DNA from: Calditrichota bacterium
Lineage (GTDB): Bacteria > Calditrichota > Calditrichia > Calditrichales > J004
Assembly (NCBI GenBank): GCA_003696775.1
Contig: RFFS01000143.1
Location: 1 to 44,357 of the forward strand
Direction of reading: 5' to 3'
Length of the DNA: 44,357 bases
Shown: positions 1 to 44,357 of the stretch, piece after piece
How positions within the stretch are numbered: the first letter of the stretch is position 1
Layout of the letters: every line of letters begins with the position of its first letter
The notes under the pieces: generated by a model
Told to the model about the DNA's origin: nothing
Databases searched by the model: none
The model's input: only the letters and a program-made list of their open reading frames with translations
Made by a program: the position numbers and the translations under genes

Positions 1-2883
1 ACCACGGAAAGTTTTGGCGCCGCGCCGGGCGATATCGAATACACTTTTGTTTCCGGAGATGATAAAATTCCCGATTTGCATATCGGTCGCATTCCGGCGC
101 ATTCCGCCCAGGACCTGGAAAATTATATCAATAAAGTGGCTTATTTTCAAAATGACAATAGTACGGGAGAATGGCATAACCGGGCTTTGTTTATCAGTGG
201 TAACGATGAATCGGATAAAGAGTTTATTACCCATCAACCGGTGTTCCGAACCCAAAGCCGACGTATTATCAATTTGAAAATGCCGCCCAATGTATTTGAA
301 AGACGCTTAAACGTGGCCAAAAATGATACCATCTCCGGTTTTGATCCGCAGCTTGGGAGCCGTCAGGAATTGGTGGATTATTTTGATGACGGCCTGACGT
401 TTGTCAATTTTTTCGGACATGGCGGCGGAGCCATCTGGGCGGATAAAAACATTCTGGATCTTGCCGGGGTGGATAATCTGAATAACGAAGGAAAATATCC
501 GTTTATCGCCAGCATGACCTGCTTTACCGGCGCGTTTGAAAATCCCAATAAAGAAGGTTTGGCCGAACGTCTGATTTTTGCAGAGAATAAAGGCGCCATA
601 GCGGTATTGGCCAGCGCCAGTGTGGGTTGGAAATATAATGACTTTGCCGTTAAATGGGCTCTGCACGACTATTTGTGGCAGGATAATACCACCTTTGGAC
701 AGGCGGTCGATATGATGAAAATCGACTATTGGATCAATAATGTCTATTATACGGAAAGCGGTTATACCAGCACCCCGTCGCATGGTCAGTTACGCGCTTC
801 CATGATTCATCAATACAATTTACTGGGCGATCCGACGCTCTCTATTAAAAAAGCCGATCAAACCTTAACCATAAACCCCTCTGATGAAACACCCGAAGCC
901 GGGCAAACCATCAATATGACCGTCAGTGCACCGTTCAGCAGCGCCGTGGGTCGCATGGAAGTGCATGACTATAACAATTTCATCCTTGATGAACAAACGT
1001 TGATTCTGGAAGATGGAAAAGCAACGGCAAGCTATACTATTCCCGCGACATACAGCCGTAAACAACTTGTCTTTAAGTTTTACGCAAACAGCGGCACTCA
1101 GGAAGCCGCCGGCGCATGGGTGGTCAAAGTCGGTGAACCGGTTCTAAAAAGCATTACGCCCCAGCCTTTTCAGCCGAAATTGAGGGAAGGTATTCAGTTT
1201 ACGGTAAAAATTAAACCGGTTGCCCCAATTGATTACATGGCGTTGCGTAATTTCAGGGATTATAATTCCAGCGGAAACTACGGGGTGACGGTTCTTATGG
1301 AAGCGGAGTCTGACTCCGTGTGGAAAAGCAGCAGCGACCATCCTGGGTTTAATTCTGCCGGTTTAAAATATTTTGAATTGTTCATTCGTGATGTGGATGG
1401 GAATGTTACCCGCTATGATCTTCAGGAAATCAATGTGGTGGATAACCGACCCGATTTGGTATTGGATGGCAGCAGCATAACCCTTGGCGGTGATGATCGT
1501 TTGGAACTGCAATTTGATGTCACCAATGATTCACGGCAGAGTGTGAGCGGTGTTCTCATAAAGGCGTTTGATGAATTGGGTATGCAGACCGCCACGCCTT
1601 TTTATTCCGAAATACATAACTTTCAGGCCGGGGAAGTCAGGCATGTCAAAGCAGACCTCAGCGGTACCCTTTTTCAAAACCAGCAAAAAGTGCGTGTGGT
1701 GGTGGATGCCGATTACAGCATTGAAGAGCGTAATGAATACAACAATATTGTTGAAAAAACATTGCAAACCAACAACGTATGGATCGATTTCAGAAAAGGC
1801 ACATCAAGCGACGGAGTAAACAATGACACACTGGCAGTTTATGACGGTTGGGGTGTTTATGTGGCGCCCAATGCCCTCAGCGCATCATCGGTGTTGTCTA
1901 TCGAACGGGAACCGATTACCCGATACATCGAAGCGAATGACCAAAAAGACCTGAAATATGTGCATACGGGGGTCTCGGGTGATTCATCGTTTTTTAATAT
2001 TCGTGTTAAAAATTCAGTGGCTGTTTTGCAACAACCCCTTTTGTTGCTGACGGAATTTCATGCCTCACTGTACAGTACTTCCGAATTAAGTGCAATATCA
2101 TTTTTCAGATTCAATAGTGATCTCGGTTTGTGGGTACGGGTGCCTTCCACGATGAAGGGTGACCGCCTGATTGCCTCGATAACGGAATCGGGCCGCTATG
2201 GCGTTTTCAGTTTTAAGGATGATAAAGCGCCTCAAATCGAAGTAACCGCTAACGGCAGACCGCTCAGGAACAAGATGCTGGTACGCGCCCGGCCGGCCCT
2301 GGCCTTTTTGTTACAGGATGAAAACGGCATCGATCTGACGGGAAGTTTAAAGATAAAACTGGACGGTCGTGAACTGGATGAAAATGATATTGTCCTGCCG
2401 GATTCCATCGAAAGCGCCAATAGCATCGCCTTATTGTTGGCGCCGGAATTTGAACGGGGCGACCATTCGCTGGAAGCTGAAATCGCCGATATCAACGGAA
2501 ATGTGCAAACGGTGGAGCGCACCTTCAGCGTCTCAGCGTCCAATGATCTCATTGTACATGGTAATTATCCCAATCCGTTTGCGGAAAGCACGATTATTTC
2601 CTTTACCAATAACTTTACCGGGCCCTTAAATAAACTGTCCGTTAGTATTTATACCGTTTCCGGACAGCTTATCCGCTCCAAATTGTTACCCGCGCCGGAA
2701 AATATCACGGATAATTTACTGGATGTGGGATACCATGAGATGGAATGGGATGGTAGCGATGATGACGGGAACGATGTGGCCAACGGCGTGTATTTTGCAC
2801 TGGTTAAGGCTGAATTTAAAGATCAGTTTACCGGTAAAAAATTTAATGTCACCAAAAAACTCAAAATAGCGCGTCTCAAATGA
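1..2883 (+). CDS. porU: PorU-like type IX secretion sortase, C25 peptidase (5' partial)
   Basis: The frame is open from base 1, so the true start lies upstream; 960 residues are visible. The first ~260 form a C25 (gingipain-type) peptidase domain with the expected catalytic dyad: His140 in a GHGG motif and Cys174 in an M-T-C-F-T-G motif. A CARDB-like Ig domain follows at about 481-585. The C-terminus (about 848-958) is a FlgD-like/T9SS CTD module opening with NYPNPF and containing a WDG-x-DD-x-G-x3-A-x-G-x-Y pattern. This order matches PorU, the surface sortase that removes C-terminal signals from T9SS cargo and attaches the cargo to the cell surface. Its stop overlaps the ATG of a PorV-family gene (ATGA), the classic PorU/PorV pairing. 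It could instead be another C25 protease with a sorting domain, but context favours PorU. Confidence 0.85.
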   Translation, partial: TTESFGAAPGDIEYTFVSGDDKIPDLHIGRIPAHSAQDLENYINKVAYFQNDNSTGEWHNRALFISGNDESDKEFITHQPVFRTQSRRIINLKMPPNVFERRLNVAKNDTISGFDPQLGSRQELVDYFDDGLTFVNFFGHGGGAIWADKNILDLAGVDNLNNEGKYPFIASMTCFTGAFENPNKEGLAERLIFAENKGAIAVLASASVGWKYNDFAVKWALHDYLWQDNTTFGQAVDMMKIDYWINNVYYTESGYTSTPSHGQLRASMIHQYNLLGDPTLSIKKADQTLTINPSDETPEAGQTINMTVSAPFSSAVGRMEVHDYNNFILDEQTLILEDGKATASYTIPATYSRKQLVFKFYANSGTQEAAGAWVVKVGEPVLKSITPQPFQPKLREGIQFTVKIKPVAPIDYMALRNFRDYNSSGNYGVTVLMEAESDSVWKSSSDHPGFNSAGLKYFELFIRDVDGNVTRYDLQEINVVDNRPDLVLDGSSITLGGDDRLELQFDVTNDSRQSVSGVLIKAFDELGMQTATPFYSEIHNFQAGEVRHVKADLSGTLFQNQQKVRVVVDADYSIEERNEYNNIVEKTLQTNNVWIDFRKGTSSDGVNNDTLAVYDGWGVYVAPNALSASSVLSIEREPITRYIEANDQKDLKYVHTGVSGDSSFFNIRVKNSVAVLQQPLLLLTEFHASLYSTSELSAISFFRFNSDLGLWVRVPSTMKGDRLIASITESGRYGVFSFKDDKAPQIEVTANGRPLRNKMLVRARPALAFLLQDENGIDLTGSLKIKLDGRELDENDIVLPDSIESANSIALLLAPEFERGDHSLEAEIADINGNVQTVERTFSVSASNDLIVHGNYPNPFAESTIISFTNNFTGPLNKLSVSIYTVSGQLIRSKLLPAPENITDNLLDVGYHEMEWDGSDDDGNDVANGVYFALVKAEFKDQFTGKKFNVTKKLKIARLK

Positions 2884-3872
2884 AGAAATTTTATCTCTTA
2901 TTTTTGCTGTTCGCAAATATATCGTTTGCGGGAAAATATGCCGGCTCCTTTCTGGAATTAGGGGTGGGCGCCAAAGCCCTGGGCATGGGCAGCGCCTTTG
3001 TGGCCGTGAGCGATGACGCCTACGGCTGGTACTGGAACCCGAGCGGTCTGGCCTTCATGGAAAATTTTCAGGCGGCCACCATGTATGCCAGCTTATTCGA
3101 TCAACTGGAAAGCCAGAATTTTGTCAGCGCCGCCATGCCCATTTTCGGCGGGGTGACCATATCCGCTTCCTGGATGCGCTTGAGTGTGGATAATATCCCG
3201 CGCTATCCCGGGTTCAATCCGGATGAAGACAGGGTAAACGGGGACAAATACGACCAGTTGATCGGTGAGCCGACGGGGTATTTTTCCGCCGCCAGTGACG
3301 CCTTTGTGTTCAGTTTTGCCAAGTATAAACGGATTTTGTTTGATTTGGGCTGGCAATATTTTGAACTGCCGGTGGATTTTGGCTTTGGCGGTAACATCAA
3401 AGTCCTGCGGGAAAGCATTGATGATAAAAACGGTGATGGCGTGGGACTGGATTTGGGTATGATGATTCGACTCGGCCTGAATGATGTGTTCAATGATGAA
3501 AAATATGGTAAATTGGTGGTAGGTGTTAACGCGCAGGACCTTTTGGAGACAAAAGTAACCTGGAATACCAATTCCAAACGAACGGATGTGATCAGCCGCA
3601 ACATAAAATACGGTTTTGCCATCATTCAGCCTTTGGATTTTATCGATTCCCAATTTACCTTTGCCTTTGATCTGGATACGCGTTACAATGGGGCCAGTCA
3701 TTTTGGCGGGGAATTTTTATATGATTCCATGATTGCTCTCAGGGCCGGTCTCAATCAGCAGAACTTCACCACGGGCCTCGGCCTCTATTTATGGAAATTA
3801 CGGCTCGATCTGGCCTATCAAAGCCATGATTTGGGCAATACATACAGAGTTTCGTTACTGTTTCATTTATGA
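2880..3872 (+). CDS. PorV/PorQ-family (UPF0164) outer-membrane protein
   Basis: The protein has 330 residues. A cleavable signal peptide of about 17 residues ends in F-A-G. The mature N-terminus carries the family signature: G-A-K-A-L-G-M-G-S-A-F-V-A, then a D-D-A-Y-G-W-Y-W-N-P-S-G block. The remainder alternates amphipathic strands like a beta-barrel and ends in an aromatic-rich strand. In T9SS, PorV is the shuttle that takes cargo from the translocon to the PorU sortase. The ATG overlaps the porU stop by 4 bases (ATGA), indicating translational coupling. A second, more canonical PorV-like gene lies at 23472, so this copy may be a dedicated PorU partner or a PorQ-like paralogue. Confidence 0.8.
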   Translation: MKKFYLLFLLFANISFAGKYAGSFLELGVGAKALGMGSAFVAVSDDAYGWYWNPSGLAFMENFQAATMYASLFDQLESQNFVSAAMPIFGGVTISASWMRLSVDNIPRYPGFNPDEDRVNGDKYDQLIGEPTGYFSAASDAFVFSFAKYKRILFDLGWQYFELPVDFGFGGNIKVLRESIDDKNGDGVGLDLGMMIRLGLNDVFNDEKYGKLVVGVNAQDLLETKVTWNTNSKRTDVISRNIKYGFAIIQPLDFIDSQFTFAFDLDTRYNGASHFGGEFLYDSMIALRAGLNQQNFTTGLGLYLWKLRLDLAYQSHDLGNTYRVSLLFHL

Positions 3873-4630
3873 AAAAATTACTATTATTCATAGCGCTTTT
3901 GGCCTGGCAATGCAATCCCGTCAGTAATGATAACGGGAAGCCGCCGGAACCACCACGCATGGTGCAAAAAACAGCAGCGGCCGATACAACGCTGGAAGAG
4001 CCGGGAACGGATGCCGTGGCCCGTGCCGAAAACGCCATTCAGATTATGTGGTACCGGGAACCGGCTTCCGCTGGCATTACACGTTACAAAATATACCGTT
4101 CCGATGAACCGGACGGAAAGGCTAACTATCGCTTTATCGGTCAGCAGGAAGTGAATAACCGGGAAGACACGGTTTTTGTGGATTTGGATGGCCTGACTGA
4201 ATTTACCCCTTATTATTATTTCATAACGGCCGTGAATGAAAATAACCAGGAAAGCCTGCCCTCGGACACGGTGTGGTACAGTTTGTTACCCAAGGCCAAT
4301 CCGACCTATCCCAAGGGTCTCGTTACAGTTCCGGACAGCCTGGGATTTACATTTAACATCCCGGCCAACGCCCTGCCCAACGGTTATATCTTTCGTGTGG
4401 AGCGGCTAATCGGCGCCAATTTTAAGGAATTGGTTTACCTGTATGTGGAAAATCCGCTAAAAGGCAATTTTGGGGAAACCCAATTCACCTATGTGATGAA
4501 TAAGCAGGAGTTGCTTGTGTTTCAGGATGATGTGGAATACCGATGGCGAATAGATTTACTGGCCGGCGATCAGCTTCATAACGGTTCCGAATCCGATTGG
4601 GCCACATTTTCGATTGATTGGGGAAATTAA
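3869..4630 (+). CDS. Putative lipoprotein with fibronectin type III domain
   Basis: The protein has 253 residues. A short hydrophobic leader ends in L-A-W-Q-C, so Cys15 is a candidate lipidation site, although Trp-Gln before Cys is not a textbook lipobox. Residues about 50-135 form a fibronectin type III-like domain (R-Y-K-I-Y-R-S near the middle, then F-T-P-Y-Y-Y-F-I-T-A-V-N-E). The rest has a second, divergent beta-rich domain. The start overlaps the preceding stop (ATGA), so it appears translationally coupled to the PorV-family gene. A structural or accessory role at the outer membrane with the PorU/PorV pair is an inference; I recognise no specific family. Confidence 0.7.
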   Translation: MKKLLLFIALLAWQCNPVSNDNGKPPEPPRMVQKTAAADTTLEEPGTDAVARAENAIQIMWYREPASAGITRYKIYRSDEPDGKANYRFIGQQEVNNREDTVFVDLDGLTEFTPYYYFITAVNENNQESLPSDTVWYSLLPKANPTYPKGLVTVPDSLGFTFNIPANALPNGYIFRVERLIGANFKELVYLYVENPLKGNFGETQFTYVMNKQELLVFQDDVEYRWRIDLLAGDQLHNGSESDWATFSIDWGN

Positions 4631-4631
4631 A

Positions 4632-5123
4632 ATGCGCACTACTCGAGTAATCTTTTTTCTTATAATAACTTTCTGGGGAGTCAGTTGGGGGCAGTCGTTT
4701 GACAATGTGCCGAAATTTAATGCGTCCGCGTCTCAATTTTCGGATAAACCGGCTCAATATATCCTCGGAAGTGGCGATATACTGTTAGTAAACGTAAATT
4801 TGTGGGGGCATGTCGGACGGCCGGGTATTTACAGTATCCCCAGTTCCTATACCCTGATCGATCTGATTTCATCCGCCGGTGGCCCGTTAAATACCGCCAG
4901 GATGAATGATATACGCATTGTGAGAAAAAACCAGGAAGTCATAAAAGTTGACATTGAACTGTTCCTGAAAACCGGGGATAATACCCTGTTGCCGCAGTTA
5001 CAACCGGGTGATACGATCATCGTTGCGGGAAGTATTCAGGATATTTTTTCAAGATTTGTGGGATTAATGCGAGATTTAGCTATTATTGCCAACGTATTTG
5101 TGCTGGCGTCACGGGTAAAATAG
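4632..5123 (+). CDS. Secreted mini SLBB-domain protein
   Basis: The protein has 163 residues from ATG 4632, which directly begins a good signal peptide ending in S-W-G-Q; a longer in-frame start at 4614 would add a polar prefix inside the previous gene. The mature part contains Y-I-L-G-S-G-D, the opening motif of polysaccharide-export (Wza-type) proteins. It passes almost at once into an SLBB ligand-binding domain (G-H-V-G-R-P-G-I-Y, then a T-L-I-D-L-I-S-S-A-G-G-P block). Full-length Wza proteins place roughly 80 residues between these motifs, so this is a shortened form. The C-terminus ends in a hydrophobic stretch. Its partner and ligand are unknown; the location suggests an envelope role with the neighbouring barrels. 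Confidence 0.75.
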   Translation: MRTTRVIFFLIITFWGVSWGQSFDNVPKFNASASQFSDKPAQYILGSGDILLVNVNLWGHVGRPGIYSIPSSYTLIDLISSAGGPLNTARMNDIRIVRKNQEVIKVDIELFLKTGDNTLLPQLQPGDTIIVAGSIQDIFSRFVGLMRDLAIIANVFVLASRVK

Positions 5124-5190
5124 TTTCCTTGGATGAAGATTTTAATTAGATTCGAATCGTAAAGCATATTTAAGGCTGTAGGAGTCTTTA

Positions 5191-6339
5191 ATGAAAAATA
5201 AGATACTTGTTATTTTCGGTTTTCTGTTTGCGGTACAAATGGGATTTGCCCAGTTACCCAATGGTGAAAAGACCTTCTTTTATACACAAACCGCCCGTAC
5301 GTATGACCCCGGAACCCTGGGGATTTATACCGACATGAGTTTTTACTCCAAAGTGGGCGATTTGATCGGTGGCACCGTAACCCCGGCGAATTTTCAGGCG
5401 GTTAATTACTGGCTGGTGGCCAGTAATGCCGTGATGACCTACGGTATCATGAACCATCTGGATGCCACGCTTGGCGTGCGTGTGTATCAGGATACCCATT
5501 ATTCCAATGAGTTTAATTTACCGGATGATATCTTTTTAACGGTACGCGCCGCCGGCTTTAAATTTGCCCGTAACCGCTTCTCACAGGGATTTCTGGCCAG
5601 CTTCCGGTTCCCGACAGGGGAAGTACATAACTATCCGTTTACCGAATTTGCTCCCAATTCCTTTCAATACGCCTTAATGTACGCGGTGTCCTTTTTTACC
5701 GATCCCTATCTGCCTGACCGCGGTTTCAGTGCGCATTTTAACATGGGTTGGTGGAATTATAATGAACTGGGTTCCGTCCTTTATACTTATGCCAACGGAA
5801 ATGAATTAAAAGCCACCGTTAATTCCAGTGATTTCAGAATGGCATTGGCGTTCAGTTATCCTACCGCGTTATTCGATTTTCGTATGGAGTTGACGGGTAT
5901 TTTATTCCTGCAGCAACCCGACCCGTATGTATATAGCGCCGAAGAATGGGCTTTTATCTCCCCGAGCATCCGCTATAAACCGTTTAAATGGGTGGGCGTT
6001 GATCTCGGCATGGATTTTCGTGTTTCACCGGCGGATCGAAACAATACCAGTGGCATCCCTGACATCAGCGCAAGGGTGGACCTGCCGCCGAACTTCCCGA
6101 CCTGGCGTGTGCACATGGGCATTAATCTGAATTTGAATGTCTTGTCCTCCTCCAAAACCGAAGTGGTTAACTACAGGCAGGCCAAGGCCCAAAAGCAGGT
6201 TGAATTGTTTGAAACCGTGATAGAAGAAAAACAAAAAGCCGAAGCGGTTCAAAATGAAATAGAAAACCTGCGTTCCATTCGCAAGGATGCCGAGAAAGAA
6301 ATTGAAGAACTGAAGAAAATGTTGGATGATGATCAATAA
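5191..6339 (+). CDS. Outer-membrane beta-barrel protein with C-terminal coiled coil, copy 1
   Basis: The protein has 382 residues. A signal peptide (about 1-20, ending G-F-A-Q) is followed by about 300 residues of alternating aromatic beta strands typical of an outer-membrane barrel. The last ~55 residues are charged heptad-like coiled coil (repeated E-x-I-E-x-L-K patterns). TAGGAGT lies 8 bases before the ATG. It is a clear paralogue of the next gene; shared blocks include N-G-x-K-x-x-x-x-T-Q-T-A-R-T, A-V-N-Y-W-L-V, Y-Q-D-T-H, D-P-Y-L-P-D-R and S-I-R-Y-K-P-F. I do not recognise a named family. The coiled-coil tail is likely periplasmic, perhaps contacting peptidoglycan or a partner (inference). 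Confidence 0.8.
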   Translation: MKNKILVIFGFLFAVQMGFAQLPNGEKTFFYTQTARTYDPGTLGIYTDMSFYSKVGDLIGGTVTPANFQAVNYWLVASNAVMTYGIMNHLDATLGVRVYQDTHYSNEFNLPDDIFLTVRAAGFKFARNRFSQGFLASFRFPTGEVHNYPFTEFAPNSFQYALMYAVSFFTDPYLPDRGFSAHFNMGWWNYNELGSVLYTYANGNELKATVNSSDFRMALAFSYPTALFDFRMELTGILFLQQPDPYVYSAEEWAFISPSIRYKPFKWVGVDLGMDFRVSPADRNNTSGIPDISARVDLPPNFPTWRVHMGINLNLNVLSSSKTEVVNYRQAKAQKQVELFETVIEEKQKAEAVQNEIENLRSIRKDAEKEIEELKKMLDDDQ

Positions 6340-6372
6340 TAAAAACGTCTCTATTATGCTTAGGAGGTCGCA

Positions 6373-7509
6373 ATGAAAAAAATCAGCTACTATCTGCTGA
6401 TGAGCGCGCTATGTATGCAATTGTTCGCCCAGGCGCCCAATGGGAGTAAAAGCCTGTTAAACACTCAAACGGCACGCACCCTGGATGCCGGCCGTTTTGA
6501 AGTGCGTACGGATATGAACTTTTTTACCAAACTGGCGGATTTTGTCGGCAACCAAACGTTGAAACCGGCTGATTTTAAAGCGGTAAACTATTGGCTGGTC
6601 AATAGCAGCGCGGTGTTGACTTTTGGTGTCGTGGATCATTTTGACATCACTGTCATCCCAGGTTTATATCAGGATACACATACACCGAATGAATATAATT
6701 TGCCGGATGATATCCGTGTATTCCTGAAAGCGGGTTCCTTTGATTTTGCCAACCGCAGCATGTATGCCGGTTTTTCCATTGGCACGCGTTTCCCGTTGGG
6801 GGAAGACCATAACTACCCGTTTACCTATTATGCCAGCGGCGCCGTGGAATACGGCATTAACGGTATGTTGTCCTATTATCTGGACCCGTATTTGCCGGAT
6901 CGTAGTTTTAACGCCCATTTAACACTGGGTTGGTGGAATTATAACGAGGCCGGTACCGAAGTCTATAAAGATAAATTCGCCACGGTCAATTCCAACGCGC
7001 TGAACTATGCGCTTGGCTTTCAATACCCGACCGACCTGTTTGATTTTCAGTTGGAAGTCTTTGGCCTGGCCTATCTGACTCAACCGGATGAATTTGTCTA
7101 TGCCCGTGAAAACTGGACCTATGTCACTCCGAGTATCCGTTATAAACCTTTTAGCTGGTTCGGTTTTAACCTTGGTGTCGATATTCGTGTGAGCCCCGAT
7201 GAGGATACCAGTAACGGCATCAATAAATTTGAGAACGTTGGTCTGCCCAACTATACCGCCTGGAAAGCCCATCTTGGTTTTGAAATCACTCTGCTGCCTC
7301 TGACCGACGCGGTGGGTAACACGCCGGCTGCCGTACAACAAAAACAGTTCAATAAACGGGTGGAATTCTTCCAGGAAATTATCGAGGAACGTGAGAAATC
7401 CGAAAATATCAAGGAAGAACTCGATAAACTGCAGGATGAGCGTGAAGCCGCCGAGCAGGAACTGGAAGAATTGAAACAAATCCTTGAAGATGAAGGCGGT
7501 GACTTGTAA
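6373..7509 (+). CDS. Outer-membrane beta-barrel protein with C-terminal coiled coil, copy 2
   Basis: The protein has 378 residues and is a tandem paralogue of the gene at 5191, with the same signal peptide / barrel / coiled-coil layout. The coiled coil occupies about 325-375 and is dominated by E-x-x-x-E-L-x-x-L repeats. The ribosome binding site is strong (AGGAGGT, 6 bases before the ATG). Only 33 bases separate it from copy 1, and a terminator follows, so the two form the end of the surface transcription unit. Duplication with divergence is seen directly; pairing as hetero-oligomers is an inference. Function unknown. Confidence 0.8.
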   Translation: MKKISYYLLMSALCMQLFAQAPNGSKSLLNTQTARTLDAGRFEVRTDMNFFTKLADFVGNQTLKPADFKAVNYWLVNSSAVLTFGVVDHFDITVIPGLYQDTHTPNEYNLPDDIRVFLKAGSFDFANRSMYAGFSIGTRFPLGEDHNYPFTYYASGAVEYGINGMLSYYLDPYLPDRSFNAHLTLGWWNYNEAGTEVYKDKFATVNSNALNYALGFQYPTDLFDFQLEVFGLAYLTQPDEFVYARENWTYVTPSIRYKPFSWFGFNLGVDIRVSPDEDTSNGINKFENVGLPNYTAWKAHLGFEITLLPLTDAVGNTPAAVQQKQFNKRVEFFQEIIEEREKSENIKEELDKLQDEREAAEQELEELKQILEDEGGDL

Positions 7510-7530
7510 TCACCCCATAATTTTAAAGAA

Positions 7531-7559
7531 AAGCTGTCCGCTCGCGGGCAGCTTTTTTT
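7531..7559 (+). terminator. Intrinsic terminator closing the surface cluster
   Basis: A 10-bp stem (AAGCTGTCCG at 7531-7540 with CGGGCAGCTT at 7545-7554, one G-U pair) has a 4-base loop and runs into a T tract ending at 7559. It sits 21 bases after the stop of the second barrel gene. Confidence 0.9.
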
Positions 7560-7577
7560 ATTTTAAGACTGCTTTTC

Positions 7578-7606
7578 TTGCCTGCCTCTTTTATATCCTC
7601 TAAATT
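7578..7606 (+). promoter_or_regulatory. Predicted promoter for prfB-lysS run
   Basis: TTGCCT (7578-7583), a 17-base spacer, then TAAATT (7601-7606). It lies between the upstream terminator and the prfB start codon, about 30 bases before the ATG. Confidence 0.6.
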
Positions 7607-7636
7607 ACCGCTCTTTTACCAACCAAAACGGAAAAC

Positions 7637-8738
7637 ATGAATAACGAACTGACTCAAAAACTGAATGATGCCTGTGGCAAACTGGATGAACTGCGGAGGC
7701 ATCTTTGACCTGGATCAAAAAGAAAAAGAACTCGCTGAATTAGAACAACAGACTACCGCGGACGGCTTTTGGGATGATAAAAAGGCGGTGAAAGCCATTT
7801 ACGCGGAAATAAACAAACGCAAGGATTGGGTGGAAGCCTGGAATGATGCCAGGGCCCTGGCCGTCGACGCTGATGTGCTGCTTGAACTGGATGCCGAAGG
7901 AGCGGACCCAGAAATAGAACAGGATTTCCGTCAAACGGTGGAAGCGCTGGAAAAGGCCGTGGCCGATCTGGAGTTTAAACGCATGCTGGGCGGCGAGCAC
8001 GATAAAAATAACGCCATCCTGACCATCCATCCCGGCGCGGGCGGCACCGAAAGTCAGGACTGGGCCGAAATGCTGATGCGTATGTATCTGCGCTATGCGG
8101 AACGCAAGGGATTTAAAACAACCATTATGGATTACCAGTCCGGCGACGAAGCCGGCATTAAAAGCGTCACCATCGAAGTGCAGGGGTCTTACGCATACGG
8201 CTACCTGCGCGCTGAAGCAGGCGTGCATCGTCTGGTGCGTATTTCACCGTTTGATTCGAACAAAAGACGCCATACATCGTTTGCATCGGTATTTGTTTTG
8301 CCTGAAATCGATGAAAACGTGGATGTGGAAATCAATCCGGCGGATTTGAGAATTGATACCTACCGGGCCAGCGGCGCGGGCGGGCAGCATGTAAATAAAA
8401 CCGACTCGGCCATTCGCATCACCCATATTCCCACCGGTATTGTTGTGCAATGTCAGAATGAACGTTCGCAGCATCAGAATAAGGCCAACGCCATGAAAAT
8501 TCTGGCAGCTAAACTATATCAAAAAGAGTTGGAAGAAAAACGGGCCAAATTGAAGGAGATGGAGAACACAAAAAAAGAGATTGCCTGGGGCAGTCAGATT
8601 CGAAGTTATGTTTTTCATCCCTATAACATGGTGAAAGATCACCGTACCAATGAAGAAACAAGTAACACCCAGGCCGTGATGGATGGCGATATCGACGCCT
8701 TCATTAAATCTTACCTGGTGAATTTTGGAAACAGCTAA
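7637..8738 (+). CDS. prfB: Peptide chain release factor 2, with programmed +1 frameshift
   Basis: RF2 recognises UGA/UAA stop codons and triggers peptide release. The ATG at 7637 opens a 23-codon frame ending CTT-TGA (TGA at 7706-7708). Shifting +1 after CTT continues at GAC 7707 into the long frame ending at 8738, giving 366 residues, close to the usual 365. An SD-like GGAGG at 7695-7699 sits 3 bases before CTT, matching the classic autoregulatory frameshift site. Key motifs are present at normal positions: the S-P-F codon-recognition tripeptide at 203-205 and the catalytic GGQ at 248-250. The first internal in-frame ATG at 7665 is in the shifted frame and is not the real start. Confidence 0.97.
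7695..7709 (+). promoter_or_regulatory. prfB: prfB programmed +1 frameshift site
   Basis: GGAGG (7695-7699), a 3-base spacer, then CTT TGA C (7703-7709). The spacing and slippery sequence match the well-known RF2 autoregulation signal. Low RF2 leaves the ribosome paused at UGA, and the SD-like pairing pushes it +1. Confidence 0.95.
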
Positions 8739-8751
8739 TGCGGAGTGAAAT

Positions 8752-10242
8752 GTGGAAGATATAAATCAACTGGTTACCATCAGAAAAGAAAAATTGAAGG
8801 ATTTGTACGATCAGGGCATTAACCCTTATCCCTATGGATTTGATCGCACACATCAGACCGGGGATATTAAAAAAGAATTTGATACTCTGGAAGGTCAAAA
8901 CGTCGCTGTGGCCGGTCGGATTATGGCCGTAAGAAAAATGGGCAAGGCCAGCTTTTGCCATATTCAGGATATGCAGGGCCGCATCCAATTGTACATCGCC
9001 CGCGATAAGATCGGTGAAGAGCGGTACACCTTGTTTAAAGGCCTTGATATAGGTGATTTTATTGGCGTAACAGGCCTTGTCAAAAAGACGAAAACCGGCG
9101 AGATATCGGTGTTTGCCGATAGCATGACCTTGTTATCCAAATCGATCCGGCCTTTGCCGATTGCCAAGGAAAAAGAAGAAGACGGTAAAAAGATTATCTA
9201 TGATCAGTTTAGCGACAAGGAACTGCGTTACCGGCAACGGTATGTGGATCTGGTAGTGAACCCGCATGTCAGGGAAGTGTTTGTGAAACGCTCGCGAATC
9301 ATCACGGCCATGCGTGATTTCCTCAACAAAAACGATTTCCTTGAAGTGGAAACCCCCGTATTACAGCCCATTTACGGCGGCGCGGCGGCACGTCCCTTTA
9401 AAACCCATCACAATGCGCTGGATATGACCCTGTATCTGCGCATCGCCAATGAGCTGTATCTAAAGCGTCTGATTGTCGGCGGATTCGACCGGGTTTATGA
9501 ATTTGCCAAAGATTTCCGCAATGAAGGGATCGACCGCTTCCATAACCCGGAATTCACCCAGGTGGAATTGTACGCCGCCTACAAGGACTATAATTGGCTG
9601 ATGGACTTTGTGGAGCAGATGTTTAATTACATAGCCAATGAAGTGAACGGTAGCCCGAAAATACATTTTAACGGCCATGAAATCGATCTGACGCCGCCCT
9701 GGCCGCGCCTGCCCATTCTGGAAGCCATCCAAAAATATACCGGCAAGGATGTCTCTTCGTTGGATGAAAACGTGTTGAAAAAAACAGCCGGGGAATTGAA
9801 TGTGGAAGTGACACCGGATATGGGCGTAGGGAAAATTGTGGATGAAATATTCGGTGAATATGTGGAGCCGCACCTGATCCAACCGGTGTTTATCACCGAT
9901 CATCCCGTGGAGATGTCGCCCCTGGCCAAAAAGCACCGTAACAATCCGCGGCTTGTGGAACGCTTTGAGCCGATCATCGGTGGCAAGGAAATCGGCAATG
10001 CCTTCAGCGAATTGAACGATCCCATCGATCAGCGCGCCCGCTTTGAGGCGCAGATGCAGTTACGCGCCCGTGGGGATGAAGAAGCGCAGGTGCTGGATGA
10101 AGATTTTCTGCGCGCCATCGAATACGGCATGCCGCCCACCGCCGGATTGGGTGTGGGCATCGACCGCTTGACCATGTTGATGACCAATCAGCCCAGCATC
10201 CGCGACGTGCTCTTTTTCCCGCACATGAGACCGGAAAAGTAA
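8752..10242 (+). CDS. lysS: Lysyl-tRNA synthetase, class II
   Basis: The protein has 496 residues and charges tRNA-Lys. The N-terminal OB-fold anticodon-binding domain covers about 55-150. The class II catalytic core includes motif 2 (F-R-N-E-G-I-D near 258, with H-N-P-E-F-T) and motif 3 (G-L-G-V-G-I-D-R-L near the C-terminus). The chosen start is GTG 8752, with GGAG 6 bases upstream; the overlapping ATG at 8750 is out of frame. It follows prfB by 13 bases, the common prfB-lysS arrangement, and is probably co-transcribed. Confidence 0.97.
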
Positions 10243-10243
10243 T

Positions 10244-11476
10244 ATGTCGCTGGAATCCTTTATCGCTCTGCGTTATCTGCGCGCCAAGCGTACCACCGGG
10301 TTTATTTCCATCATCACCTACGTTTCCATCGCCGGCATAGCCATAGGCGTAATGGCTTTGATTCTGACACTTTCCGTGGAAAACGGTTTTCAAAAAGAGG
10401 TGCGCACCCGTTTGATCGGCGCTGATGCCCATTTGCGGTTGCGTAAATATTTTATGGACCCCATCGAGGATGTGGATTCGGTACTTGCCGTGATACGCGC
10501 CCAACCCCATGTGGTGGCTGCCACGCCCACCATCTATCAGGAAGCGGTTATCAAATCCGAGGCCAAACAAAGTCCGGCGGCCATTAAGGCCATCGACTTA
10601 GAATCGGCGGACGCAGTAACGGAAGTTAAGGATAAAATTACATTCGGCGCGCTGGATTTTTCACCCCGCATCATCGACGGACGGGAAGTGCCCGGTATTG
10701 TATTGGGGCGTTATCTCGCGGATGATCTGCGCGCACTGAATATCGGTGATATTGTTACCGTCGGTTATATGCCGGGGAAAGGTGGTTTTTTTGTACAGCC
10801 CCGGATTATGCAGTTTTACGTGGCGGGTCTGGTGGAATTCGGTTATTACGAATATGATAAGATACTGGCCTATATTTCACTAAAGGACGGGCAGGAGTTG
10901 TTTGATATTCCCGGCGCCACCTGGGTGGAAGCGCGCCTGGAAGATTACCGTCAGGCCGGAAAGGTGGGGGATGAAATCACAGCTCAACTGGGTTATCCCT
11001 ATACGGCGACCACCTGGTTTGACATGCATAAATCGCTGTATTCATGGATGGAAATCGAGAAATGGCTGGCCTTTATCATCCTCAGCCTGATTATCATGGT
11101 AGCGGCATTTAACATTGTCAGCTCGTTGGTGATGCTGGTGATGGATAAAACCCGTGAAATCGGCATCCTGAAATCCATGGGCGCCACTTCCCGTCAGATC
11201 ATGCGTATCTTTATGTTCGAGGGTATGTACGTGGGGCTGATCGGAACCGCTCTCGGCAGTCTGTTGGGGTATGGGATTGCCTTTATACAAATTAAATTTG
11301 AACTGTTTACCTTGCCGGCGGATGTTTATCTGATCAACGCTTTTCCCGTGGAATTAAAGTGGTTGGATTTTGTCTATATTGCATCCATGGCGCTTTTTTT
11401 AAGCACGATTTCATCCGTCTATCCGGCGTACAAAGCTTCCCGCCTGGAGCCTGTGGAAGCGATAAGATATGAGTAG
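10244..11476 (+). CDS. LolC/LolE-type lipoprotein-releasing ABC permease
   Basis: The protein has 410 residues with the MacB/Lol permease architecture: one N-terminal membrane helix (about 20-45), a large periplasmic domain, then three C-terminal helices (about 277-303, 322-350, 375-400). The K-T-R-E-I-G-I-L-K-S-M-G-A coupling segment typical of the FtsX family lies between helices 2 and 3. With the ATPase at 11480 it would extract lipoproteins from the inner membrane for transfer to the outer membrane. Only one permease gene is present, so a homodimer (as in single-permease Lol systems) is likely. It starts 1 base after the lysS stop. Confidence 0.88.
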   Translation: MSLESFIALRYLRAKRTTGFISIITYVSIAGIAIGVMALILTLSVENGFQKEVRTRLIGADAHLRLRKYFMDPIEDVDSVLAVIRAQPHVVAATPTIYQEAVIKSEAKQSPAAIKAIDLESADAVTEVKDKITFGALDFSPRIIDGREVPGIVLGRYLADDLRALNIGDIVTVGYMPGKGGFFVQPRIMQFYVAGLVEFGYYEYDKILAYISLKDGQELFDIPGATWVEARLEDYRQAGKVGDEITAQLGYPYTATTWFDMHKSLYSWMEIEKWLAFIILSLIIMVAAFNIVSSLVMLVMDKTREIGILKSMGATSRQIMRIFMFEGMYVGLIGTALGSLLGYGIAFIQIKFELFTLPADVYLINAFPVELKWLDFVYIASMALFLSTISSVYPAYKASRLEPVEAIRYE

Positions 11477-11479
11477 CCT

Positions 11480-12178
11480 ATGTCATCGATAGCCGTTAAA
11501 ACCGAACAAATCCATAAAACCTATACCAGCGGCCCGCAACAGGTGGACGTGCTAAAAGGGGTGGATATGGAAGTCCTCAGCGGTGAAGTTGCCGTGATCA
11601 TGGGGCCCTCGGGAGTGGGTAAAAGCACTCTGTTGCATATCATCGGCATGCTCGATCGCAGCGATAGCGGACAATTGTGGATCACCGGCCGGGATGTGTC
11701 GGGTTTGGATGAAACGGCCATGGCCCGCATGCGCAACGCCACCATCGGCTTTGTATTTCAATTCCATCATCTTTTGCCGGAATTCACCGCATTGGAAAAT
11801 GTGCTGATACCGGCCATGTTGCGCGATATGCATGATGCAGATGAACACTATGCCCGCGAGCTGCTGGGGCGCGTGGGGTTGTCGCACCGTATGACGCACA
11901 AACCATCGGAGCTGTCCGGCGGTGAAAGGCAACGTGTGGCGGTGGCACGGGCTCTGATCAATAAACCGCAAATCGTTTTGGCCGATGAACCCACCGGCAA
12001 TCTGGATAAACACAGCGGTGAGGAACTTTATCGTTTATTACTGGAACTGAATCGCGCCCTGGGGCAAACCCTGCTAATCGTAACCCATAACGAACACATG
12101 GCGGACAATGCCCACCGATTGATCACCATGGATGACGGACGCATTGCCGGACAAAAGGTCATTAACCGCGTCGGATAA
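11480..12178 (+). CDS. lolD: LolD-like lipoprotein-releasing ABC ATPase
   Basis: The protein has 232 residues. Walker A is at 42-50 (G-P-S-G-V-G-K-S-T), followed by a Q-loop in [11 protein letters not shown], the signature [10 protein letters not shown], Walker B V-L-A-D-E-P, and a switch histidine in V-T-H-N. The Q-loop sequence and [10 protein letters not shown] are typical of LolD/MacB/FtsE. The pairing with the Lol-type permease 3 bases upstream supports LolD. ATP hydrolysis would drive lipoprotein release, relevant to the several lipoproteins encoded in this window. Confidence 0.9.
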
Positions 12179-12179
12179 C

Positions 12180-14273
12180 ATGAGTATCACCTGCGCACCC
12201 TTTGATATTACCTATTTTAAGGGCATCGGCCCGCGTCGCGCGGCGGTTTTGGAAAAACACGGCCTGCATGATGTGGCCGCTCTGCTGCGGTATTTTCCCC
12301 GGCGCTATATCGACCGACGCACCATTATGCGCATGGATGCCCTGCAGGAAAATACCGAGGTGACCGTCATCGGCAGGGTGGAAGCCGCCGGCATAAGACA
12401 CGGCCGCAAACCTTTTTTTTCCATAACCCTGAGCGACGGTTACGGAACGGTGGAAGCGGTCTGGTTTAATTCCATCCGTTTTTTTAAGGATTTGTTCACC
12501 ATCGGGGAATGGGTGTCGCTTTCCGGCAAGGTTACGTTCTACCGCGGCTATTCCATGAGCCATCCCGATTATGACCGGTTGGGCGAGCTGGATATGGACG
12601 CCGTGCAAAAAACCGGCGTGATCATCCCATTGTATCCGGGTAATGAAGCGTTCCGCAAGGCGGGCATCACCACCCATACATTCCGGCGCGTGTTAAGGCA
12701 GATATTCGATAAGAATCTGGCGCAATTTGAGGAACATCTGCCGGAAAATATACGGGACAATTACGCCTTTCCGGACCTGGAGAACGCGTTCCGCGCCATG
12801 CATATGCCGGAAGACACGCTGAAAATGGAGGCGGCGCGGCAACGGTTTATTTATGAAGAATTTTTCTTTTTGCAGATATTGTTCGCCCTGCATAAAAAAC
12901 ATGCTGCGGAAACACCGCGTGGCATCGCCTTTGCCGGAAGCAGCCCGCGGCTTAAGCAATTGTACGCCTCACTGCCCTTTGATCTGACCGGTGCACAAAA
13001 AAAGGTGATCCGTGAAATACGCGCCGATATGAAAAGTGAAAAACCCATGAATCGCCTGTTGCAGGGGGATGTGGGCGCCGGGAAAACCCTGGTGGCTCTG
13101 ATGGCCGCTCTTGTGGCGCTGGATCATAACTTTCAGGTAGCCATGATGGCCCCGACGGAGATATTGGCCGAACAACACTATATGACCGTGCGCCGTTTTT
13201 TAGAACCTTTTAATGTACAGGTGGTTTTACTGACCGGTTCCCGTACCGGCAAGGCGCGCCGGGAAATTTTATCGCTGCTGCAAAGCGGCCAGCCGGTGTT
13301 GGCGGTGGGCACGCATGCTCTGGCTCAGGAAAAAGTGCTGTTCGGAAAACTGGGGTTGGTGATCATAGACGAGCAGCACCGTTTTGGCGTCATGCAGCGC
13401 GGAGCGTTGATGTACAAGGGGCGCGAGGTGGATCGTTTGGTGATGACCGCCACGCCGATACCGCGCACCCTGGCCATGACCGCCTACGGATCGCTGGACG
13501 TGTCCATTATGGATGAAATGCCCAAAAATCGCAAACCCGTGCGCACGGTATGGCGTTTCGACGATCAGGCGGCTAAATTGTACACCTTTGTGCGGGAGCG
13601 GGCCGGCAAGGGTGAGCAGGCTTTTATTGTTTATCCGCTTGTGGAAGAAAGCGAAAAACTGGACCTGAAAGCCGCCACGGAAGCCCACACCTATTTGCAA
13701 AACGGGCCGCTGAGCGGTTTGCGGGTGGGTTTGTTGCACGGCCGGATGAATAGCGCGGAAAAAGAAGATGTGATGGCCCGCTTCGCCGCAGGCGACCTGG
13801 ATGTATTGGTGGCCACCACGGTGATTGAAGTGGGGGTGGATGTGCCCAACGCCACCATCATGATCATTGAGCATGCCGAGCGTTTTGGCATGGCCCAGTT
13901 GCATCAGTTACGCGGACGGGTGGGGCGCGGGGGAATGCAAGCCTACTGTATCCTGAAAACCCCGTACAATATAGGTGATACCGCGCGCAGGCGCATCAAA
14001 ACCATGACCGAAACCCACGACGGCTTTATCATCGCCGAGCAGGATTTGGAAATGCGAGGCTGGGGAGATTTTTTCGGGACGCGGCAAAGCGGCATGCCCG
14101 AATTCCGCGTGGCCAATCCCATTCGCGACAGGGATATGCTGGAAAACGCACGCCGCGATGCGTTCGCTCTTGTGGAAAACGATCCCCATCTGCGGCATCC
14201 GGCGCATAAGGCCCTACGCAAAAAAGTCGTGGCGGAATACAAAAAGAAGATCAAACTATTTAACATAAGCTGA
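12180..14273 (+). CDS. recG: ATP-dependent DNA helicase RecG
   Basis: The protein has 697 residues. It remodels stalled replication forks and Holliday junctions. It has an N-terminal wedge/OB domain (about 55-150), Walker A at 296-303 (G-D-V-G-A-G-K-T), the DEQH box at 397-400, T-A-T-P-I-P-R-T, and motif VI (Q-L-R-G-R-V-G-R-G). ATG 12180 lies 1 base after the lolD stop and begins close to the conserved helix-hairpin (F-K-G-I-G-P-R-R). An upstream in-frame ATG at 12132 would overlap lolD by 47 bases and add a non-homologous prefix, so it was rejected. Confidence 0.96.
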   Translation: MSITCAPFDITYFKGIGPRRAAVLEKHGLHDVAALLRYFPRRYIDRRTIMRMDALQENTEVTVIGRVEAAGIRHGRKPFFSITLSDGYGTVEAVWFNSIRFFKDLFTIGEWVSLSGKVTFYRGYSMSHPDYDRLGELDMDAVQKTGVIIPLYPGNEAFRKAGITTHTFRRVLRQIFDKNLAQFEEHLPENIRDNYAFPDLENAFRAMHMPEDTLKMEAARQRFIYEEFFFLQILFALHKKHAAETPRGIAFAGSSPRLKQLYASLPFDLTGAQKKVIREIRADMKSEKPMNRLLQGDVGAGKTLVALMAALVALDHNFQVAMMAPTEILAEQHYMTVRRFLEPFNVQVVLLTGSRTGKARREILSLLQSGQPVLAVGTHALAQEKVLFGKLGLVIIDEQHRFGVMQRGALMYKGREVDRLVMTATPIPRTLAMTAYGSLDVSIMDEMPKNRKPVRTVWRFDDQAAKLYTFVRERAGKGEQAFIVYPLVEESEKLDLKAATEAHTYLQNGPLSGLRVGLLHGRMNSAEKEDVMARFAAGDLDVLVATTVIEVGVDVPNATIMIIEHAERFGMAQLHQLRGRVGRGGMQAYCILKTPYNIGDTARRRIKTMTETHDGFIIAEQDLEMRGWGDFFGTRQSGMPEFRVANPIRDRDMLENARRDAFALVENDPHLRHPAHKALRKKVVAEYKKKIKLFNIS

Positions 14274-14283
14274 CGGATAAAAC

Positions 14284-15354
14284 GTGCCGAAAATTACCAT
14301 CGTCATTCCCCATTACAACGGTTTGGATATCCTGCGGGATTGTCTGGAATCCCTGTATAAAAATAGTTTCACCGATTTTGAGACATTATTGATCGATAAT
14401 GGCTCTACCGACGGCAGTCAGGACTTTGTCCGCAAACATTTTCCACAGGTGCGTTTAATAGAAAACAGTGAAAACAAAGGATATGCCGGCGCCTGCAATC
14501 AGGGCATCGCCCTGGCCATTACGCCGTTTGTGCTGCTGTTGAACAACGATACGGTAATGCCGACAAATTTTTTAATGGAGATGGTGAACACGATCAGCGC
14601 CCATCCCAGGATTGCCGCGGTGCAACCCAAAATCATTTCTATTCAGGATCAGGAATATTTCGATTATTCAGGCGGCGCCGGCGGCGAAATGGACTGGCTG
14701 GGTTATCCCTTCGCGCGGGGGCGCATTTTTGACACGGTGGAAAAAGATAAGCACCAATACGATTTAGCCGAACAAAATGTTTTCTGGACGTCCGGCTGCG
14801 CCATGTTGCTGCGTAAAAGCGTGGCCGATATCATCGGTGTTCTTGACGAAGATTTTTTTGCCCATCAGGAAGAAATTGACTGGAACTGGCGTGCTCAGTT
14901 GGCCGGTTACCGGAATGTGGTCACCTGCCGCACCCACATTTGTCATTATTCCGGTTATACACTGCGCAGCGATAATCAACGCAAAATGTATCTGAACCAT
15001 CGTAATAATTTGATTATGATGATCAAGAATTACGCTTTTTATATTTTGATTTTGTTTTTTCCATTGCGCGTACTGTTCGAGATGGCGACTGTACTGGCCG
15101 ACGTTCTGATGTGGGACGGGCGCCGGGCCCGGGCGGCTCTGGATGCCTTGTGGTTTGTTTTCAGTCATCCGCGCTTTATCTGGCGTAAACGCCGCTCGGT
15201 GCAGGCTTTACGCAAGGTGAGCGACCGCGCCATATTGCGCAATATGTACCCGGGAAGCGTGGTGATCGATCATTTTGTGCGTAAAATGATGCCGTTTCAG
15301 TGTGTGCGGATGTTTCGCCGTTTCGCCCTGCCACGGGGAACGCATTCCGCTTGA
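14284..15354 (+). CDS. Family 2 glycosyltransferase, rhamnosyltransferase-like
   Basis: The protein has 356 residues from GTG 14284. The GT-A nucleotide-sugar fold is clear: an I-V-I-P-H-Y-N-G opening, D-N-G-S-T-D near 36-41, N-K-G-Y-A-G-A-C-N-Q-G, then the N-N-D-T metal-binding segment (about 92-95) and an acceptor-side E-E-I-D-W-N-W-R motif. This pattern is typical of WbbL-like transferases that build O-antigen or other surface glycans. A hydrophobic segment near 250-275 suggests membrane association. It follows recG by 10 bases. Donor sugar cannot be read from sequence; rhamnose is plausible given the RmlD-like genes in the window. Confidence 0.85.
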   Translation: MPKITIVIPHYNGLDILRDCLESLYKNSFTDFETLLIDNGSTDGSQDFVRKHFPQVRLIENSENKGYAGACNQGIALAITPFVLLLNNDTVMPTNFLMEMVNTISAHPRIAAVQPKIISIQDQEYFDYSGGAGGEMDWLGYPFARGRIFDTVEKDKHQYDLAEQNVFWTSGCAMLLRKSVADIIGVLDEDFFAHQEEIDWNWRAQLAGYRNVVTCRTHICHYSGYTLRSDNQRKMYLNHRNNLIMMIKNYAFYILILFFPLRVLFEMATVLADVLMWDGRRARAALDALWFVFSHPRFIWRKRRSVQALRKVSDRAILRNMYPGSVVIDHFVRKMMPFQCVRMFRRFALPRGTHSA

Positions 15355-15368
15355 TATAGTTGATATCA

Positions 15369-15396
15369 TTTGCTACTTTTCAGGCTTGCTTAATTT
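15369..15396 (+). promoter_or_regulatory. Weak candidate promoter before the DUF2723 gene
   Basis: TTTGCT (15369-15374), a 16-base spacer, then TAATTT (15391-15396), in the 71-base gap after the glycosyltransferase gene. The -35 is poor; the call rests mostly on the AT-rich -10 and the gap. Confidence 0.3.
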
Positions 15397-15425
15397 TAAC
15401 ATATAAATCAGGGAATCAGTATCAT

Positions 15426-18065
15426 ATGGACTGGATTAAAACCAACCGGATTGTTGCCGGTATCGTGTTCGTAATTACGCTAATCATTTATACCATGACC
15501 GTTGCGCCCACCGTTTCCTTTTGGGATTGTGGGGAGTTTATCGCCACGGCGTATAAAATGGCTGTTCCCCATCCGCCGGGTTCGCCCTTATTTTTGTTGG
15601 TGGGCAGGGTGTTCAGCTTGTTGCCCATATCCGACGATATCGCTTTCCGTATCAATATCATCTCGGTTATTGCCAGCGCCTTAACCATTATGCTGCTTTA
15701 TTTATCCATAGTGCATCTGATGCGCGAGTTAAAAGGCGGTACCTTGCAAACATCGGAAGACTGGCAAATGGCCATATTTTCCGGTATCATCGGCGCGCTA
15801 AGCTTTGCGTTTACCCATAGTTTCTGGTTTAATTCGGCCGAGGCCGAGGTCTATGCATCGTCAATGCTGTTCACATCCTTGTTGGTTTGGCTTTCGCTGG
15901 TTTGGGCGGAAAAACACGAGGAGGAAAATAACGAAAAATACCTCTTAATGATCGCCTATCTGATTGGCCTGGCCATATCCGTGCACCTGTTGAATGTACT
16001 GGCCATTCCCTTTGTGGCCATGGTGTATTACTATAAGCGCCATACCTTTTCAGTACCCGGTTTTTTTAAGATGACTTTCGTGACGATTCTTGTAATGGCA
16101 GTTATTTATCCCGGCGTTGTAAAATATTTGCCGTTAACGGCCAAAAACGGTTTTCTTAATCTGTTTTTGATCTTCGGAGTGGTTTTCGCCACCGCTTTTT
16201 ATGCTGTGCGTAAGCGTAAACATTTGCTCAGTTTTGCCATGTTATCCCTTACCCTGATCATGATCGGCTACTCCAGTTACGCCATGATTTACATCCGCTC
16301 CAACCTGAATCCCACCATTGATGAAAACAATCCGGAAACGGTTAAAAACTTTTTAAGCTATATCAACCGCGAACAATACGGTGAACACAGCTCCCTGGAC
16401 CGTACGGCTGTTTGGAAATCTTCTCCCAATGGAAAAAAATATAAAAGTGTCGGTGAATTCTTTTGGAAATATCAGGTAGATAAAATGTACATCCGTTATT
16501 TCCTGTGGCAGTTTGTGGGAATGGACCCGGGCAGCGGTCGTTGGAACTGGCAGTTTCTGGGGCTGCCCTTCCTGATCGGACTGTTGGGCATTTATTACCA
16601 TTTCAGGCACGACCCCAAACATGCGCTGGCGGTTCTGGCGCTCTTTTTCGCCACGGGACTGGCCATCATCCTATACCTGAACCAGCCGGACCCGCAGCCC
16701 AGGGAAAGGGATTACAGTTATGTGGGCAGCTTTTTTGCGTTCAGTATTTGGATCGGTCTGGGCTTTGCCGGCACCATTGAGATGATTCGCGATGCCCTGA
16801 AAGATAAAAAACCCCTGGGTAGCGGGGTTATGCTGGCCGTGTTTGCGCTGTTTATGATTGCCGCGCCCGTACAGATGCTGGCTAAAAATTTCCATACCCA
16901 TAACCGTACCGGTAACTATGTAGCCTCGGATTATGCGTATAATATGCTGATGTCCTGTGAACCGGGCGGACTGTTGTTCACCAATGGCGATAACGACACC
17001 TTTCCCCTGTGGTACATGCAGGAAGTGGAAGGTATCCGCAAGGATGTCCGCATAATCAATCTCAGTTTGCTGAATACGGACTGGTATATTGAGCAACTGC
17101 GTGATCTGGAACCGCGTGTGCCCATGACCATCTCCGACGATATGCTTAAGAATATCGGCCCCATGCCCTGGGAACCGCGTGAAGTAACCCTAAAAGTGCC
17201 GGCCCGCGTGGCGGACAGCACGCTCAGGGAATACAGTTCTGTCTATGGTATTCAAAATGTCAAAACGCCCCGTGAAATCAAATTCCGCGTGGACCCCACA
17301 TTTGTTACCGGGCCTTATAAACTGCTGCGCGTGCAGGATTATATGATCCTGAACATCATTGCCGCCAATCGCTGGAAGCGGCCGGTTTATTTTGCCACAA
17401 CAGTGCCTCAGGAAAATATGGTGGGCGGTTTGAGGGAATATATGCGCATGGAGGGCCTGGTTATGAAGCTGGTGCCTTTTAAAAACTGGATCATCGATCC
17501 CAATCGCCTCGAACGCAACCTGATGCACACCTACCGGTATCGCTTTGATAACCCGGATGTCTATTTCAATAAAGGCACCATCAGTTTACTTCAAAATTAC
17601 CGAACGGCATTTATTCAGTTATCCGAATATTACGCCCGGGTGGAACGCGATAAGAAGAAAGTTGCCGAAGTGCTGGACTATATGCATGCCCAAATCCCGG
17701 ATGATGTTATTCCGTGGTCGGTCAAATATTTAAGCGGCTATTATGACGCGTTAAATGTTTTTGTGGATAGCAGTTACGCGGACACCATGTTGACGCGTCA
17801 TTATTCCAAGACACGCCTTACGGAAGCGGCCCGCGTGTTGCTGGTCCGGTTGCAGATGCCGGAACAGGCCGCCATGCTTGCCCAAAAAATATTTGAAGAA
17901 GACCCGAAGAACGGTGAATTGGTGGGCCTGCTGGTAAACGCCTATGAATTTTCCGGTAAGCTTGATAAAGCCATTGCCGTACTCGACACCTGGCTAAAGG
18001 AACGCCCGGAAGACAAGTCGGCCCTGCAAATGAAAAAATCACTGGAACGCCGACTGAAGAAATAA
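15426..18065 (+). CDS. DUF2723 membrane protein, GT-C glycosyltransferase-like (TMEM260 family)
   Basis: The protein has 879 residues from ATG 15426; an in-frame TTG at 15360 would add a non-conserved prefix. It has about ten membrane helices in the first ~500 residues, then a soluble periplasmic region and a helical TPR-like C-terminus (about 790-879). The first extracytoplasmic loop carries W-D-C-G-E (Asp34, Glu37), followed by H-P-P-G-S-P-L-F, the hallmark of DUF2723. From family knowledge, human TMEM260 belongs to this family and is a protein O-mannosyltransferase using dolichol-P-mannose. The bacterial role is unproven. A UPF0104 gene abuts it directly, and a polyprenol-P-mannose synthase-like gene lies about 3.4 kb downstream. 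Confidence 0.85.
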   Translation: MDWIKTNRIVAGIVFVITLIIYTMTVAPTVSFWDCGEFIATAYKMAVPHPPGSPLFLLVGRVFSLLPISDDIAFRINIISVIASALTIMLLYLSIVHLMRELKGGTLQTSEDWQMAIFSGIIGALSFAFTHSFWFNSAEAEVYASSMLFTSLLVWLSLVWAEKHEEENNEKYLLMIAYLIGLAISVHLLNVLAIPFVAMVYYYKRHTFSVPGFFKMTFVTILVMAVIYPGVVKYLPLTAKNGFLNLFLIFGVVFATAFYAVRKRKHLLSFAMLSLTLIMIGYSSYAMIYIRSNLNPTIDENNPETVKNFLSYINREQYGEHSSLDRTAVWKSSPNGKKYKSVGEFFWKYQVDKMYIRYFLWQFVGMDPGSGRWNWQFLGLPFLIGLLGIYYHFRHDPKHALAVLALFFATGLAIILYLNQPDPQPRERDYSYVGSFFAFSIWIGLGFAGTIEMIRDALKDKKPLGSGVMLAVFALFMIAAPVQMLAKNFHTHNRTGNYVASDYAYNMLMSCEPGGLLFTNGDNDTFPLWYMQEVEGIRKDVRIINLSLLNTDWYIEQLRDLEPRVPMTISDDMLKNIGPMPWEPREVTLKVPARVADSTLREYSSVYGIQNVKTPREIKFRVDPTFVTGPYKLLRVQDYMILNIIAANRWKRPVYFATTVPQENMVGGLREYMRMEGLVMKLVPFKNWIIDPNRLERNLMHTYRYRFDNPDVYFNKGTISLLQNYRTAFIQLSEYYARVERDKKKVAEVLDYMHAQIPDDVIPWSVKYLSGYYDALNVFVDSSYADTMLTRHYSKTRLTEAARVLLVRLQMPEQAAMLAQKIFEEDPKNGELVGLLVNAYEFSGKLDKAIAVLDTWLKERPEDKSALQMKKSLERRLKK

Positions 18066-19052
18066 ATGATGCGCCTTTTGAAAACCCTGCTTAAGGTCAT
18101 AATTTCCCTGGGCCTGTTTTCTTATCTGGTATGGATATCCGATCCGCGTCAGATTTTAGATATTTTGGGGAATGTCTATCATCAGGACCGTGTTTGGTGG
18201 GTGGTGCATGCATTGTTGCTCGGATTGGCCAGTGTGTGGTTCCTGGCCTGGCGCTGGCAAATTATTTTAAACGCCTTCGGTTATGCTTACGGACGCGCCA
18301 CCTTGTACGGCATTTATCTGATCGGCATGTTCTTCAATAATTTTTTGCCCACCAGCATCGGCGGGGATATCGTTCGTATTTATCGGGTGGCGGATGATAC
18401 GGACGAGCGAACTCTGGCCTTTTCCTCGGTGATCATCGAACGCCTGTTGGGCATTGCCTCCACGCTGCTGCTCGCCATATTGGCTCTGCTGTATGTCAGC
18501 CGTTTTTACAAAGATAACCGCCTGATGATCATGGCGGTTATTCTGTTTTTGGGGATACTGGTCTTTTTCGGCCTGATGTTCCGGGAACGCCCGGTGGCCT
18601 TCATGTTGCGGTTGTTCGATAAGCTCACTCTGCTGCGGATAGGTGAGAAAATGAATAAAATGATCACCTCCATCCATTTGTTAAAGGATAACCGCGGTGT
18701 GCTTTTTTCCGTTTTTGTATTGTCGGCTCTTTCGCAGGCCATGATTGTTTTGATGAATTACGCGTTGGTGAAAGCCTTTAATATGCAAGTGGGACTGGTT
18801 TATCTGTTTCTTGTGGTACCGGTAACTTTTTTGCTGACCATGTTGCCTTCCATAAATGGTGTGGGCTTCCGGGACGGAGGTTATATATTCTTCCTTGGCA
18901 AGGTCGGAGTTGCAAATGCAGCGGCTATTTCTCTATCTTTCATGAATGTGATCATTCCCATGGTCATTTCTATTATCGGGGGAATCCTGTTTATGGTTCA
19001 GCGTAAAAAATCCAAACTTAAGGAGATAACCGCCATTGAAGAAAGTTTATAA
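18066..19052 (+). CDS. UPF0104/AglD-like integral membrane protein (LPG synthase TM region)
   Basis: The protein has 328 residues with 7-8 predicted membrane helices. Family signatures include N-N-F-L-P-T-S-I-G-G-D-I-V-R near residue 95, and a late L-P-S-I-N-G-V-G-F-R-D-G block. The family resembles the membrane part of lysylphosphatidylglycerol synthase and AglD; members are often proposed lipid or polyprenyl-linked sugar flippases, without firm proof. The ATG immediately follows the DUF2723 stop, so the two are probably translated together, which suggests a shared lipid-linked sugar pathway (inference). Confidence 0.8.
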   Translation: MMRLLKTLLKVIISLGLFSYLVWISDPRQILDILGNVYHQDRVWWVVHALLLGLASVWFLAWRWQIILNAFGYAYGRATLYGIYLIGMFFNNFLPTSIGGDIVRIYRVADDTDERTLAFSSVIIERLLGIASTLLLAILALLYVSRFYKDNRLMIMAVILFLGILVFFGLMFRERPVAFMLRLFDKLTLLRIGEKMNKMITSIHLLKDNRGVLFSVFVLSALSQAMIVLMNYALVKAFNMQVGLVYLFLVVPVTFLLTMLPSINGVGFRDGGYIFFLGKVGVANAAAISLSFMNVIIPMVISIIGGILFMVQRKKSKLKEITAIEESL

Positions 19053-20067
19053 ACCGCTTTTACTGCTTGCCGCGGCGGTGGCCTTTTTGTGGCATTGCGA
19101 TGTCAATTTGCGCCCCACCACCATGGGCCTGCAATACCGTATTTTTGTCTTTGCCGATTCCCTGCTTTGGCGGGAAGTGGGCAATGACGTGGAAAGTTAT
19201 TTTAACGATTTTGTTTACACACCGAAAGCCGAACGCAGTTTTGTGGTGACCTGGAAACCGTTGCGGGAATTGAATGATTACAGCAGCCGCATGAACATTT
19301 TTTTTCTTGGCACAACCCAACCGGGTTCCGAAGTGAATGATTATCTGCTTAAAATCGTACCGGCGGAATTTATACGGCAAGTGAACGCCAATCAGGCTTT
19401 TTATTTCTTTAAAGACAATCTGCTGGCGAACGGCCAGCTCAGCGTGTTTATGATGGCCCGTGACACGGAAACCTTTAAACAACAATTTAAACGGTTGCGC
19501 AAAAAGATTTTGGAAGGATTTCGAGAAAAATACTATGCCCGTCTTGAAGAAAGCATGTTTGAAAAAGCCGAGCAATTTGATCTGGAAAAACTGATTGCCG
19601 ATCGCTTCGGTTATCGTATTCGCGTGCAGCACGATTATTTTCTGGCCACGACCGAACCGGCCAACGATTATATCTGGCTGAGGCGCATCGATCCGGATCG
19701 CTCTGTTTCCATTTGGCGTGTGGACAACTTACCCGATGCGCCGGACCGCATGGACCTGATCCGGGAACGGGACCGCATGGCTGCCCTTTATTACAGCGGT
19801 GATACGGTGTTTACGGAAGACGCCCGGGTGGACAGTGTGCGGTTTGCCGGTCGCCCGGCCCTCAAACTGACCGGTTCCTGGATCAATGACTCTTTGTTGG
19901 TCGGCGGACCGTTCCGTACCTGGTTTTTCCGCAAGCAACCCAAGGGCGAATGGTACGCGTTGGACGTCTCCGTAATGGCGCCGAACAAAAAAAAGACACC
20001 GTTCCTCGATCAATTGGAAGTCATCGCCCGTTCGTTTTCTTTTAAAGATGATCCTTACAATAAATAG
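19036..20067 (+). CDS. DUF4837-family putative lipoprotein
   Basis: The protein has 343 residues. The TTG start at 19036 has AGGAG 10 bases upstream and overlaps the previous gene by 17 bases. The leader ends in F-L-W-H-C, so Cys21 is a possible but atypical lipidation site, with Asp at +2. The body matches DUF4837: a Y-R-I-F-V-F-A-D block early, a central R-x-R-V-Q-H-D-Y-F segment, and a C-terminal region rich in aromatic strands. Function is unknown. An envelope location is inferred from the leader and from its membrane-protein neighbours. Confidence 0.75.
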   Translation: MKKVYKPLLLLAAAVAFLWHCDVNLRPTTMGLQYRIFVFADSLLWREVGNDVESYFNDFVYTPKAERSFVVTWKPLRELNDYSSRMNIFFLGTTQPGSEVNDYLLKIVPAEFIRQVNANQAFYFFKDNLLANGQLSVFMMARDTETFKQQFKRLRKKILEGFREKYYARLEESMFEKAEQFDLEKLIADRFGYRIRVQHDYFLATTEPANDYIWLRRIDPDRSVSIWRVDNLPDAPDRMDLIRERDRMAALYYSGDTVFTEDARVDSVRFAGRPALKLTGSWINDSLLVGGPFRTWFFRKQPKGEWYALDVSVMAPNKKKTPFLDQLEVIARSFSFKDDPYNK

Positions 20068-20088
20068 ATAATAGTAGGAAGAATAAGA

Positions 20089-20547
20089 ATGAACAAAATA
20101 GCCATTTTACTGGGCAGTAAAAACGATATGCCTTTTGTAGATGCCGCCCGCGCTTATTTGGAATATTTTGATTTGCCTTATGAAGTGCATGTCAGTTCGG
20201 CGCACCGTGATCCGGAAAAAGTCCGTGCTTTTTGCATGGATGCCCGCGACCGCGGTTTTGGCGTGATAATAGCCGCGGCAGGCATGGCCGCACATTTGGC
20301 AGGCGCCGTTGCCGCGCACACCACTCTGCCTGTTTTGGGCGTGCCGCTTCCCGGTGGTGTTTTGGACGGTGTGGATGCCCTGCTTTCCACCGTACAGATG
20401 CCGGCCGGTGTGCCGGTTGCCACTTTTGCCGTGGGAAAAGCCGGCATGCGTAACGCGGTGGTCTTTGCCACCGAAATGTTTGCGATTACCGATCCCGGTC
20501 TGGTGGCCAGGCTCAAGGCTTTTAAAGAACAGGGAAGCCGATTGTAA
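20089..20547 (+). CDS. purE: N5-carboxyaminoimidazole ribonucleotide mutase
   Basis: The protein has 152 residues. PurE moves the carboxyl group on the purine precursor N5-CAIR to give CAIR. Visible features are G-S-K-N-D-M at the N-terminus, the S-S-A-H-R-D-P active-site segment, A-A-A-G-M-A-A-H-L, and the G-V-P-L-P-G-G loop. The A-H-R-D-P and A-A-H-L forms suggest the class I (mutase) type, which requires PurK; purK is not in this window. GTAGGAAG provides a ribosome binding site. It is the last gene before a new promoter. Confidence 0.95.
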   Translation: MNKIAILLGSKNDMPFVDAARAYLEYFDLPYEVHVSSAHRDPEKVRAFCMDARDRGFGVIIAAAGMAAHLAGAVAAHTTLPVLGVPLPGGVLDGVDALLSTVQMPAGVPVATFAVGKAGMRNAVVFATEMFAITDPGLVARLKAFKEQGSRL

Positions 20548-20552
20548 CGCGT

Positions 20553-20581
20553 TTGCAGGTAGTGAAACGATTTGGTAAATT
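20553..20581 (+). promoter_or_regulatory. Predicted promoter for the RmlD-like/GT2/accA run
   Basis: TTGCAG (20553-20558), a 17-base spacer, then TAAATT (20576-20581). It lies in the 65-base gap after purE, about 31 bases before the next ATG, and has the same geometry as the promoters at 7578, 23248 and 34539. Confidence 0.55.
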
Positions 20582-20612
20582 TTTAATCTTTACAAAATAA
20601 CATGGAATCCGG

Positions 20613-21515
20613 ATGACAAAGGTTGTTGTGTTCGGCTCTAATGGATTGTTGGGCCAAAGTCTTGTGGATCGATTTAAGGGGTATGAGCTTTACGCCGCCA
20701 GCCGTAACGTAGTCAATAAAAGCGGTATAGCGGAAGAGCGGTACACATCTCTGGATATGGCAAACCGTCAGATGATGAAGGAATATTTGCGTGCCATCCG
20801 GCCGGATATCATCATCAATGCCGCCGCTTATACCAATGTGGACGGTTGTGAAACCGACACCGAAGCCTGTTGGGCCGGAAATGTACGCGCCGTGGAAAAT
20901 ATCATTGACGGTTGTGACAGTTGTCAGCCGGTTTTGGTGCAGGTCTCCACGGATTATGTGTTTGACGGAAGTCAGGGCCACTATCATGAGCAGGATACGC
21001 CGCACCCACTGGGGAATTATGCGCGCAGTAAACTGGCCGCGGAAAACATTGTCAGTCAAAGCCCTTTTCAACATATAATTGCCCGCACGCAGGTGATTTA
21101 CGGATATGGTCATCAATTGCGTCACAACTTTGCCACATGGGTCATCAGCCGTCTTTCCGCGGAGAAAAACATACGGGTGGTAACGGATCAGATTGGCAAC
21201 CCCACTTATGTGGAAGACCTGGCCGAAGGCATTGCCCGTCTTCTGGAAGCCCGGGAATACGGCCTGTTTCATATTGCCGGATCGGAAATCATCAGTCGCT
21301 ATGATTTTGCCCTGAAAATCGCGGAGGTTTTCGGTTTTGACACACAACTGATCGAGGCCATTACCAGTGATGAATTTAAACAGGCCGCGCCGCGCCCCAT
21401 GAATTCCTCCTTTGTCATCGATAAACTTGTCAACCGAACGGGCTGGGAGCCGGGAGATGTTGCTTCCGGATTGCAGCGCTTAAAAATAAAATTGGCGGAA
21501 CAACAACATGGTTGA
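20613..21515 (+). CDS. RmlD-like dTDP-4-dehydrorhamnose reductase / SDR
   Basis: The protein has 300 residues, the normal RmlD length. The N-terminal NAD(P)-binding motif is G-S-N-G-L-L-G (about 8-14). Asn-Ala-Ala-Ala-Tyr-Thr follows near 69-74, the S-T-D-Y-V-F-D-G strand near 112-119, and the catalytic Y-A-R-S-K. The C-terminal R-P-x-N-S motif of the substrate-binding half is present (P-R-P-M-N-S-S). RmlD makes dTDP-L-rhamnose, but rmlA/B/C are absent here, and related SDRs (including MAT2B-like proteins) share these motifs. It overlaps the next gene by 8 bases. Confidence 0.8.
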   Translation: MTKVVVFGSNGLLGQSLVDRFKGYELYAASRNVVNKSGIAEERYTSLDMANRQMMKEYLRAIRPDIIINAAAYTNVDGCETDTEACWAGNVRAVENIIDGCDSCQPVLVQVSTDYVFDGSQGHYHEQDTPHPLGNYARSKLAAENIVSQSPFQHIIARTQVIYGYGHQLRHNFATWVISRLSAEKNIRVVTDQIGNPTYVEDLAEGIARLLEAREYGLFHIAGSEIISRYDFALKIAEVFGFDTQLIEAITSDEFKQAAPRPMNSSFVIDKLVNRTGWEPGDVASGLQRLKIKLAEQQHG

Positions 21516-22233
21516 TGCATCTAAGGCGCTGATTGTTATCCCTACGTACAACGAAAAAGACAACGTAAAACGGCTTGTGGCCGATATTCATTTTTATCAG
21601 CCTGAAGTGCATATCTTATTTGTGGATGATAATTCACCGGATGGCACGGCGGATATCATTCGCGACATACAAAAAGAGAACGACCGCATCCATTTGTTGG
21701 AACGTCCCGGTAAAATGGGGCTGGGTAGTGCCTATCTTGCCGGCTTTAAATACGCCCTGAGCCGGGGATATGATTTTATTTTTGAGATGGATGCCGATTT
21801 TTCCCATGACCCCAAAGAGATCCCGGCCTTTCTTAAAAATATAGAAGAGAACGATCTGGTCCTGGGTTCGCGCTACATTAAAGGGGTGAATGTGGTGAAC
21901 TGGCCGTTGCGCCGCTTGCTGTTGAGTTATTTCGCCAATGTATATACACGTTTGGCCACCGGACTGCCGGTAAGAGATGCCACCGGTGGTTTTAAATGCT
22001 TCCGCCGTGAGGTCTTGGAAAGCATTGATTTTAAAGAGATTAAATCTAATGGCTATGCCTTCCAGATTGAACTGACTTTCCGAGCGTGGAAAAAAGGATT
22101 TCGAATTAAGGAAATACCTATTATCTTTATAGACCGCGTGGCGGGGGTGTCGAAACTATCAAAGTCGATAATGTGGGAAGCCATTTTTCTGGTTTGGAAA
22201 TTACGCTTCGCCAGCATGTTTAATAAAATTTAA
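21508..22233 (+). CDS. Polyprenol-phosphate mannose synthase-like GT2
   Basis: The protein has 241 residues, the compact soluble DPM1/Ppm1 form. Motifs include [11 protein letters not shown] (about 9-19), [10 protein letters not shown], the D-A-D-F-S-H-D-P catalytic/metal segment (about 94-101), G-S-R-Y-I-K-G, and the [11 protein letters not shown] block characteristic of DPM-type enzymes. It would transfer mannose (or another hexose) from GDP-mannose to polyprenyl phosphate on the cytoplasmic face. Three features of the window fit: a GDP-mannose pyrophosphorylase at 40800, a UPF0104 protein at 18066 and a DUF2723 GT-C at 15426. Donor specificity is inferred. Confidence 0.87.
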
Positions 22234-22247
22234 CCATAGGATACATT

Positions 22248-23222
22248 ATGGCCACGGATAAAAAAGTTGTGGTACTGGAGTTTGAAAAGCCGGTCCACGA
22301 GCTGGAAGAAAAAATTAAAGAGATGCGCGCCTACACGGAAAAAACGGGCATGGACTTGTCCGAAGATATCAAACGTCTCGAAGAAAAAGCCGCGGAGTTG
22401 CGTAAGGAAATTTACAGCAACCTGAGCCGCTGGCAGCGTGTGCAGTTGGCGCGTCATCCCAAACGGCCGTATTCACTGGATTATATCGAACGCATCACCG
22501 GTTATTTTGAAGAGCTACACGGCGATCGCCGCTTTGCCGAAGACCATGCCATTGTGGCCGGCCTGGCCCGACTGGATAAATATACGGTGGTGATCATCGG
22601 TCAGCAAAAAGGGAGGGACACCAAATCAAATATTTATCGCAATTTCGGCATGCCCAACCCCGAAGGGTATCGTAAGGCGCTGCGTATATTTGAATTAGCC
22701 GCTAAATTTAACAAGCCGGTCATAACACTAATCGACACACCGGGCGCCTATCCCGGACTGGGCGCCGAGGAACGGGGACAAGCCGAAGCCATTGCCCGCA
22801 ATTTATTCGAAATGGCCCGTCTTCCGGTACCTATTATTACCGTTGTTATCGGAGAGGGCGCCTCCGGCGGTGCCCTGGGCATAGGCGTGGGCGATCGTAT
22901 TCTGATGATGGAAAACGCCTGGTACTCGGTTATCAGCCCGGAAGGTTGCGCGGCCATATTATGGCGCGATGCCGCCAAAGCTCCGCAGGCCGCCGAAGCC
23001 ATGAAGGTGACTGCCGCCGACCTAGTGGACCTGGAGATTGTGGATGAAGTGATCAGGGAGCCCGAAGGGGGCGCCCATAACGATGCCGATGCCGCGGCCG
23101 ATGCGGTAAAAAAAGCCATCGTGACTCATCTGAAAGAGTTGATGAAACTTTCGCCGGAAAAACTGATCGAACAACGACTGGAAAAATATGCCCGTATGGG
23201 CGCCTGGGTGGAAAAAGGCTAA
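22248..23222 (+). CDS. accA: Acetyl-CoA carboxylase carboxyltransferase subunit alpha
   Basis: The protein has 324 residues and is full length. It forms the carboxyltransferase with AccD, making malonyl-CoA for fatty-acid synthesis. An N-terminal helical segment with L-E-x-K-I-K-E and [13 protein letters not shown]-x-R-P is typical. The crotonase-like core has I-D-T-P-G-A-Y-P-G and [11 protein letters not shown] oxyanion segments, then [13 protein letters not shown]. It follows the GT2 gene by 14 bases. accD is not in the window. Confidence 0.97.
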
Positions 23223-23235
23223 ATGCCCTTCCATA

Positions 23236-23271
23236 AAAGCGTTGTACTTGACTTATATGAGTCACCGCTTT
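23236..23271. promoter_or_regulatory. Inverted repeat overlapping the porV promoter, candidate operator
   Basis: An inner palindrome TGACT (23249-23253) / AGTCA (23260-23264) has a 6-base centre and is nested within AAAGCG (23236-23241) / CGCTTT (23266-23271). It covers the -35 and spacer of the predicted promoter. It could be an operator, or a weak accA terminator hairpin followed by a T-rich stretch. Confidence 0.4.
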
Positions 23272-23276
23272 ATATT
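23248..23276 (+). promoter_or_regulatory. Predicted promoter for porV leader
   Basis: TTGACT (23248-23253), an exact 17-base spacer, then TATATT (23271-23276). This is the closest match to sigma-70 consensus in the window. The expected transcription start near 23283 would give a ~190-base 5' leader before the porV ATG. Confidence 0.7.
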
Positions 23277-23303
23277 TCAATTTCAAATTTTTTTGGGAGA
23301 AAA

Positions 23304-23453
23304 GCGTATAAGCTGTTTGTTAAAGGAACTATAATCTAATTTCTGAATTGAGATAAATCAGGAAAGTACTACCTTTAACAGGCAGCTTATTTACGGTACC
23401 GTTTAACCGGCTAAGTGGAAAAGGTAGATACTTTCCATTTAACCGGTTTTTTT
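23304..23453 (+). promoter_or_regulatory. Structured 5' leader with terminator/antiterminator, candidate riboswitch or attenuator
   Basis: Three competing pairings are visible. (a) A long upstream stem: ATAAGCTG (23308-23315) with CAGCTTAT (23383-23390), and GTTAAAGG (23319-23326) with CCTTTAAC (23372-23379), separated by a 3x3 internal loop. (b) An antiterminator-like stem: GGAAAGTACTACCTTT (23361-23376) with AAAGGTAGATACTTTCC (23420-23436), 16 pairs with one bulged A. (c) The terminator at 23405-23448. Pairing (b) shares bases with both (a) and (c), so the folds exclude each other. The large loop of (a) (23327-23371) also holds a small CTGA/TCAG hairpin. I recognise no known riboswitch class, and no convincing leader peptide lies downstream of the predicted start. 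Confidence 0.7.
23405..23453 (+). terminator. Intrinsic terminator inside the porV leader
   Basis: A 17-position stem (AACCGGCTAAGTGGAAA at 23405-23421 with TTTCCATTTAACCGGTT at 23432-23448; one C-A mismatch, one G-U) has a 10-base loop and a T tract to 23453. It ends just 4 bases before the AAGGAGG ribosome binding site of porV, as expected for premature termination control rather than an operon end. Confidence 0.8.
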
Positions 23454-23471
23454 ATTTAAGGAGGAATTATC

Positions 23472-24563
23472 ATGTTAAAACGCATTGCAGCGCTGCTGAT
23501 AATGTTAACAGGGACAACATCCCTTTGGGCACAAGGTGCCGGCGAAGCGGCCGTTCCCTTTTTGCTCATCAACCCGGGTGCGCGCGCGGGCGGCATGGGG
23601 GAAGCCGGTGTGGCGCTAGCCACGGACGCAACGGCCATTTACTGGAATCCGGGCGGGCTGGCCTTTCAATACAATGATCCCGAAACCGACCATCCCGGAG
23701 AAGTATCCCTGATGCACGCCAAATGGCTGCCGCAATTCAATTTCAGCGATTTGTTTTATGATTTTCTGGCCGCCCGTTATTACGTGGATGATATTGGAAT
23801 GCTGGGCTTGGGCATCACGTTTTTGAATCTCGGTGAAAACGTGGCCACCAGCACCACCGGTCAGGAGTATGATCGATTTCGTTCCCAGGAGTACGCTTTT
23901 ACCCTCTCTTATGCCACACGGATTCAATCCAATCTGGGTCTGGGAGTGAACCTGAAGTTGATTCGTAGCGAGTTGGCGCCGGAAAGCATCAATGTGGGTA
24001 ATGAAAGCACCAACGGCCGTGCCACCGGGGTTGCCGTGGATGTGGGCGTGCTGTGGAAACCCGATTATGATATGTTTGATAACAAACTGACACTGGGCGC
24101 CAACCTCTCCAACTTTGGCCCGGCTATTTTCTATAACGATGAAGCACAGTCCGATCCCCTGCCCACCAATTTACGCCTCGGGCTGGCTTATGACCTGCTC
24201 GATGATGAATTCAATCAGATGACACTCATCTACGACGCCAATAAGCCGCTGTACCGGCGCGATGGCAGCAAGGCCGAAAATTTTATCACGGCTGCATTTT
24301 ATTCCAGTTGGGTAAAAGGCAAAATTTCCGATCGTTGGAATGCGGTTACCCATTCCGTGGGCCTGGAATATGTTTATGGTAACCTGATTGCCTTGCGTAC
24401 CGGTTATTTTTATGAACATGAACAGGCCGGTGGTCGCCAATTCCTTACTTTTGGCGCCGGTCTGAAATACGATATCTTCCGGTTTGACTTCGGTTATATT
24501 TCCGATGATAAGGACAGCCCCCTTTCCGACACAATCCGTTACTCCCTTGCTGTCCAGTTCTGA
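23472..24563 (+). CDS. porV: PorV, type IX secretion outer-membrane shuttle protein
   Basis: The protein has 363 residues. A signal peptide ends in L-W-A-Q. The mature N-terminus has the canonical PorV pattern F-L-L-I-N-P-G-A-R-A-G-G-M-G-E-A-G-V-A, then A-T-A-I-Y-W-N-P-G-G-L-A-F. Barrel strands with aromatic girdles follow, ending in a typical terminal strand (Y-S-L-A-V-Q-F). PorV is the 14-strand outer-membrane protein that collects cargo from the translocon and delivers it to PorU. AAGGAGG lies 7 bases upstream of the ATG. It is a single-gene unit with its own promoter, structured leader and terminator, unlike the porU-linked paralogue at 2880. Confidence 0.87.
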   Translation: MLKRIAALLIMLTGTTSLWAQGAGEAAVPFLLINPGARAGGMGEAGVALATDATAIYWNPGGLAFQYNDPETDHPGEVSLMHAKWLPQFNFSDLFYDFLAARYYVDDIGMLGLGITFLNLGENVATSTTGQEYDRFRSQEYAFTLSYATRIQSNLGLGVNLKLIRSELAPESINVGNESTNGRATGVAVDVGVLWKPDYDMFDNKLTLGANLSNFGPAIFYNDEAQSDPLPTNLRLGLAYDLLDDEFNQMTLIYDANKPLYRRDGSKAENFITAAFYSSWVKGKISDRWNAVTHSVGLEYVYGNLIALRTGYFYEHEQAGGRQFLTFGAGLKYDIFRFDFGYISDDKDSPLSDTIRYSLAVQF

Positions 24564-24575
24564 TTCCAATCACGG

Positions 24576-24598
24576 GCCCCGTTCCGGCGGGGCTTTTT
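24576..24598 (+). terminator. Intrinsic terminator after porV
   Basis: GCCCCG (24576-24581) pairs with CGGGGC (24588-24593) across a 6-base loop, followed by TTTTT. It sits 12 bases after the porV stop. Confidence 0.85.
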
Positions 24599-24616
24599 CA
24601 TTCTCATCTTAAAGAT

Positions 24617-27454
24617 ATGTCCATGAAACGCATACTCATCTTTTTATTGCTTACCGGGGCATTGTGGGGCCAGACCACCATTCGCATCGCAGTATTGCGC
24701 GTGCAATTCGCTCCGGATGACAACCCTCTGACGACCGGTAACGGGCTGTTTATGATCGATACGGTAACCACCGATCCGCTTGCCATAGACCCGGCGCCAC
24801 ATGACCGTACCTATTTCCGTGACCATATGATCGCCGCCGATAATTTTTTTAATACGGTCTCCCGCGGACATGTGCGCATCGAGGCGGATATCTTCCCCAG
24901 GGGATTAACGGCCGCCTATGATCTGACCGAACCCATGTCTTTTTACAATCCAAATACCAGCAACGAAGCTATTGATGAAGGCGTGGCCCGCTTGTTTCGC
25001 GATGCGGTGCAGCTTGCTGACGACGATCCGGATATCGATTTTAGCGCCTATGATTTGGTGATGGTTTTCCATGCCGGGGTGGGGCGCGATGTGGAACTGG
25101 GTTTTGATGATACACCGCAGGATATCCCTTCGCTGTTCCTTTCGAAAGATTTTTTAAACGATAAGCTCGGCGCGGAATTTGCCGGTATCCCGGTGGATAA
25201 CGGTCAAACCGTCGTCACGCAGGGGGTGGTGTTGCCGGAAACACAAAATCAGGCCGGATACGCCCTGGCCCTTAACGGATTTGTGGTTTCCAATATCGGT
25301 ACTTATCTCGGTATGTATGACATGGTAAGCGTAACCGATGGACGTTCCGGCATAGGCCGCTTTGGCCTGATGGATGTGGGGCTGTTAAATGCCTCCGGCC
25401 TGATACCGGCACCGCCCAACGCGTTTCATCGCCTGTTGACCGGCTGGGAAACGCCCGTCCGTCTCACCCGGGATGCCGAAGTGACCATCGGCCGCTATCT
25501 GCATGGGGATAACGGCACTTCGGTGTTTGAAATCCCCGTAAATGATGATGAATCCTTTTTGATCGAATACCGGGGCGATCCCGAAGTTTATCTTGACAGC
25601 CTGCAATTTGAATTGTCGCGGGACAGAAAAACTTACGCCGGTTATATGGAAGTTTTGCAAACCTATCTAAAGGATCGTATTACAATTTCCGACAGCAGCG
25701 GTGTGTTGTTAAAAGTGGATGATTACGATTGGGGATTGAACGGTGCCGGTTTGTTGATATGGCATATCGATCGTTCCGTGATCCGCGAGCGAAGCGATCC
25801 CTTTATCAATGATGATCCGCTCCACCGGGCCGTGGACCTGGAAGAAGCCGACGGCAGCCAGGATATCGGGCAGGCCTATACCCTGCTGGATGCCGGATTT
25901 CAGTCGGAATTGGGCACGCCCTTGGATTTTTGGTATAAATCCAATCCGGCACCCCTGTACAGCAACCGATTCGCTTCCAACACAACGCCCAATAGCAACA
26001 GCTACCGGGCCCGCACCCCCAGCGGCGTGGTGATCGAAAATATCAGCGAAGCGCGCACGGATGTAATGACATTCCGCTTTAAACGGGAAAACTTTGTGGA
26101 CGGTTTTCCGGTGGAGACGGCATTTAAGGCCCCTGTTTTTACCGCCGCGCCGGTAGAAGGCGTTAGCGGTGATTACCTGTTTGTTTTGGACAGCCTGGGC
26201 AATCTGCGGGTGTTTAACACGCTTGATACGTTGACCATGCGGTTACCCGTGACAGGCCCCGGAAAGATGGCGCTGGCCGATCGCGATGGGAACGGCGCAT
26301 ACGATGTCCTGGCCCTGGCCGCGGGCGATTCGCTTTATCTTTTTAATCTTGCCTATCCCCTGCAAAATAACTGGCGGACGATTATACCCGCCATGGCGGT
26401 GCATGTTACCGCGGATATGGTGACCACCGCGCAGGGCGTTTATGCCACCGTAGGAGACAGCCTGTTGTTTACGGATTGGGAAGGCAACAGCCACTATACC
26501 GGCTTCCCCACCGAAATAATCGGTTTTATTCCAGGATTTACCACGCCGGAAAACAGTGCCGATGCCTTTACCTATAACGCCTTATATACCGATGGCGACG
26601 GTCAAACGTCGGAATTACGCTATTACGCGGAGACGCAGCGCTTTTATACCATCGGCGGCGCTTATATCGATTTTACGGCCGATGCCGCGCCTGTGGGTGG
26701 TTTTGCCGTGGCCGATATGGACGGCAACGGGGTACGGGATATCGTCTATGCCACTGATAACGCGGTTTACGCCTATCAACCCAACGGCAGCATATTAAGC
26801 GGTTTCCCGCTGGAAATACCGGAACGGGACGATCATTTTGCCCATGTGCCCCTGATATACCGGGACGCCACGGGTGTTGCCCATTTAATTGCCGCGACCC
26901 GGCACGGTTTGATTTTGGATTACAGAATGGAAAACGGCCCGCATGCGTGGGGCCGGTGGCTCACCGGCGGCAGACTTTCTGACTCGCCCCGTCTGGTCGC
27001 CTGGAATGATTCGGCACCGTTTATGGTCAGCGCCGTGACGGACAGCGGTCGTGTTTACGCCTGGCCGCTTGATGACGATCCGGCCGTTGTGCTTTGGAAC
27101 GGGCCGCATGCCGACGCCGCAAACAGCGGCATGGCTAAAAACGACAATCCGGCCCATGCGGTTAAAAATACTCTGATGGATGCGCAACGGGTTTACAATT
27201 ATCCCAATCCTGCGGAAAACAACCGGACGCGTATCCGCTATTATTTGCACCATGCCGCCAGCGTTACGATTCGGATATTTGACGGTTCCGGCTATCTTGT
27301 GGATGAATTTCCGGCGCCGGGGCAGGGTGGAATGTTCAATGAAATCCCGTGGGATGTCAGCGACGTGGCTTCAGGTGTTTATACGGGACAGGTGACCGTG
27401 GAAAACGGGTCACAAAAAGAGACGAAACTGATAAAAATTCTGGTGGTGCATTGA
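24617..27454 (+). CDS. Secreted M6-like protein lacking the zinc motif, with FG-GAP repeats and C-terminal sorting domain
   Basis: The protein has 945 residues; ATG 24623 is an equally possible start. A signal peptide ends in L-W-G-Q. Residues about 30-300 resemble M6/immune-inhibitor-A-like peptidases, including the downstream S-G-I-G-R-F-G-L-M-D-V-G block. Where HExxH should stand, the sequence reads S-N-I-G-T (225-229), so the metal ligands and catalytic Glu are absent. FG-GAP/VCBS-like calcium repeats follow (D-R-D-G-N-G near 555, D-M-D-G-N-G near 702), suggesting a beta-propeller. The final ~90 residues form a FlgD-like/T9SS type-A CTD beginning Y-N-Y-P-N-P. It is likely exported cargo with a binding rather than proteolytic role (inference). 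The stop overlaps the next ATG by one base. Confidence 0.75.
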   Translation: MSMKRILIFLLLTGALWGQTTIRIAVLRVQFAPDDNPLTTGNGLFMIDTVTTDPLAIDPAPHDRTYFRDHMIAADNFFNTVSRGHVRIEADIFPRGLTAAYDLTEPMSFYNPNTSNEAIDEGVARLFRDAVQLADDDPDIDFSAYDLVMVFHAGVGRDVELGFDDTPQDIPSLFLSKDFLNDKLGAEFAGIPVDNGQTVVTQGVVLPETQNQAGYALALNGFVVSNIGTYLGMYDMVSVTDGRSGIGRFGLMDVGLLNASGLIPAPPNAFHRLLTGWETPVRLTRDAEVTIGRYLHGDNGTSVFEIPVNDDESFLIEYRGDPEVYLDSLQFELSRDRKTYAGYMEVLQTYLKDRITISDSSGVLLKVDDYDWGLNGAGLLIWHIDRSVIRERSDPFINDDPLHRAVDLEEADGSQDIGQAYTLLDAGFQSELGTPLDFWYKSNPAPLYSNRFASNTTPNSNSYRARTPSGVVIENISEARTDVMTFRFKRENFVDGFPVETAFKAPVFTAAPVEGVSGDYLFVLDSLGNLRVFNTLDTLTMRLPVTGPGKMALADRDGNGAYDVLALAAGDSLYLFNLAYPLQNNWRTIIPAMAVHVTADMVTTAQGVYATVGDSLLFTDWEGNSHYTGFPTEIIGFIPGFTTPENSADAFTYNALYTDGDGQTSELRYYAETQRFYTIGGAYIDFTADAAPVGGFAVADMDGNGVRDIVYATDNAVYAYQPNGSILSGFPLEIPERDDHFAHVPLIYRDATGVAHLIAATRHGLILDYRMENGPHAWGRWLTGGRLSDSPRLVAWNDSAPFMVSAVTDSGRVYAWPLDDDPAVVLWNGPHADAANSGMAKNDNPAHAVKNTLMDAQRVYNYPNPAENNRTRIRYYLHHAASVTIRIFDGSGYLVDEFPAPGQGGMFNEIPWDVSDVASGVYTGQVTVENGSQKETKLIKILVVH

Positions 27455-30400
27455 TGAAACGCTTGTTGCCTTGGCTTGCCATACTGCTGCCTTTCACCCT
27501 TTGGGCCCAGTTGTTCGACCAGTACAATCATCCCGAACTGGTGTGGCGTTCGTTCGACACGGAACATTTTACCGTTCATTACCACCAGGGAACGGAACTG
27601 ACCGCATTCCGGGCGGCTAAAATCATCGAGGAAATCTATCCCGCCGTCACTGCCACTTATGATTATCAACCCGCGGATCGTCTGCATCTTATCCTGAAAG
27701 ATACCGATGATTATTCCAACGGCGGCGCCTTTTTTTTTAACAATAAAATCGAGATTTGGGCCAATAACCTTGACTATGTCATGCGCGGCACCAAAAACTG
27801 GTTGCGTGATGTGCTGACCCATGAATTCACGCATATGGTCAGCATACAAAAAACCATTAAAAGCAGTCTGACCTTTCCGTACGGATTTGTACAATGGTTT
27901 GCCTATGAAAAAGAACGTCGCCGGGATGTGGTGCGCGGTTTCCCCAATTTGTTGGTATCCTATCCTGTCAGTTCAGTCAATATGCCGGTATGGTTTGCCG
28001 AGGGAACGGCACAGTATCAGAACAACCACGCCCGCTATGATTATCGCGATCCGCACCGGGAAATGATTTTACGCGACAGGGTGCTGCATAAACGGTTGTT
28101 GTCGCTCAACGCCATGTCCGTGTTTGGCAAAAACAGCCACGGAAACGAGTCCAGTTACAATCAGGGGTTTTCTCTGGTTAAATATATCGCTAGGCGCTTC
28201 GGTGAAAAAGTGTTGTCGAAAATTACGGAACGAAACAGCCATTGGAGCAGCTATACTTTTGACAGCGCTGTGGAAGAAGCCACCGGACACAGTTTGCAGT
28301 CCTTGTATAACGATTGGCGCGATAGTCTGACAGTGCGCTATACAGACATGACAGCCACCATCCGGCGGCATTTAGTCGCCGGTAAAAAGATAGAAAACGA
28401 CGGATTTGCCAATTTGTATCCCGTTTTTTCACCGGACGGCAGGCGTGTGGCCTGGGTCAGCAATAAAGGGCGGGACTATTTCGGGCAAACGCGCATCGTG
28501 ATATGGGACAGTGTTCGGGATAAAAAAGAAGAACTCCCCGTGGCGGGCGTTAACTCGTCGTTGTCATGGTCGCCGGACGGTCGCTATCTGGTTTATACCC
28601 GTCAGGCACGAAATCGTTATATGTCCGGTTTCAACGATTTGTATGTTTGGGACATGGACAACCGGGAAGAGCATCGGCTCAGCTACGGTTTACGCGGTCG
28701 TAATCCCTCCTTCAGTCCCGATGGCCGGGCCATTGCTTTTGTCAGCGCGACGGACGGCCTGCATGCCTTAAATGTGCTGAGATTGTCCGCCAAGGGCCCG
28801 CTTGACGGCACGTGGCTGGAAGACGCCTTCGATATGACCACCGGCGAACTGTTACACCACAAGGCGGATACACTTACCCAGCGACCGGTAAAAGTATTGG
28901 GTGAAAAACTGGAACAACTGTTGTTTTTCACCGATGCCCGGCAAATTTATCATCCGCGCTGGCGGCCCGACGCCAGGCAATTGATTTTTGGGACATCCAC
29001 CGATTTCGGGCGCCATATCGGTGTGTATGATTTTGACACGGGGCAATTCCGGGTTGTGCGCCGCGCCCGGGAAGAACTCCGCTATCCGGTATATTCGCCG
29101 GACGGCGCCTGGCTCTATTTTGCTTCCAGCGCCACGGGCATTTATAATATTTACAGAGCGCCCGCGGCAGGGGGCACGCCACAGTTACTTACCAATGTGA
29201 CCGGCGGCGCGTTTATGCCAACGGTGAATCGGGACGGCCGACTGGTTTACGCTTTGTATGATAGCGTGGGCTATAAACTGGCCGTGCTGGACGATCCCCG
29301 GCCCATTGATCCGACCAACGCGGTTTATGATACCCGCTATCCGGCATCGGTTCCGGTGAAGGATTTTGATGACATACAAACACCGACGTATAAAACCCGT
29401 CCCTATCAAACCACATTTAGCCGTACTCAGATTTTACCCCGCCTGTTCATCGATTACGGTACCGTTAAACCCGGTTTTTATATCACCAAATCCGATGTGC
29501 TGGATCAGTTGTATCTGGTGGCCGGGGCGGCTGTAAACAGCGATTTGGAATATGATCTGTATGCCTATGCCTCCTACAATAAGCTGTTGCCCAGCTTATG
29601 GCTGGAATTTTTTAACTCATCGGCAAATATCAGGGATACGCTGGAACTGGACAGGGGCTATGTGGTGAAGGGCGTGCGCAAGGTGGGCTTCAATCTGGTG
29701 CAATTCAGTGCGGGCGCCACTTTCATCCCGTGGGAAAAAACGCATTTAACCATCAGTTATACCGGCAGCCGTTATTCCGCGCAACTGGACCCGTTGACCC
29801 TGAAAACACCAACCGACGGTGAGTTGTATGTGCCCACCATCCGGTATGATTATCTGCGCGGTCATGCCGTCCACCTCAAGTTGATTATGGACAGGTTGGG
29901 TCAAAACCGTTTTGCAGCGGTGAACCCCTCTTCCGGGTATTATCTCTACGCGCGGTATGGTTTTGAAATCAACAATTTCCTTGAAGGCTTTGCCACCGAC
30001 CGCCAATTGGGTCTGGAAGAGTTTAAGCGTTATATCTTCAACTCGCTGGATGTGAATGCCGAGGTCTATTTTGAAAATCCCCTGTGGGCACAACATGCTG
30101 TGGGACTCAGTGTCAAAACCGGATTCATCGATCGTCCGGTGGCCGGATTTTTTAATTATTTTGCCGGTGGTCTGATCGGTTTGCGCGGTTATCCCTTTTA
30201 CAGCATGGAAGGACGTCATAAGCTTATTGGTACATTGACGTATCGCTTTCCCATTAGCCGCGGTCTGGACTGGCGATTGGGGCATCTGCGCTTTGATAAG
30301 TTGTTCGCGGGATTTTTTGCCGAGGCGGGTAACGCGTTCGATGAAAACCGTATCGATTTCAGTGCGTTTAAAAAAGACGTGGGGCTGGAGTTGAGACTGG

Positions 30401-30570
30401 ATACTTTTTCATATAATATGTTTCCCACCCGGGTTTTTGTACAGGCCGCTTATCCGCTGGATGTGGCGCGCAACGGCACGGTCAGCTATCCCCGTGAATG
30501 GCGCTTTTACGGCGGCATCCTGTTCGATTTTGATTTACGGGAGCGTCTGACCCGGGGCATTCCAAGGTAG
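27454..30570 (+). CDS. Metallopeptidase / TolB-like beta-propeller / outer-membrane barrel fusion
   Basis: The protein has 1038 residues from ATG 27454, which starts a clean signal peptide (L-W-A-Q); the frame is open upstream to 27349 but lies inside the previous gene. Residues 30-320 form an MA-clan gluzincin domain with HEFTH at 123-127 and a third-ligand candidate Glu183 in W-F-A-E-G-T-A. Residues about 325-620 hold WD40-like/PD40 repeats (recurrent F-S-P-D-G-R, W-S-P-D-G-R, Y-S-P-D-G-A). From about 690 onward the strands resemble an Omp85/surface-antigen barrel, including G-L-R-G-Y near 908 and a final strand pattern. Expected topology is barrel in the outer membrane with peptidase and propeller in periplasm or outside. 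Substrate unknown. Confidence 0.8.
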   Translation: MKRLLPWLAILLPFTLWAQLFDQYNHPELVWRSFDTEHFTVHYHQGTELTAFRAAKIIEEIYPAVTATYDYQPADRLHLILKDTDDYSNGGAFFFNNKIEIWANNLDYVMRGTKNWLRDVLTHEFTHMVSIQKTIKSSLTFPYGFVQWFAYEKERRRDVVRGFPNLLVSYPVSSVNMPVWFAEGTAQYQNNHARYDYRDPHREMILRDRVLHKRLLSLNAMSVFGKNSHGNESSYNQGFSLVKYIARRFGEKVLSKITERNSHWSSYTFDSAVEEATGHSLQSLYNDWRDSLTVRYTDMTATIRRHLVAGKKIENDGFANLYPVFSPDGRRVAWVSNKGRDYFGQTRIVIWDSVRDKKEELPVAGVNSSLSWSPDGRYLVYTRQARNRYMSGFNDLYVWDMDNREEHRLSYGLRGRNPSFSPDGRAIAFVSATDGLHALNVLRLSAKGPLDGTWLEDAFDMTTGELLHHKADTLTQRPVKVLGEKLEQLLFFTDARQIYHPRWRPDARQLIFGTSTDFGRHIGVYDFDTGQFRVVRRAREELRYPVYSPDGAWLYFASSATGIYNIYRAPAAGGTPQLLTNVTGGAFMPTVNRDGRLVYALYDSVGYKLAVLDDPRPIDPTNAVYDTRYPASVPVKDFDDIQTPTYKTRPYQTTFSRTQILPRLFIDYGTVKPGFYITKSDVLDQLYLVAGAAVNSDLEYDLYAYASYNKLLPSLWLEFFNSSANIRDTLELDRGYVVKGVRKVGFNLVQFSAGATFIPWEKTHLTISYTGSRYSAQLDPLTLKTPTDGELYVPTIRYDYLRGHAVHLKLIMDRLGQNRFAAVNPSSGYYLYARYGFEINNFLEGFATDRQLGLEEFKRYIFNSLDVNAEVYFENPLWAQHAVGLSVKTGFIDRPVAGFFNYFAGGLIGLRGYPFYSMEGRHKLIGTLTYRFPISRGLDWRLGHLRFDKLFAGFFAEAGNAFDENRIDFSAFKKDVGLELRLDTFSYNMFPTRVFVQAAYPLDVARNGTVSYPREWRFYGGILFDFDLRERLTRGIPR

Positions 30571-30642
30571 GGCACTTTTTTTGAAGTGTTTGGGATGTAG
30601 GGATGAATGAGTTTAAAAAAACGAGCGAAATGAGGAGTCTCT

Positions 30643-31578
30643 ATGAAATACACGGCAATTTTTGCGTTTGGGCTGATGATGATGAGCGTGGCCCGGGCCG
30701 GCGCGCCGATGCGGATATTTGATGTGAGTCGGTTGACCGTACAGCATGATGAGAACGTGACGCCGTTAAAGGAAAATCCGGGCATGACTGCTTACGGTTT
30801 GGCCTGGGATACCCGGCGTTGGGTGCGGGAGCAGACGCAACAGGGAAACGCGCAACGTTCCCCGGCATGGGCGGCCTTGTTCTCGGCGGCGGTACCCGGC
30901 GCGGGTGAAGCCTACGCGGGCAGTTACTGGAAGGCGGCTGCCTTTATGGTGGCCGAAGCGTTGTTTGTGGCCGGTTACATCACCTATCAAAACCGCGGCG
31001 ACGTGAAAGACAGGGATATGCGCGCCCTGGCCGACAGCCGTTGGGATGAAGGCCGTTATTGGAGTAAAGTGTATATGCTGGCGGTGCAAAACGGTAAATG
31101 GGACGGTCCGTCATTGCAAACCGATGCCATCGGACGACTTTCCGATGCTGATGTGGCGGCTAATCTTGATAAACTGCGTTACTGGGAAACACATGGCGGG
31201 TTCATTGGCTTTACCCACGAATTACCGCATACAAAAACCCAGCAATACTACGAAATGATATACAAATATCTGATTCAGTTTGGCAGCGGCTGGGTAGAGC
31301 TTGGCGATAATTGGACCTATTATGACGATCCGGCCAGTCTTAATCATCTCACCAACGATGTGGCCCGTTATAAAACCATTCGTAACCAAAGTAATGATTT
31401 TTACCACACGGCAACCACCATAAGCTGGGTTATTTTGTTAAATCATCTGAGTAGCGCCGTGGATGCCGCGTTCACCGCCCGGGCGTTCAATCATTCCGTT
31501 GAGGCCCGGCTCGAAGGTCAAACCCGCTATTACGCCGGTGAAACACTGCCCATGTACGGTTTACGGATCAATTGGTAG
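30643..31578 (+). CDS. DUF5683-like membrane protein, copy 1
   Basis: The protein has 311 residues. A signal peptide (about 1-19) is followed by a hydrophobic core with A-W-A-A-L-F-S-A-A-V-P-G-A-G-E-A-Y-A-G-S-Y-W-K (about 74-96), the hallmark of DUF5683-type proteins. A further hydrophobic segment lies near 255-270 (W-V-I-L-L-N-H-L-S-S-A-V-D-A). ATGAGGAG provides the ribosome binding site. It is paralogous to the next gene: the P-G-A-G-E block and the late L-N-H-L block are shared. Function unknown; co-location with outer-membrane and secreted proteins suggests an envelope role. Confidence 0.72.
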   Translation: MKYTAIFAFGLMMMSVARAGAPMRIFDVSRLTVQHDENVTPLKENPGMTAYGLAWDTRRWVREQTQQGNAQRSPAWAALFSAAVPGAGEAYAGSYWKAAAFMVAEALFVAGYITYQNRGDVKDRDMRALADSRWDEGRYWSKVYMLAVQNGKWDGPSLQTDAIGRLSDADVAANLDKLRYWETHGGFIGFTHELPHTKTQQYYEMIYKYLIQFGSGWVELGDNWTYYDDPASLNHLTNDVARYKTIRNQSNDFYHTATTISWVILLNHLSSAVDAAFTARAFNHSVEARLEGQTRYYAGETLPMYGLRINW

Positions 31579-31586
31579 GAGCTGAT

Positions 31587-32321
31587 ATGAAACACGCCCT
31601 TTTTTCGATAATGCTATGGGTGTTCTGCGTCCGCGCCGGGACGATCGGGTTAACATACAATGATGCCGCTTTATGCCTGGCGACACAACCATCCACCAAA
31701 GTCCAAACGCCTGCGGCACCTGTTTTTCAAACACAACCGGCCTTGGAACGGAAATCCGTTGGAACCGCGCTGTTGTTGAGCTTGCTTGTACCCGGCGCGG
31801 GTGAATATTACGCAGGAGAGAAAGGACAGGCGCAATTCTTTTTTGGCGTGGAAATCGCCGCCTGGGCCGCCTGGTTGTTCAACGGCGCCTATTACCAAAG
31901 TCTGCGGGCCGACTATCAGGCTTATGCGGCAACCCATGCCGCATTGGGCCCCGCCGGAAAAGACGATCAGTTCTGGATCGATATCGGTAAATTCGATGAT
32001 GTTTATGCGTTCAACGATAAGCGGTTGCAGGACAGGCAACCGGAACGTGTGTATGATCCTGTTGCCTATAACTGGCAATGGGACAGTCGGGATAACCGGT
32101 TTACATACGATCGTCGTCGCCTGAATGCGGCGGCTATCAAAGACCGCCAATTGATATACACCACGGCCATCATACTCAATCATCTGGTCAGCGCCATCAA
32201 CGGCATGCGTCTTGTACGTCGTTTTAACGCCCGTCTGGCCAGCGGAACGTCCTATCAATTTTTTACGGGTCGTCCCGCCTCCGGTGATGGCGTAACCCTG
32301 GGGCTTATGGCGCGTTTTTGA
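31587..32321 (+). CDS. DUF5683-like membrane protein, copy 2
   Basis: The protein has 244 residues from ATG 31587, with TAGGAG just upstream; an in-frame alternative at 31572 overlaps the previous stop. A leader peptide is followed by S-L-L-V-P-G-A-G-E-Y-Y-A-G near residue 65, then a transmembrane segment, a charged middle rich in D/R/Y, and I-I-L-N-H-L-V-S-A-I-N-G near the end. It shares this plan with the preceding gene but lacks about 65 residues in the middle. Function unknown. Confidence 0.7.
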   Translation: MKHALFSIMLWVFCVRAGTIGLTYNDAALCLATQPSTKVQTPAAPVFQTQPALERKSVGTALLLSLLVPGAGEYYAGEKGQAQFFFGVEIAAWAAWLFNGAYYQSLRADYQAYAATHAALGPAGKDDQFWIDIGKFDDVYAFNDKRLQDRQPERVYDPVAYNWQWDSRDNRFTYDRRRLNAAAIKDRQLIYTTAIILNHLVSAINGMRLVRRFNARLASGTSYQFFTGRPASGDGVTLGLMARF

Positions 32322-33121
32322 TGATGCGCATACTGATTACAGGTGTAAACGGCTATCTCGGATGGTATCTGCTTCGTCACAAGCCACGCGGTGTGACGAT
32401 CCTGGGCAGCACACGTCGAATAAACGAAACCGCATCCCCCGTTTCCCTGATCCCACTCGAACTGAAGCAACCCGTCGGACCGCAACTTAAAATGGTCACG
32501 GTGGATGCGGTAATACACACCGCCGCGCTTTCTTCCCTGGCTGTGTGTGAACAACAGCCGGAAGAAGCTTACCGTATTAACGCCCGTGCGACGGATGAAC
32601 TGGCCGCGTGGTGCCGGGAACGCAATATTTTTTTTCTATACCTTTCCACGGATATTGTTTTTGACGGCGAACACGCGCCTTACCGTCCTCAGGATACGCC
32701 CCGTCCTGTGAATGAATATGGCCGCAGCAAAGCGGAAGGGGAGCAGGCCATTATGGAGAAGATGGTCAAAGGCAGCTATGCCATAGCGCGCCTGCCGTTG
32801 TTGCTCGGTCGCTCACCCCATAAAAAGAATTTTGTGGATTGGTTGATCCAAAATAACCGGGCCGGTCAGGAATGTCCCGTATTTTATGATGAGATACGCA
32901 CGCCGCTTTCAACGGATGATGCCGTGCGTGCTTTATGGCAAATTATAAGCAGCAAGCAATCGGGGACGCACCATCTCACATCCGGTATTGCGAAAAACCG
33001 TTGGCAAATGGCTATGGAAATTGCAAGGGAATACAATCTGGACAAGAGCCTGTTTCGAAAAGTCAGTGTGCGCCGGGCCGGCGTGCCGCGTCCCCGGGAT
33101 GTGCGCCTGAGCGCCGGATAA
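32321..33121 (+). CDS. RmlD-like SDR, short at the C-terminus
   Basis: The protein has 266 residues from ATG 32321 (32324 is equally possible); the ATG overlaps the preceding TGA. It has T-G-V-N-G-Y-L-G nucleotide binding, H-T-A-A-L-S, S-T-D-I-V-F-D-G-E, and catalytic Y-G-R-S-K. It ends at P-R-P-R-D-V-R-L-S-A-G, directly after the conserved R-P-x-D-V-x-L motif, and so lacks the last 20-30 residues typical of RmlD/MAT2B-like SDRs. A +1 shift would add about 18 codons and stop at a TGA overlapping the next ATG (see findings). Substrate is unclear; a sugar reductase role is likely. Confidence 0.75.
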   Translation: MMRILITGVNGYLGWYLLRHKPRGVTILGSTRRINETASPVSLIPLELKQPVGPQLKMVTVDAVIHTAALSSLAVCEQQPEEAYRINARATDELAAWCRERNIFFLYLSTDIVFDGEHAPYRPQDTPRPVNEYGRSKAEGEQAIMEKMVKGSYAIARLPLLLGRSPHKKNFVDWLIQNNRAGQECPVFYDEIRTPLSTDDAVRALWQIISSKQSGTHHLTSGIAKNRWQMAMEIAREYNLDKSLFRKVSVRRAGVPRPRDVRLSAG

Positions 33122-33163
33122 AATATTTTTCATACCGAGACCGGGATTACGTAACTTCCCTAT

Positions 33164-34537
33164 ATGACAAAGAGAAAAAAAAATACAATCACGGCGGATA
33201 ACGCGATACCCCGTCCGCCGTTTGGCGAGCGACCGGCGGCCTTTTATATTCTGAAAACGTTCGAAAAGACCCGGCAACGCCTGGATGATATCGAGGATGA
33301 ATGGTTGGCGCGTGATCCCTCGCTGCGTGTCCGTCAGGTACGACGGTTGGCACGCGGGGCCATACGACACCGAATTTATCTGGATACCCTTGTGCAGGCT
33401 TTATACAACGGCAGGCATGTTTTGCAAAAAGAAACCCGTTTTTGGCTGCGCCTGGCCTTGTTTGATCTACGTGAGGCCGGTCCGACCGCCTCGCGACTGG
33501 TGAACGGGTGGGTACAGGATACCCGCGATGTATTGGGCGAACGGGCAGTGGGACTGGTGAACGCTCTTTTGCGGGCGTTTATACGTCAAAAAGACCAGAT
33601 TAAGGTGTATGTCAGCGATGATGTGGTGGAACGCCTGGCCGTGCGCTATTCGTTCCCCCGCTGGTGGGTGGCCCACTATCTTGAAATGTGGGATGAAGTT
33701 TTCACCACGGAACTTTTACGGGCGCTCAACCGTCCCCCCCGTCCCGTAATACGCTATAATCCGCTTAAGATGGATGCCGGACGGTTCGAGGCGGAACTGG
33801 ATGCCCTGCATATTACCTATCAGCGCAGCGCCGTGGCACCGAGGCATTACCGAGTGGACAGCGTGCATGCCATCGTGGAAGCTGACGGTTTCGAAGCCGG
33901 TTTCTGCTCCGTGCAGGATGAAAGCGCCGCATTGCCCGTTCAATTACTGGACTTGCAACCCGGAGATCGCTTTTTGGATGTGTGCGCCGCGCCGGGTGGT
34001 AAATTTACCCAGGCCCTGGAAGAGCAACCGCGGCTGGCGCTGGCCGTGGCAGCGGACAACGATTGGCAGCGTTTGTGTAAAGTACGGGAAAATATGAAGC
34101 GCCTGGGCCTTTCGGGGCATCTGGTGGTGGCCGATGCCCGGCAATTGCCCTTTAAGCCGGCCTTCAACGCGATTTTGGCCGATGTGCCCTGCAGCGCGCA
34201 GGGTGTGGTACGTAAACATCCTGATGTAAAATGGCGGCGCTCCCGTAAAGAAACGGAAAGTTTTCAATCTATCCAAAAAGATATCCTGCAGGCGGCATGG
34301 GATACACTGGAACCCGGCGGACGCATGATATACAGCACCTGCAGTCTGGATGCCACGGAAAACGAAGACGTATTGGATGCGCTCCCGCGTCTGAAACAAT
34401 TTGTCGGCACGCCCCATTTAAGGGACAAACAGTTTATAACACCGGCCGGTTATGTACGCACCTTTCCGCAACAGGGCATGGACGGCAGTTTTGCCGCCTT
34501 GTTACGTAAACCCCTGAAGGAAAGTGAAACGGAATAA
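33164..34537 (+). CDS. rsmB: RsmB-type 16S rRNA m5C methyltransferase
   Basis: The protein has 457 residues. It would methylate a cytosine (C967 in E. coli numbering) of 16S rRNA using SAM. The N-terminal ~150 residues form a NusB-like RNA-binding domain. The Rossmann methyltransferase core has the SAM-binding D-V-C-A-A-P-G-G-K motif near 272-280, and the two NSUN cysteines: Cys343 in D-V-P-C-S and Cys393 in S-T-C-S. A typical C-terminal Q-Q-G-M-D-G-S-F-A-A-L motif closes it. No strong ribosome binding site is visible, so coupling to the upstream gene is possible. Other RsmB/RsmF-like members cannot be excluded. Confidence 0.88.
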   Translation: MTKRKKNTITADNAIPRPPFGERPAAFYILKTFEKTRQRLDDIEDEWLARDPSLRVRQVRRLARGAIRHRIYLDTLVQALYNGRHVLQKETRFWLRLALFDLREAGPTASRLVNGWVQDTRDVLGERAVGLVNALLRAFIRQKDQIKVYVSDDVVERLAVRYSFPRWWVAHYLEMWDEVFTTELLRALNRPPRPVIRYNPLKMDAGRFEAELDALHITYQRSAVAPRHYRVDSVHAIVEADGFEAGFCSVQDESAALPVQLLDLQPGDRFLDVCAAPGGKFTQALEEQPRLALAVAADNDWQRLCKVRENMKRLGLSGHLVVADARQLPFKPAFNAILADVPCSAQGVVRKHPDVKWRRSRKETESFQSIQKDILQAAWDTLEPGGRMIYSTCSLDATENEDVLDALPRLKQFVGTPHLRDKQFITPAGYVRTFPQQGMDGSFAALLRKPLKESETE

Positions 34538-34538
34538 A

Positions 34539-34567
34539 TTGCAACCGTCCCCTTTCTGTCGTATATT
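34539..34567 (+). promoter_or_regulatory. Predicted promoter for ffh-rpsP operon
   Basis: TTGCAA (34539-34544), a 17-base spacer, TATATT (34562-34567) followed by TG. It lies in the 66-base gap before ffh. The -10 region also fits the Bacteroidota-type TAnnTTTG form. Confidence 0.65.
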
Positions 34568-34603
34568 TGCCGGTCATAATCGTTTGAATTGGAAACGGAA
34601 CCG

Positions 34604-35935
34604 ATGCTGGAAGATCTAAGCGGAAAACTCGAGTCCACGCTACGCAGACTACGCGGATATGGCAAGCTGACCGAGAATAACATTGCCGATGCGCTCAAGG
34701 AAATTCGCCGCGCCTTGCTGGAAGCCGACGTCAACTATAAAGTCGTTAAGGAGTTTATAGACGAGGTTCAGAAGGAGGCCGTGGGCGAGGAAGTGCTTAA
34801 GAGTGTCACGCCGGGGCAAATGATCGTTAAAATCGTTAACGACAAACTGGTGAAGCTTTTAGGCACCACAGCCACGCAGATAAAGAGCGCCGGCATCCCG
34901 CCCACCATCATCATGATAGCCGGTCTTCAGGGATCGGGTAAAACCACCTTTTCAGCCAAATTGGCCGCCTGGTTGCAAAAACGCGGGCGTAAGCCCATGC
35001 TGGCGGCATTGGATGTCTATCGGCCCGCGGCTATACAACAGCTCAAAGTGTTGGGCCGGGGGCTCAATGTACCGGTTTATGAAGAAGGCCCCGGTGATCC
35101 GATACGCATCGGCATGAACGCCGTAAACGCCGCACGCCGTCAGATGTGCGATACGGTGATCCTGGATACCGCCGGACGCTTGCATGTGGATGAAGCCATG
35201 ATGCGTGAGCTGGTCAATGTGAAAAACCGTGTCCGGCCGCATGAGATACTTTTTGTGGCGGACGGCATGACCGGACAGGACGCCGTGAACACCGCCAGTG
35301 AATTTGCCGAAAAACTGAATTATGACGGTGTGGTGCTCACCAAAATGGATGGTGATACCCGCGGCGGCGCGGCCTTATCCATACGCGCGGTAACCGGAAA
35401 GCCGATCAAATTTTTAAGCATCGGTGAAAAAACAACCGCCGAAACAATCGAACCGTTCTTTCCCGACCGCCTGGCATCTCGTATATTAGGCATGGGTGAC
35501 GTGGTATCCCTGGTGGAAAAGGCCCAGGAAACCATTGATCAGGAAAAAGCGGCTAAGCTGGAAGAACGGCTGCGGAAAAACCAGTTCACACTGGAAGATT
35601 TTCTGGAACAATTGCAACAAATTAAAAAAATGGGGCCGTTGGAAAACCTGTTGGGCATGATACCCGGTATAGGCGCTCAGCTCAAAAACGTTAAAGTGGA
35701 CCCTAAAGCCTTTTCGCGCACCGAGGCCATTATCTATTCCATGACGCGCGAAGAGCGGGAAAAACCGCAAATACTCAATGGTAGCCGTCGTAAGCGTATT
35801 GCCCGTGGAAGCGGTACCCGTGTTCAGGATGTGAAACAACTGATCAAGCAATATGATCAGATGAAAAAAATGTTTAAACAAATGAAAGGAAGACCCGGTA
35901 AGGGCCTTCGAGGATTGCCATTAAATTTTATGTAA
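34604..35935 (+). CDS. ffh: Signal recognition particle GTPase Ffh
   Basis: The protein has 443 residues. Ffh binds 4.5S RNA and signal sequences of nascent membrane proteins and delivers them to FtsY. It has an N domain (1-90), P-loop G-L-Q-G-S-G-K-T-T at 107-115, D-T-A-G-R at 188-192, T-K-M-D-G-D, and a Met-rich M domain ending in Q-M-K-K-M-F-K-Q-M-K. ATG 34604 gives the standard M-L-E-D-L-S-x-K-L start; the TTG at 34589 adds five unusual residues. It leads the conserved ffh-rpsP-rimM-trmD-rplS order. Confidence 0.97.
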   Translation: MLEDLSGKLESTLRRLRGYGKLTENNIADALKEIRRALLEADVNYKVVKEFIDEVQKEAVGEEVLKSVTPGQMIVKIVNDKLVKLLGTTATQIKSAGIPPTIIMIAGLQGSGKTTFSAKLAAWLQKRGRKPMLAALDVYRPAAIQQLKVLGRGLNVPVYEEGPGDPIRIGMNAVNAARRQMCDTVILDTAGRLHVDEAMMRELVNVKNRVRPHEILFVADGMTGQDAVNTASEFAEKLNYDGVVLTKMDGDTRGGAALSIRAVTGKPIKFLSIGEKTTAETIEPFFPDRLASRILGMGDVVSLVEKAQETIDQEKAAKLEERLRKNQFTLEDFLEQLQQIKKMGPLENLLGMIPGIGAQLKNVKVDPKAFSRTEAIIYSMTREEREKPQILNGSRRKRIARGSGTRVQDVKQLIKQYDQMKKMFKQMKGRPGKGLRGLPLNFM

Positions 35936-35950
35936 AACTGGAGGTTAATT

Positions 35951-36403
35951 TTGGCTGTTAAGTTAAGATTGATGCGGATGGGTCGTAAAAAAAGACCTTT
36001 CTATCGAATCGTAGCCGCGGATAGTCGCGCCCCTCGTGACGGACGCTTTATTGAAAATGTGGGGACATACGATCCGATTGCTCAACCGCATGTTGTGGAA
36101 TGTAAGGAAGACCGTGTCCTGCACTGGTTGTCCGTTGGGGCCCAGCCCACCGATACGGTAAAAAGTCTGTTGCGTGGCAAAGGATTGTGGCTGAAGTGGA
36201 CGTTGATTAAGCAAGGCGCCGACGAAGCAAAAATCGCCGCGGAATTGGATGCCTGGCAAAAAGTTCAACAGGCCAAAGCCGAACGCCGGGAAGCCCAAAA
36301 ACAGCAGCAACTCAGAGAAAAAGCTGCCGCGCAAAGCGAGGCGGAAGAACCGGTTATGGAAGAAGCCGCTGATGCCGGTGCTTCGGAAGAAACCGGCGAA
36401 TAA
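35951..36403 (+). CDS. rpsP: 30S ribosomal protein S16 with C-terminal extension
   Basis: The protein has 150 residues. The TTG start at 35951, with GGAGGTT upstream, gives [16 protein letters not shown], the standard S16 N-terminus. The S16 core takes about the first 80 residues. The tail beyond about residue 100 is charged and rich in Gln, Ala and Glu, longer than the ~80-90 residue proteobacterial form but seen in other FCB bacteria. It sits 15 bases after ffh. Confidence 0.96.
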
Positions 36404-36460
36404 AAGCGTTCTGTTGTGTTACAGCGATTGTGGTCCAATCTATTTAGGAGGCATCTCGTT

Positions 36461-36691
36461 ATGAAGGAATTCGTAGAATTTATCGCCAAGCACCTGGTGG
36501 ACAAACCCGAGGAAGTGGAAGTGACCGAAGTGGAAGGCGAACGTGTCACGGTTTATGAGCTTCGCGTAGGGGATGGCGACCTGGGTAAAGTGATCGGAAA
36601 ACGAGGCCAAACCGCTAAATCCATACGTACTCTGCTGGCAGCCGCATCGGCCAAGGCCGGTAAACGGGCCGTGCTCGAAATACTGGAATAG
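36461..36691 (+). CDS. khpA: KH-domain RNA-binding protein KhpA
   Basis: The protein has 76 residues, the normal KhpA/YlqC length. The KH signature G-K-R-G lies at 46-49 within [14 protein letters not shown] 36461 has AGGAGG 9 bases upstream; a longer in-frame start at 36416 lies before that site and was rejected. The rpsP-khpA-rimM order is conserved in many bacteria. KhpA acts as a small RNA-binding protein, often with KhpB. Confidence 0.93.
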
Positions 36692-36703
36692 GTTATACCC
36701 GCC

Positions 36704-37201
36704 GTGTTTGTCATTGGTCAGATAGTTAAGCCGCAAGGCATACATGGTGAAGTAAAGGTTAAAATAATCTCTTCTTTCCCCGAACGTTTTCGGGAATTGA
36801 AGTCGGTATTTGTGGGCGAAAGCCATGCGTCGTATCGGGTAGAGAAAGCACGCGTTAACGGAACATTCGCTTTTTTGAAATTTAAAGGAGTGGATGACCG
36901 AAACCAGGCGGAGCTTCTGCGTAACTGTTACTTATATGTTACGGAACGCGAGCTGATGCCCTTGCCTGATGAGGATGCTTTTTATCTTCATCAGATAGTC
37001 GGTCTGAATGTGTTCGATCAGACAGGCACCCCGTTGGGCACAATCGTCAATGTGGAAAATTACCCCGGTAATGATTTGTTTGTTTTGGAAGATACCGGGG
37101 GAAGGCAATATTTGATACCGGCCATCAAACAGTTTGTTAAAAACGTGGATATCGCCAACCGTACCATGACCATTGATGTGGTGGACGGTTTGCTGGATTA
37201 A
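36704..37201 (+). CDS. rimM: 16S rRNA processing protein RimM
   Basis: The protein has 165 residues from GTG 36704. RimM assists 30S head maturation and binds S19. The N-terminal barrel opens with V-I-G-Q-I-V-K-P-Q-G-I-H-G-E-V-K-V. The C-terminal PRC-barrel includes Y-L-I-P-A-I-K-Q-F-V-K and ends in a D-V-V-D-G-L-L-D motif. It lies 12 bases after khpA. Confidence 0.95.
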   Translation: MFVIGQIVKPQGIHGEVKVKIISSFPERFRELKSVFVGESHASYRVEKARVNGTFAFLKFKGVDDRNQAELLRNCYLYVTERELMPLPDEDAFYLHQIVGLNVFDQTGTPLGTIVNVENYPGNDLFVLEDTGGRQYLIPAIKQFVKNVDIANRTMTIDVVDGLLD

Positions 37202-37213
37202 CTGTTCTCTGAC

Positions 37214-37915
37214 ATGCGTATAGATATACTGACCGGGTTTCCGGATATTGTGCGTCAGCCTTTGGCGCAAAGCATTATAAAAAAAGGCCGTGACAAAGGC
37301 GCCGTCACCATACATGTACACAATTTACGTGACTATACGGACGACCGTCATAAAACAATCGATGATTATCCTTATGGCGGCGGCCCGGGCATGGTGCTGA
37401 AAGTGGAACCATTTGATCGCTGTCTCCAGGATATTGCCGGTCGGTGTGATATCAGCCGGGCACGCCTGCTGATGATGTCACCGCGTGGCGCCACCTTTTC
37501 GCAAAGCAAAGCGGTGGAATTAAGCGTTCAGGAACATCTGATTCTGCTGTGCGGGCATTACAAAGGTGTGGATGAACGCCTTTACGAGCTCTATCCGATT
37601 GAAGATGTTTCCATTGGCGATTATGTGTTGAGTTCCGGAGAAATTGCCGCTTTGGTAATCACTGACAGCATTGTGCGTTTGCTGCCCAACGTTCTCAAGG
37701 ATATCGAATCCGCATGGAGCGATTCGTTTCATGATGAATGGTTGGATGCGCCATACTATACGCGCCCCGAGAATTATCGGGGGTTGAAAGTGCCGGACGT
37801 GTTAACATCCGGCCATCATGAACGCATAGCTGCCTGGCGAATGAAAAAACGCCGGGAGTTAACCGAAAAAAGAAGACCCGATTTAATCGAAAAAGCAAAA
37901 AACAATAAAATCTAA
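37214..37915 (+). CDS. trmD: tRNA (guanine-37-N1) methyltransferase TrmD
   Basis: The protein has 233 residues. It makes m1G37 in tRNAs, preventing frameshifting. The SPOUT-fold markers are present: [23 protein letters not shown] (about 51-63), [11 protein letters not shown], and [11 protein letters not shown], with a closing H-H-E-R-I-A-A-W-R. It starts 12 bases after rimM. Confidence 0.97.
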
Positions 37916-37929
37916 CCTGGGAAAATACA

Positions 37930-38268
37930 ATGGATATTTTACATCAAGTAGCTGCTGAACAGCTTAAAACTGACAACCCCGATTTTCGTCCCGGAGATAC
38001 CGTGGCCGTTCATGTTCGCGTTGTGGAAGGCGACAAGGAACGTATTCAGATTTTTCAGGGGGTCGTGATCAAAATCCGCGGTGGCGGCATCAATCGTTCG
38101 TTTACCGTTCGTAAAATTTCGCATGGAGTCGGCGTGGAGCGTATCTTTTTGCTGCATTCGCCGCGCATCGCCAAAATAGAAGTGGTGCGTCACGGTAAAG
38201 TACGTCGCGCAAAACTCTATTACCTGCGTAACCTTCGTGGAAAAGCCGCACGTATTAAAGAAAGATAA
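37930..38268 (+). CDS. rplS: 50S ribosomal protein L19
   Basis: The protein has 112 residues, normal length. It has [29 protein letters not shown]-x-G-V-G-V-E-R and the basic C-terminus [11 protein letters not shown]. It follows trmD by 14 bases as in most bacteria. Confidence 0.97.
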
Positions 38269-38280
38269 GCCGGCACCTGC

Positions 38281-39969
38281 ATGAAAACCAACGTTTCCGG
38301 CAGATCGTTGGCGGTCTCTGTCGGAGTGTTTACCGCTTTGGCGCTTTTCATTGGGTTTATGACTGCCTGCGCGGTCAAAGGAACGCTGAGTGGCGGCCCA
38401 AAGGATACTACGGCGCCGGTGGTTGTGGAAACTTTTCCAAATGCCGATTCGACGGGTGTGCTTCAGTTAGAGCGCATCCGTTTTGTATTTTCGGAAATGA
38501 TGGAGCGGCGTTCCGCTGCCAAGAATATCTTCATATCCCCGCCCGTGCCCTTTACATTCGAATGGGACGGTTATGACATTCTGGAAATTTTGCTCAAAGA
38601 ACCGCTGATCGCGGATATCACTTATGTGGTGACCTTGGGCACCGGCCTGAAAGACCTGCACAATAACGGACTCAAAAACGCCGTGCATCTTGCCTTTTCA
38701 AGCGGCGCGCGCATAGATAAAGGGCATATCGAAGGCCGCGTTTATTTTTCCGATCGTCAAAAGCCCTATACCATCATGGCCTGGCCGTTGCCATTGGAAA
38801 ATACTTTCTTTTTTAAAGATACCGCCCGCTATCTGACCAAAACCGGCACGGATGGGCGCTTTAGCCTGATGAACATGAAAGCCGGCCGTTATCGACTGCT
38901 GGCCGTGGAAGATGTCAATAATAACTTTTTACCGGATATACCGCTGGAAAAACGGGCTATCGCTTCGTCGGACGTAACCGTTAGCGATTCCATGAGCAAT
39001 CGTCCGCCGGTAAAGTTTTGGCCGGTCACTTCGGATACCACCCCACCCGTGTTGTTAACCGTACGCGCCTCCAACGCTTATGAATGTGTTGTGCGCGCTT
39101 CCAAATCCCTATGGTTTGAGCATTTAAATACCCTGATTCTGCAAGACAGCCTTACCCGGGAAAATATCCCGATTTGGCAATTCAGCCGGGAAGGCAACAG
39201 CCTGCATCTGTTCACTGCCCGGCAGGATAGCGGACGGACTTACGGGTTAACGTTGCGTGCCGTGCGGGATTCTCTCGGCCATGATTTACCGGATACCACC
39301 GTTTACTTTAAAGGGGGCGACGAGGCTATTCAGAGGCCTTTTAAAATTAAGCGTCTGTTGCCGCGTGACAGTTCGCGCGCGGTGCATCCGTTGGAAAATC
39401 TATCGATACGGTTTACCCTGCCGCCTCTCTTACAAAATCAGGATAATCTGAAAAAGGCCATCGTATTAACCGGTTACAAAGACACGCTCGCTTATACCAT
39501 TCGTTATCATTCACCGGATCGTTTGGTTGTGCGGCCCCTGGAGCCGTTTTTGCCGGACAGCACCTATCGACTGTCTGTGGATACCACGCAATTGCGGGAT
39601 GTTATGGGGCGTGCCTTGCAAGATACCCTCACACGGTTATGGTTCAAAATCCGGACAGCACGTGAATATGGCAGCATTAGCGGCAGGCTGCGCACCGACT
39701 TATCTCCCCCTTATGTGGTGCAGGTGGAGGAGAACGGCGGACGGCGGCGTACCTGGCAACACAGTCTGCGGGAGAAAAACTTCCGATTTGAATTTCTGCC
39801 CGAAGGCACTTATCGCCTGCGGGCTTTCGCCGATGCCGACAGCAATGGTGTTTATTCAGGCGGGCAATTACATCCCTTTCGATTTTCGGAGATGTTTCAT
39901 ATCGCGAGCGATACAATAAAAGTGCGCAAACGCTGGGAAACATCGGATATTGTCCTGCCTCTGCCCTGA
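38281..39969 (+). CDS. Big_5 Ig-like domain lipoprotein
   Basis: The protein has 562 residues. A membrane-type leader ends in F-M-T-A-C, so Cys30 is a good lipidation site. The mature start S-G-G-P-K-D-T-T-A-P-V-V, followed by P-x-x-x-S-T-G-V and R-I-R-F-V-F-S-E-M-M, is characteristic of the Big_5 Ig-like domain. A Cna-B-like unit lies near 155-225 (F-S-L-M-N-M-K-A-G-R-Y-R-L-L-A-V-E-D) and recurs at the C-terminus (E-G-T-Y-R-L-R-A-F-A-D-A-D). Proteins of this type are common in Bacteroidota-related groups, function unknown. It follows rplS by 12 bases. Confidence 0.82.
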   Translation: MKTNVSGRSLAVSVGVFTALALFIGFMTACAVKGTLSGGPKDTTAPVVVETFPNADSTGVLQLERIRFVFSEMMERRSAAKNIFISPPVPFTFEWDGYDILEILLKEPLIADITYVVTLGTGLKDLHNNGLKNAVHLAFSSGARIDKGHIEGRVYFSDRQKPYTIMAWPLPLENTFFFKDTARYLTKTGTDGRFSLMNMKAGRYRLLAVEDVNNNFLPDIPLEKRAIASSDVTVSDSMSNRPPVKFWPVTSDTTPPVLLTVRASNAYECVVRASKSLWFEHLNTLILQDSLTRENIPIWQFSREGNSLHLFTARQDSGRTYGLTLRAVRDSLGHDLPDTTVYFKGGDEAIQRPFKIKRLLPRDSSRAVHPLENLSIRFTLPPLLQNQDNLKKAIVLTGYKDTLAYTIRYHSPDRLVVRPLEPFLPDSTYRLSVDTTQLRDVMGRALQDTLTRLWFKIRTAREYGSISGRLRTDLSPPYVVQVEENGGRRRTWQHSLREKNFRFEFLPEGTYRLRAFADADSNGVYSGGQLHPFRFSEMFHIASDTIKVRKRWETSDIVLPLP

Positions 39970-39985
39970 CCACCGGAGGAAGAAA

Positions 39986-40783
39986 ATGTATCAACCGTTT
40001 TATAAAATGCAGGCCAATGGCAATGACTTTGTTGTGTTTGCCGGTTTGGAAAGGCCGCTTCCGCATTCCGGGGAATTCGTGAAATTGTGTGACCGGCATT
40101 TTGGCGTGGGCGCCGACGGAGTTATTTTTATTCAACCCCTGCCCGATCGGGGACTGGAGTTTATCTATTATAACGCGGACGGCAGTCGTGGCGCCATGTG
40201 TGCCAACGGCGCGCGCTGTGCCCTGCGTTTAGCCTGTCTGCTTGGCTGGTATGGGCAGGGCGAATGGATACGTCTGAAAGCCGATGATGGCTGGCATGAC
40301 GGGCGTGTTTTGAATGGCCTGGTTCAAGTGCAGATAAACATACCGGGTCACGCCAATCGTCTATCATCGGAACAATTGGATATCTCTTTGCCCTGTGAAC
40401 ACATTTGGCATATGGATACCGGTGTGCCCCATCTTATTGTCTGGGGGGTGGATTCCCTGGATACAATTGATGTGGAGCGAATGGGGCGGTTGTTGCGTCA
40501 CCATCCCCTATTTCAGCCGGCCGGTGTAAATGTCAACTTTGTGGAACAAGGTCCGATGCAGCTTCGCATGCGTACGTATGAACGTGGCGTGGAACGTGAA
40601 ACCCTGTCTTGCGGGACGGGCGTGGCGGCCGCGGGTATGATTTTCACCCGACACATTTCACCCGGCAGCGAATCGGTCGATATACACATGCCCGGGGGGA
40701 CTTTTCAATATAAAATAGAAAACAAACGCTATTTTTTAGATGGCCCGGCACAGCTTGTGTTTGAGGGCCGCTGGAATTTTTAA
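39986..40783 (+). CDS. dapF: Diaminopimelate epimerase
   Basis: The protein has 265 residues. DapF converts LL-DAP to meso-DAP for lysine and peptidoglycan. The two-cysteine active site is present: Cys72 in A-M-C-A-N-G-A-R-C and Cys209 in L-S-C-G-T-G-V-A-A-A. The N-terminal K-M-Q-A-N-G-N-D-F-V motif is standard. ATG 39986 has GGAGGAA upstream; the in-frame ATG at 39950 lies inside the previous gene and was rejected. Confidence 0.95.
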   Translation: MYQPFYKMQANGNDFVVFAGLERPLPHSGEFVKLCDRHFGVGADGVIFIQPLPDRGLEFIYYNADGSRGAMCANGARCALRLACLLGWYGQGEWIRLKADDGWHDGRVLNGLVQVQINIPGHANRLSSEQLDISLPCEHIWHMDTGVPHLIVWGVDSLDTIDVERMGRLLRHHPLFQPAGVNVNFVEQGPMQLRMRTYERGVERETLSCGTGVAAAGMIFTRHISPGSESVDIHMPGGTFQYKIENKRYFLDGPAQLVFEGRWNF

Positions 40784-40799
40784 TATATAAGGAAATATT

Positions 40800-41882
40800 A
40801 TGTACTTTGTTTTAATGGCCGGCGGGGCCGGTACCCGCTTCTGGCCGCTAAGCAGGATGGAAACGCCGAAGCAGTTATTAAAAATTACCGGTGAAAAGAC
40901 CATGTTGCAGGAAACTTATAACCGCATCCGGCCGCTGACCGTACCGGAAAAAATCCTGGTGATAACCGGCGCCCATTTAACCGAAAAGGTAGCGGATCAA
41001 TTACCGGAACTGCCCCCCGCCAATATTATCGCCGAGCCATTCGGAAGGAACACGGCGCCCTGTATCGCTCTTGCTTCCGCCATTATTCGCAAGCGAACCG
41101 GTGACGATACGGCGGTGACCGTGGTGTTGCCCGCCGACCATCTGATTGGTGATGACCAGGCTTTCCGAACCATCCTCGAAAAAGCTGTGGCCCATGTCCG
41201 GACGCAAAAAGTGTTGGTGACTCTTGGAATTAAACCGACCTATCCGGAAACCGGTTACGGTTACATCCAGCGTTCGGCGCAGGCATTGAATGATGGGGAC
41301 TATCCCATATATGAAGTGAAAACTTTTGCCGAGAAACCCAATAAGGAAACCGCGACACGTTTTTTGGAGAGTGGGGATTTTTATTGGAACAGCGGTATAT
41401 TTGTATGGACAATAGGGGCTATTCTGGAAGAATTTAAAAGGCAGATGACGGATATGTACGACTTGTTGCCCGATGTGGAAAAACAGGTGGATACACCCGA
41501 GATGGATGCCGCCATTGAAAAAATGTACAGCGCCATCCGTCCGCAATCCATTGACTATGGCATTATGGAAGGCGCCCGTTCAGTACATGTCATTGAGTCG
41601 GAATTCAACTGGAATGACGTGGGGTCATGGGAAGCCGTGTATCAAATCTCGCCTAAGACCAAAAGCAATAATGCGCATATGCAGGTCATGCCGGTAACAA
41701 TTGATTCCCGCAACAATTTCTTTTACAGTTCCAACGGTAAACTGGTGGCCGCCATAGATATTGATGATGTGATCATGGTGGAAACCGAAGACGCCATTTT
41801 GCTGTGCAGGCGGCAAAGCGCACAGCGTGTAAAGGAAATGGTTGATAAATTGAAAATAAAAGACCTGTCGGATTTTCTGTAG
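40800..41882 (+). CDS. manC: Mannose-1-phosphate guanylyltransferase (GDP-mannose pyrophosphorylase)
   Basis: The protein has 360 residues and makes GDP-mannose from mannose-1-P and GTP. The nucleotidyltransferase signature L-M-A-G-G-A-G-T-R-F-W-P-L-S-R (about 5-19) and a downstream T-P-K-Q-L-L are diagnostic. Also present are E-P-F-G-R-N-T-A-P and F-x-E-K-P, and F-N-W-N-D-V-G-S-W near the end. The second, phosphomannose-isomerase domain of long ManC proteins is absent, so this is the short form. It supplies donor for the polyprenol-P-mannose synthase-like enzyme at 21508 and for surface glycans (inference). Confidence 0.93.
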   Translation: MYFVLMAGGAGTRFWPLSRMETPKQLLKITGEKTMLQETYNRIRPLTVPEKILVITGAHLTEKVADQLPELPPANIIAEPFGRNTAPCIALASAIIRKRTGDDTAVTVVLPADHLIGDDQAFRTILEKAVAHVRTQKVLVTLGIKPTYPETGYGYIQRSAQALNDGDYPIYEVKTFAEKPNKETATRFLESGDFYWNSGIFVWTIGAILEEFKRQMTDMYDLLPDVEKQVDTPEMDAAIEKMYSAIRPQSIDYGIMEGARSVHVIESEFNWNDVGSWEAVYQISPKTKSNNAHMQVMPVTIDSRNNFFYSSNGKLVAAIDIDDVIMVETEDAILLCRRQSAQRVKEMVDKLKIKDLSDFL

Positions 41883-41939
41883 GGCTTGCCTTTTTCTTGT
41901 TAGTTGGTCATATTGTCTTGCAGTGAAAAAAGAACGACC

Positions 41940-42191
41940 ATGACTCAGGAACAAAAACTTCAAAAATTGATTGCTCTTTTGGAGAGCTACAATATCCCGG
42001 TAAAATCGGACCGAGGAAATTTTCGCGGCGGTTTGGTACGCTATCGTGATGCCTATTATTTCTATATGAACCGCAAACTGGATGTGGATGCGAAAATCCG
42101 GCTGATCGAACGGGAATTTAAAAACTGGCCATTGGAATCGGAAGAAGGGCAGCGGGTGTTGCAACAATTGCTGGAACAACCGGTGTCCTGA
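41940..42191 (+). CDS. Small protein of unknown function
   Basis: The protein has 83 residues from ATG 41940; a longer in-frame start at 41904 was rejected because it adds an unlike prefix. It has no signal peptide. The N-terminal helix (Q-K-L-Q-K-L-I-A-L-L-E-S-Y) is followed by R-G-N-F-R-G-G-L-V-R-Y-R-D-A-Y-Y-F-Y-M-N-R, then a charged helix. The pattern resembles small helix-strand-helix proteins, but I recognise no family. It lies between manC and a PilZ gene, 42 bases before the latter. Confidence 0.7.
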   Translation: MTQEQKLQKLIALLESYNIPVKSDRGNFRGGLVRYRDAYYFYMNRKLDVDAKIRLIEREFKNWPLESEEGQRVLQQLLEQPVS

Positions 42192-42233
42192 CATTTCCAC
42201 CTTTAATCCGTTCATTTAACAAGCGAGGAAGCT

Positions 42234-42572
42234 ATGGACTTTCAGGGACGTGAATCCAGGCGTATCGGCTCGGAGAATTTCGTATCGTATCGATTGTTTG
42301 ACGCTGATGACCGGGTGTTTGACGCAGGCATGGCATTGACACTGGATATCAGCCGTACCGGCATCGGCATCCGGAGCGATCATGATATGGAAACCGGGCT
42401 GAAAATAGAAGTTGTTGTGGCCGTGGGAGATGAATTGGTGAAAACAATCGGCCATATACGCAATGTTAAGGAAATGGAAGACGGTCATAAACATGTGGGC
42501 ATCGAATTTGATTTTCTTTCGGATCGGGAACTGGATAAGCTGGCCCAGGTTTATCCCGGGATCACTCAATAG
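42234..42572 (+). CDS. PilZ-domain protein, predicted c-di-GMP binder
   Basis: The protein has 112 residues, a stand-alone PilZ domain. Both ligand motifs are intact: R-x-x-x-R at 6-10 and D-x-S-x-x-G at 38-43. It ends in a G-I-E-F-D-F strand typical of the domain, and an L-D-K-L helix. It probably senses cyclic di-GMP; its effector is unknown. GAGGAAG precedes the ATG. The secreted metalloprotease gene starts 9 bases downstream, so the two are likely co-transcribed. Confidence 0.88.
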   Translation: MDFQGRESRRIGSENFVSYRLFDADDRVFDAGMALTLDISRTGIGIRSDHDMETGLKIEVVVAVGDELVKTIGHIRNVKEMEDGHKHVGIEFDFLSDRELDKLAQVYPGITQ

Positions 42573-42581
42573 CGGAACGGA

Positions 42582-44357
42582 ATGTTTCATCGTTTAAAAT
42601 ATCTTTTTCTTGTAATCATGATACCCTGGCTGGTAAACGGACAGGGCTTGTTTAATGAGCCGCGTCTGTCCGGCACGCCACTTTTGCCGGATACCACCGC
42701 CATGCGTGCCTGGCTGGTTGACCTGAAAACCCGGCAGCCCGAAGCCTATCAAAAATTAAGCGAAACTTTCCAAAAAACATCCGCTACATTGCCGGATAAT
42801 GTGGGCGACCGCCATACCTTTAAAGTGTATAACATTAAAAAATCCGAAAACAACCCTGTCTTTGATGATGTCGCGGCCACTTTGCGTGCCCGGGAAGGCG
42901 CTATCCGTTTATGGGTGCAAGACAGCGAATGGGACAATAAACATGTTACGCAGCAGGTGTTGGACGATCTGGTAAACGATTTGTTGTATCAAACACCGCA
43001 AGGGAGCGTGGATCCTTCCCGTGGTATCGTGGCCATAGATCAATGGGCTTTTGGCGATCCGCCTAATGTGGATGGCAGCGGTCGTGTTCATTTTTTGCTT
43101 ACGGATATTCAGGACAGCTATAACGGTCAGGGTAGTTTTGTGGGTGGTTTCTTTTTTTCTTACGATCAAACGGCGCAGCCCGGGTCGAACCAGGCGGACC
43201 TGCTATATATAGACACCTATCCCGGCATTTACAACGATAAACGTTCACCTGAATATGACCCCGGCGCGGTGTTGGGCACCGTGGCTCATGAATATCAGCA
43301 CCTGATCCATTACAATTATGATGTAAATGAAGAAACCTGGGTCAATGAAGGCCTTTCGGAACTCGCCAGTTATTTGTGCGGTTACGGGTTGCGCTCTCCC
43401 GGCGCGTATTTGCATAACAGCGACCTTTCGCTGATCGACTGGAATGATGATGACCCCCTGCCGCACTATGCCCGCGTGGCTTTGTGGAGTTATTTTTTGT
43501 ATGAGAAATATGGCATCGGAACCGTACGCGCCATCGCGCAAAATAGCCTGACGGGCGTGAACGGTGTGACCGATGCCCTTGCCGCAACAGGCAACCCTGA
43601 TCTGGTGGATGTGCTGAACCGTTTTTTTAAGACATTGATTTCAAACGATCCTGTGGAAACGCCGGAAACATCATTTGACTGGCCGGCGCTGCAATATGTG
43701 CGTGCTTTTTATACGGAACGCATTACGCGTTATCCGCAAAATCTCAGTCGGCGGATAGCGCCTTATTCCCTTAAACTTTTTGAAATAACCAACACGGATT
43801 CGTTGACGATCGCCTACTCTTCGACATACAACGGGGCTGTCTTTTACAACCTTTTGAACGGCGATTCCAGCCAATGGTTAATGCCTCTCCCGGATAAATT
43901 TGATGATAATAACTTTGGACAGCATGCGCATACCATGCCTCTCGTATTTATAAATACAAGCGGCACCGGTCAGACGGTGGATCTGGATGTGGACGGCCAT
44001 GCGCTATACGATTTACTGACGCTGGAATACGGTAGCGATACGCCCACATTTGTCATTGGTTCGGACGGCGCCACAAATGCCATGCATTTTATCTCGCCCA
44101 GAGATTCGTCATTTATCAAAAATGTCTCTTTTTATAACTACAACAGCAGCGGGCCGGTGGAAGTGCAGGTGTATCATTCAGCATTAACACAAAACAGCCG
44201 GCCATCATTTGCGCACAGGCGTTTTGAAAATGTGGCGGACGGCGGCTGGGTAACATTGAATGTGGAGAATATAAAACGGTATGTTGCGGCGGAGAGTTTT
44301 ATGGATGTGGGCATCTATTATCCGGAAGAGGGTACCATGGGCTATGAGACATCCACT
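42582..44357 (+). CDS. Secreted M30-like zinc metalloprotease (3' partial)
   Basis: The frame is open from ATG 42582 to the window end: 592 residues, no stop. A signal peptide (about 1-24, ending V-N-G-Q) is followed by a propeptide-like region. The catalytic domain has HEYQH at 236-240 and Glu256 in W-V-N-E-G-L-S-E, an HExxH-x15-E spacing that fits the M30 hyicolysin-like gluzincins. Beta-rich domains follow from about residue 380. A C-terminal sorting domain may lie beyond the window. GGAACGGA gives a modest ribosome binding site. Confidence 0.82.
   Translation, partial: MFHRLKYLFLVIMIPWLVNGQGLFNEPRLSGTPLLPDTTAMRAWLVDLKTRQPEAYQKLSETFQKTSATLPDNVGDRHTFKVYNIKKSENNPVFDDVAATLRAREGAIRLWVQDSEWDNKHVTQQVLDDLVNDLLYQTPQGSVDPSRGIVAIDQWAFGDPPNVDGSGRVHFLLTDIQDSYNGQGSFVGGFFFSYDQTAQPGSNQADLLYIDTYPGIYNDKRSPEYDPGAVLGTVAHEYQHLIHYNYDVNEETWVNEGLSELASYLCGYGLRSPGAYLHNSDLSLIDWNDDDPLPHYARVALWSYFLYEKYGIGTVRAIAQNSLTGVNGVTDALAATGNPDLVDVLNRFFKTLISNDPVETPETSFDWPALQYVRAFYTERITRYPQNLSRRIAPYSLKLFEITNTDSLTIAYSSTYNGAVFYNLLNGDSSQWLMPLPDKFDDNNFGQHAHTMPLVFINTSGTGQTVDLDVDGHALYDLLTLEYGSDTPTFVIGSDGATNAMHFISPRDSSFIKNVSFYNYNSSGPVEVQVYHSALTQNSRPSFAHRRFENVADGGWVTLNVENIKRYVAAESFMDVGIYYPEEGTMGYETST

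Follow-up and report, generated by a model that had tools for sequence, protein, structure and literature searches.

The window, which is the whole analysed stretch of 44,357 nucleotides from a Calditrichota bacterium (contig RFFS01000143.1), contains a gene for a PorV/PorQ-family outer-membrane protein of the type IX secretion system (T9SS), preceded by a structured leader (23283-23471). The gene product matched Pfam PF19572 (E 2.9e-30) and NCBIfam NF033709 (E 1.1e-91, above cut-off), and its NCBIfam NF033710 score of 241 bits was slightly below the cut-off of 250. The gene following porV (24617-27454) encodes a T9SS-dependent, M6-like (inactivated) metalloprotease with a Por_Secre_tail sorting domain, which is likely to be a T9SS cargo. 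The next open reading frame (27349-30570) encodes a Peptidase MA / TolB-like propeller protein; its listed start overlaps the preceding gene and the true start is probably an internal ATG. A second PorV-like stretch is located at 2925-3065 and shows 53% identity to PorV residues 22-68. The features of the porV locus (23248-24563) are as follows.

23248..23276, + strand: sigma70-like promoter TTGACT-17-TATATT, read from the sequence
23295..23309, + strand: conserved 5' element GGGAG..GCGUAU (alignments A1, A3 and A4)
23308..23326, + strand: 5' strand of stem P1, AUAAGCUGUUUGUUAAAGG, with core GUUUGUUAAAGG; conserved and covarying
23327..23371, + strand: P1 loop, A+U-rich, variable between species in sequence and length
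23361..23376, + strand: 5' strand of the antiterminator (AT), GGAAAGUACUACCUUU; overlaps the P1 3' strand; covarying
23372..23390, + strand: P1 3' strand, CCUUUAACAGGCAGCUUAU; contested by P1 and AT
23405..23453, + strand: intrinsic terminator, stem 23405-23421/23432-23448, T run 23447-23453; covarying
23420..23436, + strand: AT 3' strand, AAAGGUAGAUACUUUCC, with bulge at 23428; within the terminator loop and 3' shoulder
23458..23464, + strand: porV ribosome binding site AAGGAGG, from the sequence
23472..24563, + strand: porV, PorV/PorQ-family T9SS outer-membrane protein of 363 aa, the regulated gene

Judged from the promoter alone, transcription is inferred to start near 23283, and a similar TTGAC(T)/TATATT pair is found at the same position in the genus relatives. 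The 5' element follows the family consensus GGAG-N-GCNUAU in alignments A1, A3 and A4, with a near-invariant UAU that lies outside any perfect pairing in several members. P1 consists of 19 contiguous pairs including two U-G wobbles (-23.3 kcal/mol), AT of 16 bp with one bulged base (-18.2 kcal/mol), and the terminator of 16 pairs out of 17 (-18.7 kcal/mol) with a 7-base T run, followed by four bases and the ribosome binding site. By pairing the P1 3' strand with the terminator loop, AT is incompatible with P1 as well as with the terminator; the AAAGG within its 3' strand repeats part of the P1 5' strand. The element is present as a single copy in the source genome. An earlier note on this DNA, based on the letters alone, had placed the upstream stem correctly but described it as 16 bp with a 3x3 internal loop, which is not what was found. 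Its account of the second stem with one bulge, of a terminator ending four bases before the ribosome binding site and of a second pairing that shares strands with both others was borne out, as was the assignment of the regulated gene to a T9SS outer-membrane shuttle. The start near 23283 is also the one that the note assumed. The note had considered such a structure very unlikely by chance; the leader fold of -53.2 kcal/mol was more stable than that of 200 dinucleotide shuffles (-34.7 +/- 4.0; z -4.6, 0/200).

Distribution and linked genes

A phylum-wide search detected porV in 37 of 40 Calditrichota genomes, and the element was read in the leader of porV in all 37. These leaders share the order GGAG..GCNUAU..GUUUGUUAAAGG, variable loop, CCUUUARCAAAC and terminator. 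Covariance model R2 matched exactly these 37 genomes and gave no match in the three Calditrichota genomes without a detected porV; among good Calditrichota genomes, RNA and porV co-occurred in 23/23. R2 marked 51 of 80 named porV loci, some of them from KSB1 and other records outside Calditrichota, and the match always lay upstream of porV. In the KSB1-type phylum (that of G043), covariance-model matches were obtained in 53/82 genomes, and the broader model R3 matched at least 71 of 391 genomes of the Ignavibacteria-type class under strict filters. The strict filters employed in the largest searches make these counts lower bounds. Names of phyla and classes are inferred from record titles, model calibration was short and the sequences derive from MAGs. 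All 30 Ignavibacteria-type loci examined lie directly upstream of a PorU-like open reading frame, and 24 of these were not used in model building. In these genomes porV comes after porU, and the RNA precedes porU rather than porV.

A whole-genome search of 20 non-Calditrichota genomes yielded further loci of the same RNA, and the genes behind it mostly belong to type IX secretion. The porU gene behind the RNA at locus L187 encodes an NCBIfam PorU domain and Pfam Propeptide_C25; porU also follows at L238, L237 is similar by reading, and a C25 peptidase follows at L191 and L222. At L218-L220 the RNA is succeeded by a choice-of-anchor-X lipoprotein, a PorZ-like CTD protein and a PorV/Q-family protein (the latter two labelled by reading), a gene set that is possibly an unnamed T9SS accessory operon. 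Lipoproteins of the choice-of-anchor-X type were also seen behind the RNA at L236 and L194. At L221 (265-429, G065) a nucleotide-sugar dehydrogenase and Wza/Wzz-like export genes follow the RNA, a hint that genes for surface sugars are under this control as well. The scope is wider than the earlier note envisaged, as the same RNA is found ahead of porU and other T9SS-linked genes and in other phyla.

Several matches were set aside. Matches away from porV that the first model gave in Calditrichota (L091, L093 and L094) proved to be plain hairpins or terminators and were rejected, and matches on the opposite strand arise from the self-complementarity of P1. A mobile palindrome or repeat was ruled out by the presence of a single RNA copy per genome. 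A short, weak match of 34 bits (L192, G042:C87:64989-65056), consisting of GGGAGTTGCCTATTC.. and a terminator after a TPR-like open reading frame, may be a remnant or chance.

Covariation and lineage variants

Covariation was assessed in alignments A3 (31 sequences), A1 (22 sequences) and A4, which includes the porU-type members. P1 and the terminator were paired in 89% of cells in A3 versus 77% after shuffling, with 108 double-change cells versus 45 +/- 5. This signal was lost when partners were slid by one column, and A4 agreed with A3. Double changes in P1 that separate clades include U-A to C-G (GUUUG/CAAAC to GUUCG/CGAAC), A-U to G-C and G-C to A-U. The 3' arms of L140 and L160 are atypical, which concerns several lineages. 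AT pairing shifts its position between lineages and its alignment is approximate; in A1, 85% of AT cells were paired versus 76% after shuffling, with 28 double-change cells versus 11 +/- 3 and variant pairs such as CUACC/GGUAG, CUGCC/GGCAG and UUACC/GGUAA.

A phylogeny-preserving null was employed in which the tree and the changes per column were retained and the changes were moved among branches. At the level of whole helices, P1 (z 4.9) and the terminator (z 6.0) stood out in A4 and AT (z 3.9, 0/200) in A1, while slid controls were null. A per-pair, R-scape-like test found 3/14 P1 pairs and 4/9 terminator pairs significant. No single AT pair was significant against the phylogenetic null, only the whole helix, and as the per-pair test is underpowered for AT, the helix-level test was used together with an alignment-free strand-swap test. 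The latter compares the strands of each species with strands exchanged between species. Own strands scored better for AT (-813 versus -594 +/- 20), P1 (-1455 versus -956 +/- 32) and the terminator (-983 versus -563 +/- 29), each with 0/5000 swaps reaching the own value. The own pair was also better for all three stems in each of three groups, the exception to 0/5000 being basal P1 alone in group A (2/5000). Covariation of all three stems in relatives was the check named by the earlier note; it was passed and supports the reading of the stems as anti-antiterminator, antiterminator and terminator, even though termination and readthrough in cells remain unproven.

The sequences that form AT differ between lineages. 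The portion of the P1 3' strand that enters AT is apical in groups f1-f3 (GUCUACCUUU / AAAGGUAGAC) and basal in f4-f6 and the KSB1-type members (CACCC / GGGUG; GGCUUACC / GGUAAGUC). The terminator loop of the porU type (L243, L244) contains GUUAAAGGU, which duplicates the P1 5' strand exactly. Despite these differences the common rule is that the terminator loop provides a second partner for the P1 3' strand, and the three-way switch logic is kept even where lineages pair by different alternative sequences. Three members of one lineage (L130, L131 and L137) display an extra competing pairing between GGUCUGGU (or GGUUUGGU) in the P1 loop and ACCAGACC (or ACCAAACC) at the terminator 5' arm, which is a different antiterminator design.

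When the growing transcript of the window was folded with P1 free, P1 (0.96) and the terminator (0.89) formed; with 23300-23326 blocked, AT reached 0.99 and the terminator 0. The default of P1 plus terminator was also obtained for 54 homologues (means 0.77 and 0.75). As the terminator loop emerges, AT formed in 52/54 homologues with the 5' strand blocked and in 17/54 without the block. At full-length equilibrium, blocking the P1 5' strand reduced the terminator by at least 30% in only 20/54 homologues; the nearest relatives tested (L003, L005, L032 and L033) were not among them. For most members, antitermination would therefore have to be kinetic and depend on co-transcriptional order.

Probable transcription attenuation and competing explanations

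The conserved anatomy, the covariation of P1, AT and terminator, the gene linkage and the predicted folding lead us to interpret the porV leader, with a probability of roughly 0.8, as a cis-acting transcription attenuator and a member of a so far undescribed family of RNAs controlling genes for type IX secretion. Two defining features of such an attenuator are present: an intrinsic terminator located between promoter and coding sequence, and a pairing that is incompatible with this terminator and is itself kept from forming by a hairpin further upstream, with signs of selection on all of them. In the proposed mechanism, P1 would fold as anti-antiterminator once transcribed, the terminator could then form and RNA polymerase would stop near 23453, so that OFF is the predicted default. 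Capture or melting of the conserved P1 5' strand (GGAG..GCNUAU..GUUYGUUAAAGG) would free the P1 3' strand, which could pair with the copy of the 5' strand in the emerging terminator loop. Formation of AT would make the terminator fail and porV (porU-porV in other phyla) would be transcribed. It is inferred, without transcript data, that cells terminate and antiterminate at this leader, in which direction the switch responds, and that its input acts in trans, be it a protein or a small molecule. Conservation is highest in GCNUAU and the P1 5' strand, which are retained even when pairing is incomplete, so that a protein or ligand would probably make contact there, an inference from sequence conservation without binding data. 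No aptamer-like conserved loop was seen; conservation resides in the P1 strands and GGAG..GCNUAU, and a small-molecule riboswitch is thus not obvious.

The same parts can be arranged differently. AT might represent a kissing or pseudoknot interaction in which the terminator loop touches P1 and thereby stabilises termination, since most of its 3' strand lies inside the terminator loop in several members and a short loop pairing can leave the stem intact. In many members, however, AT comprises 10-16 bp and exceeds a loop of ~10-15 nt unless the stem opens, the CCUUU strand is common to AT and P1, and in the window AT takes in the 3' shoulder of the terminator; we regard such a contact as unlikely. 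A trans-acting small RNA of ~170 nt whose gene merely happens to precede porV, the latter being expressed by readthrough, would account for the promoter, the strong terminator, termination as the predicted default and a small, conserved, structured element. The genes behind the element nevertheless differ between genomes (porV, porU, C25 peptidase, lipoprotein-PorZ-like operon, nucleotide-sugar dehydrogenase) and it is absent where no porV was found, which is the distribution of a cis element. Covariation of AT, a pairing of no use to a small RNA, also makes this explanation distinctly improbable.

Ribosome-mediated attenuation, in which a short leader reading frame after GGAG covers the P1 5' strand when translated or stalled, finds some basis in the GGAG motif ahead of GCNUAU and in an NUG start with in-frame stop in some members (e.g. 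L130, L137 and L052). Many others carry AAG, GAG, UAG or ACG in place of the start codon, middle codon positions are free to vary and the reading frame differs from family to family, so that the conserved short reading frame over the switch that defines a leader-peptide attenuator is not present and we give this possibility very little weight. The P1 arms (GTTTGTTAAAGG / CCTTTAACAAAC) are conserved even where pairing would permit change, as might be expected of inverted DNA operators for a transcription factor next to an unrelated terminator. Their variation follows RNA rules, though: at one core pair the 3' arm has A or G opposite U (13 U-A and 7 U-G of 22), U-A/C-G and A-U/G-C double changes divide clades, the arm spacing is free (about 35 to over 100 nt) and the three stems covary. 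Operators of this kind appear scarcely tenable, and transcription attenuation remains the preferred reading.

Known systems and significance

No known riboswitch class had been recognised in the earlier note, and an Rfam search (release 15) at gathering score likewise gave no match in the window or in 14 homologous loci; relaxed thresholds produced only sub-threshold chance matches. The literature searched for riboswitches, attenuators or RNA motifs in connection with T9SS held no description of this RNA. In the genome paper of Caldithrix abyssi, an Rfam scan yielded B12, TPP and Moco riboswitches, and PorV is not mentioned in the passages of it that were searched. The closest logic is that of the Bacillus subtilis pyr leaders, in which anti-antiterminator, antiterminator and terminator are mutually exclusive and PyrR stabilises the anti-antiterminator (PMC4347634). 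The three mutually exclusive structures are shared with the porV leader, but there is no sequence or Rfam relation, other phyla and other genes are involved, and in the porV leader the terminator loop repeats the P1 5' strand. A PyrR-type attenuator was rejected on the basis of the T9SS-linked genes and the lack of an Rfam PyrR match, without binding data. Transcription-terminating riboswitches resemble the element in their 5' leader position, in an alternative pairing that sets a terminator just before the ribosome binding site and in conservation over phyla, whereas the porV leader has no conserved aptamer-like loop core or known ligand. As in RATs of the BglG/LicT type, an RNA element overlaps the terminator and a protein could decide the outcome. 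In the RAT a protein stabilises a short antiterminator hairpin, while the porV-leader antiterminator is long-range and competes with a third, upstream hairpin. T9SS genes of Porphyromonas gingivalis, including porV, are under promoter control by PorXY-SigP (PMC4800418). This system likewise controls T9SS component genes including porV, but through an ECF sigma factor at promoters and without an RNA leader.

No earlier RNA-level control of type IX secretion was found in Rfam or the literature searched, and the element looks like a new, widespread RNA control for T9SS in at least three bacterial groups. A more far-reaching and only tentative idea is that it constitutes a new metabolite- or protein-sensing RNA class, with a terminator that bears a decoy copy of the sensor strand, which sets the expression of T9SS outer-membrane machinery (porU, porV, PorZ-like proteins, C25 peptidases and surface-sugar dehydrogenase) across several phyla and perhaps reads the state of the secretion/sugar-attachment pathway. 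The P1 5' strand provides a concrete bait for finding the input signal, and the RNA can be used to flag T9SS gene sets in phyla without cultured members. Retention of such an RNA at porV, or its relocation ahead of porU, across at least three phyla would show that an old, shared signal sets the dose of the shuttle/sortase pair in the outer membrane.
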